The notes beneath the pieces were generated by a model that saw nothing but the letters and a program-made list of their open reading frames with translations, searched no databases and was not told where the DNA came from. A stretch of DNA of 53,979 bases, taken from the NCBI GenBank assembly GCA_020850945.1, contig JADZDR010000040.1:1-53979 (forward strand), written 5' to 3'. Each line of letters begins with the position of its first letter. Position 1 is the stretch's first letter. The DNA comes from Acidimicrobiia bacterium (GTDB lineage: Bacteria > Actinomycetota > Acidimicrobiia > UBA2766). Shown in pieces: positions 1 through 53,979 of the stretch. Both the position numbers and the translations under genes were made by a program.

Positions 1-49
1 ACCCAGACCGTGCGAGACTCACGCCGGAACCGACTCAGTCCGTCCCAGC

Positions 50-91
50 TTGGGTGCGAATAGTTGCCGGACGGCAACTATTCGCACCCAA
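50..91 (-). terminator. Strong hairpin downstream of the crotonase gene
   Basis: A perfect inverted repeat has 20-bp arms (50-69 and 72-91) and a 2-nt centre. It begins 9 nt after the stop codon of the minus-strand crotonase gene and so closes the operon that starts near 7407. No clear T-run follows on either strand, which is common for terminators in high-GC actinobacteria. Its sequence differs from the 54-bp palindrome elsewhere in the window, although both have TGGGT/ACCCA near their outer ends. Confidence 0.75.
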
Positions 92-100
92 ACTCCGGGG

Positions 101-979
101 TCACTCGCCCGCTTCGTACTCGCGCCGGAGCTCGTCACGCATCTCGCGCTCGCGGTCGCGGATCGGCCAGAAGCGGGGGGGACGCTTCTCGACGAACGCC
201 GTACCCCCCTCCTTGCCCTCGGGCATGTCGAACCAGTCCGGGTAGATGCGGCCGGAGATGACGCCCATCTCGGCGTAGCCCTCCATCTCCTGGTCGAAGG
301 CGGCCTTGAGGATCTCGAGGCAGCCGGGACTCACGGCGAGGAGCTCCTCGCACCACGCGTCCACCTCGGCTTCGAGGCTGTCGGCCGCCACGACCTTGTT
401 CACGAGCCCCATCTCGAGGGCCTGCTCGGCCGTGTAGCGGCGGCACAGCATCCACATCTCGCGGGCCTTCTTCGCGCCCACGACCTTCGTGAGGTACGGG
501 ACGAAGAAGCCGTCGGCCGGGCTCGACACCTTCGGCCCCGCCTGGCCGAACTTGGCGTCCTCGGTCGCGATCGTGAAGTCGCAGATGTAGGCCATGTGAT
601 TGTGGCCGCCGAGGCAATAGCCCTGCACGGCGGCGATCACCGGCTTGCGGGACGACGTGATGAGGCGGTTGTGCGGGTACCTGTTGTAGAAGGCCTCGCG
701 CAGCCCCCACGTCTCCCACTCGACGTCGCCGCCGGCGCCGAAGTTGCGGCCCGCCCCGGCCACGACGATCGCCCCGATCGACGTGTCGTGGTTCGCGTCG
801 TAGAAGGCGCGGAACATCTCGTCCACGGTGGCGAGCGTCATCGCGTTGTACTTGTCGGGCTTGTCGATCGTGACGCGGGCGATGCCGCCGCCGAGCTCGT
901 CGTGGTACTTCTTCTCGTAGCGGAGCTCCACGAAGTCGAATCCGTCGCCTTCGACGCGTTGCCACTCACTCCACGCCAT
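101..979 (-). CDS. Enoyl-CoA hydratase/isomerase family protein (MenB/BadI-like crotonase)
   Basis: This 292-aa crotonase-fold protein acts on an acyl-CoA thioester, probably in the cytoplasm. The oxyanion-hole segments are visible as GAGGDVEW (81-88) and CLGGHNH (122-128). The stretch around residues 144-195 (FGQAGPK, then KKAREMW, then the CRRYTAEQALEMGLVN region) resembles 1,4-dihydroxy-2-naphthoyl-CoA synthase and the ring-opening 2-ketocyclohexanecarboxyl-CoA hydrolase BadI more than ordinary enoyl-CoA hydratases. The start has a GGGGAGG ribosome site. It is the last gene of a six-gene minus-strand operon with three flavoproteins, 17 nt after the beta-propeller gene. A ring-cleaving C-C hydrolase role is inference. 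The crotonase fold itself is secure. Confidence 0.85.
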   Translation of the reverse strand: MAWSEWQRVEGDGFDFVELRYEKKYHDELGGGIARVTIDKPDKYNAMTLATVDEMFRAFYDANHDTSIGAIVVAGAGRNFGAGGDVEWETWGLREAFYNRYPHNRLITSSRKPVIAAVQGYCLGGHNHMAYICDFTIATEDAKFGQAGPKVSSPADGFFVPYLTKVVGAKKAREMWMLCRRYTAEQALEMGLVNKVVAADSLEAEVDAWCEELLAVSPGCLEILKAAFDQEMEGYAEMGVISGRIYPDWFDMPEGKEGGTAFVEKRPPRFWPIRDREREMRDELRREYEAGE

Positions 980-996
980 GCGGGCCTCCCCTCGGG

Positions 997-1938
997 TCAG
1001 TCGTCGTCCTCGACCCTATCGAGGGCGACCGACGTCACGGGGGGCAGATCCGTCCGCACGAGATCGAAGGTCTCGGCGGCGTCGCTGCTCACGAGCAGCT
1101 CACCTGCACGCGTGGCGGCCACGACGAGGTCGGCGTCGGACTGCAGGGCCTGGCGTTCCACGTTCCCGCCGAATCCCTCGACCGCCACACGCCACTGCAG
1201 GGGATCGTCGGAGGTCTCGGCCACGAGGAGCGCCGCTTCGGGACCGCCCGACTCCCACATGGGCGGGGGACCGGACGAAGACGCCATGACGAGCCTCGAC
1301 CCGCACCGGGTCAGGCCCTGCGTGTACCCGCGATCCACACCCTCGTTCGCCCACACCCAACTCAGGCCCTCGTCCTTGCTCGTGTGGAAACCCATGCCTG
1401 TCGTGGCATGGAACCTGTCGCCGTCGGTGATGAGGTGGTGGACGTCCTCGTAGAGGCCGTCGTTGCGGTCCGACCACGTCGCACCCGCGTCGTGCGAGAC
1501 GACGACGCCTCCGACCTCGACGCCCACGACGATCCGCGACCCGTCCACGACGATGCTGCTCAGATTGGCCGGGCCCCAGGGCGAGTGCCAGAAGTCATGG
1601 CCGGGTACGGCCGTGAGGTCGAAGTCGGCCGCCGGCCCCCGGCCGAGTCGGTGCAGGGCGGCCGGCTCGAGGCCTGCGTACACGGCGCCGTCGGCGCCGA
1701 CGGCGACGGCCCAGATCCGGCTCGACGCCAAACCGAGGGATTCCCACACGTCTCCGCTCCAGCGGCGGCGCTGCACACCGGACTCGGTGACGGCGGCGGC
1801 GACCCAGCCGTGGTTCGCGTCGACCGAGGTGACCTCACGCCCCCCGAAGTACTCGGCAATCGCCTGTCCCGAGGGATCGACGACGTGCAGCCCCGCGTCG
1901 GTCGCGAGCCAGATCCTGATGTCGGTTTCAGCACTCAT
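997..1938 (-). CDS. BNR/Asp-box beta-propeller protein
   Basis: The 313-aa product has repeated Asp-box motifs (SHDAGATW near the middle and SKDEGLSW about 45 residues later), the hallmark of BNR/sialidase-type or YCF48-like beta-propellers. No signal peptide or membrane segment is seen, so it is probably cytoplasmic. I chose the ATG giving MSAETDIRIW because a longer frame would run into the neighbouring flavoprotein gene. A GAGGAG lies upstream, somewhat far away. It sits 37 nt downstream of a phytoene-dehydrogenase-like gene and 17 nt before the crotonase gene, so it belongs to the same transcript. Its biochemical role is unknown; a scaffold or ligand-binding function is a guess. Confidence 0.75.
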   Translation of the reverse strand: MSAETDIRIWLATDAGLHVVDPSGQAIAEYFGGREVTSVDANHGWVAAAVTESGVQRRRWSGDVWESLGLASSRIWAVAVGADGAVYAGLEPAALHRLGRGPAADFDLTAVPGHDFWHSPWGPANLSSIVVDGSRIVVGVEVGGVVVSHDAGATWSDRNDGLYEDVHHLITDGDRFHATTGMGFHTSKDEGLSWVWANEGVDRGYTQGLTRCGSRLVMASSSGPPPMWESGGPEAALLVAETSDDPLQWRVAVEGFGGNVERQALQSDADLVVAATRAGELLVSSDAAETFDLVRTDLPPVTSVALDRVEDDD

Positions 1939-1975
1939 GCCAGTCTCACCGTCTCCTCGCCGTCGTGGCTGTCTC

Positions 1976-3538
1976 TCAGTTCTCGCCCGTCGCCGTGACA
2001 TCGAGGCCGAGGGCCTCACCCACGACCTTGGCGCCGAGATAGCCCGGTCCGCCGATGATCATGCCACCGGCATAGTTCGACGCTCCACACGTGAAGAGGC
2101 CCGGGATCGGGGTAGTGACCTCCGAGCACATGTCGTTGGGGCGATTGAAGCCCATCTGCAGGTTCGTGTAGGAGCCGTGCTTGATCGAGCCCCGCTTCAT
2201 GGTCTTGAGCTTCTCGGCGATGTGCGTGGGCGGGTACTCGCGGCGCAGCACGATGCGACCCAGATCGACATGGCGTTCGACGAGGCCGAGGCACTGGTCC
2301 CCGAACGCACGTGTGTTGTTGTCCAAGTCCTCGTCGAAGCGGACGACCTGTTCCACCCGCAGGATCTCGTGGCCGGGTGGCGCCATGGAGCGGTCGTGCC
2401 GGCTCGGGATCGTGACATGCACCCACTCGTCACCGCCTGCCGTGCCGGCATCGACACGCGCGAGGTGTGCGTGCAGGTCGTCCTCCGTCTCGGGACCGAG
2501 GAAGGCGATCATCGCCTCGTTCACACGCGGCTCGGGATGCCGGAACGTGGCGTCACCTTCGACGCCGAGGTGGAGGCCGAAGAGGGTGCGCTCCTCCCAC
2601 TCCCACGGCTCGACTGCCTGGCGCAGGTCGCGGGGCAGGTTGTCCGCCCCCACGAGCTGGAGGAACGTCTGCTCCGGGTTGAGAGTGGAAGCGATCGCGT
2701 CGGCGCGGAAGACGTGCCCGTCGGCGACCTCGACCGCCACGGCCCGGCCGGCGTCGAGGTGGATGCGGGTCACCTCGGATTCGTCGAGGATCTCGCCACC
2801 GTTGCTCGTGAAGACCCGGTACAGGGCGGACGAGAGCCGGTGCGACCCGCCCTTCACGAGGCCTGCCTGCGTCATGCGGCACAGGTAGATCGGGTAGAGG
2901 TAGCCGAGGGGGTCTTCGAGGTGGAAGCCCCACATGCCGGGGACCGAGAGCAGCGCCATGCGCACGCGGGGGTCGGTGAACCCGTACTCGTCGATGACCT
3001 CGATCGGGCTGTGCTCGGAGATCTCGTTGAGGCGCTCTCCGACCTCGGTCCGGCCGATATCGACGATCTGGTCGACGACGGGGAGCGGCAACCGGTACGT
3101 GAGGGGGATGATGTACTGCTCGAGCATCGGCTGGAACTCGATCCACATCTTGCGGAAGCACTCGGCGTCGTGCTCGCTCACGGTCGCGATCGACGCCACG
3201 GTCTCGTCGAGATCCTTCGTGAAGCACAGCGCCTTGCCGTCGTCGAACGGGAAGGCGCACGACACGCGGGGGTAGACGTAGCGGAGGCCGAAATCGGGCA
3301 GGGCGAGGTCACGATACGCGGGCATGACGTCGCTCATCATGTGGTAGATCGCGTGCAGGTTGAGGCGGAACCCGTAGTACTCGTCCGTGTTGAGTCCGCC
3401 GCCGGTCTCGTGGCGCCGCTCCACGAGGAGCACCTTGGCGCCGGCCTTGGCGAGGTACGCGCCGCACAGGAGGCCGTTCGGGCCACCGCCGACCACGATC
3501 GCGTCGTAGGTGTCCGTCTTCGTCACGGTCGCTGTCAT
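1976..3538 (-). CDS. Phytoene dehydrogenase-like FAD oxidoreductase (paralogue A)
   Basis: The 520-aa product belongs to the COG1233-type NAD(P)/FAD amine-oxidase-like superfamily. An N-terminal Rossmann dinucleotide site GGGPNG (17-22) sits in a VVGGGPNGLLCGAYLAKAG context. A C-terminal FAD-binding segment contains PIPGLFTCGAS and GGPGYLGAKVVGEALG. The start codon overlaps the stop of the upstream flavoprotein gene by 4 nt (ATGA), which implies translational coupling. It resembles the product of 7736-9391 most closely, sharing the IIGGPGY segment. Family members desaturate or isomerise polyenes or act on other hydrophobic substrates. No phytoene or GGPP synthase gene is in the window, so a carotenoid role is not supported. 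The substrate is unknown. Confidence 0.85.
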   Translation of the reverse strand: MTATVTKTDTYDAIVVGGGPNGLLCGAYLAKAGAKVLLVERRHETGGGLNTDEYYGFRLNLHAIYHMMSDVMPAYRDLALPDFGLRYVYPRVSCAFPFDDGKALCFTKDLDETVASIATVSEHDAECFRKMWIEFQPMLEQYIIPLTYRLPLPVVDQIVDIGRTEVGERLNEISEHSPIEVIDEYGFTDPRVRMALLSVPGMWGFHLEDPLGYLYPIYLCRMTQAGLVKGGSHRLSSALYRVFTSNGGEILDESEVTRIHLDAGRAVAVEVADGHVFRADAIASTLNPEQTFLQLVGADNLPRDLRQAVEPWEWEERTLFGLHLGVEGDATFRHPEPRVNEAMIAFLGPETEDDLHAHLARVDAGTAGGDEWVHVTIPSRHDRSMAPPGHEILRVEQVVRFDEDLDNNTRAFGDQCLGLVERHVDLGRIVLRREYPPTHIAEKLKTMKRGSIKHGSYTNLQMGFNRPNDMCSEVTTPIPGLFTCGASNYAGGMIIGGPGYLGAKVVGEALGLDVTATGEN

Positions 3539-5289
3539 GTGCCGCTGCCTCCGCTCGATTCGTCGGCGAGCCACTTCGGGCTCACACCGAGGTTCATGGG
3601 GACTTCGAGCATGTTCTGCATGAACCAGTCCCACGGCCGGTGCGTCCACCACGACTGGTCGCGGCAGCCCATGTCCTCGGCGACCTCGGACGCGGCCAGG
3701 TAGCCCGTGGCGAGCCAGGACGCACCCATCGGATGGATCGACTGCGACAGGTACAGGCCGGGCAGGAACGTCCGCGACGCCCCGCTCGTGATGACTCCTG
3801 GCACGGGCCGGTTCAGGTAGAACTGCTCGGGTGTCACGCTACCGCCCATGATGTTGCCCATGACCGAGGACGGGTTGTTGCGAACCTGGTCGAGAGGCGT
3901 CATCACGAACCGTTCGAGGATCAGGTCCTTGAAGCCGGGCGCGTACTCCTCGATCCGGTCCGTCACCGCGTCGGCGAAGGGCTCGGCCAGATCCGGCCAC
4001 GCGTCGATCCCACCCCGGATCGCCTCGCTGCCCCATCGCCTCGGGTTGGGCGGCACGTCTACCCAGAGGAACGCGGTGTGACATCCCGCCGGTGCCTGCG
4101 TCGGATCGGCGCGGGTCGGCACGAACCAGTTCCCCATGACCTCGTCGTCGATCACACCCGAGATGAGGTTCACGTTGTGACGGCGCATGTCGTCGAGGGT
4201 CTCACCGCCCAGGTATCCCATCATGCAGCGTTGGATGCCGGGATCCCAGCCACTCGTCGCGAACTCGACGTCGCCGCTCAGGCTGTAGTAGGCGCCGAAG
4301 AGGACCTGTTCGTCGTAGCGGAAGGTCTTGACGCGGCTGCGGATCGCCGTGCCGACGACATCCTCGTCGAGGAGGTGCAGGAACGTCGGGGCCGCCGACA
4401 CGTTCGAGACGATAGTCTTCGCGCGGATCTCCCCCCCCGGCAGGAGGGCATGCTCGGCAAGCCTGATCCCGCATGCCTTGCCGTCCTCGACGACGATCTT
4501 CTCGACGGGACAGGTGGTCCAGATCTCGCCTCCCGCCTGCACCGTCGCCTTCACGAGGGCGTGCGTGAGGGAATGGGAACCGCCGCGTGCGTTGTGCACG
4601 CCCATCGGCCCGCCGATGCCGGCCATGAACACGGCGGCGAGCGCGCCGATCTCGCGGTAGATCGGGGGAAGCCCGCTGATCCAGCCGCACGCCGCCGTCG
4701 TCGTCTTCACCTCGTCGGACTCGAAGAGGATGTCGAGGACCTCGAAGCCGGTCATGTTGAGGAGGTCGGCACCCGAGTAGGGGTGGCCCTGATGGGCGAG
4801 GAAGTCGTCGAGGAGCTTGAACATGCGATCGAGCGTCGCCTCGCTCGGCGGGCCGTACCAGAACCGGCGGTTGACCTCGAGCATCTCGTCGAGGTTCACG
4901 GCGTTGAACTCGAGAGCCTTGAGCTGTGTGGAGGCGTCCCGCTCGGAGATCCGCTGCCAGTTCGCCTGCGTCTTGGAGACGTCCATGGCATGCAGGAGGT
5001 TCTTCCCCGAGAGGAAGGGCTTGGAGTACGTGATGTCCGTGCCGCGCAGCTCGAAACCGAGGGACGGCAGGTCGAGGTCCTGCATCGCCGGTGAGTACCC
5101 CGTGGCGAGCCACGTGGCATGCATATTGTGCAGGAAGCCGGGGCGGCCGAGCTCGACCGTGTCGCAGTGGGCACCGCACTGGCCCCGGGCCTCGAACACG
5201 CCGACGGAGAGGCCCGCCTTCGCCAGGTACGCGGCGGCTGTGAGGCCGTTGATCCCGCCACCGATGACGATGACGTCGTAGTCCTTCAT
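3535..5289 (-). CDS. Phytoene dehydrogenase-like FAD oxidoreductase (paralogue B)
   Basis: The 584-aa flavoprotein has the N-terminal site VIGGGINGLTAAAYLAKAG starting at residue 7, followed by a Cys-containing segment (GQCGAHC) where paralogues have GG. The C-terminal FAD segment is PVPGVITSGAS. The C-terminus carries an aromatic tail (DQSWWTHRP) that is echoed as DQWWTQRP in the protein at 9391-11097, so the two form a subgroup. The start (MKDYDVIV) lies 22 nt after the stop of the preceding flavoprotein. Its own stop overlaps the next start by 4 nt. It probably acts in the cytoplasm or at the membrane on a lipophilic substrate. The family assignment is strong, the substrate unknown. Confidence 0.85.
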   Translation of the reverse strand: MKDYDVIVIGGGINGLTAAAYLAKAGLSVGVFEARGQCGAHCDTVELGRPGFLHNMHATWLATGYSPAMQDLDLPSLGFELRGTDITYSKPFLSGKNLLHAMDVSKTQANWQRISERDASTQLKALEFNAVNLDEMLEVNRRFWYGPPSEATLDRMFKLLDDFLAHQGHPYSGADLLNMTGFEVLDILFESDEVKTTTAACGWISGLPPIYREIGALAAVFMAGIGGPMGVHNARGGSHSLTHALVKATVQAGGEIWTTCPVEKIVVEDGKACGIRLAEHALLPGGEIRAKTIVSNVSAAPTFLHLLDEDVVGTAIRSRVKTFRYDEQVLFGAYYSLSGDVEFATSGWDPGIQRCMMGYLGGETLDDMRRHNVNLISGVIDDEVMGNWFVPTRADPTQAPAGCHTAFLWVDVPPNPRRWGSEAIRGGIDAWPDLAEPFADAVTDRIEEYAPGFKDLILERFVMTPLDQVRNNPSSVMGNIMGGSVTPEQFYLNRPVPGVITSGASRTFLPGLYLSQSIHPMGASWLATGYLAASEVAEDMGCRDQSWWTHRPWDWFMQNMLEVPMNLGVSPKWLADESSGGSGT

Positions 5290-5311
5290 GCTTGGCCCGC
5301 TTCGGTCTTGG

Positions 5312-6790
5312 TCAGGCCGGGGCGTGCGTGGCGAGGTCCTCGAGCACCATCTGGGCGACGGCCATGCCCGACTCGACCGCCTGGTGCGTGCCGCAGCCGA
5401 AGCCACCCGCATCCGTGCCGACGATGAACAGGCCGGGCAGCGGTGTGCGGGCATCGGGCTTCGTGAGGCCGCACTGCCCGATCACCTGGTTCAGGCCGAT
5501 GCACTCCCCGCCCTGGCCGGGCACGACCGCGTCGCGGGTCATGTTCGAGACGCTTGCCGCCGTGTAGACCTCGCGCTTCACGATGTGCTCGGGGATGCCG
5601 GGCCACATCTCGGCGATCGCGGCCTCGCCGCGGGCGATCACCTCGTCGTTGAGCTCGGACTTGGGGTCGGGCGAGCCGAGGAGGCCGACGAGGATGATCT
5701 GGTGTCCCTCCGGTGCCAGCGTCGGGTCGTACTCGGTCGTGACCGCAGCGAAGACCAGCGGCACGTCGGGCCACTCGCCACGCTGGACTGCCTCGTAGCG
5801 TTCCGTGTCCCACCAGCTCTCGTTCGAGAAGGCGACGATCATGCCCGTCTCGAGGACACGCTCGTCGAGGAAGTAGCGGACACCGACCATCCCCATGCCG
5901 GGCTCGAGGTTCTCGACGGTCTTCGCGTAGTCCGCGGGGACGTTCCCGGCCCCGACGAGCTTGAGGATCGTCGGCTGGATGCCGGCGTTGGAGACGACGA
6001 CGGGCGCCCGGAACTCGCCTGCGTCGGTTTCGATGCCGACGGCCCGGCCGTCCTCCACGATGACGCGCTCGACGCGTGTCTTGGTGAGGAACGTGCCGCC
6101 GTGCGCCTCGACGTAGGCGGCCGCCGCCTCTGCCGGCCGGCCGTACCCGCCGGCGTGGTACCTGCCACCGCCACCGAGGAAGAGCTGGCGCAGCGTGCGT
6201 ACACCCTCGGACACGGGGATGCGGTCGACCGGCGAGACGAACACGAGGTTGAGCATCGCCGACATGTACGCGATGACGGGGTCGGGCACGCCGAAGCTGC
6301 GCATCCAGCCGAGCATGCCGGTGTCGTCGAGGGCGTCGATCTCTTCCTCGGACAGCGTGAGAACCTGCCCCACGAGGGCGAGCATCTTCTCGACGTCCTC
6401 CTTGGACACCCCGAACGTGGACTCGAGGCGGTCGAGGGCGAGCGGGTCCTCGGCCTGCTTGGAGGGGCCGATGTAGCTGCGCCACTCGCCGTCGGCGCCG
6501 AGGTACTTCAGTTCGATCGCCTTGTCGCCCTCGGGCACGATGAGGGGTGCCTCGTCCTCGATGCCGAGCTCGGCCACGAGTGCGTGGAACTGAGAGTCGG
6601 CTGCGGGGAGACTGAGGACCGGCCACATCTCGTAGGCGTAACCGTTGCGGCGGATCGTCTGCGCCTTCCCGCCCGCCTGGTTCGTCTTCTCGACGAGGAG
6701 GACTCGCCTTCCCTCTTTCGCGCACAGGGCGGCGGTCGTCACGCCCCCGTAGCCTGCCCCGATCACGATCACGTCGTACTGCTCGCTCAC
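5312..6790 (-). CDS. Phytoene dehydrogenase-like FAD oxidoreductase (paralogue C)
   Basis: The 492-aa product starts MSEQYDVIV and has the dinucleotide site GAGYGG (11-16), followed by an acidic residue at the end of the second strand (LLVEK) and a GGKAQT segment typical of the CrtI/CrtISO group. The C-terminal segment PLPGLFIVGTD plus GCGTHQAVESG is the second FAD contact. Of the five paralogues it is nearest the usual CrtI length (about 490-510 aa). It is the second gene of the operon, 47 nt after the small Ala/Glu-tailed protein. It is likely expressed under the KstR-type operator upstream of that gene. The substrate is unknown. Confidence 0.85.
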   Translation of the reverse strand: MSEQYDVIVIGAGYGGVTTAALCAKEGRRVLLVEKTNQAGGKAQTIRRNGYAYEMWPVLSLPAADSQFHALVAELGIEDEAPLIVPEGDKAIELKYLGADGEWRSYIGPSKQAEDPLALDRLESTFGVSKEDVEKMLALVGQVLTLSEEEIDALDDTGMLGWMRSFGVPDPVIAYMSAMLNLVFVSPVDRIPVSEGVRTLRQLFLGGGGRYHAGGYGRPAEAAAAYVEAHGGTFLTKTRVERVIVEDGRAVGIETDAGEFRAPVVVSNAGIQPTILKLVGAGNVPADYAKTVENLEPGMGMVGVRYFLDERVLETGMIVAFSNESWWDTERYEAVQRGEWPDVPLVFAAVTTEYDPTLAPEGHQIILVGLLGSPDPKSELNDEVIARGEAAIAEMWPGIPEHIVKREVYTAASVSNMTRDAVVPGQGGECIGLNQVIGQCGLTKPDARTPLPGLFIVGTDAGGFGCGTHQAVESGMAVAQMVLEDLATHAPA

Positions 6791-6837
6791 GCCGGTCCCT
6801 CCCTCACGCTGTCTCTCGGACTGTTGTCGGACTGCTG

Positions 6838-7407
6838 TCAGACCGTCATCTCGACGTCGGCTGCTTCGTCTGCCCCGGCTGCGGCGGGTGCCGTCCCGTT
6901 GTTCGACTTCGGGCTGACCGGTGTCGTCTCGTCCGCGGCCCCCGTCTCTGCCTCGGCCGATGCGGAGGCCTCGGCCTCTGCTGCCTCTGCCTCGGCGGCC
7001 TCCGCCTTGGCGGCGCGTCGATCCTCGCGGCGCTGCCGGCGTTGTTCGCGCCGTGAGGGGGCTGCGCCCTCACCGTCCGCGTCGGCTGCCTTCCCCGCCT
7101 CCTTCTCGAGGAGCTCCTGGCGGGCTTCCTTGGCCGCGGCGATCTGCTCCTTGCGGTCCACGCTCCAGTGCGCGTTCTTGTTGCGCTTGAAGGCGGCCCG
7201 CAGGAGGAGGGCGAGGGTGGGCCGCTGCAGGGCGACACGTGTGACACCGGCGAGGTCGTCCTCGCACATGCGGATCGTGAAGTCCCAGTGGACCGGCTCG
7301 CGGATCGTGCCCACGATGACGATCTCGTCACCTTCGCGACGGACCGTGTACTCGCGGAAGTCCATGGTCAGCTCTTTGCGACCCAGACCCCGTGACTTGA
7401 GCTTCAC
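6838..7407 (-). CDS. Conserved small protein with Ala/Glu-rich charged tail
   Basis: The predicted 189-aa protein opens the flavoenzyme operon. Residues 1 to about 90 look like a compact domain (TIREPVHWDFTIR, then ALQRPTLALLLRAAFKRNKN). The remainder is a low-complexity Lys/Arg/Glu then Ala/Glu tail with repeated AEAAEAEA segments, probably disordered or helical. I chose the GTG at 7407 because GAGGGGG lies 5 nt upstream. An ATG at 7365 (MDFREY) is the alternative and has a weaker ribosome site. I do not recognise the family. Its first-gene position, next to the operator and before three flavoproteins, suggests an accessory or partner role for those enzymes, which is inference. Confidence 0.6.
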   Translation of the reverse strand: MKLKSRGLGRKELTMDFREYTVRREGDEIVIVGTIREPVHWDFTIRMCEDDLAGVTRVALQRPTLALLLRAAFKRNKNAHWSVDRKEQIAAAKEARQELLEKEAGKAADADGEGAAPSRREQRRQRREDRRAAKAEAAEAEAAEAEASASAEAETGAADETTPVSPKSNNGTAPAAAGADEAADVEMTV

Positions 7408-7735
7408 GACTGCCCCCTCGAACCGAGAAATAGAACGTGTTCTAATACTGCACTGTAGGGGATGGGCCTCTGGAACGCAAGATACGATCGCTCGGAAATC
7501 GAGGATCTCCGCCGCCCCGGGGCGCTGGATGCGCACGAGGGCTGTGAGGATTCTGCAACTACATGGCGGGTGAGATCCCCACAACCACCCAAGACATGGG
7601 CGCGCCGTCTCCCTACGACCCCACTAGTCGAGAAAGGACCTCTTCGTCCCTTTCAGGCGACCTGCCCCGTCCGGCACAGATCTCCGAAACCGGGACCTCG
7701 CCCACTCCTGAGCCGCATCCGATCGTGGAGATCTC
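7408..7735. other. Intergenic region between the two flavoenzyme blocks
   Basis: This 328-nt gap holds the promoter region of the operon that starts at 7407, including the KstR-type operator at 7431-7444, and part of a hairpin at the 3' end of the neighbouring gene (7724-7748). Frames that cross it have codon use and products (Arg/Pro/Ser-rich) typical of antisense shadows. I see no further gene or RNA in it. Confidence 0.6.
7431..7444 (-). promoter_or_regulatory. KstR-type 14-bp operator before the flavoenzyme operon
   Basis: TAGAACGTGTTCTA is a 6-bp-arm palindrome with a GT centre. It fits the TnnAACnnGTTnnA motif described for the TetR-family sterol regulator KstR in mycobacteria and rhodococci. 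It lies 23 nt upstream of the GTG start at 7407, where binding would block a promoter or early transcript. The match is exact; the identity of the regulator is inference because no KstR gene is in the window. Confidence 0.65.
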
Positions 7736-7748
7736 TCAGATCTCCACG
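7724..7748 (-). terminator. Hairpin overlapping the stop codon of the flavoprotein gene
   Basis: Arms CGTGGAGATC (7724-7733) and GATCTCCACG (7739-7748) flank a 5-nt loop, with the stop codon of the minus-strand flavoprotein gene at 7736-7738 inside the loop region. There is no U-tract after it. It may end the transcript from 11097 or stabilise its 3' end. Confidence 0.45.
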
Positions 7749-9391
7749 ACCTCGCCCAGGTACCGGTCCCGGTACTTGGCGATGTAGTCGGGCAGGGTCC
7801 ACCACTTGTCGACACCGGCGTCCTCGGCCACGACGTTCGCGGCGATGTAGCCGGGACCGCCGATGATGAGGCCACCCGGATACGTCGACGCCCCGCACAC
7901 GTAGAGGCCCTCGACGGGGGTGCGCGACGCGGAACAGTCCTCGTTCGGGCGGAACGTCCCCATCTGGAGCGGGTTGTAGTCGCCGTGCTTGATCGAACCG
8001 CGGCGCATGTTGGGGAGGCGCCGCTCGATGTCGACCGGTGTCTCCGTGTGCGTCTGGAGGACGTCGAGGTTCGGCGCGGCCCGCCGCCACTGGTCGAGGA
8101 TGAGACCCTCGATCTCGGCCGTGCGGGTCTCCCACCCTCCGCCGTCGAGGTCGTAGGGGGCGTGGATCTGGAGGAAGGCGACCTCGTGCCCCGGCACCTT
8201 GGAGAGGGTCGGGTCGTAGATCGTCTCACACGTGGCATGGCCGCCCACGTGATCACCGATGTGGCCCGAACGCACACCCGCCCAGTACGACAGGAGGGAC
8301 TCGGGGTCGTCGAAGCCGAGGACGGTCATGAACGCCTCGTTCACCCACGCGTCGTCGACCGCGTACTCCGGCCGGCCCGAGAGCACGGCATGCGTCGTGG
8401 CGAAGCTCCACTTCTCCCACTCCCAGCCCTGCACGCTGCGCGTGAGGTTCTGGTCGAGGTGCTCCTCGCCGACGAGGTCGAGGAAGGTCGAGTGCGGATC
8501 GAGGCTCGAGAGGACGATGCCGGCGTCGATCGTGCGGCCGTCCTCCATCTCGACTCCGGCCACGTGCCCGTCCTGCATGCGGATCGACGTCACCTCGGCC
8601 GTGTCGAGAACCGAGCCGCCGTTCTGCACGACCTCACGCGCGAGGGCGGCAGCGAGGCGGTGCGAGCCGCCGTAGCAGATCGCCTTGTTCATCGTGCGGT
8701 CCACGAGGAGCGGGATCATGAAGCCGAGACCGGTCTCCTCCGGGTCGAGACCCCACATGCACGTGACGTAGAGGAGGAGCGTCTGCACCTTCGGGTCCTC
8801 GAAGAGGTCCGTGATCACCTCGACCGGGCTGCGCTCGGTGATGTCGAGCAGGGACTTGCCGATGTCCGAGCTCTCCATCGCCTCGATGAGGTCGAGGGGC
8901 GCCACGGGCGGCAGGTATGTCGCGGGTGCGACGAGCTCCTCGACGATGCGCCGCCACGTCCGCATGACCTTGCCGAACGTGCGCGAGTCCTTCTCGGAGA
9001 ACTTGGCGATGGAGTCCTTCGTGTCCTCGAGCATGCGGCAAAGGAGAAGGGACGAACCGTCCGAGAACACACCTGCCGTCTGCGCGTTCGGCGACACGAA
9101 CATGAGGCCGTGCTTGTCGAGGCCGAGGTCCTTCAGCGGAGGCATGTAGTCGACCATCATGTGGTAGATGGCGTGGGGGTTCGAGTAGTGGCTCGGGAAG
9201 AGGATCTCCTCCGTCGCGAGGCCACCGCCGATCTCGTAGCGCCGCTCGAGGACGCACACCTTGAGGCCCGCCCGCGCGAGGTAGGCGGCGGCGATGAGCC
9301 CGTTCGGCCCGGCCCCGATGACGGCCGCGTCGAACGTGGCCTTGTCCGGCCACTCCGAGATGTAGGTCTCAGGTGGGCGATACTCGCTCAT
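7736..9391 (-). CDS. Phytoene dehydrogenase-like FAD oxidoreductase (paralogue D)
   Basis: The 551-aa product starts MSEYRPPETY, with the dinucleotide site VIGAGPNGLIAAAYLARAG about 25 residues in and an EIGGGLATEEILFPSHYSN continuation. The C-terminal FAD segment has PVEGLYVCGAS and GGLIIGGPGYIAANVV, very like paralogue A at 1976-3538, which suggests duplication. The start codon shares one base with the upstream stop (TGATG), so it is translationally coupled to paralogue E. It acts on an unknown, probably hydrophobic substrate. The two-gene block is separated from the downstream operon by 328 nt that contain a KstR-type operator. Confidence 0.85.
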   Translation of the reverse strand: MSEYRPPETYISEWPDKATFDAAVIGAGPNGLIAAAYLARAGLKVCVLERRYEIGGGLATEEILFPSHYSNPHAIYHMMVDYMPPLKDLGLDKHGLMFVSPNAQTAGVFSDGSSLLLCRMLEDTKDSIAKFSEKDSRTFGKVMRTWRRIVEELVAPATYLPPVAPLDLIEAMESSDIGKSLLDITERSPVEVITDLFEDPKVQTLLLYVTCMWGLDPEETGLGFMIPLLVDRTMNKAICYGGSHRLAAALAREVVQNGGSVLDTAEVTSIRMQDGHVAGVEMEDGRTIDAGIVLSSLDPHSTFLDLVGEEHLDQNLTRSVQGWEWEKWSFATTHAVLSGRPEYAVDDAWVNEAFMTVLGFDDPESLLSYWAGVRSGHIGDHVGGHATCETIYDPTLSKVPGHEVAFLQIHAPYDLDGGGWETRTAEIEGLILDQWRRAAPNLDVLQTHTETPVDIERRLPNMRRGSIKHGDYNPLQMGTFRPNEDCSASRTPVEGLYVCGASTYPGGLIIGGPGYIAANVVAEDAGVDKWWTLPDYIAKYRDRYLGEVVEI

Positions 9392-11097
9392 CAGTTGCCT
9401 CCCGTGGTCGCAGCGGACGTCTTCGTGTCGGAGATGTGCCAGGGCGACGGGTACCACCAGTCACCCGGCTCGACGAGCCCGTCGTCGATGAGGATGTGCA
9501 TGAGGTTGTAGGGCACGGCCATGAGGCAGAGCCCACCCGGGAACGACGTCTGGTGGCAGAGGTAGAGGCTGTCGACCGGCGTCCGGTAACGGGACAGCTC
9601 GGGCAGGGGTCGCTGCGTCCACCACTGGTCCTCGCAGTGGCGCGTGGCGTACCAGTTGCCGCCCACGAGGCCGGCGTTGCGGAACTCGGAGTCGAGCGGT
9701 GTGTTCACCCAGATGTCGACGATGTTGTCGTCGGTCATGTTCGGCGCGAGCGTGCGCATCATCTCGAGCATCTCGCGTGTGATCTGGTCCTTCTGCTTGT
9801 TGACGGCGTCGGGACCCTCGGCGTGGTACTCGGGGGGAGGCAGCTCGATGTATATCGGCGAGAGGACGTGATAGCCCTCCGGTGCCCGCGTGCTGTCGTA
9901 CGTCGTCGGCATCAGGATCGGCAGGGTCATCGACGCCGTCCCCGTCGGGGTCGCGTTGCGTGAGTACGCGTCGCGCATCTGGACCACGACGCTGTCCCAG
10001 TCGTCGCACGGGTAGAGCACGGAACCCGGGTAGCCGTGCGACTCGACCAGGTCCTGGACCTGGCCCACGTAGCGGGGCAGCTCGCGGCACGCGACGTGGA
10101 GGACGTAGAGGCTGCCTCCCTTCAGGCTGATGTCCTTGATCTTCTGGAGGAAGGAGGCGTCGACGTGACGTGGGCCGACGAGGCGCTGGAACGTCTGCTG
10201 CACGTCGACGGCCGAGACGACGGCCTTGTCGGCCCAGATCGTCTTACCGGCCTTGGACGCCTCGTCTGCGAGCACGACTCCCCGCGCCTTGCCGTCCTGG
10301 ATGATGATCTCCTCGACCGGGCAGTTCACGAGGACACGCGCGCCGTGGGCGATGGCACAGCGGGCGATTGCGTGGGCGTACGTGTGCATGCCGCCCTTGG
10401 GGGCGCCCGACCCGTACGAGGCGAGGAGGAAGGATCCCATCGCCTGCGCCGCCATGCCGTCCCAGGTGGGGGCGGCGCCCGAGTACCAGGCGCCGAGGCC
10501 CATCGTGGCCTTGAGGGCACCCGTCTCGAACATCTCGTCGCACACGTCGACGAGGGAGTTGTCGAAGAAGGTCGAGGGCAGGGCCCCGCCCGCCGCCTCG
10601 TTCCAGGTCTTCACCCACGGCAGGTCCTCCTGCTCGACGTCGAGCTCGAGGGGGTACGGCGGGGTCCAGAATGTGGAGCGCAGGATCTCCTTGAGGTGCG
10701 GGTAGATGAAGCCCATCATCCCGCCCCAGAGGTCGGCGTCCTTCTGCGAGAAGGCGCGCAGCGTCTCGGCCGCCTCGGCGAAGTTCCAGCGGTTGCCGCC
10801 CATGAAGGCGCGGTTGTCCGAGGTGACGGAGAGGCCGTACTGACCCCAGTAGGACATGCGGAACCCGTACTTGTGGAGCTCGAGCTGCTCGAAGCCGGGG
10901 GCGGCGCCACCGTAGAGAACGGACGCGTGCGGGTCGATGCGGAAGCCCGGCTTGGGCTCCGAGTTCTCCTGGGCGCCACCGATCTCGAGGCGTGACTCGA
11001 GAACGCAGACGCTGTAGCCGCTCTTGGAGAGGTAAGCGGCGAGCGTCATGCCGTTGTGGCCTCCACCGACGATTACGAAGTCGTATCGGCTGTCCAT
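9391..11097 (-). CDS. Phytoene dehydrogenase-like FAD oxidoreductase (paralogue E)
   Basis: The 568-aa product starts MDSRYDFVIVGGGHNG, with the Rossmann site close to the N-terminus and a GGAGGAGG ribosome site 5 nt upstream. A C-terminal DQWWTQRP segment precedes PVDSLYLC and SFPGGLCLMAVPYN, where the usual GxSxxxG FAD contact is altered (CHQTSFPGG). It groups with paralogue B by the tryptophan-rich tail. It is the first gene of a two-gene unit divergent from a TetR gene, and the shared promoter contains a long operator. Control by that TetR protein is likely. Confidence 0.85.
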   Translation of the reverse strand: MDSRYDFVIVGGGHNGMTLAAYLSKSGYSVCVLESRLEIGGAQENSEPKPGFRIDPHASVLYGGAAPGFEQLELHKYGFRMSYWGQYGLSVTSDNRAFMGGNRWNFAEAAETLRAFSQKDADLWGGMMGFIYPHLKEILRSTFWTPPYPLELDVEQEDLPWVKTWNEAAGGALPSTFFDNSLVDVCDEMFETGALKATMGLGAWYSGAAPTWDGMAAQAMGSFLLASYGSGAPKGGMHTYAHAIARCAIAHGARVLVNCPVEEIIIQDGKARGVVLADEASKAGKTIWADKAVVSAVDVQQTFQRLVGPRHVDASFLQKIKDISLKGGSLYVLHVACRELPRYVGQVQDLVESHGYPGSVLYPCDDWDSVVVQMRDAYSRNATPTGTASMTLPILMPTTYDSTRAPEGYHVLSPIYIELPPPEYHAEGPDAVNKQKDQITREMLEMMRTLAPNMTDDNIVDIWVNTPLDSEFRNAGLVGGNWYATRHCEDQWWTQRPLPELSRYRTPVDSLYLCHQTSFPGGLCLMAVPYNLMHILIDDGLVEPGDWWYPSPWHISDTKTSAATTGGN

Positions 11098-11160
11098 GTG
11101 CCTCCTCCTGCCGGGCGCCACCGCGGGCTCGGTCCCGGAACATCCTGGCATCCCTCGCTA

Positions 11161-11196
11161 GACGATGTAACATATCACGATAGTTGTTACATTGTC
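11161..11196. promoter_or_regulatory. TetR-type operator between flavoprotein and tetR genes
   Basis: Arms GACGATGTAAC (11161-11171) and GTTACATTGTC (11186-11196) match at 10 of 11 positions as an inverted repeat. A nested TATC-AC-GATA lies in the 14-nt centre. It sits in the divergent promoter, 28 nt before the TetR start and 63 nt before the flavoprotein start. This is the usual arrangement for autoregulation with control of the divergent gene. Confidence 0.75.
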
Positions 11197-11224
11197 ACGT
11201 CCGGATCGCGAGCGGAGGAGACGC

Positions 11225-11830
11225 GTGGCGGAAGCAGCGAGCACAGCGGCTCCTGACAAGGTGACCGACACGGAGGAGCGGATCCTCACCGCGGCCCGGA
11301 CCTGCTTCTCACGGTTCGGCCTGCGCAAGACGGCGATGGAGGACATCGCCCGCGAGGCCGACCTCTCGCGGGGAACGCTCTACCGCTACTTCCCCGACAA
11401 GGACGCCCTCCACCGTGCCGTGAGCGAGAGCGAGACACGCCGCTTCCTCGATGGCATCACGAGCGGCACGGCCCGCCTCCGCTCGTTCGAGGCGAAGATC
11501 GAGCACGTGGCACTCGCCGCCATGGAGTTCCTCAACGCCAATCCGCTCAACGCGGCGATGGCCTCCACGGATCCCGAGGCGTTCGCCGCCGCCATCACCA
11601 CCAGGGGACACGATCTGGTCGTCCTCTCGGTCGAGGCGATCGCCCCCATCGTCGAGGAGGCGATGCACACGGGCGAGCTGCGCTCGGGCCTCGACCCTGC
11701 GCGGGCAGCCGAGTGGATCGTGCGCATGGTCTTCTCGCTCATCTCGACACCCTCCGCCACTTTCGACCGCGACGACCCGCGTGAGATCCGCCGCTTCCTT
11801 CGTGACTTCCTCGTGCCGGGCCTCGGTTGA
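11225..11830 (+). CDS. TetR/AcrR family transcriptional regulator
   Basis: The 201-aa DNA-binding repressor has an N-terminal HTH (ILTAARTCFSRFGLRKTAMEDIAREADLS region, ending in GTLYRYFPDKDAL), the TetR signature. The C-terminal ligand-binding and dimer domain is unassigned. I chose the GTG at 11225 because GGAGGAG lies 5-7 nt upstream; a TTG 33 nt earlier falls inside the operator and is less likely. It is divergent from two flavoprotein genes, with a 36-bp inverted repeat between them that it probably binds. Its operator does not resemble the KstR-type sites at 7431 and 15587, so it is unlikely to be the KstR-like regulator. Confidence 0.9.
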   Translation: MAEAASTAAPDKVTDTEERILTAARTCFSRFGLRKTAMEDIAREADLSRGTLYRYFPDKDALHRAVSESETRRFLDGITSGTARLRSFEAKIEHVALAAMEFLNANPLNAAMASTDPEAFAAAITTRGHDLVVLSVEAIAPIVEEAMHTGELRSGLDPARAAEWIVRMVFSLISTPSATFDRDDPREIRRFLRDFLVPGLG

Positions 11831-11944
11831 CATGTGGGCAGCCTCGACACTCACCTTTGCGTGCTCACCCTGCCCAGGTTGGCCGAAACCCCGATGTGGG
11901 CTTGGATACCCCTCACGCGTGAGTGCTGAGACTGCCCACATGTC
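11829..11944. repeat. Long imperfect inverted repeat after tetR
   Basis: The left arm (11829-11863) and right arm (11914-11944) are imperfect reverse complements: GACATGTGGGCAG is followed by CTC and CACTCAC, with small mismatches and one 4-nt bulge. About 50 nt separate them, containing a further GCCCA/TGGGC pair. The left arm starts on the last bases of the tetR stop codon. It could be a terminator, a structured RNA or a MITE-like remnant. No second copy was noticed in the window. Confidence 0.6.
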
Positions 11945-12155
11945 TCCTGCTTGCATTCGAGTGCCCGCGGAGCCAAGACTTGGGCCTGTTCCGGAAGGCG
12001 TCGTGACCTCGAGGGGCTCCGGGTGGGACCGCAAACCGATACCTCCCCCCCGAAACAAGGGACCCTCCGACGCGACGTCCAATTATTCGCATATGGTGGG
12101 ATGCTGTCGGGGGGAAGCCGTTCCATGACACACAGGCGAACGCGAGGTGCGCCCG
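11831..12155. other. Intergenic region between tetR and the membrane protein gene
   Basis: This 325-nt gap contains the inverted repeat at 11829-11944. The last part (around 12079-12100) is AT-richer, with CCAATTATTC and a TATGGT that could be a -10 element for the next gene. No gene or recognisable RNA was seen. Confidence 0.5.
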
Positions 12156-13613
12156 ATGCCTAACGGAAGAGGTGGGTTCCTGCTCAAGGCAGCAGGGGCG
12201 ACGATGGCAGCAGCAGGAGCGATGGCCGCGTACCGGGCGGGACGCACCGAGTCGCGAATCGACGAGCGGATCAACCCGATCCTCGACGGCGACGTACCAC
12301 CCGGCAGCGACGTGGCACCGCCTCCCCCCGCCCCGCCCGCCGGTACCGAACCCGTGGGTGAGTTCGCAGCGCCCCCGGCCATGACCCCGCCCCCGGCCAT
12401 GTACCCGCCCCAGCCCCCTCACACTCCCAGTGAAAGTGCGGTCGTGATCTGGCCCGGCGGCGCCGAGCAGGCAGGGCCGCTCGTCCCCGTCATCGACGCG
12501 CCCGGCCTCCCCGTCCCCTACGACGGAGCCGCGGTCGCAGCATCGACCTACGCCCGCAGCCGCGGTGGCCGGCGGTACGCGCTCGGCGGAACCGTCCTCG
12601 GCTCCTGCCTCGGTCTCCTCACCGCTCTCGCTCTCGTCCTCGCCGGCATCGCCGCCGTCCAGCGGGACGAGAAGAAGGTGAACATGGAGACACAGGGCTC
12701 CTCGGCCTCCGGCGAAGGTGGCGGCACCACGGACTACAACACCTCCGGTGGGTCGACGAAGGGATCGAGCTCCGCAGGTACGGCCGGCTCGACGACGGGA
12801 ACGGGCGGTTCGACCGGCGGCCAGTCCTCGAACACCGGCTCCGGTGGAGGAGACGGTGGTGGCGCGGGTGGCGGCGGTGGCGGCGGGAGTGGTGGCGGCG
12901 GCTCCGGCGTCAAGCGCCCGCCCCAGGGCAAGTGGGCGGCAGCCGGCGAGGGCAGCGAGGCCTTCAGCGCCGGCAACGTGAGGAACTCGTGGTCGGATAT
13001 GACCTTCGAGGTCATCTACGACGGCGACTGCTGGATCGAGAAGATGACGATGCACTCGAAGCGCTGGGCGGAGCTCCTCTTCTGCCCGACGAACGACGGT
13101 GGCCTCGTCCTCTCACTCACGCGCACCTACAACATCATGCCCGTCCTCAGCCTCGGCGAGATCCACAACTTGGCGACGACGAAGTGCGAGCCGGTCCGGG
13201 TCTACATGTCCGGCAACATGGAGGCGGGCCAGCAACTCAACGCGGGCAGCTGCGTGAACACGAACGAGCAGTGCGGGAAGGGCTTCACCGGCTGCAAGGT
13301 GAGCCCTCTCATCCCCGACAGCTCGGTCGACCAGGCGACGGTCACGGTCATCGGCAAGGAGGTCGTGTCCGGCCAGGAGGCCTGGCACGTGCAGATGAAC
13401 CAGTCCATGGTCTCCCAGACGGGGAAGGTGCAGGGCTCCGTCATCACCGTCGACCCGCACAACCAGGAGCACTTCTGGTTCCGCACGACCGACGGCCTCC
13501 CCCTGCGCATGGACCGCGTGACGAACGCGAAGACGACCACGACGGTCGGGATCGTGTCGACGTTCAAGGAGACGGGCTCGATGTGGATCGCCGAACCGCC
13601 GCCCGTCAGCTGA
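12156..13613 (+). CDS. Single-pass membrane protein with Gly/Ser linker and exported C-terminal domain
   Basis: The 485-aa product has three parts: a Pro/Ala-rich N-terminus of about 130 residues, one hydrophobic helix near residues 145-170 (GGTVLGSCLGLLTALALVLA), and a long Gly/Ser/Thr linker with runs of glycine. A C-terminal domain of about 220 residues follows, with several cysteines and the segment FRTTDGLPLRMDRV, reminiscent of LolA/LppX-type lipid-binding folds. The topology is probably N-terminus inside and domain outside. The ATG at 12156 has GAGGTG 6 nt upstream. Its stop overlaps the stop of the convergent acyl-CoA dehydrogenase gene within TCAGCTGA. The function is unknown. Confidence 0.75.
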   Translation: MPNGRGGFLLKAAGATMAAAGAMAAYRAGRTESRIDERINPILDGDVPPGSDVAPPPPAPPAGTEPVGEFAAPPAMTPPPAMYPPQPPHTPSESAVVIWPGGAEQAGPLVPVIDAPGLPVPYDGAAVAASTYARSRGGRRYALGGTVLGSCLGLLTALALVLAGIAAVQRDEKKVNMETQGSSASGEGGGTTDYNTSGGSTKGSSSAGTAGSTTGTGGSTGGQSSNTGSGGGDGGGAGGGGGGGSGGGGSGVKRPPQGKWAAAGEGSEAFSAGNVRNSWSDMTFEVIYDGDCWIEKMTMHSKRWAELLFCPTNDGGLVLSLTRTYNIMPVLSLGEIHNLATTKCEPVRVYMSGNMEAGQQLNAGSCVNTNEQCGKGFTGCKVSPLIPDSSVDQATVTVIGKEVVSGQEAWHVQMNQSMVSQTGKVQGSVITVDPHNQEHFWFRTTDGLPLRMDRVTNAKTTTTVGIVSTFKETGSMWIAEPPPVS

Positions 13614-14787
13614 GATACACGTCGGCGAACGGGTCTGTGCGGCTGCGGTCTGCCTCGCGGGGCAGACCGAGGACACGTTCGGCCACGGCGTTGCGCTGAA
13701 CCTCGTCCGTTCCCCCACCCAGATGGATTCCGGGCGCGATGAGGAGGAGCCGCTGCCACGGGTTCTCGTCCGTGAGGGCAGGGGGACCGAGCACGGTGAG
13801 GGCGACGTCGGCCGCATCCGTGAAGACACGCGCCGCGCACAACTTCGCGATCGACCCCTCAGCCGTGGGAACCTGGCCCGCCCCGAGCTTCGAGATCACA
13901 CGGGCGTTCAGGAAGTCGAGACAGCGGTCACGCGAATAGACACGCATGATCCTGTCTCGCACGACCGGGTCGAGCGGAGTGGCCGCGCGCGCGAGGTCGA
14001 CGAGGTCGTCGCGCTGGAACACGCCGAGCGAGCCGCCCAGCGTCATGCGCTCGTGCATGATCGTCGTGACGGCGACGGGCCAGCCGCCGGCTGGGTCACC
14101 CACGCGGTCCGAGTCCGGGATGCGCACCTCGTCGAGGAAGACCTCGTTGAAGTGGGCCTCACCCGTGATCTGGCGGAGAGGACGCACCGTGACTCCGGGG
14201 CTCTGCATGTCGAGGAGGAAGAACGTGATGCCGCCGTGCTTGGGCAGCGTCGGGTCGGTGCGCGTGAGGAGGATGCCGCGCTGGGCGAAGTGGGCGCCGG
14301 ACGACCACACCTTCTGACCGGAAACGACCCACGAGTCCCCGTCGCGCACCGCCCGCGTGCGCACAGCGGCGAGGTCAGAGCCTGCGTCGGGCTCGCTGAA
14401 GAGCTGGCACCAGATCTCCTCGCCGTCGAGGATCCGCGGCAGGAATCGCTCGCGCTGCACGTCCGTGCCGTGGGCGATGATCGCGGGACCGGCCATGCCG
14501 ATGCCGACGATGTTGATGGACGCCGGGACTCCGAAGCGGCTGCACTCCTGGTTCCAGATGATCTGCTCGACGGGACCGCAGCCCCGACCTCCGTATTCGG
14601 CCGGCCATGTGATGGCCGCCCACCCGTGCTCGAACAGGATGTGCTGCCAGCGGGTGAGCGTGGCGACCATGGGCTCCCACTCGCCGTGGGACATGTCGAG
14701 GTGGCGCACGAACGACGCGTGCTCCTCGAGGAAGGCGACCGCCTCCTTGCGGAAGGCCGCCTCGGCGGGTGAGTCCTTCAGATCCAT
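13606..14787 (-). CDS. Acyl-CoA dehydrogenase family protein
   Basis: The 393-aa flavoenzyme performs alpha,beta-dehydrogenation of an acyl-CoA, passing electrons to ETF. Visible marks are WPAEYGGRG in the N-terminal helical domain, SEPDAGSDLA in the middle and the C-terminal GGGTDEVQRNAVAERVLGLP segment that contacts FAD. The length fits the family. GGGGGGGAC lies directly before the ATG. It is followed 24 nt upstream by an SDR gene carrying a KstR-type operator, so both are probably one transcript. EtfAB for electron transfer is encoded at 23.7-25.6 kb. The acyl substrate is unknown. Confidence 0.92.
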   Translation of the reverse strand: MDLKDSPAEAAFRKEAVAFLEEHASFVRHLDMSHGEWEPMVATLTRWQHILFEHGWAAITWPAEYGGRGCGPVEQIIWNQECSRFGVPASINIVGIGMAGPAIIAHGTDVQRERFLPRILDGEEIWCQLFSEPDAGSDLAAVRTRAVRDGDSWVVSGQKVWSSGAHFAQRGILLTRTDPTLPKHGGITFFLLDMQSPGVTVRPLRQITGEAHFNEVFLDEVRIPDSDRVGDPAGGWPVAVTTIMHERMTLGGSLGVFQRDDLVDLARAATPLDPVVRDRIMRVYSRDRCLDFLNARVISKLGAGQVPTAEGSIAKLCAARVFTDAADVALTVLGPPALTDENPWQRLLLIAPGIHLGGGTDEVQRNAVAERVLGLPREADRSRTDPFADVYLS

Positions 14788-14811
14788 GTCCCCCCCGTCA
14801 CGTCCGTCATG

Positions 14812-15567
14812 TCAGAGGGTCACGCCGCCGTCGACGACGAGTACGGCGCCCGTCATGTTCGGCATCGCGGGTGAGGAGAGGAAGTCGATCGCAGCCGCGA
14901 TCTCCTCGGCGTCGATGAGACGCCCGGTCGGGGGGATGATCCGCATGAGAAGGGACTCCTCGGCACCCTCGGGTGCGCTGAACTGGGCAGCGATGGGGGT
15001 GATGACACCGCTCGGGCAGATGGCGTTCACGCGCACGCCTCGCGGCGCGTACTCGAGGGCGAGCGTCTTGGTGAACATGACGACTCCGCCCTTGGACGCC
15101 CCGTAGGCGGCGGCGTAGGGATGGGCAGTGAGACCGGCGACGGAGGCGACGTTCACGATCGCACCGCCGACCTCCTCGAGGGCAGGCAGAGCCTCACGTG
15201 CCATGAGGAACGTGCCCGTGAGGTTCACGCCGAGGACCCGCGTCCAGTCCTCGACGGATTCCTCGGCCGTGTTGCTGAAGTGGCCGATCCCGGCGACGTT
15301 GGCGAGGACGTCGAGCCGCCCGAACTCGCCGAGGGCGGTCGAGACGGCGGACTTGGCGTCCACCTCGTCGCTCACGTCTCCGGCCAGCCAGCACGCTTCT
15401 CCGCCGGCGTCACGGATCGACGCGGCTGTGGCCTCGGCACCGGAGCCGTCGCGGTCGAAGCAACAGACAGAGGTGCCGCCGGCGCCGAAGTGCAGGGCCG
15501 TCACACGTCCGATACCGGACGCGGCACCGGTCACGAGGGCCGAACGTCGTCCGTTGGACTCACCCAC
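14812..15567 (-). CDS. Short-chain dehydrogenase/reductase (FabG-like)
   Basis: The 251-aa NAD(P)-dependent SDR has the cofactor motif TGAASGIG (13-20), NVAG (90-93), catalytic Ser142 and the YGASK pair Tyr155/Lys159. It ends with a TGAVLVVDGG cofactor loop. I chose the GTG at 15567 because GGGGAGG lies a few nt upstream and the longer frame adds unlikely sequence. It likely oxidises or reduces a hydroxyacyl-CoA or steroid-like alcohol in the same pathway as the adjacent acyl-CoA dehydrogenase. A KstR-type 14-mer lies 20 nt before the start. Confidence 0.9.
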   Translation of the reverse strand: MGESNGRRSALVTGAASGIGRVTALHFGAGGTSVCCFDRDGSGAEATAASIRDAGGEACWLAGDVSDEVDAKSAVSTALGEFGRLDVLANVAGIGHFSNTAEESVEDWTRVLGVNLTGTFLMAREALPALEEVGGAIVNVASVAGLTAHPYAAAYGASKGGVVMFTKTLALEYAPRGVRVNAICPSGVITPIAAQFSAPEGAEESLLMRIIPPTGRLIDAEEIAAAIDFLSSPAMPNMTGAVLVVDGGVTL

Positions 15568-15586
15568 GCGGCCTCCCCGGGAAGAT

Positions 15587-15600
15587 TGAAACGTGTTCCA
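15587..15600 (-). promoter_or_regulatory. KstR-type 14-bp operator before the SDR/acyl-CoA dehydrogenase unit
   Basis: TGAAACGTGTTCCA fits TnnAACnnGTTnnA and shares the central AACGTGTTC with the site at 7431-7444. It is 20 nt upstream of the SDR start, almost the same spacing as at the flavoenzyme operon (23 nt). The two sites are 8 kb apart and probably answer to the same TetR-family repressor. Confidence 0.6.
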
Positions 15601-15654
15601 TTTCGAGCACCAGAATATCCTCGCCGCCCTTTCGAGGAAAGTTAGGAGGTTTGC

Positions 15655-15684
15655 TACCAAGTGGTTAGTATTGCGAACCACTTG
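15655..15684. promoter_or_regulatory. Inverted repeat operator before the LLM oxidoreductase gene
   Basis: CAAGTGGTT (15658-15666) and AACCACTTG (15676-15684) are perfect inverted 9-mers with a 9-nt centre. The left part also reads TACCAAGTGGTTAGT (15655-15669), which fits the pattern YACCAnnTGGYTAGT found upstream of the SDR gene at 25.6 kb. It lies 35 nt before the LLM gene start. Confidence 0.55.
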
Positions 15685-15718
15685 TAGAGGGGCGCTCGAG
15701 CAGACAGGAGCCGAGACG

Positions 15719-16789
15719 ATGGGATTCCGTGTCCAGACCGTGATGCTGGGACCGGACACGGATCAGTACGCCGGCGAGGGCAGCTCCGCCCCGACCATCT
15801 CCGACATGGCGGCAGCGGCGGCCCACGCCGAGCGTCTCGGGTTCGACGCCGTGACCGCCCCCGAAGCCGGACACGACCCCTTCCTTCCCCTCGCCATCGC
15901 CGCCGAGCACACGGACCGAATCCGCCTCGGCACGAACGTCGCGATCGCGTTCCCGCGCAGCCCCCTCGTGACCGCACAGATCGCGTGGGACCTCCAGCAC
16001 ATGTCGGGAGGCCGCTTCGAGCTCGGCCTCGGCACGCAGGTGCGCAGCCATGTGGAACGGCGCTACGCGGCCGCATGGGCTGGGCCACCCGGCCCACGCC
16101 TGCGCGAGTACGTCCTCTGCCTCAAGGCGATGTTCGCCACGTTCCAGGAGGGGTCGAAGCCGGCCTTCGAGGGTGAGCACTATCGCTTCAACCTCATGAA
16201 CCCCTTCTTCAACCCGGGGCCGATCGAACATCCGCATGTCCCGATCCACGTCGCGGCCGTGAATCCCTACATGGCGCGCCTCGCCGGAGAGCACTGCGAC
16301 GGGTTGCGCCTCCACCCCATCGCCACCTTCGACTTCACACGCGAGGTCGTCCTTCCCGCCGTCGCCGCCGGTGCGACCGCGGCGGGCCGCGACCCGGAGG
16401 AGATCGAGATCATCGGCGCTCCCTTCCTCGCCGTCGCGGACGAGGCCGGCCTCGCCGGTGCCAAGGACAAGCTGAGGCAGCACATCGCCTTCTACGCGTC
16501 GACCCCCACGTACCACTCCGTGCTCGAGTTCCACGGCTGGGGCGAGGTCGCCGCCGAGCTCCACGCCATGTCCCGCGAAGGGCGCTGGAAGGAGATGCTG
16601 TCCTGCATCGACGACTCCATGCTCGACGCATGGGCGGTCGTCGCCACGAGGGACGGTCTCGTGAGCGAGATCGAGACGCGCTGCACGGGTCTCTTCGACA
16701 CCGTCCTCCTCGACCTCGCGCCCGCCCTGCGCAAGGACGACGACTGGGTCGCCGAGACGGTGTCGGCACTGCAACGCGGCGGACGCTGA
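15719..16789 (+). CDS. LLM class (F420-type) oxidoreductase
   Basis: The 356-aa product has the luciferase-like TIM-barrel pattern. An N-terminal VQTVMLG strand is followed by a helix with AERLGFDAV, then IRLGTNVAIAFPRSPL, and HMSGGRFELGLGTQV as a nucleotide/F420-contacting region. It most resembles the TIGR03617 group of F420-dependent oxidoreductases common in actinobacteria. The start MGFRVQT has AGGAG 8 nt upstream. It is divergent from the SDR/acyl-CoA dehydrogenase unit and followed 28 nt later by an enoyl-CoA hydratase. It is probably a cytoplasmic redox or monooxygenase step; the substrate is unknown. Confidence 0.88.
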   Translation: MGFRVQTVMLGPDTDQYAGEGSSAPTISDMAAAAAHAERLGFDAVTAPEAGHDPFLPLAIAAEHTDRIRLGTNVAIAFPRSPLVTAQIAWDLQHMSGGRFELGLGTQVRSHVERRYAAAWAGPPGPRLREYVLCLKAMFATFQEGSKPAFEGEHYRFNLMNPFFNPGPIEHPHVPIHVAAVNPYMARLAGEHCDGLRLHPIATFDFTREVVLPAVAAGATAAGRDPEEIEIIGAPFLAVADEAGLAGAKDKLRQHIAFYASTPTYHSVLEFHGWGEVAAELHAMSREGRWKEMLSCIDDSMLDAWAVVATRDGLVSEIETRCTGLFDTVLLDLAPALRKDDDWVAETVSALQRGGR

Positions 16790-16817
16790 CGAGCCGAGAC
16801 GAGCCGAAAGGACAGGT

Positions 16818-17627
16818 ATGGAGTACATCTTCGAGGTCGAGGACGGTGTCGGGATCGTCACCCTGAACCGGCCGGAGAGGCTGAACGCGATCACGTGGGA
16901 CCTCGCCCGGGACCTCGTCGCCCTCTTCCGCGACATCCGCGAACAGGACGAGGTGCGTGTGATCGTCCTCACGGGCGCCGGGCGTGCCTTCTGCTCGGGC
17001 GGGGACGCAGGCTGGCTCAGCGGCGGCGACGCGCGCGGGATCCCCGGCCTCTCGGACGTCCCACTCGAGCGCTACCAGCGCAAGACCCCGGCCGGCCCCA
17101 TCGCGGACTTCGCGAAGATGATCGTCGAGGTGGACAAGCCCGTCATCGCCGCCCTCACGGGGCCGGTCATGGGGGCGGGTCTGGCCTTCGCCCTCGCGTG
17201 CGACCGCCGCTTCGCGGACGGTACGGTGCGCATGAGCGCGGCGATGGTACGCCTCGGCTTCGCGCCCGACTGCGGCATCACGTGGCTCCTGCCCCGCGTG
17301 ACGAGCCTCTCCACCGCTCTCATGATGGTCGAGACGGGCCGCATCCTCGAGGCCGACGAGTGCCTGCGTCAGGGGCTCGTCGACGAACTCGTCGACGAGG
17401 GGGAAGCCCTGGGCGCGGCCCTCGCATATGCGCGGGAGCTGGCCGCCGGACCGAGCGTTGCGGTCGATCTCGCCCGTCGCTTCGTCCACAAGGCCCTCAC
17501 GTCGACTCTCGACGAGATGCTCGACTACGAGGCGGTCGCGGCCACGATGTCCGCGCACACCGCCGACGCCCGCGAGGGGACGAGCGCCTTCGTCGAGAAG
17601 CGCAAGCCGAAGTTCGAGGGACGCTGA
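16818..17627 (+). CDS. Enoyl-CoA hydratase/isomerase family protein
   Basis: The 269-aa crotonase-superfamily protein has LNRPERLNAI near the N-terminus, the first oxyanion loop GRAFCSGGD (56-64) and the second around PVMGAGLAFALACD. It ends with the usual FVEKRKPKF segment. A canonical hydratase Glu is not clearly placed in the GFAPDCG stretch, so isomerase or hydrolase activity is possible. The start has AAAGGACAG upstream. It is cotranscribed with the LLM gene. The regulator gene on the other strand ends 2 nt after its stop. Confidence 0.88.
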   Translation: MEYIFEVEDGVGIVTLNRPERLNAITWDLARDLVALFRDIREQDEVRVIVLTGAGRAFCSGGDAGWLSGGDARGIPGLSDVPLERYQRKTPAGPIADFAKMIVEVDKPVIAALTGPVMGAGLAFALACDRRFADGTVRMSAAMVRLGFAPDCGITWLLPRVTSLSTALMMVETGRILEADECLRQGLVDELVDEGEALGAALAYARELAAGPSVAVDLARRFVHKALTSTLDEMLDYEAVAATMSAHTADAREGTSAFVEKRKPKFEGR

Positions 17628-17629
17628 CC

Positions 17630-18307
17630 TCAGCCCGGCGGAGCCGTACAGAGGCGCAGTCGGCAACCCGCACGACGCGGGTCGCGGGTGACGAGCTCGT
17701 CCACGACCACACCCGTGCACTCCGCCACGCCTTGGGCGATACCGAGGTGGAGAGCACAGGCCGTCTCGGGGTCGATGAGCGCCGTGGACAGGAACGGACA
17801 CGTGTCGAGGACGATGTCGACGCTGTCTCCCCGCCGTCGTACCTGCGGATCGAACCCCTCGCGGGCCATCGCGTCGGTTATGCCCTCCACCACCGCCTCG
17901 GGTTCGGCGTCCTCGACGCGGTATTTCCGGCCCGCGCGGCGGCCCACGTCCACGGGGCTGTCGCCGGTGCGGATGATCTCGACGAGGAGATGGCTGAGCC
18001 GTTCGTACGGTCCCGTCACTCCCCAGCGGCTGTCTGCGGAGGGATCGACGCGGTAGACGTGTGGCGGGCGGCCGCGGCCGGCCGCCGGGGCCTGTGCCTC
18101 GACGACGAGGCCCGCATCCACGAGCTTGGCGAGGTGTTGGCGGACCGCGTTGTGGTGGAGCCCGAAGCGTGTGGTCAAGGCGGCGACGTCGAGAGGTTCC
18201 GCCGACTCTGCGAGCGCGCGGAAGATCGCGTGACGCGTGGGGTCACCCAGGGCCCGGGCCTGCTTCTGCAGTTGCGTCGACTCCGGTGCCTGGCCCACGG
18301 CGCTCAT
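17630..18307 (-). CDS. SufR-like HTH regulator with C-terminal cysteine cluster
   Basis: The 225-aa DNA-binding protein of the COG2345 type has a winged-helix ArsR-like N-terminus (ALGDPTRHAIFRAL, then HHNAVRQHLAKLVDAGLV). Its C-terminal domain begins CPF and contains Cys170, Cys184, Cys197, Cys215 and Cys220, a pattern expected to bind an Fe-S cluster as in SufR. The start overlaps the DUF2249 gene stop by 4 nt (ATGA). It probably binds the AT-rich palindrome at 18795-18818 and controls both the DUF2249 unit and the divergent membrane-protein operon. A redox or nitric-oxide signal is likely but inferred. Confidence 0.8.
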   Translation of the reverse strand: MSAVGQAPESTQLQKQARALGDPTRHAIFRALAESAEPLDVAALTTRFGLHHNAVRQHLAKLVDAGLVVEAQAPAAGRGRPPHVYRVDPSADSRWGVTGPYERLSHLLVEIIRTGDSPVDVGRRAGRKYRVEDAEPEAVVEGITDAMAREGFDPQVRRRGDSVDIVLDTCPFLSTALIDPETACALHLGIAQGVAECTGVVVDELVTRDPRRAGCRLRLCTAPPG

Positions 18308-18747
18308 GCGCGGCTGAACGTGACTCGCCAGTCTCCCCCCTCGAGCTCGTCGGCGACGTAGGTGAAGCCCTGTTCGCCGAGCACCCCCTCGAGGGGGACG
18401 GGCTCGAACGGCGCGTAGACGACTAGGACCTCGCCGTCGCCGACCGCGTCCGCCGCGTTCATGATCGTGTCGAAGGGCTCGCCTCCCTCCGCGATGATCG
18501 GACGCGCATCGACGATCCGGGCCCGGCTCGTGATGTCGACCGACCACTCCTCGGGCCCTTCGGCGACGTAGTCCCAGGTGAAGTGGTTGGGTCGCTCCGC
18601 CTCGAGCTGGTACCGCAGCGGCTTGGGGTCGTGATCGTTCACGAGTCTCAGCGTGTCACCCGGATCGAGGGCGTCGAGCCGCGTGAAGATGAGCGCGTGC
18701 CGCTCGGGCGGTGGCAGCGGTCTCACGTCGAGTGTGTCGTTGGTCAT
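18304..18747 (-). CDS. Tandem DUF2249 domain protein
   Basis: The 147-aa product carries two copies of the DUF2249 fold (TusA-like). Copy 1 covers about residues 3-70, starting LDVRPLPPPERH. Copy 2 covers about 75-145, starting IVDARPI and ending with the FTYVADELEGGDWRVTF strand. DUF2249 proteins commonly occur beside nitric-oxide and denitrification genes. It is translated ahead of, and coupled to, the SufR-like regulator. I prefer the ATG at 18747 over a TTG 21 nt upstream. The molecular role is unknown. Confidence 0.8.
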   Translation of the reverse strand: MTNDTLDVRPLPPPERHALIFTRLDALDPGDTLRLVNDHDPKPLRYQLEAERPNHFTWDYVAEGPEEWSVDITSRARIVDARPIIAEGGEPFDTIMNAADAVGDGEVLVVYAPFEPVPLEGVLGEQGFTYVADELEGGDWRVTFSRA

Positions 18748-18794
18748 GACGGCGCATTCCTCTCTCAACCCACAGGCAGCCCGGACTGGACCAA

Positions 18795-18818
18795 TTATTC
18801 TACTGTTTACTAGAATAA
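18795..18818. promoter_or_regulatory. AT-rich palindromic operator in the redox-module divergent promoter
   Basis: TTATTCTA (18795-18802) and TAGAATAA (18811-18818) are perfect 8-bp inverted arms around CTGTTTAC. It stands out as AT-rich in GC-rich surroundings. It lies 47 nt before the DUF2249 start and 32 nt before the membrane protein start. The likely ligand is the SufR-like HTH protein encoded next door. Confidence 0.75.
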
Positions 18819-18850
18819 CCTACATTGTGGCAAGACCCTGAGGAGTTGCC

Positions 18851-20212
18851 TTGACGGCCACTGCCCCCTTCATGCCCCCCGGCACCGTCAGAGGACCGGG
18901 CCCGGGCCCGCAGGGACCCCAGTCCGTGGTCCCCCCGTCATCGGTTCCGCTCACGTTCTTCGTCGCGGCCGGTGTCGGAATGGTCGCCTTCGGCCTCGCC
19001 ACGTGGTTCGCGGCGGATCGCATCGCCACCACACCCACACACCCGGGCGTCGTGTCTGCAGTCCACCTCGGTGTCCTCGCCTTCCTCTCGATGACAGTGC
19101 TCGGCGCCCTGCACCAGTTCGCGCCCGTCGTGGGCCAGCGCCGCCTCCGCTCCACGGCAGCGGCCTGGGTCACATTCGTCGCGATCCTCGCCACCGCCTG
19201 GGCAATCCCGACGGGATTCGCGCACGGACCGAGTTGGCTGATCCGGGCGGGCGGCATCGCCGGTCTCGTGGCCGTCCTCGTCCTGGCCTGGAACCTGTCC
19301 CGGCCCCTCGCCGACCGCGACGGCGGCCTGCCCCTCGTCGGCATCCGCCTCTCCGTCACATTCCTCGTGATCACGGTCGCCTTCGGCGTCGTCTACGCCT
19401 TCGACAGGCAGGAAGGCTGGTTCGTACTCCTGCCCCACCGCGTCCTCGCCCACGCCCACCTCGGGCTCCTCGGGTGGCTCGGGCTCACCTACGTCTCGGT
19501 GGCAGAGAAGTTGTGGCCGATGTTCCTGCTCGCGCATCGACCTTCGACGCGGCCCGGCACGGCGGCCGTGACGCTCATCGCGTCAGGTGTCCCCATCCTC
19601 GCCACCGGACTTCTCTTCGCCGTACCCGCCGTCGCCTGGCTCGGAGGGGTCGTGACGGCAGCCGGACTCGTCGCCCACCTCGTATCGCTGTTCTCCTGTG
19701 TGCGTCACCGGCGCCGCCGCATCGAGCTGCTCCACATCTTCCTCTTCACGTCGGCGGCTTTCCTCGTCGCTGCCATGGTCTTCGGCCTCCTCGCCGGCGC
19801 CCTCGACGTCTCGCCTGTCATGCGGGGCCGCCTCGTGGCCGCCGAGGTCGCAGCCCTCATCGGCTGGCTCGGCCTCGCCATCGTCGGCCACATCCACAAG
19901 ATCGTCCCGTTCATCGGCTACACCGCCTTGCGGGCGCGGGGGATCCGCACGACCGGAGACGGCCGACCCCTCCTCTTCAGCCACCTCTTCGCCGCCGTTC
20001 CGGCGCGCATCTCCCTCGTCGTGGGTACGATCGGCTTTGCCCTCCTCGTCGCCGGGACCGCCGCCGCCGTGTCCGGCCTCATCGCGACAGGAGGTTGCGC
20101 GATCGCCCTCACGGCCGTGATCGTCGTGTCGAACCTCGCGACCGGACCGAGGCGGGCGACACGCGGAGTGACAGCAGCTTCCCGGGACGACTCGACGAGG
20201 AGGACGCCATGA
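18851..20212 (+). CDS. His-rich polytopic membrane protein (heme-copper oxidase subunit I/NnrS-like)
   Basis: The 453-aa product has about 12 hydrophobic segments after a Pro/Gly-rich N-terminus. Histidines cluster in helices as in heme-copper oxidase subunit I-like proteins: His64 and His72 (THPGVVSAVHLG), His88 (ALHQF), HRVLAHAHLGLLGWLG (196-211) and GHIHKIVPFIGY near 355. These suggest heme or metal ligands in the cytoplasmic membrane. A TTG start has GAGGAG 6 nt upstream. It is followed with a 4-nt overlap by a SufT/PaaD-like gene. With DUF2249 and an Fe-S regulator next door, a nitric-oxide or respiratory role is plausible. The exact family is uncertain. Confidence 0.7.
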   Translation: MTATAPFMPPGTVRGPGPGPQGPQSVVPPSSVPLTFFVAAGVGMVAFGLATWFAADRIATTPTHPGVVSAVHLGVLAFLSMTVLGALHQFAPVVGQRRLRSTAAAWVTFVAILATAWAIPTGFAHGPSWLIRAGGIAGLVAVLVLAWNLSRPLADRDGGLPLVGIRLSVTFLVITVAFGVVYAFDRQEGWFVLLPHRVLAHAHLGLLGWLGLTYVSVAEKLWPMFLLAHRPSTRPGTAAVTLIASGVPILATGLLFAVPAVAWLGGVVTAAGLVAHLVSLFSCVRHRRRRIELLHIFLFTSAAFLVAAMVFGLLAGALDVSPVMRGRLVAAEVAALIGWLGLAIVGHIHKIVPFIGYTALRARGIRTTGDGRPLLFSHLFAAVPARISLVVGTIGFALLVAGTAAAVSGLIATGGCAIALTAVIVVSNLATGPRRATRGVTAASRDDSTRRTP

Positions 20213-20541
20213 CGGCCCAGAACGAGACCACATCGCAAGCGGATGTCGAGGCACGCGCCCAGGATGCGCTCAGCCATGTGCTCGATCCCGAGCTGGCTCT
20301 CGACATCGTCGCCCTCGGACTCGTATACGACGTGCGCAGCACCGCAGACGGCGTGGAGGTCGACATGACACTGACGACACCCGGCTGCCCCGTGTCCGAG
20401 CAGCTCCCCGCCGAGGCCGAGGATGCCCTCCGCCACGCCTTCCCGGACCGCGAGGTTCGCGTCAACATCGTCTGGGACCCGCCCTGGACGCCTGAACGGC
20501 TCTCGGAAGAGGCGATGGACACCCTCGGGTTCCGGCTCTGA
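20209..20541 (+). CDS. MIP18/DUF59 family metal-sulfur cluster assembly protein (SufT/PaaD-like)
   Basis: The 110-aa protein has the DUF59 hallmarks: VLDPELALDIVALGLVYDV near the N-terminus and TTPGCPVSEQL around the conserved cysteine, then a VNIVWDPPW strand. Such proteins help load Fe-S clusters into target enzymes. The ATG overlaps the upstream membrane-protein stop by 4 nt and is preceded by GAGGAGGACGCC. Its position suggests it matures a cofactor for the neighbouring redox proteins rather than serving the general SUF pathway at 44-47 kb. Confidence 0.88.
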   Translation: MTAQNETTSQADVEARAQDALSHVLDPELALDIVALGLVYDVRSTADGVEVDMTLTTPGCPVSEQLPAEAEDALRHAFPDREVRVNIVWDPPWTPERLSEEAMDTLGFRL

Positions 20542-21731
20542 CGGCAAGAGCACCGCGCGGGGCGCCGGATCGGGTCAAGGAGGTCCAGCGCCAGACCCGC
20601 CACACTCTCGGGTTCGCGGCAGGCTTCGCGCTCGCCGCACCGGTCCTCGCCCTGATCCCCCACACGACCGGGACCTGGCTCGCCCTGCACGTGTTCCTCG
20701 TGGGGGCGGTCCTCGGCGCGATCTCGGGCGCGACCGTTCTCCTCGCGGTCACGTGGTCGGCCTCCCCCGCCCCCCGTGCCGGCACGGCGACGACCCAGCG
20801 CACACTCCTCGTCGCGGGGACGATCGCCGTCGCACTCGGGCGCGAGCTCGACGCCGCCTGGCTCACGGGCGTTGGTGCCGCCGCTGTTCTCGCCGCCCTC
20901 TGCGTCCTTGCCGCGATCCTGCTTCAAGTCCGGGCAGGTGGCGTCACACGCCGGTTCGTGCCGGCCATCGACGGCTACGTGGCCGCCCTCGGCTTCGGTG
21001 CCGCCGGCATCGTGATCGGTGGCATCCTCGCCCTCCACGGACCGGTCCCGGCGTGGGACCTGCGCGCGGCCCATCTCACCGTCAACCTGTACGGCCTCAC
21101 CGGCCTCGTGATCGCCGCGACCCTGCCCTATTTCGCGGCGACGCAGGCCCGCACGAAGATGTCGCCCCTGGCCACGGGAGGTCGCCTCCACGCGACATCC
21201 GCCTGGCTCGCCACGGCCACGCTCGTGGCCGCGCTCGGTGCGGCGCTCGACTTACGCGACGTCGCGGCCGGCGGACTCGTCGCCTACGCGCTCGGCATCG
21301 GCGCGACCGTCCTGCTCCTCCCCCGCCTCGATCGCCGCAGCCTCGCGTGGGCGGGGCCCCGCATCCTCCAGCTCTTCTTCGGCATCGCGTGGTGGATCGC
21401 GATGACAGGCGCCCTCGCCGTCGTCACCCGCGCGACGGAGGGGTCCACGACTCCGGTCCTCCTCGCCCTCGTCGTGGGCGGCTACGCCCAGATCCTCACC
21501 GCGTCCCTCGCCTACCTCGGCCCCGTCCTGCGTGGCGGCGGGCATGCGAGCCTCACGGCCGCCTTCGGCCTCACGCGGGCATGGCCGTCCCTCGTCGCGG
21601 CCAATGTCGCCGCGGTCGCAGCCCTCGTGCAGCAGCGGGAGCTGATGGCCGTGGCGCTCGCGGTCTGGGTCGCAGACGCCGCCGTGCGCGGTGTTCGCCT
21701 CGTGTTCGAAAGAAGGCAGCCCGTTCCGTAG
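20538..21731 (+). CDS. Polytopic membrane protein of the redox module
   Basis: A protein of about 397 aa with roughly ten transmembrane segments. Histidine-bearing helices (HTLGFAAGFALAAP, TWLALHVFLVGAV, AAHLTVNLYGLTGLVIA) recall the His-rich protein encoded two genes earlier. No ATG, GTG or TTG lies between the frame's upstream stop (20493) and GTG 20691. Starting at 20691 would remove the first membrane segment, so I propose CTG 20538, which overlaps the previous TGA (CTGA). A good AAGGAGGT lies internally at 20577. The start is therefore uncertain, but the reading frame is well supported. It is probably a partner of the heme-copper/NnrS-like protein. Confidence 0.6.
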   Translation: MTARAPRGAPDRVKEVQRQTRHTLGFAAGFALAAPVLALIPHTTGTWLALHVFLVGAVLGAISGATVLLAVTWSASPAPRAGTATTQRTLLVAGTIAVALGRELDAAWLTGVGAAAVLAALCVLAAILLQVRAGGVTRRFVPAIDGYVAALGFGAAGIVIGGILALHGPVPAWDLRAAHLTVNLYGLTGLVIAATLPYFAATQARTKMSPLATGGRLHATSAWLATATLVAALGAALDLRDVAAGGLVAYALGIGATVLLLPRLDRRSLAWAGPRILQLFFGIAWWIAMTGALAVVTRATEGSTTPVLLALVVGGYAQILTASLAYLGPVLRGGGHASLTAAFGLTRAWPSLVAANVAAVAALVQQRELMAVALAVWVADAAVRGVRLVFERRQPVP

Positions 21732-21740
21732 GCTCGCGGT

Positions 21741-22082
21741 ATGCCGATGCGCACGGACTGCACGCACTACGCAAGTCGCACCACGCAGGACGGGCTCGTC
21801 GAGACCTGCCGGATCGGTGCGACGGACGAAACGGGGGGCTGTGCCGCCGACTGCGCGACGTTCGAGACACGTCCCGTCACGATCGTCGGCTGGGAGCAGG
21901 GGTCGGCTGCCGTTCCCCTCGCCCCAGAGCCGACCCCGCCAGACGCTGACGAGGCTGCCCTCCTCGCCGAGCTCGCGAGCCTCGTCGACGAATCGGGTGA
22001 GGCGGCGGTCTCGGCCGAAGCAGAGCGCCGCCGGGCGGAGCAGCGCCGCGCGGAGAAGCGGAAGCGCCGCCGCATCCGCTGA
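21741..22082 (+). CDS. Small four-cysteine protein
   Basis: The 113-aa product has a compact N-terminus with Cys7, Cys23, Cys34 and Cys38 in a DCTHY...TCRIG...GCAADC arrangement, suited to zinc or Fe-S binding. An acidic/Ala middle follows, and then a very basic C-terminus (RRAEKRKRRRIR). It begins 9 nt after the membrane-protein gene and shares its operon. An in-frame ATG 6 nt later is an alternative start. I do not recognise the family. A nucleic-acid-binding or metal-binding accessory role is possible. Confidence 0.6.
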   Translation: MPMRTDCTHYASRTTQDGLVETCRIGATDETGGCAADCATFETRPVTIVGWEQGSAAVPLAPEPTPPDADEAALLAELASLVDESGEAAVSAEAERRRAEQRRAEKRKRRRIR

Positions 22083-22111
22083 CAAGGCGCGCAACCTCGG
22101 GCGGCCGCCGC

Positions 22112-23290
22112 TCAGCGCTTGAGGACGAGTGCCGTGCCGTTGCCGCCGAGGCCGAGGGTCTGGGCGAGACCGACCTGGGCGTCGGGCACCTGGCGGGGAC
22201 CGGCCGCACCGCGCAACTGCCAAGTGAGCTCGCACACCTGGAACACGCCCATCGCAGTCGTCGCCTCACCGAAGCAGAGGAAGCCGCCGCTCGGGTTGAT
22301 CGGCATCCTCCCCGTGGGGAGGGTCTCACCGGCCTCGAGCAGGTGCTCGGCCTCGCCCGGCTTGCACATACCCCAGTCCTCGGGGAAGGCGAGCTCGTAG
22401 TAGACGGTGTTGTCCTGGAGTTCGACCAGGTCGAGATCCTCGGGTGCGACACCCGCCTGGTCGAGTGCCTTGCCGACGGCGAGAGCGGCTTCGCTGTGGT
22501 GGGCTCGACCCGTCGGCACCGTGCCGGCGAGACCTCGCGGCAGACCGTCGTCGAAGCGGGCCGTGGCCACGGCACTGCCCGCGACCCAGACGGGATGCGT
22601 CGTGAGCTGCCGGGCCTTCTCGGCAGAGCAGATCACCGCCGCCGCCGCGCCGTCGCTCACGGGGCAGATCTCGTAGAGGCGCAGCGGGTCGCTCACGAGG
22701 GCGGAGCCGAGCACGTCCTCGACCGTGAAGAGCTGGCGGAACCGCGCGTATTCGTTGTGCGTGCCCACCTCGTGAGCCTTGACGGCGATCTTGGCGAGCT
22801 GCTCCTCCGTGGTACCGAACTCGGCCATGCGCTGACGGCAGAGCAGGGCCCAGAACGCCGGCCCCGGCATGCCCACACAACGCTGGCGCAGGAACTCGGG
22901 GTCCGTCTCCTCCTCCACGCCCGACGTCTGGATGAAGCCCTTCGGCATCTTCTCCCCACCCACGACGACAACCATGTCGTGCATGCCGCCCGCCACGAGC
23001 GCATAGCCGACGTTGAAGGCATTGCCGCCGGCGGCGCAGCCGGCCGACATGTTGTAGACGGGGATACCCGTCGAGCCCATGTCCTCGACGACGTCGTTGC
23101 CGTTCAGGCCCCAGCCCTTGCCGCCGGAGAAACGGGAGCTGGCCGCGGCCACGGCCTCCACGTCCCGCCACGCGACACCGGCATCGGCGAGGGCGGCACT
23201 CACGGCGTCGCGGCAGAGCTCGGTCACGGACTTGTCGGGGAACTTTCCCCATGCGTGCATCCCCACGCCCAGCACGGCCACGTCACGCAT
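22112..23290 (-). CDS. Thiolase-family protein, Ltp2/SCPx-like
   Basis: The 392-aa thiolase-fold protein has the nucleophile-region Cys85 in NMSAGCAAGGNA. The C-terminal motif that is GHPxGATG in degradative thiolases reads GFLCFGEATTAMG here, so the usual catalytic His is missing. Together with the adjacent DUF35 gene (1-nt overlap, TGATG), this recalls Ltp2-type retro-aldolases that shorten steroid side chains with a DUF35 partner. A tyrosine-bearing DNTVYYELAF segment could supply an alternative catalyst. It is the last gene of the etfB-etfA-DUF35-thiolase unit. The aldolase role is inference; the thiolase fold is clear. Confidence 0.87.
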   Translation of the reverse strand: MRDVAVLGVGMHAWGKFPDKSVTELCRDAVSAALADAGVAWRDVEAVAAASSRFSGGKGWGLNGNDVVEDMGSTGIPVYNMSAGCAAGGNAFNVGYALVAGGMHDMVVVVGGEKMPKGFIQTSGVEEETDPEFLRQRCVGMPGPAFWALLCRQRMAEFGTTEEQLAKIAVKAHEVGTHNEYARFRQLFTVEDVLGSALVSDPLRLYEICPVSDGAAAAVICSAEKARQLTTHPVWVAGSAVATARFDDGLPRGLAGTVPTGRAHHSEAALAVGKALDQAGVAPEDLDLVELQDNTVYYELAFPEDWGMCKPGEAEHLLEAGETLPTGRMPINPSGGFLCFGEATTAMGVFQVCELTWQLRGAAGPRQVPDAQVGLAQTLGLGGNGTALVLKR

Positions 23291-23730
23291 CAGTCCGCTC
23301 CCTCGTCCGTGGGTCGGAACATCCAGCTCACCAGCTCCGTCCCGTCCTCCTCGTGCGCGATCGGGCCGACCACGATCTGGACGCGCGTGCCGATGCGCAC
23401 GGCCGTCGGGTCCGCCACGGCCATACGGCCCACGACCCGCAGGCCGTCGTCGAGGTCCACGACCCCGACGGCATACGGTTCGTAGGGCTCGTCGTAGCGG
23501 GCCGGTGGCGGCGGCGGGTAGTTCTGGACCGAAGTGCTCCAGAGCGTGCCGGCCGGCCCGAACTCTGCGTCCTCCATGGCGGACTCCGAACAGTCCGGGT
23601 TGTGGCAGAGACCCGACCGCGGGAAGTAGGGGGTCGCGCAGGTCGCACAGCGAGAGCCGTGCAGGTGGGCGACACCTCCCGCCTCGCTGAAGAGGTCGGC
23701 GACCGCGGGCACACGCTCTGTCGTCATCAT
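23290..23730 (-). CDS. DUF35 (Zn-ribbon plus OB-fold) thiolase partner
   Basis: The 146-aa protein has an N-terminal zinc-ribbon with Cys28, Cys31, Cys42 and Cys47 (CATC, then LCHNPDC) and a following OB-fold (GTLWSTSVQNYPPPP, then YAVGVVDLDDGLRVVGRM). DUF35 proteins pair with thiolase-like enzymes as acyl-CoA-binding subunits, for example ChsH2 domains in steroid side-chain degradation. The ATG overlaps the etfA stop within ATGATG and its own stop overlaps the thiolase start, so the subunits are probably made in equal amounts. Confidence 0.88.
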   Translation of the reverse strand: MMTTERVPAVADLFSEAGGVAHLHGSRCATCATPYFPRSGLCHNPDCSESAMEDAEFGPAGTLWSTSVQNYPPPPPARYDEPYEPYAVGVVDLDDGLRVVGRMAVADPTAVRIGTRVQIVVGPIAHEEDGTELVSWMFRPTDEGAD

Positions 23731-24719
23731 CCTGCTCCCATCTGTGCCGCGGCCCGGATCAACTCGGGCAGGATCTCGAGGCAGTCGCCGACGATCCCGT
23801 AGCGGGCATGGCGGAAGATCGCGGCGTCGGCGTCCGTGTTGACCGCGACGATCGTCTTCGCCGCTGCACAGCCTGCCATGTGCTGGGTCGCACCGGACAC
23901 GCCGACGGCGAGGTAGAGCGCCGGCCGTGTGATCTTGCCCGTGAGGCCGACCTGACGGGAAGAGTCGATCCAGCCCTCGTCGACGAGGGGGCGGGATGCC
24001 GCCGCCATGCCGCCCAGCGCCTCGGCGAGCGTCTCGACGAGCTTGAAGTTCTCGGGGCTGCCGAGCCCGCGGCCGCCGGCGACGACGATCTCGGCGTCCT
24101 CGAGGCGCGGACCCTCGGTGCGGGCAGGCTCGAGCACCTCGATGCGCTCTTCGACAGCCGAGAGGTCGAGGGCCACACTGCGCGTCTCGGGTGGAGCCGC
24201 CGACCCGCCGGCCGGTTCGGCGACGACGGCATTGGCCATGAGAGCGACGACGCACGGGCGGGAGGGATCGGGGGCGTACACGACGTTCGTGTCGCCGCCG
24301 TAGGCGGCCGAGATCACGTGGAGGCCGCCCGTCTCCGCCACGTCGATGCCGAGACCGTTCATGACGGCCGTGGCGCCGATACGGGCAGCGATGCGGGGGG
24401 CGATGCGGCGCGAGTCGAAGTCCTGGTTGAAGATGAGGAGCCGGGGCTGTGTCTCGGCGGCGTATTGGGCCACGGCCTCGACCCGCGCGTCCGGGCCCGC
24501 CGTGTCGAGCTTGGCGTCCTCGGCATGATCGACGGCCACGACGGCATGGCGGCGGGCGATCGCGTCGAGCTCCACCGGCGCCGAGCCGAGCACGAGCCAG
24601 CGCAACTCGCCGCCGCGGGCCTCGCCCACGCGTCGGCCGAGAGTGAGGGCTGCCTCGGTCTCGTCCTGCCCCGCCTGTGACGTCCCGCCGAACGTACAGA
24701 CGACTACGGGTTCGGTCAT
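23727..24719 (-). CDS. etfA: Electron transfer flavoprotein alpha subunit
   Basis: The 330-aa subunit has the C-terminal FAD domain signature GGRGLGSPENFKLVETLA, then VGLTGKITRPALYLAVGVSGATQHMAG and NTDADAAIFRHARYG, all typical of ETF alpha. With EtfB it accepts electrons from acyl-CoA dehydrogenases, such as the one at 13.6 kb. It begins 9 nt after etfB and overlaps the DUF35 gene. Its placement with a thiolase pair suggests a dedicated ETF for this pathway, though it may also be the general one. Confidence 0.95.
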   Translation of the reverse strand: MTEPVVVCTFGGTSQAGQDETEAALTLGRRVGEARGGELRWLVLGSAPVELDAIARRHAVVAVDHAEDAKLDTAGPDARVEAVAQYAAETQPRLLIFNQDFDSRRIAPRIAARIGATAVMNGLGIDVAETGGLHVISAAYGGDTNVVYAPDPSRPCVVALMANAVVAEPAGGSAAPPETRSVALDLSAVEERIEVLEPARTEGPRLEDAEIVVAGGRGLGSPENFKLVETLAEALGGMAAASRPLVDEGWIDSSRQVGLTGKITRPALYLAVGVSGATQHMAGCAAAKTIVAVNTDADAAIFRHARYGIVGDCLEILPELIRAAAQMGAG

Positions 24720-24728
24720 GCTCGCTCC

Positions 24729-25550
24729 CTACTTCTGCTGGAGGACGCGGTCTTCGACGAGACGCGCGACGAGGCGGTCGGCGATGTCGGCGGGCGTGTC
24801 CCCGGTGATGAACTCACAGTCGCCCTTCACCGTCGGAACGGTCTGGCGCACCGTCCCGACCCGGATCTCGAGGTCCGCGCCGGACAGGCCCAGCTCGTCG
24901 GCCGTCACGACCTCGGGTTCGACACGGCGCGCCGACATCCGCATGGGCATCGTCGGGTAGCGGGGCTCGCCGAGCTCACTGCTGACGGTCACGACTGCCG
25001 GGCAGGCGACGCGGACGATCTCGTCTCCGTCGGGCGTCACGCGGGTCACCCGCAGGGACTGCGGGTCCGAGGTGTCCTCGGCCGTGACGCTGCGCGCTAT
25101 GTCGACGAGGGGCACGCCGAGGGACTCGGCGACGAACGCGGGTACCACGCCTTGATCGTCGTCGGATGCCTGGCGGCCGCAGAGCACGAGGTCGGCCCCA
25201 CCGCTCGAGCGCACGTAGGCACTGAGGAGAGCCGAGACCGCGTGGCAATCCGGGTCGGGTGCGGGAGGCGGGATCGCCACGACCGTGTCGGCCCCGAGTG
25301 CGACGGCATGGCGGAGGATCGTCGTGGCGTCTTCACCGATGGAAACGACGGTGATCGTGCACTCCACCCCGGCCTCACGGATCCGCAGGGCCGCCTCGAT
25401 CGCCTGCTCGTCGTAGGCGTTCATGAGGGTCGGGATCGTCGTCTGGGTCAGTGTCTTGCCGTCGTCACCGATCACGAGGCTGCCGGCGAGCGCGTACGCG
25501 CCCACCGCATCCGGATCGAGGACTTCCTTGACGCACACGACGATTCGCAT
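24729..25550 (-). CDS. etfB: Electron transfer flavoprotein beta subunit
   Basis: The 273-aa protein begins MRIVVCVKEVLDPDAVG. It contains NAYDEQAIEAALRIRE, DLVLCGRQASDDDQGVVPAFVAE (AMP-binding region) and a C-terminal MPMRMSARR segment, all characteristic of ETF beta. GGAGAG lies 8 nt before the ATG. It is the first gene of its unit, facing a divergent promoter with paired palindromic motifs shared with the SDR gene at 25678. Confidence 0.95.
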   Translation of the reverse strand: MRIVVCVKEVLDPDAVGAYALAGSLVIGDDGKTLTQTTIPTLMNAYDEQAIEAALRIREAGVECTITVVSIGEDATTILRHAVALGADTVVAIPPPAPDPDCHAVSALLSAYVRSSGGADLVLCGRQASDDDQGVVPAFVAESLGVPLVDIARSVTAEDTSDPQSLRVTRVTPDGDEIVRVACPAVVTVSSELGEPRYPTMPMRMSARRVEPEVVTADELGLSGADLEIRVGTVRQTVPTVKGDCEFITGDTPADIADRLVARLVEDRVLQQK

Positions 25551-25589
25551 GAGGTCGCTCTCCGTGCTCGGCACATCGACTCGAAGCAA

Positions 25590-25630
25590 CTACTCACCAA
25601 CTGGTAGTAGTCTATCACCATATGGCTAGT
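25590..25630. promoter_or_regulatory. Paired operator motifs between etfB and the SDR gene
   Basis: Two copies of one motif lie 21 nt apart (two helical turns). The first is CACCAACTGGTAGT (25595-25608), within the palindrome CTACT-c-ACCA-AC-TGGT-AGTAG (25590-25610). The second is CACCATATGGCTAGT (25616-25630), with CCATATGG at its centre. The second copy and TACCAAGTGGTTAGT before the LLM gene (15655-15669) both fit YACCAnnTGGYTAGT. The position suits control of both divergent genes by a TetR-type repressor. Confidence 0.6.
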
Positions 25631-25677
25631 CTGGGCCGAGCCGGGATTTCCACCCGGACAGCGACCGAGGAGGCATG

Positions 25678-26628
25678 ATGCTGCTCGAGGGCAAGACCGC
25701 CATCGTGACAGGTGCAGGGCGGGGACTGGGCCGTGCCCACGCCATGGCGCTCGCCGCCGAAGGGGCACGTGTCGTGGTGAACGACCTGGGTACAGACGTG
25801 CACGGAGGCGGAACCGGCAACATCGCCGAAGAGGTCGTCGCCGAGATCAAGGCAGCCGGTGGCGAGGCTGTCGCAAACCTCGGCTCCTGCGCCGACTTCG
25901 ACGAGGCAGCCGCGCTCGTCCGCCAGGCGATCGACACCTACGGGGGGCTCGACATCCTCGTGAACAACGCCGGCAACCTGCGCGACCGCACGATCTTCAA
26001 CATGACCGAGGAGGAGTGGGACGCCGTCATCCACGTCCACCTGAAGGGCCACTTCGCACCCACCCGCCACGCCTGCGCCTACTGGCGGGAGGAGGCCAAG
26101 GCGGGGCGTGCCCGACCGGGCCGCATCATCTCGACGACCTCCCAGACGGGGCTCTTCGGCAACCCGGGGCAGGCGAACTACGCCGCCGCGAAGGGAGGCA
26201 TCGCGGCCATGACGCAGGTCATCGCGATGGAGATGGCGCGCTACGGCGTCACGGCCAACGCGATCGCGCCCGCCGCCCGCACACGCATGAGCGAGAGCCT
26301 GATCGGGCCCGCACCCGAGGGCTTCGATCCGATGGCAGCCGAGAACGTGAGCCCCATGGTCGTGTGGCTCGCGTCCGACGACGCCGCCTGGGTCACAGGT
26401 CAGGTGTTCCACATGATGGGAGGCCGCTGCGACCGCCTCGAGGGCTGGCGCATCGTGAACACGCGTACGCGCACAGGCCGGCTCTGGGAGGCGGCCGAGC
26501 TCGCCGACACCGTGCGCGCCCTCTACGGGGTGTACCCGGGAGGCATCGCCGGCGCCTTGGGCGCCGAGGAAGCCGTCGCAGCAACCGGAATCGGCCAGGC
26601 TCGCCTGGCACGCACATCCACGACGTGA
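25678..26628 (+). CDS. Short-chain dehydrogenase (17-beta-HSD4/MaoC-type (3R)-hydroxyacyl-CoA dehydrogenase-like)
   Basis: The 316-aa SDR has TGAGRGLG (11-18), VVVNDLGTD with the Asp that favours NAD, NNAG (96-99), Ser155 and Tyr168/Lys172 in NYAAAKGG. The RAHAMALAAEGARVVVNDLG opening and the C-terminal extension of about 70 residues are typical of the peroxisomal-multifunctional-enzyme-type SDRs that oxidise 3-hydroxyacyl-CoAs. I chose the second of two adjacent ATGs (25678) because AGGAGG is only 1 nt from the first. It is divergent from etfB, and the nitronate monooxygenase gene follows 18 nt later. Confidence 0.9.
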   Translation: MLLEGKTAIVTGAGRGLGRAHAMALAAEGARVVVNDLGTDVHGGGTGNIAEEVVAEIKAAGGEAVANLGSCADFDEAAALVRQAIDTYGGLDILVNNAGNLRDRTIFNMTEEEWDAVIHVHLKGHFAPTRHACAYWREEAKAGRARPGRIISTTSQTGLFGNPGQANYAAAKGGIAAMTQVIAMEMARYGVTANAIAPAARTRMSESLIGPAPEGFDPMAAENVSPMVVWLASDDAAWVTGQVFHMMGGRCDRLEGWRIVNTRTRTGRLWEAAELADTVRALYGVYPGGIAGALGAEEAVAATGIGQARLARTSTT

Positions 26629-26646
26629 CAGACAGGAGCCTTTGCC

Positions 26647-27747
26647 ATGGTCAAGGACCCACTGCGAACCAAACTGTGTGACCTCCTCGGGATCGACTAC
26701 CCGGTCATCGCCTTCACACACTGCAAGGACGTCGCCGTCGCCGTGATCAACGGGGGCGGCTTCGCCGTGCTCGGCGAGGCCATGCACACCCCCGACGACA
26801 TCGCGGCCGACATCGCGTGGATCCGCGAGCGCGTGGAGGGCCGAAAGTTCGGCATCGACCTCGTCCTCCCCGCGTCCGTGCCGCCGTCGGGCTCGGTCGA
26901 CGACCTCGAGGCCCAGATCCCCGAGACACAACGCGCGTTCGCCCGTCAGATCAAGGAGAAGTACGACGTACCGGACCCGAAGGGCTCGGTCGACCTCCAC
27001 ACGTGGGGTGGGCTCAACCAGGAGCTCGCCCGCGCCCAGCTCGACGTCCTCCTCGACGAGCGCGTGCCCGTCATCGCGTCCGGCCTCGGGAGCCCGGTGT
27101 TCATCCTCGACGCCGCCCACGAGAGGGACATGCTCGTCTTCGGCCTCGTCGGCAAGGCCCGCCAGGCCAAGCGCCAGCTCGAGGCGGGTGTCGACGCCAT
27201 CATCGCCCAGGGCTACGACGCGGCCGGGCACACAGGCGACGTCGGCACGTTCTCGATCGTGCCCGAGGTCGCCGCCATGGCCGGGGACACGCCGGTGGTC
27301 GCGGCGGGCGGCGTCACGACGGGACGGCACCTCGCCGCCGCCCTCTGCCTCGGCGCGTCGGGTGTGTGGTCGGGAACGCAGTGGCTCGTGTCCCGTGAGT
27401 CCGACGTCGACATGATCATCAAGGAGCGCCTCCTCGCCGCCACGGTGGAGGACACCTCCTACAGCAAGTCGATCTCGGGCATGACGATGCGCGTCCTCAA
27501 GTGCCCCTGGACCGAGGAGTGGGCGCAGCCCGAGGCGCCGGACATCCTGCCCGCCCCCTACCAGATGCTCCTGTCCGCCGACTACATCCAGGGCGCGAAC
27601 GACAACCGCCGCGAGGACCTCATGACCGAGGCCGCAGGCCAGGGTGTCGGACTCGTCACGTCGATGAAGCCCGCCCGCCAGATCCTCTTCGACATGGTCG
27701 AAGAGGCACTCGACACGTTCGAGGGAGTGGTCGGCGACCTCGCCTAG
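26647..27747 (+). CDS. Nitronate monooxygenase-family FMN protein
   Basis: The 366-aa TIM-barrel protein belongs to the 2-nitropropane dioxygenase group. The FMN/active-site segment QGYDAAGHTGDVGTF includes the catalytic-type His195. VVAAGGVTTGRHLAAALCLGASGVWSGT forms the phosphate-binding loop and strand. It has an insert and C-terminal tail (SADYIQGANDNRRED) longer than the classical enzyme. AGGAG lies 9 nt upstream. It is coexpressed with the SDR. Many actinobacterial homologues sit in lipid or steroid catabolic clusters without known nitronate substrates, so a different oxidation may be catalysed. Confidence 0.88.
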   Translation: MVKDPLRTKLCDLLGIDYPVIAFTHCKDVAVAVINGGGFAVLGEAMHTPDDIAADIAWIRERVEGRKFGIDLVLPASVPPSGSVDDLEAQIPETQRAFARQIKEKYDVPDPKGSVDLHTWGGLNQELARAQLDVLLDERVPVIASGLGSPVFILDAAHERDMLVFGLVGKARQAKRQLEAGVDAIIAQGYDAAGHTGDVGTFSIVPEVAAMAGDTPVVAAGGVTTGRHLAAALCLGASGVWSGTQWLVSRESDVDMIIKERLLAATVEDTSYSKSISGMTMRVLKCPWTEEWAQPEAPDILPAPYQMLLSADYIQGANDNRREDLMTEAAGQGVGLVTSMKPARQILFDMVEEALDTFEGVVGDLA

Positions 27748-27770
27748 GGGTCTGTCCGGAGGGACATTCG

Positions 27771-28031
27771 ATGGCGCAGGCACGTCACGGATTCGACGAG
27801 TCGCTCGCCGGGCGGCGAGCCGAGTGTGACGGCGGACATGCCGTGCCCGGTTCGCACTTCGCAGGCCGCGAGGACTTCGCCGGGACCCTCACGGGGGAGT
27901 TCGTGGATCACGGTGATCCGCCGTGGCGTTGGTACCTGCTCGCCGACCTCACCCTCAAACCCGACGGGTACACGGATGACTCCGTCTGGTGCGAGTCCGG
28001 AAACCTCTTCGTACAAGAACTGGGTACCTGA
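27771..28031 (+). CDS. Small hypothetical protein ending in palindrome-encoded ELGT
   Basis: An 86-aa product with GGAGGG upstream of the ATG, 23 nt after the nitronate monooxygenase gene. It contains an aromatic core (GDPPWRWYLLADLTLKPDGY) and two cysteines but no recognisable domain. The last codons (from Gln-Glu-Leu-Gly-Thr) and the TGA lie inside the left half of the 54-bp palindrome. The natural C-terminus may therefore have been replaced when the palindrome inserted. The coding call is moderate. Confidence 0.5.
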   Translation: MAQARHGFDESLAGRRAECDGGHAVPGSHFAGREDFAGTLTGEFVDHGDPPWRWYLLADLTLKPDGYTDDSVWCESGNLFVQELGT

Positions 28032-28067
28032 GCGGCGATATATCGCCGCTCAGGTACCCAGTTCTTG
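28014..28067. repeat. 54-bp perfect palindrome, bidirectional terminator-like element
   Basis: Two 27-bp arms meet at TATA with no loop (CAAGAACTGGG...CGATA and its exact complement). It lies between convergent genes: it contains the stop of the small plus-strand gene and begins 6 nt after the stop of the minus-strand dipeptidase gene. The first 39 nt of its inner part recur exactly at 53941-53979. Either strand would fold into the same very stable hairpin. It may be an intrinsic terminator, a REP-like repeat or a protein-binding palindrome. Confidence 0.9.
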
Positions 28068-28072
28068 CGGAG

Positions 28073-29146
28073 TCAGGGACGGATCGTCTCCATCACGCGC
28101 AGGGCGTTGCCGCCGAGGACCTTGCGGATGCGGTCCTCGGCCCAACCCGCGTCGAGCATCTTCTGTGTGAGGACGGGTAGGTCGAGGCAAGTCGGCATGT
28201 CGCGGGGTGTGATGATGAAGCCGTCCCAGTCCGTGCCGAGACTGGCGTGATCCTCGCCCGCGACGTCGATGATGTGGGTGAGGTGGGCGAGGAGTAGATC
28301 AGCGGCCGGACCGCCCCAGTACGGTGCGCCGAGGAACTGACACGCGAAGATCACCCCGATCGTGCCGCCGGTGCGGGCGATCGCGAGGATCTGGTCGTCG
28401 TCGATGTTGCGCCAGTGCAGGGTGACCGCGTCCACCCCCGTGTGCGTGTCGATGAGGGGGAGGGACGCGTCGTGGACCTCGACCGCGTCCCAGAACGCCT
28501 CGGGGTGGATGTGGGCGAGGTCGACGAGGATGCGGGCGGAATCGCACGCCTCGACGTACCGCCGGCCGAGGTCGGTGAGACCGGCCGAACCCCGGTGCAG
28601 CGGGTCGGGCGCCGAGGTCTTGCCGAGCGACGACGTGCTCAGGTGCACGAGCGTGATGCGACAGACCGAGTCGTCGGGGATACGGGTCACGGCGTCGACG
28701 TCGTGGTCGAGCGCGTTGCCTCCCTGGATGGCGATCCAGGCGGCGTGCCGTCCCGCGTCCCGCGCCTTGCGATGCTCGGTCGCGGTCCGCACGTGCTCGA
28801 GGTTCGGGTGGGCTTCGATCATGCCGCGCAGGCGGGCGAGATTGCGATGGAACGTGCGCTCGCGGCCGGCCGCGCTGCGCAACGGGTTGGTCGCGATCGA
28901 CCAGTGGGCGGCGTCGACCCCCGCCTCGAGAAGGCGCGGCACGTCCGTCTGCCCGCCGTAGCGGGCGTCGAACACGCCCGTGCCGTGGCGCCGCACCGGA
29001 TCCCACCCCGGCAGGAGTCGCGGCCACAGGAACGTCTCGAGGTGGAGGTCGAACACCTCGGCGTCGTGCGTGAGCGCGACCGCCTCGCTGCTCACGCCGA
29101 GGCGGTCGGCCTCGGCTGCGTGGTCCACACCTGCATCGGACATCAT
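28073..29146 (-). CDS. Membrane dipeptidase (peptidase M19) family protein
   Basis: The 357-aa amidohydrolase-fold protein resembles renal dipeptidases. Visible segments are FDLHLETF (where the family usually has HxD), IQGGNALD, LVHLSTSSLGKTSAPD, DLAHIHPEAFWDA, IDTHTGVDAVTLHWRNIDDDQI and GTDWDG. Several metal-ligand positions are unusual (HLE for HxD, DTHT for SHS-type), so the substrate or metal set may differ. No signal peptide is seen. GAGGAGG lies 6 nt before the ATG. It is the last gene of a minus-strand run with the hydrolase and flavin reductase, and ends next to the 54-bp palindrome. Confidence 0.82.
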   Translation of the reverse strand: MMSDAGVDHAAEADRLGVSSEAVALTHDAEVFDLHLETFLWPRLLPGWDPVRRHGTGVFDARYGGQTDVPRLLEAGVDAAHWSIATNPLRSAAGRERTFHRNLARLRGMIEAHPNLEHVRTATEHRKARDAGRHAAWIAIQGGNALDHDVDAVTRIPDDSVCRITLVHLSTSSLGKTSAPDPLHRGSAGLTDLGRRYVEACDSARILVDLAHIHPEAFWDAVEVHDASLPLIDTHTGVDAVTLHWRNIDDDQILAIARTGGTIGVIFACQFLGAPYWGGPAADLLLAHLTHIIDVAGEDHASLGTDWDGFIITPRDMPTCLDLPVLTQKMLDAGWAEDRIRKVLGGNALRVMETIRP

Positions 29147-29195
29147 GCGTCGCCTCCTCGTGCTGTGTCACCGCCCCGCGCGGCACGGCGGGACC

Positions 29196-30023
29196 TCACC
29201 ATCTCACCCGGTCGAGGAAGCCCCCCACCGCCTCCCGCCACCTCTCCGGATCCTCGAACTGACCGGAGTGGGCGGCCTCGGGAAGCCAGACCAGCTCGGC
29301 ACCCGGAACCGCCTCGGCGAGCCGCCGCGACGCGCGTCGCATGCCCGTGTCGTGCTCCCCGCAGATCACGAGCGTGGGCGCGTCGACGTGGGCGAGCAGG
29401 TCATGGCGGTCACGCTGCGTCCGCATCTCGGCGAGCAGCGACGCGTAGGCGGCCGGATCCGTGGCGAGGAGCTTGGCATCGCACCAGTCCTCGTAGCCGG
29501 GACGGTCGACGGTGATCTCGGGATCGCCGAGGCCGAGGAGCTCGGCGTCGTCGTTCGCGGCCACGGCCTTCTGCGCCGCGAGCAGGGCCTGCATGCCGTG
29601 TTCCACCGCGATCTTGCAAGCCATGTCGGCCAGGTTCGCGTGGTGCTCGTCGAGGATCAGCGGCCCACCCACCGTGTCCATGAGGACCAGTGCCGTCGCC
29701 CGGGCGGGATCGCGGAGAGCGAGCTCCTGCACGACCATGCCTCCCATCGAGTGCCCGAGGAGGACAGCCGGGCCCACGTCGAGGGCATCGAGGAGGACGG
29801 CGAGGTCGTCTCGCAACAGGTCGAGTGAATACCGGTCGGTTCGGCCGGACCGGCCGTGGCCCCGGTGGTCGTACGTCACGACACGCCACGACTCGGCCAA
29901 CCAGTCGACATGGTCCATCCAGTCCTCGTGTGTCCCCGTGAACCCGTGCACGAGCACGAGAGGCGGGCCCGAACCCCGCACGTCGACGAATAGCTCCGTG
30001 TCACCTGTGCTGACGTTTCCCAT
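29196..30023 (-). CDS. Alpha/beta hydrolase
   Basis: The 275-aa product has the oxyanion segment LVHGFTGTHEDW, the nucleophile elbow GHSMGG and the late VICGEHDTG strand before the C-terminal LPEAAHSGQ histidine. It fits meta-cleavage-product-hydrolase/esterase-like proteins (about 270 aa). The start MGNVSTGD follows GGGGGAGACC. Just upstream lie three decamer repeats. It is downstream of a flavin reductase gene, an arrangement seen in aromatic and steroid ring degradation, but the substrate is unknown. Confidence 0.88.
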   Translation of the reverse strand: MGNVSTGDTELFVDVRGSGPPLVLVHGFTGTHEDWMDHVDWLAESWRVVTYDHRGHGRSGRTDRYSLDLLRDDLAVLLDALDVGPAVLLGHSMGGMVVQELALRDPARATALVLMDTVGGPLILDEHHANLADMACKIAVEHGMQALLAAQKAVAANDDAELLGLGDPEITVDRPGYEDWCDAKLLATDPAAYASLLAEMRTQRDRHDLLAHVDAPTLVICGEHDTGMRRASRRLAEAVPGAELVWLPEAAHSGQFEDPERWREAVGGFLDRVRW

Positions 30024-30030
30024 GGTCTCC

Positions 30031-30060
30031 CCCGGTCTTCTCCGGTCTTCCCCGGTATTC
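30031..30060. repeat. Three tandem decamers between flavin reductase and hydrolase genes
   Basis: Three near-identical 10-mers run head to tail: CCCGGTCTTC (30031-30040), TCCGGTCTTC (30041-30050) and CCCGGTATTC (30051-30060). On the coding strand this is GAAGACCGGR repeated just before the hydrolase ribosome site. It may be slippage, or may space the two genes in the transcript. Confidence 0.6.
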
Positions 30061-30070
30061 CCCGTCCTCG

Positions 30071-30550
30071 TCACCCGGCGGCGGGCGACATCCTGCGATA
30101 GCCACCGGCGAAGAAGAGAAGCGGGTCTCCGCCGTTTCGCGCGCACGCGACGACCTCGCCGATGACTATGTCGTGGTCGCCGCCGTCGACCACACGATCG
30201 ACCCGGCACACGACGTGACCGAGCCCACCTGCGAGGACCGGTACATCCATCTCACCCGCATACCACTCGACCCCCCCGAAGTCGGAGGCGCGCTGCGCGA
30301 ACCGGTTCGAGAGGTCCTCCTGGTCGGCAGTGAGGATGTTGACGCAGAACCAGCCGCTCTCCTTCACGGCGAGCCCGGTCTCGGAGCCGTCCATGAAGCA
30401 GACGAGGAGGAGCGTCGGGTCGAGGGACACCGACGCCACCGCGTTCGCCGTCATCCCGTAGGGCTCGCCTGCATGCAGGGCGGTCACGACCGTGACACCG
30501 GTCGCGAAGTGGCCGATCACCTTGCGGTAGTCGAGGGGGTCGACTGGCAT
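30071..30550 (-). CDS. Flavin reductase-like domain protein
   Basis: The 159-aa protein starts DYRKVIGHFATGVTVVTA and has GMTANAVASVSLDPTLLLVCF and a GWFCVNIL segment, then a DHDIVIGEV strand. This is the split-barrel flavin reductase fold used by two-component monooxygenases (HpaC/HsaB type). It would supply reduced FMN/FAD to a partner oxygenase. No obvious oxygenase gene adjoins it, although the LLM and nitronate monooxygenase proteins are possible flavin users. GGAGAGGAAG directly precedes the ATG. Confidence 0.9.
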   Translation of the reverse strand: MPVDPLDYRKVIGHFATGVTVVTALHAGEPYGMTANAVASVSLDPTLLLVCFMDGSETGLAVKESGWFCVNILTADQEDLSNRFAQRASDFGGVEWYAGEMDVPVLAGGLGHVVCRVDRVVDGGDHDIVIGEVVACARNGGDPLLFFAGGYRRMSPAAG

Positions 30551-30659
30551 CTTCCTCTCCTGCAGGACGTCTCACCGTGCCCACAGATCATGCCCTCGGC
30601 CGGGGTAGGTCTGCGAGTCGGCGCTCCCGGAAGGAATCGGAGACATGCGGACGCGCACC

Positions 30660-30665
30660 TAGCAT
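30660..30665 (+). promoter_or_regulatory. -10 element for a leaderless transcript
   Basis: TAGCAT matches the actinobacterial TAnnnT -10 pattern and ends 6 nt before the GTG at 30672, which has no ribosome site. The transcript therefore probably begins at or next to the start codon. The same arrangement (TAGCTT, 6 nt, GTG) occurs at 53206-53220. Confidence 0.5.
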
Positions 30666-30671
30666 GACCGC

Positions 30672-31814
30672 GTGCACATCGACTTCAATGCGTCGCCCGG
30701 CTGCAGCATCGGCGTCGAATGGGAGCTGGAACTGGTCGACCGCTCCACGCGCGAGCTCGCCTCCGCCGCCACGGACATCCTCACCGAGCTGGGTGGCGGC
30801 AACCCCAACACTCCCGAGAAGGCCAAGCACGAGCTGTTCGAGTGCACGGTCGAGGTGATCACGGGCATCTGCGAGACCGTGTCCGAAGTGCGCCAGGACC
30901 TCGGCAAGACGATCGAGGAAGTCGACGCCGTCGCCGCCCCGCGCGGCCTCGGCCTCATGTGCTCGGGTACACACCCGTTCTCGCACTGGGCGGATCAGGC
31001 CGTGAGCCCCGATCCCCGGTTTCACAAGCTGCTCGGCGAGATGCAGTGGCCCGTGCGCCGACTCCTCATCTTCGGTGTCCACGTGCACGTCGGTGTGCGA
31101 TCGCCCGAGAAGGTCATCATGATCGCCAATGCCCTCACCTCCTTCCTCCCCCACTTCCTCGCCGTCTCGGCCTCCAGTCCCTTCTGGGCAGGCCACGACA
31201 CGGGCCTCGCCTCGGTGCGTTCCAAGCTCTTCGAGTCGCTCCCCACGGCCGGGCTGCCCTACCAGTTGAGCGGCTGGGACGAGTTCGAGCAGTTCATGGA
31301 CACCCTCATCACGTCGAAGGCGATAAGTTCGGTGCGCGAGGTGTGGTGGGACATCCGGCCCCACCCCGACTTCGGCACCGTCGAGCTACGCATGTGCGAC
31401 GGCATCCCCACGATGACCGAGCTCTGCGCCGTGACGGCGATGGCACAGAGCCTCGTCGACTGGCTCGATCGGCTCATCGACCGCGGCTACAAGCTGCCGT
31501 CGCAGCGAAGCTGGACCGTCAAGGAGAACAAGTGGCGCGCAGCCCGCCACGGCCTCGACGCCGAGATCATCGTGGACGAGCACGGCACCATGCGCCGCGC
31601 CCGCATGGCCGTGCTCGAGCTCGTCGAAGAGCTGTCACCTGTGGCACGCCGCCTCGGCTGCCACGAGGAGCTCTCGCACCTCGTCCGCATCGCCGAGGAG
31701 GGGGCCTCGTACGCCCGTCAGCGCGACCTGCTCTCGGCAGGCGCCACGTTCCCCGAGATCGTGGACGCCCTGATGTCGGAGATGCGCAACGACTCCCCCG
31801 TAAGCGCCACATGA
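30672..31814 (+). CDS. Glutamate-cysteine ligase GCS2 family (YbdK/EgtA-like) carboxylate-amine ligase
   Basis: The 380-aa ATP-grasp-like ligase contains GVEWELELVD near the N-terminus, GTHPFSHW, the HVHVGV metal/substrate segment and GTVELRMCDGIP, all typical of the GCS2/YbdK family. It probably couples glutamate with an amine or cysteine, as in ergothioneine or thiol synthesis. The downstream M20 amidohydrolase overlaps by 4 nt, which suggests a paired ligase/amidase function on the same kind of amide. The start GTG appears leaderless. Confidence 0.87.
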   Translation: MHIDFNASPGCSIGVEWELELVDRSTRELASAATDILTELGGGNPNTPEKAKHELFECTVEVITGICETVSEVRQDLGKTIEEVDAVAAPRGLGLMCSGTHPFSHWADQAVSPDPRFHKLLGEMQWPVRRLLIFGVHVHVGVRSPEKVIMIANALTSFLPHFLAVSASSPFWAGHDTGLASVRSKLFESLPTAGLPYQLSGWDEFEQFMDTLITSKAISSVREVWWDIRPHPDFGTVELRMCDGIPTMTELCAVTAMAQSLVDWLDRLIDRGYKLPSQRSWTVKENKWRAARHGLDAEIIVDEHGTMRRARMAVLELVEELSPVARRLGCHEELSHLVRIAEEGASYARQRDLLSAGATFPEIVDALMSEMRNDSPVSAT

Positions 31815-33010
31815 TCCGGCGCGAGGTCCTGCGGGAGACGGTGGCGGTCCACCGCGAGGAGCTCGTCGCCTTCCGCCGGCATCTGCACGCCCATCCCGAG
31901 CTGTCGTGGCAGGAACACGAGACGACACGCGACGTCGCGCAGCGCCTCGCGGTCATGGGCCTCGACCCCGTCACGCTCGACGGGGGTGTGGGCGTCATCT
32001 GCGACATGCCCGGCTCACGGGCAGGCCGCACGGTCGTCCTCCGCGCGGATCTCGACGCGCTGCCGATCCAGGACGCGAAGGACGTCCCCTACCGCTCGCT
32101 CGTCGACGGCGTCTCGCACGCGTGCGGGCACGACGTGCACACGTCGATCGTGCTCGGGACCGCTCTCACACTCCGCCACCTCACGACCCATGCCGGGCTC
32201 GAGCTCCCCGGGACCGTTCGATTCGTCTTCCAACCGGCGGAGGAGAGCATCGAGAGCGGCGCCCAGCGCATGATCGAGTCCGGCGCCCTCGATGACGCGA
32301 CGGCCATCTATGCCCTGCACTGCGATCCGCGCCTCGCTGTCGGCAGGGTCGGTCTCAAGGCGGGGGCGATCACGTCCGCCTTCGATGCCCTGACGATCCG
32401 CCTCACAGGCCCGGGAGGGCACACGGCGCGCCCGTGGATGACGGCAGATCTCGTGACGATCGCCGCCCGTGTCGCCGTCGATCTGCCCGCCGGCCTCGCC
32501 CGCCTCCTCGACATGCGGGGCGGCGTGAACCTCACATTCGGCAGGATCGCGGCCGGTGACGCACCCAACGTCATCCCGTCCCACGCCGAGCTGCGCGGCA
32601 CCCTGCGCGCCATCGACAGGGACGTCTGGACGGACGCACCGGCGACGGTCAAACGCCTCCTCGAGGCGATCGTGAGCCCGTACGGTGCCGACTGGGACCT
32701 CGACTACATGCGCGGTTCACCCCCCACCGACAACGACCCGAAGGCGACGGCGGTCGTCGCCGAGGCGGCACGGGCAGTTCTCGGCCCGGATGCTGTTGCC
32801 GACACGGAGCAGAGCCTCGGCGGCGAGGACTTCTCGTGGTATCTGGAGCGGGTTCCCGGTTGCTACATCCGCCTCGGTGTGCGCACGGACGGCGACTCGA
32901 GCCCCCCGCGGGATCTCCATGCCGACACCTTCGACGTCGACGAGGCCTGCATCGATGTCGGTGTCGCACTCCTCACCCAGGTCGCCCTCGATACCCTCGC
33001 CATGGACTGA
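31811..33010 (+). CDS. M20 family metallo-amidohydrolase
   Basis: The 399-aa product resembles hippurate or IAA-amino-acid hydrolases. LRADLDALPI (78-87), the metal site SHACGHDVH (102-110, Cys105/His107), QPAEE (141-145), HCDPRLAVG and the late GGEDFSWYLE are all present. The dimerisation domain lies between. It cleaves an N-acyl or amide bond in the cytoplasm. The ATG overlaps the ligase stop (ATGA). A possible role is recycling amides or removing toxic ligase products. Confidence 0.92.
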   Translation: MIRREVLRETVAVHREELVAFRRHLHAHPELSWQEHETTRDVAQRLAVMGLDPVTLDGGVGVICDMPGSRAGRTVVLRADLDALPIQDAKDVPYRSLVDGVSHACGHDVHTSIVLGTALTLRHLTTHAGLELPGTVRFVFQPAEESIESGAQRMIESGALDDATAIYALHCDPRLAVGRVGLKAGAITSAFDALTIRLTGPGGHTARPWMTADLVTIAARVAVDLPAGLARLLDMRGGVNLTFGRIAAGDAPNVIPSHAELRGTLRAIDRDVWTDAPATVKRLLEAIVSPYGADWDLDYMRGSPPTDNDPKATAVVAEAARAVLGPDAVADTEQSLGGEDFSWYLERVPGCYIRLGVRTDGDSSPPRDLHADTFDVDEACIDVGVALLTQVALDTLAMD

Positions 33011-33041
33011 CCCGAATCGGGCAACCATGGGAAGACGGGTG

Positions 33042-35414
33042 TCAGGAGACGCCCTCCGCGAACTCCCGGTGGGATTCATTGACTTCGTCGTTGTAGAGGA
33101 GGTTCCCGACCGGTCCACCCCCTGGACCCGTGATCTCGAAGGCCGTCCCGCCGGAGTCTCCCGCTACCGGCGTCAAGGTGATGTTCGTCTCCCCGGGCCG
33201 CAGACTCAGCGGGATCACGAACTCGGTTTCCGTCCCCGCGTCCACCACGTGGCTTCGGTCCCCCACGTCAATCCTGATCGCCGACGCACCCCCCGGGACC
33301 GGTTTGGATCGACCACGTAGGGACACCGAAGTCGACCCGGTCCCCGGGTTCTCGACCCTGAGCTCCGTCGGCTCCGACTCACGCACGACTCTCCGCATGC
33401 CGGTATCGCCGTTCACTCCGACGCTCGGCACGGGCTCCCGCACCCATCTCGCCGTCGGCGCGTACAAGGTGAGCTCGCCCTGTCTCCCGATCTCGGACGG
33501 GTCCCATGCCGCTCGCACCCTCTCGGCATAGTCATCCAGCACGAACGCGCTCAGGCGCCGATCCCGGCTGACCATCGGCGTCTTCCCGAGAACTTCGGTC
33601 AGTTCGGCCTCGACCGCGGCTCCGTTGTCGATGTAGCCGTTGCGATCGATCCAGATCGCGCCGAAGCCCGCTGCAACCAGAGCGGCCGGCCAGACCTGTG
33701 TGGCGTTCTGGTCCAAGAGCGAAACCTGCCAGGGCCCCTGCCTGCCCTTGACACCTCCGTAACTCCACTCGAGCTCTCCAGCCTGGAGGTATCCCTTCAG
33801 CGGATCATAATTCGCCATACGATTCACGTCTCTTGACTCCGGGAATGACATGTACGGCAGTTGAAACACAGCAGCCTCAGCAGGGAGCCTCTCCTCCAAT
33901 CGCTGGACGAATGCCGCGTCGCTCTCGAAGGACCTTCTGACGCCTGCATAGTCGGGTATATCCATGGGTGACGTTTGGTCAAAGACGCCACCGATGAGGA
34001 GGACAACCAGGAGAGCCACGAGAAGAGCTGTGGGTCGCCTGCCCGTCCCCAGCCGAGAGTCACTGAGACGACGCATGCCTGCCTGGACCAGAATCCCGAG
34101 AGCCAGGAAACCACAGAAGGCAATGAAGACAGTGACCCTGTTCCACGAACGGATCTGCGGGCTGATGGCAACGGCAAACAGGACTGCGAATCCCGTCACA
34201 ACGGCGAACAGAACGGCTGTTACGACCAATGCGAACGCTTCGCGGAGGAGCCTCACCTCACTCTCGGAGATCCAGCGACGCCGAATGCCTGACAGACCGA
34301 AGACAAGCAACGCGAGGAAGCCCACTGTGGCGACAAGCCCGAGGGCTTGCCCCGACTCCGAACGCGGTGCCGCCCCGAACGTGGGGAACTCCGCATACTC
34401 CTCCATGTAGCGGGAGAGGGGTGCCACCCTGTGTCCTTCTCGCGGCAAGACCATGGACGTGATCTTCAACCCGAACAGTTCTGATTCGGCAGGTGATCGC
34501 TCCGTAACCGGGTTGGAACCGTGCGCGGCTGCGTAGACGAACGTAGGTGCCGTATTGACGAGCGCGAACAAACCCACCAGCCCCAGGACTACGACTCCGC
34601 GCTTGAGTGACTGGCGGTCGACACCTCGGAGTTGCCTGAAAGCCAACAGTATGACCATAAGAAGCAGGGTGAAGAATGCATAGTAGAGTCCGTTGAGACC
34701 AACGAGGGCAGTAAGGATTCCAGCCCAGATGAGCCGCCTCCAATCCAATTCGTAAATGCCCTTGGGGTTCTCTGCTCTGTGAGGCGGCCCCTGGTCAGGG
34801 AGGCAGCCGACGACCCAGAAGATGAGTAGTATCCCCAGTGGTACCGTGAAATAGCTGGACAGGAACAGATGGGTCTCACCACGAATAAAGTGATATGGGA
34901 GGAGACTGAATAGGACTGACAGGACTGATGCAATCGACAGCCTTAGCCCTACCTGAGTGAATGTGTAGAAGGCAGCAAGAGCAACAAGTGGGAATGTCAT
35001 CAAGAAGAAGAGATTGACTACGGCTCCATAGTCATTCACAACGAGTGCGATCAGCTTCATCATGGCGAACGGAAGGGCATCCACGAGGGGCACGTCGTAG
35101 AGTTCCTGCCCGAACGGCGCGTTCAAGTACTCGTTCGCATAGGGCCACGCTGTTTCCGTCGCCGACTTGGCGACGAGGCCGTACGCGTTCGCGTCACCAC
35201 CTGAGTAGGCAAACGGGATCGGCCACGAAGCCTCCCAGACCCGGAGGAGGACTACAGCCAATACGCAGGTCACCATGACCGTGCCTGCTGCGGCCAGCCA
35301 CCACCTGGCACGAGGTCCGGGTGCCCTCCATCGATTCAGCCCCGACTCCTCCTGATTCCGCGCCTCACCCGCAGTCGAGGCTGGGGAGTCCACGGCTACA
35401 TCGGGCTTCTTCAT
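33042..35414 (-). CDS. Large polytopic GT-C-like membrane protein
   Basis: A protein of about 790 aa. After a 35-residue polar N-terminus it has roughly 11-12 hydrophobic helices (first near residues 38-58) and then an exported C-terminal domain of about 300 residues with beta-rich segments. SGGDANAY in the first loop recalls the acidic loop of GT-C glycosyltransferases or DUF6311-type proteins. It may transfer sugars from polyprenyl carriers at the outer face. The start MKKPD is one of several in-frame choices (35414, 35450, 35564), and none has a convincing ribosome site. The middle of the gene is distinctly less GC-rich than its neighbours, suggesting transfer. Confidence 0.75.
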   Translation of the reverse strand: MKKPDVAVDSPASTAGEARNQEESGLNRWRAPGPRARWWLAAAGTVMVTCVLAVVLLRVWEASWPIPFAYSGGDANAYGLVAKSATETAWPYANEYLNAPFGQELYDVPLVDALPFAMMKLIALVVNDYGAVVNLFFLMTFPLVALAAFYTFTQVGLRLSIASVLSVLFSLLPYHFIRGETHLFLSSYFTVPLGILLIFWVVGCLPDQGPPHRAENPKGIYELDWRRLIWAGILTALVGLNGLYYAFFTLLLMVILLAFRQLRGVDRQSLKRGVVVLGLVGLFALVNTAPTFVYAAAHGSNPVTERSPAESELFGLKITSMVLPREGHRVAPLSRYMEEYAEFPTFGAAPRSESGQALGLVATVGFLALLVFGLSGIRRRWISESEVRLLREAFALVVTAVLFAVVTGFAVLFAVAISPQIRSWNRVTVFIAFCGFLALGILVQAGMRRLSDSRLGTGRRPTALLVALLVVLLIGGVFDQTSPMDIPDYAGVRRSFESDAAFVQRLEERLPAEAAVFQLPYMSFPESRDVNRMANYDPLKGYLQAGELEWSYGGVKGRQGPWQVSLLDQNATQVWPAALVAAGFGAIWIDRNGYIDNGAAVEAELTEVLGKTPMVSRDRRLSAFVLDDYAERVRAAWDPSEIGRQGELTLYAPTARWVREPVPSVGVNGDTGMRRVVRESEPTELRVENPGTGSTSVSLRGRSKPVPGGASAIRIDVGDRSHVVDAGTETEFVIPLSLRPGETNITLTPVAGDSGGTAFEITGPGGGPVGNLLYNDEVNESHREFAEGVS

Positions 35415-35636
35415 GGCATCAGAGGGCTCCGGCGAACCTACCAGGGCCATTGGCACCACGGATTCACGGACTCCGGGTAGTAGGCTCCGGCCGGTACGTG
35501 TAGGAGTCCTTCCCCGTGACGGTCTCACCGGGATGGACCGGGGACGATGACCGCGGGCCCTCACCGTTGTCCACGCCGGACAGCTTCACCGTGATGCTCG
35601 TCGCCGTCAGCCACAACCTCCAACAAGCTGGGTGCC

Positions 35637-36629
35637 TTGACAGATCTCGCCGCCTTCAGGAACCGGAACTGCGTCGTGACGGGCGGTCTCGGTTTCATCG
35701 GCTCGAACCTCGTGCAACGCCTCGTCCGGGCGGGTGCCAATGTCGTGGTCGTCGACGCCCTCGTTCCCACGCACGGCGGCAACAGCAAGAACCTCGCCGG
35801 CGTAGAACGCGACGTGCAGATCGTGGTCGCCAGCATCGCCGACTCCGCCGCCGTCGCCCCCCACGTCGTCCGCGCCGACCACATCTTCAACCTCGCGGGT
35901 CAGGTGAGCCATCTCGACTCGATGGAGGACCCGCTGCGGGATCTCGAGTACAACACGACAAGCCAGCTCGCGTTCCTCGAGCTCGTGCGACGCACGAACC
36001 CGGACGCGGCCGTCGTCTACTCGTCGACCCGCCAGCTCTACGGCAAGCCCCGCTACCTGCCTGTCGACGAGGCCCACGCCGTCGAGCCCGTCGACATCAA
36101 CGGCATCTGCAAGTACGCCACCGAGCAGTTCCACCTTCTCGATGCCCGCGTGCACGGTATGCGTGCCTGCGCCCTGCGAATCACGAACGTGTACGGCCCG
36201 CGGCAGCGGATCAAGGACGACAAGCAGGGCTTCCTCGGAATCTTCGTGAGGCGTGCCCTCAAGTCCGAACCGATCACGGTATACGGGGACGGTGGGCAGC
36301 TTCGTGACTGCCTGCATGTCGACGATGTCGTCTCGGCCCTCGCGCTCGCCGCGACCTCCCCGGACGTGGCAGGCCACGTCGTGAACCTCGGTCATCCCGA
36401 TCCCATGTCCGTGCGCGAGGCGGCAGAGACAATCGTGCGCATCGCCGGTTCCGGCCGCGTGGAGCTCGTGCCTTGGCCGCGGGACCACGAGATCATCGAT
36501 ATCGGCGACTACTACGGCGACTACTCCCTCGCCGAGCGATTGCTCGGGTGGAAGCCGGCGATCACGTTCGCGGACGGGATGTCCGACACCGTGGAGTACT
36601 ACCGCGAGCACCTGCCTTGGTACCTCTGA
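35637..36629 (+). CDS. NAD-dependent sugar epimerase/dehydratase
   Basis: The 330-aa extended SDR has the NAD site GGLGFIG (16-22), the DHIFNLAGQV strand and YGPRQ followed by a sugar-nucleotide region. The usual YxxxK catalytic pair reads NGICK (155-159), so Tyr is replaced by Asn while Lys159 remains. Only a TTG fits as start. It leads four overlapping genes (epimerase, aminotransferase, GT2, methyltransferase), so it makes a nucleotide sugar for that set. Whether it still epimerises is open. Confidence 0.88.
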   Translation: MTDLAAFRNRNCVVTGGLGFIGSNLVQRLVRAGANVVVVDALVPTHGGNSKNLAGVERDVQIVVASIADSAAVAPHVVRADHIFNLAGQVSHLDSMEDPLRDLEYNTTSQLAFLELVRRTNPDAAVVYSSTRQLYGKPRYLPVDEAHAVEPVDINGICKYATEQFHLLDARVHGMRACALRITNVYGPRQRIKDDKQGFLGIFVRRALKSEPITVYGDGGQLRDCLHVDDVVSALALAATSPDVAGHVVNLGHPDPMSVREAAETIVRIAGSGRVELVPWPRDHEIIDIGDYYGDYSLAERLLGWKPAITFADGMSDTVEYYREHLPWYL

Positions 36630-37654
36630 TCGACCTGTCCCGCAGGTGGCAGGCACACGGCGACGAGGTCGAAAAGGCGGTCGCCCGCGTCCTCGATTCG
36701 GGCACGATTCTCCTCGGTCCCGAGCTCGAGGCATTCGAGACTGAGTTCGCCGCGTACTGCGGGTACGACAGGGCCGTGGGGGTCGCGTCGGGAACGGAGG
36801 CCATCCGTCTCGCCCTCGTGGCCGCGGGTGTGGGACCGGGTGACGAGGTCGTCGTCCCTGCACTGACTGCCGTACCGACTGCCGCGGCCGTCTGTGCCGT
36901 CGGTGCCGTGCCTGTACCGGCGGACGTCGATCCCGAGACGGCCGGCCTCGACCCGGCGAGTGCCGCGTCCGTGGTGAGCGAGCGGACGAAGGCAATCGTG
37001 CCCGTGCACCTGTACGGGCGGCCCGTCGACATCGACCCGTTCCTCGACCTGGGTCCACCTGTCATAGAGGACGCAGCCCAGGCGCACGGGGCAGTGTCGC
37101 CGGCCGCGAGCTTCGCCGTGGCCTACAGCTTCTATCCCACGAAGAACCTCGGCGGCGTGGGAGACGGAGGCGCGGTCGTCACCGCGGACACCGGTGTCGC
37201 CGCGTATGTGCGGCGCCTTCGCGTCCACGGCATGGTGCCCGAACGTGCCTACGTGCACGACGAGATCGCGACCAATTCCCGCATGTCCGAGATCGAGGCG
37301 GCAGCTCTGCGCATCTGTCTCGGCCACCTCGACGCGGGCAACGCGCGCCGCCGAGAGATCGCACGCCGTTTCCGCGAGGCAGCTCCCCACCTCACCTTCC
37401 AGGCCGACCATCCCCGCCACGTCTACCACCTGTGCGTCGTTCGCGTACCCGGCCGGGACGCGTTCAGAGACGGCTTGTCCGTCCGGACGGGTGTGCACTA
37501 TCCCCTTTCCCTGGTGGACCAACCTGCCTACCGACACCTCCGGCGCATCGAGTGCCCGGTCGCCCGGGCGTGGGCGGCGGAGTGCGTCACCCTCCCCTGC
37601 TTCCCGGAGATGACCGACGAGGAGATCGACACCGTGTGCGAGGCGATAGCGTGA
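36617..37654 (+). CDS. DegT/DnrJ/EryC1 family PLP aminotransferase
   Basis: The 345-aa sugar aminotransferase starts at TTG (MVPLIDLSRRW), overlapping the epimerase gene by 13 nt. It contains VGVASGTEAIRLAL, the PLP-contacting EDAAQAHGA (151-159) and Lys176 in YPTKNLGGVGDGG, the Schiff-base lysine. The C-terminal HYPLSLVDQPAY segment is standard. It would place an amino group on the keto-sugar made by the adjacent epimerase/dehydratase. The amino-sugar product is unknown. Confidence 0.93.
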   Translation: MVPLIDLSRRWQAHGDEVEKAVARVLDSGTILLGPELEAFETEFAAYCGYDRAVGVASGTEAIRLALVAAGVGPGDEVVVPALTAVPTAAAVCAVGAVPVPADVDPETAGLDPASAASVVSERTKAIVPVHLYGRPVDIDPFLDLGPPVIEDAAQAHGAVSPAASFAVAYSFYPTKNLGGVGDGGAVVTADTGVAAYVRRLRVHGMVPERAYVHDEIATNSRMSEIEAAALRICLGHLDAGNARRREIARRFREAAPHLTFQADHPRHVYHLCVVRVPGRDAFRDGLSVRTGVHYPLSLVDQPAYRHLRRIECPVARAWAAECVTLPCFPEMTDEEIDTVCEAIA

Positions 37655-38406
37655 CCGGCCGCACGGGAAGTGAAGCCGTCACGTCCGTGACCGCGTTCTT
37701 CCCCTGCTACAACGACTCCGGCGTGATCGCAGACCTCGTGACACGCGTGAGTGCCACACTCGACGACATCGTCGACGACTACGAGGTGATAGTCGTCGAC
37801 GACGGCTCCGAAGACGACTCCGTCGCCGTCCTGCGAAGCACGCAGGGGAACAACACGAGACTCCGCGTCGTCGAGCACGGTGTGAACCGCGGCTACGGCG
37901 CCGCCCTCCGCTCCGGTTTCGCAGCCGCGAGCAAGGACTGGGTCTTCTACACCGACGGTGACGGCCAGTACGACCCGACCGAGGTACGTCATCTCGTGCG
38001 GGCCGCCGGGGACGACCTCGACTTCGTGCAGGGCTGGAAGATCTCACGCGGCGACTCGATGCTGCGCCGTGTCGTGGGCCGGCTCTACCACCACACCGTG
38101 AAGCTCCTCTTCGGACTCCGTGTCCGTGACACGGACTGCGACTTCCGCCTCATGCGCCGCACCCTCCTCGAGAAGGTGGAGCTCGAGTACAACAGCGGCG
38201 TCATCTGCGTCGAGATGATGCGCAAGTTCCGGGATGCCGGCGCCACCTTCGCAGAGGTGCCCGTGAACCACTACGAGCGTCCCGTCGGCACGTCGCAGTT
38301 CTTCCAGATGCGCAGGGTCGCGAAGTCACTCTGGGACCTCGTCCGACTCTGGCTCGACATCGTCGTCCGCGGAGAGGAGCGCAGGGGCCGGCGTCGTGCA
38401 ACTTGA
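37651..38406 (+). CDS. GT2 family glycosyltransferase (dolichyl/polyprenyl-phosphate sugar synthase-like)
   Basis: The 251-aa GT-A protein has FFPCYNDSG near the N-terminus, VVDDGSEDDS (48-57), FYTDGDGQYDP (99-109, the DxD-type metal site) and a CDFRLMRR segment, as in DPM1/DPG synthases. No C-terminal membrane helices are seen. It probably loads a sugar on a polyprenyl phosphate for use by a GT-C enzyme such as the one at 33-35 kb. The GTG overlaps the DegT stop by 4 nt. Confidence 0.92.
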   Translation: MTGRTGSEAVTSVTAFFPCYNDSGVIADLVTRVSATLDDIVDDYEVIVVDDGSEDDSVAVLRSTQGNNTRLRVVEHGVNRGYGAALRSGFAAASKDWVFYTDGDGQYDPTEVRHLVRAAGDDLDFVQGWKISRGDSMLRRVVGRLYHHTVKLLFGLRVRDTDCDFRLMRRTLLEKVELEYNSGVICVEMMRKFRDAGATFAEVPVNHYERPVGTSQFFQMRRVAKSLWDLVRLWLDIVVRGEERRGRRRAT

Positions 38407-39121
38407 CGAGTACCGGCGCATGGCCGAGACCGAGACGGTCCACTGGTGGTACGGCGCGACCCGCTCCCTCCTGCGCCAGGTCCTCGCGCCGCACCTCGTC
38501 GAGGGCAGCAGTCTCCTCGACCTCGGCTGCGGCACGGGCGCCACCGGCGGCTGGCTCGAGGACTTCGGCGACACCGTGAGTCTCGACTTCGAGGCGCTCG
38601 CCCTCGAGATCTATCGCGAGAAGTCCCCGGGCGGGTCGTTCGTGAGGGCCGACGCGCAGGCTCTGCCGTTCCGGGCGGCGAGCTTCGACGCCGTGCTCTG
38701 CGTCACCGTTCTCTGTCACGAGAGCATCGCCGATCCCGTCGACGTCGTACGCGAGTGCGCCCGAGTCCTCCGACCCGGGGGTGTCGCATGTCTCATGGAG
38801 CCGGGCGTGCGGTCCCTGCGCAGGGCACACGATCGCCAGACGCACACGGCGCGGCGCTTCGCCGTGGCCGATCTGGCAGGAGCCGCGGCGGCATCGGGCC
38901 TCGACGTGGTCCGGGAGACAGGCGCCTACTCGTTCCTCGTCCCCCCCGCCACGGTCAAGGCCCTCACGGAGCGAAAGCGGACACGCAGCGACCTCGAGAC
39001 GTCATCCACCGGCCTGGGTGGGATCCTGCCTCGTGTCGCTCGCCTCGAGCGCCGCTGGCTCGAACGCCACGACCTACCCGCGGGTCTGTCCGCCGTGGTT
39101 CTCGCTGCAAAGCCCCGCTAG
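38396..39121 (+). CDS. SAM-dependent class I methyltransferase
   Basis: The 241-aa product has the SAM motif LDLGCGTG (41-48), an acidic LDFEALALEI, ADAQALPFRAASFDAVLC and ECARVLRPGGVACL, the UbiE/Methyltransf_11 pattern. A HWWYG motif near the N-terminus is common in methyltransferases of sugar and lipid clusters. It overlaps the GT2 gene by 11 nt, so the glycan product is probably methylated. Its stop and the convergent permease stop share CTAG. Confidence 0.9.
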   Translation: MQLDEYRRMAETETVHWWYGATRSLLRQVLAPHLVEGSSLLDLGCGTGATGGWLEDFGDTVSLDFEALALEIYREKSPGGSFVRADAQALPFRAASFDAVLCVTVLCHESIADPVDVVRECARVLRPGGVACLMEPGVRSLRRAHDRQTHTARRFAVADLAGAAAASGLDVVRETGAYSFLVPPATVKALTERKRTRSDLETSSTGLGGILPRVARLERRWLERHDLPAGLSAVVLAAKPR

Positions 39122-40290
39122 ACGGAGAAGACCCGCCGCCGGCGGAGCCCGGCGAGAACGAACAGGACAGCCGCCATGCCGAGGATCACACCGATCTCGG
39201 GCATGACGTCACGCACGCCCGCTCCGTTGCCCACGATGTCGTTGAAAGCGTCCACTGCCCACGCCGTCGGCAGGAGGTGGCCGATCACCTGGAGCGGCAC
39301 AGGCACGATCTCGAGGGGCCACATCGCCCCGCCGAGCATGCCGAGGGCGATACCGATGGGTGCGCCGATCGCACCTGCCTGCTCGGGCGTCGTGTAGATC
39401 GTGCCGGCCAGGGCCGACATGCCGGCCACGGCGATGCCGAGGGAGAGCGCCACGAGAGTGGTCGCGCCGAGGTTCCCCCAGTCGACCTGGAAGAGCCAGG
39501 CTGTCACGAGCACGATGTAGAGCGCCTGCGCCATGACCGTGAGGAAGCGGGCTGAGACGAGCCCGAGCTCGAGCTCCGCCGTCGGGGCGGGCACGGCGAG
39601 GAGGCGCTGGGCCACGTGGTTGCGGCGCAGCTCCGTGAACGTGCTGGCGCTCGTGAGGCCGGTGATCACGAGGAAGAGGACGAGCGAGGTGTAGGCGACA
39701 CGTTCCGTACCCCCGACGAGGACTTCGCCCGACACCGTCTCGCGTGTCACGCCGGCGAGCCGGGCTTCCTTCGCGATCTCGGCTGCCACCGCGACGCTGG
39801 TCTCGAGGGGCACACCGCTCGCCTCGGACGCGACTCGGGCCGCCGTGGCCACGACGACCTGCCTGCTGACGGCCGAACCGAGGGACGACTGGACGAGCGC
39901 GATGTCGCCTCCGCCCGCTGTCGAGATCACGGTCATCGAGAGGTCCCGGCCCGAGGCGAGCTCGGCCGCGTAGGACGACGGGATCACGACTCCGAAGGCC
40001 ACGGCCTCGCGCACGACCGCGTCCGTGAGGTCGGCCCGCGACTCGTACATCTTCACGCTCACCGCCTCGTTGTCTCGGAGCGAACGCATGAGGGCCCGGG
40101 ATGCCGAGGATCCCGACTCGTCGACGAAACCCGCTGCCGCGCGTTCGCCTGCCTCGCCGAAGGCGACGCCGAGGATGAAGACGAGCACGATGGGGAGGAC
40201 GAACATGAAGAAGAGGGCTGTCTTCTCGCGACGCAGGCCATGGAGCTCGGCGGCCGTCGTCGCCCACAGGCGGAGGGCTGTCCGCCTCAT
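39118..40290 (-). CDS. ABC-2 type transporter permease
   Basis: The 390-aa membrane subunit has one N-terminal helix (ALFFMFVLPIVLVFILGVAFG), an extracytoplasmic domain of about 170 residues and five C-terminal helices, ending LRRRRVFSV. This is the ABC2_membrane_3 layout. The ATG overlaps the stop of the preceding permease (ATGA). It pairs with that permease and the ATPase at 41461-42408 as an exporter. The neighbouring glycan genes make a lipid-linked sugar or glycolipid a reasonable cargo, but drug export is equally possible. Confidence 0.9.
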   Translation of the reverse strand: MRRTALRLWATTAAELHGLRREKTALFFMFVLPIVLVFILGVAFGEAGERAAAGFVDESGSSASRALMRSLRDNEAVSVKMYESRADLTDAVVREAVAFGVVIPSSYAAELASGRDLSMTVISTAGGGDIALVQSSLGSAVSRQVVVATAARVASEASGVPLETSVAVAAEIAKEARLAGVTRETVSGEVLVGGTERVAYTSLVLFLVITGLTSASTFTELRRNHVAQRLLAVPAPTAELELGLVSARFLTVMAQALYIVLVTAWLFQVDWGNLGATTLVALSLGIAVAGMSALAGTIYTTPEQAGAIGAPIGIALGMLGGAMWPLEIVPVPLQVIGHLLPTAWAVDAFNDIVGNGAGVRDVMPEIGVILGMAAVLFVLAGLRRRRVFSV

Positions 40291-41459
40291 GTCCGGAACG
40301 CCCTGCGGCCGAGGACGAACGTGATGGCGAGACCGGCAAGGCCGACTGCCCCCGTGAACACCAGCGCCGGCCAGACGGTCGCGAGCGACCCGCCGCCGGG
40401 TGCGACGATGAGCTCTGTGAAACCGACGAGTGCGGCGCCGTTGGGGGTCCACGCCTGGAGGGAACGGAGGAAGTCGGGGAGCTGTCCCCCGAAGAACGAA
40501 CCGCCGGCCAGGGCGAGCACGAAGACGATCGCCGTGCCGATGCTGCGCACTTGTTCCTCCGTGCGGGCGAGGACGGCGATGACTCCGGTTATCCCCATCG
40601 CGGCAAGCACCGTCGTGCCCGCGAGCGCGATCACGGCAAGCGGATCGCCCCAGCGGACACCGTAGGCGAGGGACGTGGAGAGGATGATCACGGCGAAGAT
40701 GAGGGAGCCCGTGACGAAGAGGGCGAGGAGCTTGCCCAAGAGCACGGATGTCTCGGTCACGGGTGCGGCGGCGAGACGGGCGAGTGTGCGGTGGCGCCGC
40801 TCCGCCTGCAGCGTGGCCGCACCGTAGAGGATCGCGAAGAACAGGAAGAAGATCCCCATCGACGGCGCGAAGTAGTCGATGGGCCGCAGTTCTGCGGTCG
40901 TGCGGTCCTCGCGCAGCCGGACCTGGGGGAACTGCTCTGCCGCCTCGGCCGAGACCCGGCCCGCGTCGGCGGGAGCACTCCCACCGAGGGCCGCGATTGT
41001 ACCGACCGCGACCTGGCCGGCCCGGATGCGCGCCACGAAGTCGTCGGCGAGCCCGGTGGCAAGCGCAGCGGAGATCTGGCTGTCGGAATCCACGACCACG
41101 ACGACGTCGGCAGGGCGGCCGGCCTGCACGTCTCTCGTGAAGCCGGCCGGGATGACGATGCCGACGGAGGCTTCGCCCGATTCGATGGCCTCGCGGACAT
41201 CCGTCTCGTCCTTCACGTCCTCGACGGTTACCACGTCGGCGAGGGCACGGGAGCGCAGGACCTCCCCGAAGGGAGCCGTCAGGTCAGTCCTGTCCGCGTC
41301 CGCGAAGGCGACGGTCGTCGAGAAGTCGCCCGCGCCGCCGAGAGCGAGGCCCACGATGCTCGCGAGGGCGAAGGGGGCGACGACACCGATCAGGAGGAGG
41401 GACCTGTCGCGGATCCTCTGGCGCAGGTCCTTGGCGGCTACGACGAGCGCTGTGCCCAC
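40287..41459 (-). CDS. ABC-2 type transporter permease
   Basis: The 390-aa product has the same architecture and length as the downstream permease: an N-terminal helix (LLLIGVVAPFALASIVGLALGG), a periplasm-like domain and five helices including SMGIFFLFFAILYG, ending in the GRRAFRT tail. The two are diverged paralogues forming a heterodimeric pore. The GTG start is 1 nt after the ATPase stop. It has the same cargo uncertainty as its partner. Confidence 0.9.
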   Translation of the reverse strand: MGTALVVAAKDLRQRIRDRSLLLIGVVAPFALASIVGLALGGAGDFSTTVAFADADRTDLTAPFGEVLRSRALADVVTVEDVKDETDVREAIESGEASVGIVIPAGFTRDVQAGRPADVVVVVDSDSQISAALATGLADDFVARIRAGQVAVGTIAALGGSAPADAGRVSAEAAEQFPQVRLREDRTTAELRPIDYFAPSMGIFFLFFAILYGAATLQAERRHRTLARLAAAPVTETSVLLGKLLALFVTGSLIFAVIILSTSLAYGVRWGDPLAVIALAGTTVLAAMGITGVIAVLARTEEQVRSIGTAIVFVLALAGGSFFGGQLPDFLRSLQAWTPNGAALVGFTELIVAPGGGSLATVWPALVFTGAVGLAGLAITFVLGRRAFRT

Positions 41460-41460
41460 G

Positions 41461-42408
41461 TCAATCCCGCAGGGCCTTGCCCGTGAGGTGGAGGAACACC
41501 GTCTCCAGGTTCGGTTCGGTCACCTCGACACCCGCTACGGGATGGCCGGCCGTCACGAATGTCTCGACGAGGACCGGGAGGAGATGGCGCGCGTCCGGAC
41601 TCAGGACCTGCACACCGCCCTCGACCTCGCCGGCTCCGGTCACGCCGGGGAGGGGCGCGGCGCAAGCGGCCATGGCCGCGAGGTCCGTGCCGGAGTCGAA
41701 CGTGAGGAGGATGCGGTCCTCCCCTCCCGTCGACTCGACGAGCTCGCGACGCGTGCCTTCGGCGATGAGCCTGCCCTCGTCCATGATGCCGACGCGGTCA
41801 CAGAGGCGCTCGGCCTCCTCCATGTAGTGGGTCGTGTACAGGACGGCCATTCCCGCCGCGTTGAGCGTCTCGACGTGCTCGAGGATCGAGTGGCGGCTCT
41901 GCGGATCGACACCCACGGTCGGTTCGTCGAGGACGAGGAGGTCCGGGTCGTGGAGGAGGCCGGCGGCGATGTTGAGGCGGCGCTGCATCCCGCCCGAATA
42001 CTCCTTCACGACGTCCTGGGCGCGGTCGGCGAGCCCGACCGTCTCGAGCATCGCGTCGACCTTCCGCCTCAGCCCGGCCCCGCTCAGTCCGTACATGCGC
42101 CCCCAGAACTCGAGGTTCTCGCGGCCGCTCAGGTCCGGGTAGAGCGCCACCTCCTGGGGCACGTAGCCGATGTGGCGGCGCACGCCGACACCGGCGTCGA
42201 TGTCCTCACCGCACACGAAGACGGTCCCCGCGTCCCGGTGCAGGAGGCCGCACACCATCGAGATCGTCGTCGACTTGCCGGCGCCGTTCGGGCCGAGGAG
42301 CCCGTACACCTCACCGGGGTCGATCCGGAACCCGACGCCGTCCACGGCCACGAGATCGCCGAAGGCCTTGCGGAGGCTCTCTGCCTCACAAGCGGGGAGG
42401 TCGGGCAT
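41461..42408 (-). CDS. ABC transporter ATP-binding protein (DrrA/NatA-like)
   Basis: The 315-aa ATPase has Walker A GPNGAGKST (39-47), a YVPQE Q-loop, signature YSGGMQ, Walker B LLVLDEP with a catalytic Glu and the H-loop in LYTTHYMEEAE. A C-terminal extension of about 90 residues is typical of DrrA-type exporters. It is the first gene of the three-gene exporter unit; about 70 nt of AT-richer sequence upstream probably holds the promoter. Confidence 0.95.
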   Translation of the reverse strand: MPDLPACEAESLRKAFGDLVAVDGVGFRIDPGEVYGLLGPNGAGKSTTISMVCGLLHRDAGTVFVCGEDIDAGVGVRRHIGYVPQEVALYPDLSGRENLEFWGRMYGLSGAGLRRKVDAMLETVGLADRAQDVVKEYSGGMQRRLNIAAGLLHDPDLLVLDEPTVGVDPQSRHSILEHVETLNAAGMAVLYTTHYMEEAERLCDRVGIMDEGRLIAEGTRRELVESTGGEDRILLTFDSGTDLAAMAACAAPLPGVTGAGEVEGGVQVLSPDARHLLPVLVETFVTAGHPVAGVEVTEPNLETVFLHLTGKALRD

Positions 42409-42478
42409 CGGGGGATTTTATTTCAGACGATGCGAACGTCGGGACGCATGCACCTGTCGGCGTCGACTCCGGCGCACC

Positions 42479-43132
42479 TCAGGCGACATCGTGACGGGGG
42501 CTTCGCAGGTCGAGGCCGAGCATGTCGCCGAGCTCACCGAGGGCGGAGTCCGGGTCCGTCACCTTGATCGTGGTCATCCCCATCGCCTGGGCCGGTTTCA
42601 GGTTGATGCCGAGGTCGTCGAGCATGACGGCCTCGGCCGGCTCGATACCGAGCTCCCGGCACGCGATCTCGTAGAAGGCCGGCTCCGGCTTGCGCACGCC
42701 GACGACACTCGACTGCACGATCACGTCGAAGAGCTCCTCGGGCGCGAAGTCGAGGTGATCGGTGAAACCACCGCCGGCATGGATGTCGACCCAGTTGTTG
42801 GTGAGGAGCGCCGTCTTGTAGACACGACGACAACGGCGCACGGCCTCGACCATCTGTGGCCGGAGCCCGCCCACGAGGCACATGAGCACGCCCGCGGCCT
42901 CGACCGCGTGACCCTCTTCTCGCGCCTCGGCCTCGAACAGCTTCGCGAAGTCCGCTAGGTCGACTTCCGCCCGCTCGAGCCGCGCCCACGCGTTCCCGTC
43001 CGGGTTGGCGGCGTTGAGGCCGCGGATGAAGCCGTCGGGCAGGGCATGCTCTCGTTCGTATGCGGCGAAGGCCTCGAACGGAGACGTGGAGATGACCCCG
43101 CCGAAGTCCCAGAGGACGGCCCTGAGGGTCAC
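42479..43132 (-). CDS. HAD superfamily hydrolase
   Basis: The 217-aa HAD-IA protein has motif I WDFGGVI, with the nucleophile Asp but Gly in place of the second Asp, as in the epoxide-hydrolase N-domain/ACAD10-like subgroup. Motif II is LLTNNW, motif III the Lys in RKPEP, and motif IV MLDDLG. The GTG overlaps the sigma-factor stop by 4 nt, so it is translated from the same message. The substrate is unknown. The missing acid/base Asp suggests a specialised reaction. Confidence 0.9.
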   Translation of the reverse strand: MTLRAVLWDFGGVISTSPFEAFAAYEREHALPDGFIRGLNAANPDGNAWARLERAEVDLADFAKLFEAEAREEGHAVEAAGVLMCLVGGLRPQMVEAVRRCRRVYKTALLTNNWVDIHAGGGFTDHLDFAPEELFDVIVQSSVVGVRKPEPAFYEIACRELGIEPAEAVMLDDLGINLKPAQAMGMTTIKVTDPDSALGELGDMLGLDLRSPRHDVA

Positions 43133-44118
43133 CCCTGCACGAGGGACTCGGGGTCGATGCTCAGGCTCGGGTGGCGCAGCTTCGAGAGCGCCCGCGTCTC
43201 GATCTGGCGGATGCGCTCGCGTGTGAGATTGAAGTCGGCACCGACCTCTTCGAGTGTGCGGGGGATGCCGTCACCTTCGAGGCCGTAGCGCAGGGAGAGG
43301 ATCTTGGACTCGCGGTCGGTGAGACGGCCGAGGAGGCGCTCGCGGACGTCGTTGCGGACCATCGCCCGCGCGGCGGCGTCGAACGGGGTCTCGGTCGACT
43401 CGTCCTCGATGAAGTCGCCGAGCTCGGCGTCGCCGTCCTCACCCGTCGACTGGTTCAGGGACGTGAGGCTCGTCGGCAGGGACATCACGTCCATCACCTG
43501 GTCGAGGGAGAGACCTGTCGCCTCTGCCACCTCTTCGGGAGTCGCCTTGCGCGCGGTGCGTCCCTCGATCTCGGACCGCGCCTTGGCGACCCTGTAGACG
43601 AGGTCGCCGACGTGGACCGGGAGGCGGATCGTGCGGCTGTTGTTCGCCATGCCGCGTGTCACGGCCTGGCGGATCCACCACGTCGCATACGTCGAGAACT
43701 TGAACCCGCGTCGCCAGTCGAACTTCTCGAGGGCGTGCATGAGCCCGAAGTTCCCCTCCTGGATGAGGTCGAGGAGCTCCATGCCGGACGCGGCGCCGTA
43801 CTTCTTGGCGACGGAGACGACAAGGCGCAGGTTCGCGTTGATGAAACGCTCTTGTGCGGCCTCGCCTCGGTAGACGAGGTCGTCGAGCTCGGCACGCCGC
43901 TTCGGCGACAGCTTCGCGCCCGTCGCGAGCTCGCCGCGGGCCTCCTTGCCGTCCTCGATGGCCTGGGCGAGCTCGATCTCGTCTTCCTTCGTGAGGAGCT
44001 GATGCTTCGAGATATCGGCCAGATAGCTGGCCACGAGGTCCTCGACATCGGCACCGCGCTCACGTTCGGCGGAGATCTTGCGGTCCGTCACCTTCATCGT
44101 TCGGGAATTCTGCTCCAT
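43129..44118 (-). CDS. Sigma-70 family RNA polymerase sigma factor (SigA/HrdB-like)
   Basis: The 329-aa product has region 1.2 ([21 protein letters not shown]), a complete region 2 ([13 protein letters not shown], then [18 protein letters not shown], then [15 protein letters not shown]), region 3 with RLPVHV, and region 4 ([15 protein letters not shown], then [20 protein letters not shown]). The long acidic region 1.1 of housekeeping factors is missing, so it may be a group 2 factor or a short primary sigma. I took the first ATG (44118); MKVTDRK at 44097 is an alternative. It is divergent from sufU across 431 nt. Confidence 0.93.
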
Positions 44119-44549
44119 GTGGACTCGAACTCACTTCTCCCATGGGACTGATCGAAGAGATCACATCCCCCGAGCAACATCTCGGGCGCATTCACACCGG
44201 TGGGTGGTCATGACCCAAACCCAGGGCGCATCCTGTCACCAGTAGCCGTCTCACCAGTAGCCGTCATCGATGTCAGCACGAGGAGCGGCACGTTCACCGA
44301 CTCACCCGCATCGGAACCCCGTAGGGTCAAGTCACTTCATCGGATGTCGGCGTGGACCCGCACGGTGCGCGACCTCCCTAGGATAATGAGTTGGTTACCC
44401 GAATGCGCTGGTTATTTCACTTCTTCGGACTGTCCGCGCATACCTTCTCACATACCGTGATGAGTTGGCGGAGAATGTCGACGGTGCGTGGGCAACCTCT
44501 CACCTGATCCGGCGGTAGGTTCGGTACCAGCATCCCACAAGGACTCGTT
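44119..44549. other. Divergent intergenic region between the sigma factor and sufU genes
   Basis: This 431-nt gap must hold promoters for both genes. It contains a tandem 15-mer (44236-44265), a GATAAT at 44382-44387 that could be a -10 for the plus strand, and two ATGAGTTGG copies (44386 and 44460 areas). I see no gene, tRNA or recognisable riboswitch. Confidence 0.5.
44236..44265. repeat. Perfect tandem duplication of a 15-mer
   Basis: TCACCAGTAGCCGTC occurs twice without spacer (44236-44250 and 44251-44265), about 118-147 nt upstream of the sigma-factor start. A 15-bp period is not a helical repeat, so slippage duplication is the simplest explanation. A paired binding site is possible. 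Confidence 0.75.
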
Positions 44550-45026
44550 GTGCCACAACTCGACGATCTGTACAAAGAGGTCATTCTCGACCACTACCGC
44601 CGTCCCCGGCGACGGGGGACGATCGACGTGCCCCCCGCCACCCACGCCCGCGGGTACAACCCCCTCTGCGGCGACGAGATCGACATGTACGTGTCGGTGG
44701 GCGACAGCGGGGAGATCGACGCGATCGCGTTCGAGGGGAAGGGCTGCGCGATCAGCCAGGCCTCGGCGTCGATGCTGACGGAACGGGTGCAGGGCGGGAC
44801 CGTGGCGGACTTCGGCGACGCGTTCGACCGCTTCAAGGCGATGCTCGGCCTCGGCGACGACGACGGGCCCGCCTTCTCGACCGACGAGGAGCTCGGCCGC
44901 CAGCTCGGCGACGCCGAAGCGCTGCAGGCGGTGCGTGAGTTCCCGAGCCGCATCAAGTGCGCCACGCTCGCCTGGAACACCCTCGACCAGGCCCTCGCCG
45001 GCAGGGAGTCCTTCGAGGAGACCTGA
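44550..45026 (+). CDS. sufU: SUF scaffold/sulfurtransferase protein SufU
   Basis: The 158-aa IscU/NifU-N-like protein of the SufU type has Cys40-Gly-Asp42 (NPLCGDE), Cys66 in GKGCAISQASASM and Cys137 in RIKCATLAW, the conserved zinc/sulfur-accepting set. It has the 18-20 residue insertion after Cys66 that separates SufU from IscU. It passes sulfur from SufS to SufB. It has its own promoter region and converges on sufC with a 10-nt gap, so it is not cotranscribed with the other suf genes here. The GTG has AAGGA upstream. Confidence 0.92.
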   Translation: MPQLDDLYKEVILDHYRRPRRRGTIDVPPATHARGYNPLCGDEIDMYVSVGDSGEIDAIAFEGKGCAISQASASMLTERVQGGTVADFGDAFDRFKAMLGLGDDDGPAFSTDEELGRQLGDAEALQAVREFPSRIKCATLAWNTLDQALAGRESFEET

Positions 45027-45036
45027 GCGCGCCAAG

Positions 45037-45804
45037 TCAGAGGTCGAGGACGTCGGGCGGGGCGTGCGCAGGTTCACGGAAGTGCTCGTACCCGGACACC
45101 TCGAGCTCGCGGGCGAGCTCGGCACCTCCCGAGGCGACGATGCGGCCGTCCATGAGCACGTGCGTGTGCGTGGGCGGGATGTGGTCGAGGATGCGGGCGA
45201 AGTGCGTGATGACCAGGACGGACAGACCCTCGGTCTCGACCATGCGCAGGACTTCGGCAGCGACGTCGCGGATCCCGTCGACGTCGAGACCGGAGTCGAT
45301 CTCGTCGAGGACGACGAGGCGGGCACCGAGAAGCGCGAGTTGGAGGGTCTCGTTGCGCTTCTTCTCGCCGCCGGACAGACCCACGTTGAGGGGTCGGTCG
45401 AGGAGACCACCGAGATGGAGGCGGTCCGCGATCCCGGCCACACGGGCACCTTCCACGGCATCGGCCCCGAGCCCCCGCCCCGCCGCGGCCGCGGCGAGGA
45501 ACTCGCGGAAGGGCACACCCGGGATCTCGACGGGATGCTGGAATGCCACGAACAGACCGAGCCGTGCCCGTTCCCAGACAGGCAGGCCGAGCAGGTCGAC
45601 GCCGTCGAACAGAACCGAACCCGCCCTGGTCTCGTAGCCGGGCCGCCCTGCGAGCACATGCGTGAGCGTGGACTTGCCCGAGCCGTTCGGGCCCATGAGG
45701 GCGTGGACCTCGCCCCGCCCGATCTCGATGGCGAGTCCCCGCAGGATCTCACGGGTGCGCGTCCCCGCCACGAGATCGCGGATCTCGAGGAGTGGCGCCG
45801 TCAC
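45037..45804 (-). CDS. sufC: Fe-S assembly ATPase SufC
   Basis: The 255-aa ABC-type ATPase has Walker A GPNGSGKST, signature LSGGEKKRNE, Walker B LVVLDEIDSGLD and the H-loop in VITHF, the SufC version of each motif. It drives the SufBCD scaffold. I chose the GTG at 45804 because it overlaps the Rieske gene stop as GTGA; a GTG 15 nt earlier is possible. It is the last gene of the sufD-Rieske-sufC unit. Confidence 0.95.
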   Translation of the reverse strand: MTAPLLEIRDLVAGTRTREILRGLAIEIGRGEVHALMGPNGSGKSTLTHVLAGRPGYETRAGSVLFDGVDLLGLPVWERARLGLFVAFQHPVEIPGVPFREFLAAAAAGRGLGADAVEGARVAGIADRLHLGGLLDRPLNVGLSGGEKKRNETLQLALLGARLVVLDEIDSGLDVDGIRDVAAEVLRMVETEGLSVLVITHFARILDHIPPTHTHVLMDGRIVASGGAELARELEVSGYEHFREPAHAPPDVLDL

Positions 45805-46115
45805 GGTACCGTCACCCACACGTCACCGTCCTCGACACGGGTCGGGTACGTCTCCACACGCACCGTCGCCGGCAGACAGGTCGGCTCACCCGTGACGAGC
45901 TCGAACGTGGATCCGTGAAGGGGACACTCGATCTCCCTCTCCTCCACGTACACGTCACCCTCCGAGAGCGAAGCCTCGGCGTGCGAGCACGTGTCGTCGA
46001 CGGCGAACACCGCGTCGCCGAGCCGCACGACGGCGAGCACACGTCCGCGGATCTCGATGCGCCGCGCCATCTCGTCCTCGAAGTCGTCGAGCCGTCCGAT
46101 CATCGTCTCGGACAT
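45801..46115 (-). CDS. Rieske [2Fe-2S] ferredoxin of the SUF operon
   Basis: The 104-aa single-domain Rieske protein has both cluster-binding loops: CSH (Cys43, His45) and CPLH (Cys64, His67) followed by GSTF. Such small ferredoxins sit between sufD and sufC in many actinobacteria and may supply electrons for cluster assembly. The ATG shares a base with the sufD stop (TGATG) and the stop overlaps the sufC start, so all three are coupled. Confidence 0.94.
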   Translation of the reverse strand: MSETMIGRLDDFEDEMARRIEIRGRVLAVVRLGDAVFAVDDTCSHAEASLSEGDVYVEEREIECPLHGSTFELVTGEPTCLPATVRVETYPTRVEDGDVWVTVP

Positions 46116-47383
46116 CAGCCCCCCTCCTCGCCGGCTCCGCCCACCGCTCGGAGCGAACCGAGACGCCGGAACACGTCGCTCTCGACGAACGCCCGCACCC
46201 CCGACAGGGGGATGCGGTCGATCACGTCGGAGAAGAACCCGTCGACGACGAGATGCCGTGCGGCCTCCTCGTCGATCCCCCGCGCCTCGAGGTAGTAGAT
46301 CTGGTCCTCGTCCGGGGGGCCACCCGATGCCGCATGCCCGCACGCGACGTCGTGGTTGTGGATCTCGAGGTTCGGTATCACCGCAGCCCGGGCATCCTCG
46401 GAAAGGATGAGATAGTGGCCCGCCTGGTGGGCATCGGAGCGGGCGGCGTCGGGATCGATCCGCACGAGTCCCGAGTAGACCGCAGACGCCCGGTCCCACA
46501 CCGCCCCCTTGTAGAGGAGCCGGCTCGTGCAGCGCGGGGCGACATGGGCCTGTTCGGACCGGAAGTCCACGTGCCGGTCGCCGTCACCCACGAACACACC
46601 GTACATGTCTGCGTGGCTGCCCTCGCCTGCCATGGTGACGTCGACGCGGGCGCGTCCGAGGTGGGCGCCGAGGTTCGCGGCCGTGGAGGTGAACCGGCAG
46701 TCCCGGCCGAGACGCGTAGCGTGGGCGGCCACGCAGAACCCCGTGTCGTCGATGCACTGCAGGTGGACGTGGTGGAGGGCGGCTCCGTCCGCCACGAAGG
46801 CCTCGGACACGGGAACGGCGAGGCTCCCCTCGGCAGCCCCGCCCGACACGTAGACCTCGACGACCGAGACGTCGGCTGCCGTGCCGACCTCGACGAGCGT
46901 GCGGGGGGCCGACACGACCTCGCCCCGCCCGACCACGTGGACGACGACGAGCGGATCGGTCGCCCGCGTCCCGGCGGCGATGCGCACGTGGAGCCCACCC
47001 ACGAACGTCTTGGCGTTCACCGCGGCCGCCACGTCCCGGTCCGGCGGGACGAGGTCCCCCACCGGGGCGTCTGCCTGCGTGTCCAGTGGCGCGGCCTCGA
47101 TGCCCGGCACCTCCTCGACGACGCGGATGCCGCGTGCGTCGGACACGACGAGGCCACAACGCGCACCGAGCGCATCGGCGACCGCACCGGCCGCCTCCGC
47201 GTCGGACTCCCCGCCCCGATCCGCGGCTGCCTTGGCCGCGGCATCGAAGGGGATCTCGCGGGGATCGGTGTGCCGCCACTCCTCCATCGACTCCGTCGGA
47301 CGGGGCAGTTCGGCGAAGGCGACACCGGCCTCCTCGCGGAGGCGGGCGAGCCATGGGGGATCGGTGTGGGTGGTGTGGGACAC
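46115..47383 (-). CDS. sufD: Fe-S cluster assembly protein SufD
   Basis: The 422-aa beta-helix protein of the SUF scaffold has EEWRHTDPREIPFD near the N-terminus, a central VEVGTAADVSVVEVY strand ladder, and the C-terminal NLEIHNHDVACGHAASGG with ARGIDEEAARHLVV, typical of SufD rather than SufB. The start GTG follows GAGGGCGC. It is the first gene of its unit, with a plausible promoter 33-62 nt upstream. sufB, usually next to sufD, is absent here. Confidence 0.93.
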   Translation of the reverse strand: MSHTTHTDPPWLARLREEAGVAFAELPRPTESMEEWRHTDPREIPFDAAAKAAADRGGESDAEAAGAVADALGARCGLVVSDARGIRVVEEVPGIEAAPLDTQADAPVGDLVPPDRDVAAAVNAKTFVGGLHVRIAAGTRATDPLVVVHVVGRGEVVSAPRTLVEVGTAADVSVVEVYVSGGAAEGSLAVPVSEAFVADGAALHHVHLQCIDDTGFCVAAHATRLGRDCRFTSTAANLGAHLGRARVDVTMAGEGSHADMYGVFVGDGDRHVDFRSEQAHVAPRCTSRLLYKGAVWDRASAVYSGLVRIDPDAARSDAHQAGHYLILSEDARAAVIPNLEIHNHDVACGHAASGGPPDEDQIYYLEARGIDEEAARHLVVDGFFSDVIDRIPLSGVRAFVESDVFRRLGSLRAVGGAGEEGG

Positions 47384-47415
47384 GCGCCCTCGAGGCGGGT
47401 CGGGAACAGAGATGC

Positions 47416-47445
47416 CTTGCTACAACCTGCCTGCCGAATCCGTCA
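47416..47445 (-). promoter_or_regulatory. Predicted SigA-type promoter of sufD-Rieske-sufC
   Basis: On the minus strand TTGACG (47445-47440) is followed by an 18-bp spacer and TAGCAA (47421-47416). Transcription would start about 25 nt before the sufD GTG. This implies that the suf unit can be expressed separately from the lipoprotein genes upstream. Confidence 0.45.
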
Positions 47446-47472
47446 AGACCCGGGCCGCTGGAGCACAGGAGC

Positions 47473-48300
47473 TCAGGCGGGCAACTCGAACTCGGCCGGA
47501 TCGACGTGAGGTTGGTACCAGACGCCCTCCAACGTCAGGGTCGGCACCATGACACGCAGAGGGATGCCCTCACCCGTGACGCACACCTCGATGGGTGAGG
47601 TGATCCCGGCCGCCGAGGCAGATCCGACGGGAGTCGCCGTCAGGCACTTGACCGGCACCCCGATCACCTCGGTCATCGAGGTCTCGATGTCGAACGCGCC
47701 GGGCGTCTCGGCGACGAGCCCGAGCAGGAGAAGGAGGGTCTCCGCACCGTAGGCGTGCACACCCTTCTCGGCGGGCTCGCACATCCACGTCCCCACCTTC
47801 GCACACGTCGTGACCGCCGACGCATCCTCGATCACCATCGTCGCGACCGCGTCGTCGGCTGCGACCGTGTTCTTGACCCGGCCCGGTTCGTGCACGATCG
47901 AGAAGGCAACCGCCCCCGGCACCGAGGCGACGAGCTCACCCTGAACCCGGTACCCGACCGAGTAGGACGCCTTCTTCACGTCCTCGTACAGGCCCAGGTA
48001 GTCCATGGCACCGGCACCCGTTGCGATGAGCGCGAGCTCCTCCGGCGATGAGACCGTGGCGAGATCGGCGAGGCCGCCCTTGATCATGTCGCTGAAGGAG
48101 AAGACATCCGAGCTCGTTCCCTCGAGAAACGCCGGGGGAATGAAAGGAGCAGCCGGACCGGTGGTCGTAGTCGTCTCGTCGATGCGCCCGCTCGTCGCCG
48201 CCTGTTCGGAGCACGACACGATGACGACACAAGCAGCCGCGGCGAGCGCGACCATCGCAAGGTGCCGCACACGTCCCTCTACTCGCGCCGCGGATCTCAT
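47473..48300 (-). CDS. Predicted lipoprotein, LppX/LolA-like (downstream copy)
   Basis: The 275-aa exported protein has a basic N-terminus, a hydrophobic signal and a lipobox ending at Cys30 (VVIVSC). The mature part starts with a Thr/Pro-rich spacer and ends in strands such as IPLRVMVPTLTLEGVW and a VDPAEFELP tail, reminiscent of the LppX/LprG lipid-carrier fold. The ATG overlaps the upstream lipoprotein stop by 4 nt, so the two are made together. They follow a two-gene ABC exporter, which suggests a lipid or drug export link. The function is not known. Confidence 0.78.
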   Translation of the reverse strand: MRSAARVEGRVRHLAMVALAAAACVVIVSCSEQAATSGRIDETTTTTGPAAPFIPPAFLEGTSSDVFSFSDMIKGGLADLATVSSPEELALIATGAGAMDYLGLYEDVKKASYSVGYRVQGELVASVPGAVAFSIVHEPGRVKNTVAADDAVATMVIEDASAVTTCAKVGTWMCEPAEKGVHAYGAETLLLLLGLVAETPGAFDIETSMTEVIGVPVKCLTATPVGSASAAGITSPIEVCVTGEGIPLRVMVPTLTLEGVWYQPHVDPAEFELPA

Positions 48301-49103
48301 TCGGCGCTCTCTCCCTGCGGTACCTCTTCGGGTGGAGCGGGCACGAGGACGTTGGGTGGTCCTTCCTGCACCGGCGCGGGAGGCTGGAAATCGTCGTCGG
48401 CGACCTCCCCGCGGTACCCCGTGGCCTTCACGACGATCTCGTTGTCGCTGCCCCGCACGTCCACGACGAGCGGGGCACCCGACTCGGAGAGGCACAGGGT
48501 CGCCGACTCGCCGACTCGCTGCCTCGTCTCGGCCGGGATCCCCGGCAGGGCCGAGACCGCGAGGCAGGTGGCAGTCGTGCCGGCCATCTCGGTGTCGCTG
48601 GTCTCGAATGCGTACCAGTTCTGGGCGGGACGGAACTGATCCTGGATCCTGTAGAGGTCCTCGATGTCTATGACGAGGGGTGCCTGCGTGGCATCACCCT
48701 CGGTGCGATAGCACTCCCAGTCGGCGGTCCCGCGCGTCGTCGCGCACGCGATCGTGCCCGCCCCGGTGTCGTAGAAGCCGAGCGAGGGTGCGTTGTCGGC
48801 TCCGACGAGCTCGCTCATGCGGCGCTCTCCGTCCTGGGCGAGACCGAGCGTTCCTTCGGGGATGGCCGTCCCCGGCAGCTCGACGGCGTACGTCGCCGAG
48901 AAGACCGCCTTCTTGCCGGCCGCCGCCTTCTCGAGGAAGGCGTGCAGTGCCTCGGTGTTGACACCTCGGGGGCGCGTCGTGGTCGCAGGCTCGCCCGCGT
49001 CGGATTTGTCGTCCGTGCAGGCGGTGAGGAACGACGCCACCACTACGAGCGCGAGGGCCACGTGGACGCACGCCGCGTGAAGGGAAGGTCGGCCCCGATC
49101 CAT
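48297..49103 (-). CDS. Predicted lipoprotein, paired with the following gene
   Basis: The 268-aa product has a signal peptide with the lipobox FLTAC (Cys29), then an acidic/Thr spacer and a domain with SATYAVELPG and a mid-domain Cys pair (TIACATTRGTADWEC). A Pro-rich C-terminus follows (PPAPVQEGPPNVLVPAPPEE). Its domain layout parallels the next lipoprotein, so they may be old paralogues. GAGG precedes the ATG; GTG at 49109 is an alternative start. It follows a 98-aa gene after about 8 nt. Confidence 0.75.
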   Translation of the reverse strand: MDRGRPSLHAACVHVALALVVVASFLTACTDDKSDAGEPATTTRPRGVNTEALHAFLEKAAAGKKAVFSATYAVELPGTAIPEGTLGLAQDGERRMSELVGADNAPSLGFYDTGAGTIACATTRGTADWECYRTEGDATQAPLVIDIEDLYRIQDQFRPAQNWYAFETSDTEMAGTTATCLAVSALPGIPAETRQRVGESATLCLSESGAPLVVDVRGSDNEIVVKATGYRGEVADDDFQPPAPVQEGPPNVLVPAPPEEVPQGESAE

Positions 49104-49111
49104 GCTCACCC

Positions 49112-49408
49112 TCACGTATCGATACCGAAGTCGCGCACGTGCGGGCCGCCTTCGTCGCGTCCCACGGCCACGGTGGCTGCCTTGCGCACCACGTTGCCGG
49201 CAGCGTCGATCTCCCGCCACTCGTACGCGAGCACATGCCCGGCTCCGACGAGACGGGTCACGAGACGTGTCAGATGCGGGGCGCGGGTGCGGCACGCCGC
49301 TTCGTGCTCCACGGTGCGGGTGAGGAGGTCCGCGTCGACGTGCCCGTCGAGGGGGGTGACGGCTGCGCGGAGGAGATCCTCGGTGATGGACGATGGCGGT
49401 GAGGTCAC
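49112..49408 (-). CDS. Small conserved-looking hypothetical protein
   Basis: The 98-aa product starts at GTG (SPPSSITEDLL after the start), 25 nt after the ABC exporter stop and ahead of two lipoprotein genes. The visible content is amphipathic helices with HEAACRTRAPHLTRLVTRLVG and a strand pair around YEWREIDAAGNVVRKAATV. There is no signal peptide and no clear ribosome site. I do not recognise it. The coding call rests on its spacing in the run of co-directional genes. Confidence 0.5.
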   Translation of the reverse strand: MTSPPSSITEDLLRAAVTPLDGHVDADLLTRTVEHEAACRTRAPHLTRLVTRLVGAGHVLAYEWREIDAAGNVVRKAATVAVGRDEGGPHVRDFGIDT

Positions 49409-49433
49409 GTGATGCCTGAACAGGTGGTGGATG

Positions 49434-51293
49434 TCAGTCTGGCGTGGTCTGCTCGGTCTGCCTCCAGCTGGCCCACAACGAAGCGTATACGCCTCCGGCG
49501 GCCAGCAACTCTGCATGTGAGTCGAGCTCCACAATTCTTCCCCCTCGGAGCACGCCGATCCTGTCGCAGCGTGCGGCTGTCGTGAGACGGTGCACGATGA
49601 TGACGGTCGTACGGCTCTGCATGACCGCCGCCAGCGCCCGCTCCAACTGCAGCTCCGTCGCAGGATCGAGAGCCGAAGTCGCCTCGTCGAGGACGAGGAG
49701 GGCGGGGTCGGCGAGCATGATGCGCGAGAGACCCACGAGCTGGCGCTGCCCGGCAGACAGGGTTGCCCCACCCCGCCCCAGGATCGTGCCGTATCCATCT
49801 GGCAGGTTCGCGGCGACTGCATCGAGGCCAGTCACCTCCGCCGCTCCCACCAAAGCGGCCATGTCCGCATCGGGTCGGGCGAACCCGATGTTGTCGGCGA
49901 GACTGCCGGCGAACACATGGCCTTCCTGTGGCACGAGCAGGACCTTGCTTCGCAAACGGGCAGGCGGAATCGAGCCCAGGTCTTCACCGTCGATGACGAC
50001 ACACCCGGCGGTCGGGTCGTGGAAGCCCACGAGGAGCTTGGCGAGTGTGGACTTGCCGGCCCCCGTCGCGCCTACGAGCGCAAGTCGCTCACCCCGCGCG
50101 AGGGTCAACGACACGTCCCGGACCGCGTCGACGGTTCCGCTCCGGTAGCGGTAGGACACGTCTCGTAGCTCGACCCGGGCGCCACCCCCGGCCTGGCCCC
50201 CACCCCCTCCGACGGGTTGCGGGTCCGGGCCGTTAGCCGTATCCCCCATGGGCGGCCGCACAGCCCCGCTCACCACCTCTTTCACGTCGAGGTCGAGGAG
50301 ACCGTACACACGCCGGAGGGCGGCGACTGCCGACAGGACGACGTTGTAGAGCTGGCTCAGATGCTGGATCGGATCGAAGACGTTGCCGACGAGGAGGAGG
50401 AAAGCGGTGATCGTGCCGATCGTGACCGTGGAATCCGCACCACCCGTGATCGCGCGCCAGCCGCCGTAGCCGAGCACGACGGCGAGGGCGGCGACACCCA
50501 CATACTCGACGGCGGGGAAGAAGATGCTCGAGATGCGGGCGGCATGGATGTTGCGGTCGTAGTGCGCTTCGTTCACGGCGGCGAAGAGCTCGACACGGTC
50601 ACGGCGGCGCGCGTGCGCCTGCACCTCGCGGATGCCGGCCAGGTTCTCCTGCAGTTGCGCGAGCACGGCAGCGATCGCCTCGCGCACCCCGTCGTACGCG
50701 GCGGCAGCGCGACCCCGGAACCACACGGTGGCCACGAGGACCGGCGGCAGCACGGCGAGGCTGACGAGTGCGAGCTCCCACGACATCGCGAAGAGCGAGC
50801 CGAGCGCGAAGACGAGGACGAGGGCGCTCTGCACGAACATCGTGAGGCCGTTCATGAGGAGCTCCTGCACCGACTCGACGTCGCTCGTCAGACGCGACAC
50901 GAGGCGGCCCGTGTTCTCGGCCTCGTACAGCTCCAACGGCTGCGCCAGCGTGTGCGACACGAGGCGTACGCGCAGCTCGTACAGGTACTGCTCGCCGACG
51001 CGGGCGATGAGATCGACGGCCACGCCCTGCCCGACCGCGGCGACGAGGACGGCACCGACCCCGACGAGGACAGCGCCGAGCAGGGCGGCTCTGTCGGCAT
51101 CGGTGACACCGTGGTCGATCCCGTACCTGACGGTCCAGGGAACCGCCACCGTCGCGAGCGTCGAGACGACGAGAGCCGCGCAGGCAGCGGCACCGGCGTT
51201 GCGGTGGGGGCGGAGGTCGCGGGCGAGCCGGCTCAGGACGCGGGGTGCCGGTTCGATCCGAATCGCCGGGCCGGAACCCGCCGGCGCCGTCAC
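49434..51293 (-). CDS. ABC exporter half-transporter (subunit with complete catalytic motifs)
   Basis: The 619-aa product has six membrane helices in its first 320 residues, then a nucleotide-binding domain after a Gly-rich linker (VGGGGGQAGGGA). It carries Walker A GATGAGKST, Q-loop LVPQEGHVF, an altered signature LSAGQRQL, Walker B LLVLDEATSALD with the catalytic Glu, and H-loop VHRLTT. The GTG overlaps the upstream subunit stop (GTGA). Paired with that subunit it makes a heterodimer with one good ATP site. The cargo is unknown. Confidence 0.93.
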   Translation of the reverse strand: MTAPAGSGPAIRIEPAPRVLSRLARDLRPHRNAGAAACAALVVSTLATVAVPWTVRYGIDHGVTDADRAALLGAVLVGVGAVLVAAVGQGVAVDLIARVGEQYLYELRVRLVSHTLAQPLELYEAENTGRLVSRLTSDVESVQELLMNGLTMFVQSALVLVFALGSLFAMSWELALVSLAVLPPVLVATVWFRGRAAAAYDGVREAIAAVLAQLQENLAGIREVQAHARRRDRVELFAAVNEAHYDRNIHAARISSIFFPAVEYVGVAALAVVLGYGGWRAITGGADSTVTIGTITAFLLLVGNVFDPIQHLSQLYNVVLSAVAALRRVYGLLDLDVKEVVSGAVRPPMGDTANGPDPQPVGGGGGQAGGGARVELRDVSYRYRSGTVDAVRDVSLTLARGERLALVGATGAGKSTLAKLLVGFHDPTAGCVVIDGEDLGSIPPARLRSKVLLVPQEGHVFAGSLADNIGFARPDADMAALVGAAEVTGLDAVAANLPDGYGTILGRGGATLSAGQRQLVGLSRIMLADPALLVLDEATSALDPATELQLERALAAVMQSRTTVIIVHRLTTAARCDRIGVLRGGRIVELDSHAELLAAGGVYASLWASWRQTEQTTPD

Positions 51294-53089
51294 GGCCGGG
51301 CTCCCGGACGTGACGTGCCGTGCCGAGATTCGCGCCGGAACTCGCCGCCGTCGAGACCGAGGAGCTCGGCGTAGCCGGGACACGACACGACGAGATCGGC
51401 ATGCGGACCCTGGGCGCGGATCCGTCCCTGGTCGAGGACGACCACGGTGTCGGCAAGGGCCACGGTCTGGGGGCGGCGAGCGATGACAAGAGTCGTGCAC
51501 TCTCCCCCGAGCTCGCGCAGGGATTCGCGGATGCGTGCCTCCGTCGCGGCATCGACCGCCGAGGTCGCGTCGTCGAGCACGAGTACGCGGGGTCGGGCGA
51601 GGAGAGCCCGCGCTATCGCGAGCCGCTGTCGCTGTCCTCCCGACAACGTGTAGCCGTGCTCGCCGATCATGGCGTCGTACCCCTCGGCGAGCATCGCCAC
51701 GAACTCGTCGGCCTCCGCCGCGCTCGTCGCCCGCTCGATCTCGAAGTCCGGGGCACCCGGCCTCCCGAACGTGACGTTCTCGGCGACCGTCCCCGAGAAG
51801 AGGAAGGTGTCCTCGAAGACGATCGCGACCTCCCTGCGCAGGGAGTCGAGGTCCACGTCCCGCACGTCCTCACCGTCTATTCGCACCGAACCCGAGTCGA
51901 CGTCGTGGAAGCGGGCGAGGAGCTTCGCGATCGTCGTCTTGCCTGCTGCTGTGGGGCCGACGAGGGCCACGGTCGTCCCCGCATCGAGCGTGAGGTCGAG
52001 ACCCGACAACGTGGCTGGTCGTCCCGGATACGCGAACGTGACGTCGCGCAGCTCGACGGTGCCGGGGCCGGGTGGAAGGGGCGGGGCGCCGGGCCGGGTC
52101 TTGATCTCGGGCTCTTCGGCAAGGACCTCGCAGACCCGTTCCGCGGCAGCCTTCGCGCGCTGGTACTGGGCGACCACCATGCCGACGAGGACGAGGGGCT
52201 GGACGAGGATCAGCACGTAGGTGTTGAAGGCGACGAGATCGCCGATCGAGGCGGTGCCGTTGATGACGCGCACACCACCGAACGCGAGGGCGAGCACTAT
52301 CGCGAACGTCGGCAGCGCCTGGAACACCGGCAGGTACTCGGCCCGCACGCGGCCGGCACGCACGGTCGAGTCACGGACCACCTCGGCATGTCCAGCCGCG
52401 GCCGCGACGCGCTGCTGCTCGCGGCCGAAGGCCTTGACCACACGGATCCCCGTGATGCTCTCCTCGACCTGCTCGGCGACCTCGGCGAGCTCACGCTGCG
52501 TCGTCACCGTGAGCGGGGTGAGACGGCGGCCCATGCGCAGCGCGGCCAGGAAGATCCCGGGCAGGCAGACGAGCGTGACGAGTGCCAGAACCCAGTCGAT
52601 GAGTCCGAGGACCACCACGACGGCGACGAATGTCGCGATGTTCGAGAGGACGAGGGGGACGAAGACCACCACGTTGCGGATCTGGAGCAGATCGGTGTTC
52701 GCGCGGCTCATGAGCTGACCGGCCGGCACACGGTTGTGGTACTCGAGGCCGAGGCGAGTCGCGTGGTCGAAGAGCCGCTGGCGGAGGCGGGTCTCCCCTC
52801 GCATCGCGATGCGGATCGCGAGGAAACGCCGTAGTCCCCCAGCGGACGCCTGCACGACACCGAGCGCGAGGATGAGGGCGACGTAGCGCCAGAGGGCGGC
52901 GAGATCGCCGGGCACGATGGCCGTGTCGATCGCCTCCCGCGCCACGAAGGGGATGGCGACTCGTGCCGCGACCCACACGAGTCCGACGCAGGCAGCGAGG
53001 ACCACGAGATGCCGCTCGGGAAGCGCGCCGAAGAGGATGTCTCGCGGTGTGATGCTGTCTCGCGGCCGTCCCGCCCGCTCCGGATCCAC
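51290..53089 (-). CDS. ABC exporter half-transporter (subunit with degenerate ATP site)
   Basis: The product is about 599 aa, with six membrane helices followed by an NBD. Walker A is GPTAAGKTT, the Q-loop has Glu (VFEDTFLF), and the signature is a perfect LSGGQRQRLA. Walker B is VLVLDDATSAVD, with Asp replacing the catalytic Glu, and the H-loop His is replaced by Arg (VIARRPQT). Such degenerate sites mark heterodimeric exporters. I prefer the GTG at 53089 because GGAGGGG lies 4 nt upstream; an ATG at 53206 would add 39 residues. The divergent SGNH gene begins at 53218. Confidence 0.9.
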   Translation of the reverse strand: MDPERAGRPRDSITPRDILFGALPERHLVVLAACVGLVWVAARVAIPFVAREAIDTAIVPGDLAALWRYVALILALGVVQASAGGLRRFLAIRIAMRGETRLRQRLFDHATRLGLEYHNRVPAGQLMSRANTDLLQIRNVVVFVPLVLSNIATFVAVVVVLGLIDWVLALVTLVCLPGIFLAALRMGRRLTPLTVTTQRELAEVAEQVEESITGIRVVKAFGREQQRVAAAAGHAEVVRDSTVRAGRVRAEYLPVFQALPTFAIVLALAFGGVRVINGTASIGDLVAFNTYVLILVQPLVLVGMVVAQYQRAKAAAERVCEVLAEEPEIKTRPGAPPLPPGPGTVELRDVTFAYPGRPATLSGLDLTLDAGTTVALVGPTAAGKTTIAKLLARFHDVDSGSVRIDGEDVRDVDLDSLRREVAIVFEDTFLFSGTVAENVTFGRPGAPDFEIERATSAAEADEFVAMLAEGYDAMIGEHGYTLSGGQRQRLAIARALLARPRVLVLDDATSAVDAATEARIRESLRELGGECTTLVIARRPQTVALADTVVVLDQGRIRAQGPHADLVVSCPGYAELLGLDGGEFRRESRHGTSRPGARP

Positions 53090-53205
53090 CGAACCCCTCC
53101 AGCGCTCGTACTCCGTGGCTACCAGACTCCGTCCCCACGCGTGAACTGCGTTTCGGCGACTCGCGTGCCGTTCGTCTCCTTTTGGGACGAACCCCGCTCC
53201 GCCCA

Positions 53206-53211
53206 TAGCTT
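53206..53211 (+). promoter_or_regulatory. -10 element for a leaderless transcript of the SGNH gene
   Basis: TAGCTT (TAnnnT class) ends 6 nt before GTG 53218. The GAGGAG between them touches the start codon and is too close to act as a ribosome site. Together with the same geometry at 30660-30674, this points to leaderless starts in this genome. Confidence 0.45.
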
Positions 53212-53217
53212 GAGGAG

Positions 53218-53955
53218 GTGCACCTCGTACTGCTCGGAGACAGCACGGCGTTCCACAACCACCGGGAACGCCTTCCCCTCGACGATTCCCGCCTCTACCA
53301 GAACGTGGCGGCGGACCGGATCACTGCCCTGACAGGGGACAAGGTGCGCGTGACTGCACTCGTGAGAGCCGGCCAGTGCACTCCCGACGTGTGGCAGCTC
53401 GTGAGCAAGGACATCTGGACCCAGTCCGAGATCCTCCCCCGTGCCGACGTGGTCGTCCTCAACTTCGCGGGCGGCGACATGCTCCCGGTCGGTGTCCCGA
53501 CGTGGCTCAAGGACCTCATCCCCCGCGTCCCGCAGCCCGAACTGCGTCGCCGCCTGCGCCGCCTCTACTGGGACCGGCACGCCGATCTCGTTCGCCTCAC
53601 CCGTGGCCGCATGCGCACGGTCCCCCGCAGCGTGAGCCTCGAGCTGTGGCCCCGCATCGTCGACCTCTCACGCTTCTACTCGCAGGCCCCCGTCCTGTCG
53701 CTCACATGCCAACCGGTCCGCGCCGCCCACCACGGCAGCCTCGACCCCCACTCGCGGGAGCACACAGACGATCTCATCGCCATGGCCGAAGCCAAAGGTG
53801 TCCCCTACCTCGACCACTACCCGCTCGCCGAGAAGGCTCTCGACGACCTGAATCCGGTCGACGGCATGCACTGGCCCGACTACATGCACGAAGAGGTCGG
53901 GATCCGCCTCGCCGACCTCGTCCTCGAGCAGCTCTCACCCGAACTGGGTACCTGA
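53218..53955 (+). CDS. SGNH/GDSL-family hydrolase-like protein
   Basis: The 245-aa protein begins MHLVLLGDSTAFHN with the GDS nucleophile block (Ser9), then VVVLNFAGGD as block III, and near the C-terminus NPVDGMHWPDYMH with the Asp-x-x-His pair. It therefore carries a full SGNH catalytic set and probably removes acyl or acetyl groups from a sugar or lipid. No signal peptide is present. The last residues (Glu-Leu-Gly-Thr) and the TGA are read from the palindrome at the window edge, as in the small gene at 27771. The native C-terminus may be altered. Confidence 0.85.
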   Translation: MHLVLLGDSTAFHNHRERLPLDDSRLYQNVAADRITALTGDKVRVTALVRAGQCTPDVWQLVSKDIWTQSEILPRADVVVLNFAGGDMLPVGVPTWLKDLIPRVPQPELRRRLRRLYWDRHADLVRLTRGRMRTVPRSVSLELWPRIVDLSRFYSQAPVLSLTCQPVRAAHHGSLDPHSREHTDDLIAMAEAKGVPYLDHYPLAEKALDDLNPVDGMHWPDYMHEEVGIRLADLVLEQLSPELGT

Positions 53956-53979
53956 GCGGCGATATATCGCCGCTCAGGT
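53941..53979. repeat. Second copy of the 54-bp palindrome, cut by the window end
   Basis: These 39 nt are identical to 28017-28055. They include the stop codon of the SGNH gene and the TATA centre, and end 9 nt short of the matching arm end. The window start (ACCCAG) equals the next six bases of the palindrome, after which the sequences differ. Confidence 0.9.

Follow-up and report, generated by a model that had tools for sequence, protein, structure and literature searches.

Predicted KstR-type operators at a CrtO-like flavoenzyme unit and at an SDR/acyl-CoA dehydrogenase unit in an Acidimicrobiia genome

The TetR-family repressor KstR governs cholesterol degradation in tuberculosis bacteria. 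Its regulons in Mycobacterium tuberculosis and M. smegmatis have been described by Kendall et al. (2007; PMC1995591), the published sites including some adjoining Rv1894c, Rv3503c/Rv3504, Rv3515c/Rv3516, Rv3520c/Rv3521 and Rv3573c/Rv3574. KstR and KstR-type operators also exist beyond Mycobacterium and Rhodococcus, as in Nocardioides simplex, where sterol side-chain genes are controlled and both kstD and kshA are under KstR (PMC7593942). One published analysis traces KstR back to the ancestor shared by Mycobacterium and Rhodococcus (PMC3388012).

Here we describe two predicted KstR operators in an uncultured bacterium of a different class, the Acidimicrobiia; no paper dealing with KstR together with this class was found in the literature searched. 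The window analysed is the whole of contig C40 (JADZDR010000040.1, 53,979 nucleotides) from a 3.9-Mb genome of 97 contigs and 98.5% completeness (GCA_020850945.1, hereafter G000). Judging from the sequence, this genome would share with the mycobacterial regulon the 14-bp operator, as it is listed for M. tuberculosis and M. smegmatis, and an autoregulated kstR. It also shares orthologous-looking CYP125, a FadE26/27-type pair (ChsE4/ChsE5), FadD19, Ltp3, Ltp4 with DUF35, and an Rv1894c-type monooxygenase. On the other hand, its KstR is only distantly similar to that of mycobacteria, KshA, KstD and HsaC went undetected in G000, and loci for CrtO-like flavoenzymes are added. We know of no CrtO-like flavoenzyme among the targets of the mycobacterial regulon.

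The two sites, both on the minus strand, are exact matches to TNNAACNNGTTNNA, as the initial annotation had proposed, and lie far above the chance level. Site 1, TAGAACGTGTTCTA (7431–7444), is a perfect palindrome save for its central GT and is letter-for-letter identical to the core of the operator given for M. tuberculosis kstR itself (PMC1995591); site 2, TGAAACGTGTTCCA (15587–15600), combines the half-sites TGAAAC and TGGAAC, both of which recur among the published KstR sites (PMC1995591). Table 3 of that source lists 47 sites of M. smegmatis and M. tuberculosis, from which a scoring matrix independent of the genome under study was derived. With it, site 1 reaches 26.4 bits and site 2 21.8 bits, and the runner-up among the 14-mers of the window 9.2 bits; the whole genome would be expected to hold 0.003 and 0.17 such scores, respectively. 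A first matrix, partly trained on the same genome, was dropped in favour of the published-site matrix. No other match to TNNAACNNGTTNNA occurs in the window, and shuffled versions of it gave a mean of 0.05 matches and never reached two. Both sites serve minus-strand genes with GTG starts, at 7407 and 15567, the first of which is backed by homology, as the orthologue in a genome of the same family (G003) carries an ATG at the aligned codon (MKLKSRG...). The distance to the start is 23 nt for site 1, as first reported, and 19 nt, rather than 20, for site 2.

Site 1 lies within a unit of eight minus-strand genes. A CrtO-like flavoenzyme of the subunit-A-like type opens the unit (9391–11097, assigned from NCBIfam and synteny), followed by a subunit-B-like one (7736–9391, from Pfam and NCBIfam), both upstream of the site. 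The first gene after it encodes a conserved 189-aa protein (6838–7407) with an orthologue in G003 and no match in Pfam or NCBIfam. There follow a flavoenzyme of the amine-oxidase/phytoene-desaturase superfamily (5312–6790; Pfam Amino_oxidase, 82 bits), whose NCBIfam matches are of CrtI type and all below cut-off, and two CrtO-like flavoenzymes (3535–5289, NF045689 at 152 bits against a cut-off of 1000; 1976–3538, 159 bits). The unit ends with a 313-aa protein (997–1938, from translation and synteny), which reads like a putative repeat (BNR/propeller-like) protein, and a crotonase near MenB/BadI (101–979; PRK07396 at 228 bits and badI at 217 bits, both sub-cut-off), the nearest structures of which are of MenB type. 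Site 1 had been taken for the operator of the flavoenzyme operon; being internal to the unit, it would be able to regulate only the last six genes, from 6838 down to 101, and not the first two flavoenzymes. A putative promoter, TTGCGT-N17-TACAGT (7452–7480, minus strand), recognized by consensus resemblance, precedes the site, which begins 7 nt past the −10 box and hence over the expected transcription start. At the head of the unit, a 36-bp dyad, GACGATGTAACATATCACGATAGTTGTTACATTGTC (11161–11196), with related dyads in G003 and in the genome ATB1, lies between the flavoenzymes and a divergent TetR gene (11225–11830, plus strand), and is the putative operator of this local TetR. No Rfam family was found in the window.

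Site 2, in turn, precedes an SDR oxidoreductase (14812–15567, minus strand; adh_short_C2, 197 bits) and an acyl-CoA dehydrogenase (13606–14787, minus strand) which, among solved structures, best matches Tcur3483 (6WY8) and chain A of 4X28. Upstream of the site there is a weak putative promoter, TTTCCT-N17-TATTCT (15612–15640, minus strand; consensus resemblance), and further upstream a 27-bp dyad, CAAGTGGTTAGTATTGCGAACCACTTG (15658–15684), a relative of which is found in a genome of the same genus (G001). This dyad lies between the SDR gene and a divergent F420-dependent LLM oxidoreductase (15719–16789, plus strand; TIGR03617, 393 bits against a cut-off of 278) and suggests a putative operator for another regulator of this divergent promoter.

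The flavoenzymes of the first unit belong to a larger family, with 11 members in G000, 10 in G001, 9 in G003 and 3 in G008, whereas the remaining 36 genomes yielded no member at E 1e-50; a gene pair of subunit-A-like and subunit-B-like members recurs at several loci. The CrtO profile NF045689 is the closest one for five of the six flavoenzymes scanned (152–185 bits). Carotenoid oxidoreductases of the CrtO/CrtI type (NF045689, TIGR02734) are thus the nearest profile family, yet the scores fall far under the cut-offs (1000 and 238 bits), and no scanned CrtO-like member reaches that of the CrtO beta-carotene ketolase. Furthermore, unlike the carotenoid enzymes, the proteins considered here are encoded in multicopy two-gene modules, some of which adjoin TetR, SDR and acyl-CoA genes. 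A carotenoid role is thus not implied, and a reading in terms of carotenoid biosynthesis was set aside, as no model is matched at its cut-off.

The motif does not occur at chance frequency across the genome: TNNAACNNGTTNNA is found at 26 places in G000, against 5 for a reversed-pattern control (Poisson P ~3e-11). Sites were located by pattern search and then scored, so that any which fit neither TNNAACNNGTTNNA nor AGAACNNGTTNNA may have been overlooked. With the published matrix, each of the ten best-scoring pattern matches in G000 is intergenic and near a gene start; lower-ranked matches are mostly intragenic, and the site of kstR itself, at 18.0 bits, ranks amid a few of them. The 15 intragenic matches among the 26, mostly of the TCGAAC type, were dismissed as chance. 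Nearly all intergenic copies lie shortly upstream of starts of beta-oxidation-type genes. The matches on C72 and C82 lie at the ends of these contigs, where the two are nearly identical in sequence, and probably represent a repeat or a single physical site. Among 40 genomes of class relatives, TAGAACNNGTTNNA outnumbers its control by 110 to 42 in the 10 that carry a KstR-like protein (called present at more than 100 bits), and is depleted, 67 to 161, in the 30 without one; enrichment thus accompanies the protein. KstR genomes vary individually, and two of them, G006 and G039, present no motif excess over the control.

A KstR-type regulator, which the operator interpretation calls for, is indeed encoded in G000 (C4:64790–65332), as attested by profile, structure match, tree and its own operator. 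G000 contains 37 TetR-type matches, of which this one scores 153.5 bits against the KstR profile NF033703, over positions 3–184 of 185, below the equivalog cut-off of 280 bits; the next TetR protein of the genome reaches 43.5 bits. Among solved structures, it best matches the entries for M. tuberculosis KstR (5CW8 and others, E 5.7e-31), with which it shares identical residues at 33 of 55 positions in the DNA-binding domain and at 17 of 21 near the recognition helix. In a tree comprising M. tuberculosis KstR, KstR-like proteins from related genomes and some 30 further TetR proteins of G000, it falls inside the KstR clade (support 94/94), to which none of the other TetR proteins sampled from this genome belongs. 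Moreover, the upstream region of its gene carries GAGAACCTGTTCTA, which departs from TnnAACnnGTTnnA at the first base only; GAGAACGTGTTCTA, upstream of the G001 kstR, departs from it in the same way, and TAGAACACGTTTCA, upstream of the G003 kstR, fits it fully. An operator in its own promoter points to autoregulation. Downstream of kstR, both G000 and G001 encode a P450 that has CYP125-type proteins as its nearest solved structures.

The remaining predicted targets in G000 include both beta-oxidation and sterol side-chain genes. On C35, an operator precedes a pair of acyl-CoA dehydrogenases, with a divergent AhpC-type gene; chain A of 4X28 is the nearest match of the first dehydrogenase (442 bits), and 6WY8 (264 bits) and chain D of 4X28 (212 bits) are those of the second. 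Intergenic sites also precede genes of a cluster on C41, with an enoyl-CoA hydratase, a nitronate monooxygenase and a FadD19-like ligase (PRK07798, 675 bits), and an operon with two DUF35 proteins and the thiolase-family Ltp4-like (PRK07937, 509 bits) and Ltp3-like (PRK08313, 643 bits) proteins. Operators also stand before a CrtO-like flavoenzyme on C34, before an aldehyde dehydrogenase with a divergent malate dehydrogenase gene on C47, and before a flavoenzyme pair on C82, where there are two tandem sites, the second one weak. We take these proteins to be putative counterparts of ChsE4/ChsE5, FadD19, Ltp3 and Ltp4 on the basis of profile or PDB matches and of what is known of the mycobacterial loci. 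So identified, the targets largely resemble the mycobacterial KstR side-chain regulon.

The expectation that hits would concentrate before beta-oxidation and ring-cleavage genes is borne out for the former, and for sterol side-chain genes, and fails in G000 for the latter, as none of kshA, kstD and hsaC was detected there, under KstR or otherwise; N. simplex, with its kstD and kshA under KstR (PMC7593942), differs from G000 in this respect. A KshA copy is present in G001, and in G003 an operator lies 23 nt upstream of a KshA-type gene. At E 1e-60 no genome of this family yielded a KstD, and at E 1e-20 none of the genomes with a KstR yielded an HsaC-type dioxygenase, absences that are bounded by these thresholds and by genome completeness (98.5%). 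This Acidimicrobiia lineage appears to lack KstD and HsaC, and G000 appears to lack KshA in addition. The evidence supports a sterol side-chain or acyl-CoA-type signal, as would befit the sterol- or acyl-CoA-responsive regulon initially proposed, and is not extended to complete sterol degradation.

Taken together, the sites, their number and position, a kstR with its own operator and a largely orthologous regulon support the reading that sites 1 and 2 are operators of the KstR-type TetR repressor encoded on C4, that site 1 defines an internal unit and that the recruitment is lineage-specific, to which we assign a probability of about 0.78. By analogy with mycobacterial KstR, a dimer would bind the 14-bp palindrome near the promoter and block transcription, until released by an acyl-CoA-type intermediate of the breakdown of a sterol (or sterol-like) side chain. 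Site 1 would thereby create an internal KstR-controlled transcription unit made up of the last six genes (6838 to 101), while primary control of the whole eight-gene unit would probably fall to the neighbouring TetR, acting at the 11161–11196 dyad. Site 2 would layer KstR control onto the SDR/acyl-CoA dehydrogenase pair, in a promoter region that holds another dyad. The C82 operator is also associated with a putative promoter, TTGCAT-N17-CATAAT (consensus resemblance), and at all three loci the operator would lie just past the putative −10 box, so that a bound repressor would block initiation. No comparable pair of promoter boxes was recognised at the core targets.

Comparison with relatives separates an older core from the sites of the window. 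G003 keeps operators at kstR, at the dehydrogenase pair, at the monooxygenase and at the DUF35-Ltp4-Ltp3-FadD19 operon, the proteins being about 49–84% identical. The same genome possesses the entire eight-gene flavoenzyme unit in unchanged order (64–84% identity; 57% for the divergent TetR), with no operator at the equivalent of site 1, where the gap spans about 40 bp as against 328 bp in G000. The SDR/dehydrogenase unit exists in G003 and G001, in both without an operator at the equivalent of site 2. The window sites are therefore missing from all orthologous promoters checked (G003 for both, G001 for site 2), and conservation lends neither of them individual support. The C82 operator is common to G000 and the MAG ATB1 (L187; 87% identical protein, identical promoter spacing), and is absent from the G003 orthologue of the pair (88–94% identical). 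This pattern across relatives indicates that KstR control of flavoenzyme loci varies by lineage. The window operators would be lineage-specific additions to a conserved core, either gained here or lost elsewhere, gain being the simpler option given that G003 is without sites at all three compared loci.

Two other explanations should be weighed against this one. The sites could resemble KstR operators and yet be bound by another TetR protein, such as the one at 11225–11830, and be unrelated to any sterol regulon. G000 has 37 TetR matches, one of them adjoining the flavoenzyme unit, and many TetR proteins are generally known to bind similar palindromes. However, the local TetR scores only ~30 bits against NF033703 and belongs to a different clade, which excludes it as the KstR; the dyad in its divergent promoter is a different sequence, related to dyads of two further genomes, and the identical 14-bp motif stands before kstR and KstR-type targets and is retained there across genera. 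We therefore regard this possibility as highly improbable.

Somewhat less remote, and still unlikely, is that site 1 is a genuine KstR operator and site 2 a chance match near a start. Neither half-site of the latter is of the commonest type, 0.17 such scores are expected per genome, the site is missing from both orthologous loci examined, and the dyad at 15658–15684 looks like the main operator of the SDR locus. Nevertheless, the same half-sites recur among published operators, the start codon is 19 nt away, and a chance match scoring as high and falling in a promoter would be a rare event (~0.01, an estimate). The preferred reading, in which both sites are KstR operators, agrees with the view of them as real that was advanced at the outset, and draws on their scores, the genome-wide excess of the motif and the presence of a KstR-type protein.

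KstR-type operators stand at three separate CrtO-like loci in G000 (C34, C40 and C82); the chance that three targeted units hold CrtO-like members is ~1e-5, a rough figure for which transcription-unit numbers were guessed. Their presence there suggests that flavoenzymes of this family may have been recruited onto sterol-derived compounds in this lineage. In addition, a KstR circuit in an Acidimicrobiia genome, set against the dating of KstR to the ancestor of Mycobacterium and Rhodococcus (PMC3388012), would point to either an older origin or a transfer. A broader scenario, which we offer as speculative and rather doubtful, is that the KstR core predates the Mycobacterium/Rhodococcus split, or crossed classes, and took on in this lineage, as new targets, duplicated CrtO-like flavoenzymes encoded in two-gene modules, which would oxidise the rings or the side chains of sterols.

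The above-described circuit would extend KstR and its core targets to a second class of Actinobacteria. It further illustrates how regulon membership may shift, a conserved core being accompanied in one lineage by operators at flavoenzyme loci that are missing in relatives. Finally, it connects a large family of uncharacterised flavoenzymes with a regulator of known signal, and would thus provide a testable guess as to the substrates of these enzymes.

CrtO-like flavoenzymes form a large expansion in the genome studied here, with 11 members, and at an E-value threshold of 1e-50 their distribution is restricted to three genomes of its family and G008, another genome among the class relatives. 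The corresponding loci lie in the window (7736-11097), on contigs C45, C74, C82 and C37 of the same genome, and at L166-L185 in G001 (same genus), G003 (same family) and G008. A two-gene A+B flavoenzyme module is repeated at several loci, some copies adjoining SDR, acyl-CoA or TetR genes. In four genomes, genes for flavoenzymes or repeat proteins have as a companion a small conserved protein (window 6838-7407; L190, L191, L193 and L192) that has no match in Pfam or NCBIfam. The 463-aa open frame on the + strand (12222-13613) has no NCBIfam match at 1e-20, and a slightly extended version matches neither NCBIfam nor Pfam.

Between the SDR and F420-oxidoreductase genes lies a 27-bp dyad with perfect 9-bp arms, CAAGTGGTTAGTATTGCGAACCACTTG (15658-15684), to which a dyad in G001 is related; it is a putative operator of another regulator. 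In G003, a strong predicted KstR operator lies 23 nt upstream of a KshA-type oxygenase gene (C198:14526; L128:5527), even though a search of the same genome for HsaC-type dioxygenases at an E-value of 1e-20 yielded none. One KstR site is common to the starts of contigs C72 (1-200; L074) and C82 (1-140; L075), which are near-identical, inverted copies and represent either an assembly break or a repeat.

In the tree, the nearest paralogue of the local TetR (11225-11830) is encoded on C74 (2988-3623; L018). Both genes adjoin flavoenzyme units from which they diverge, suggesting that regulator and flavoenzyme module were duplicated together.
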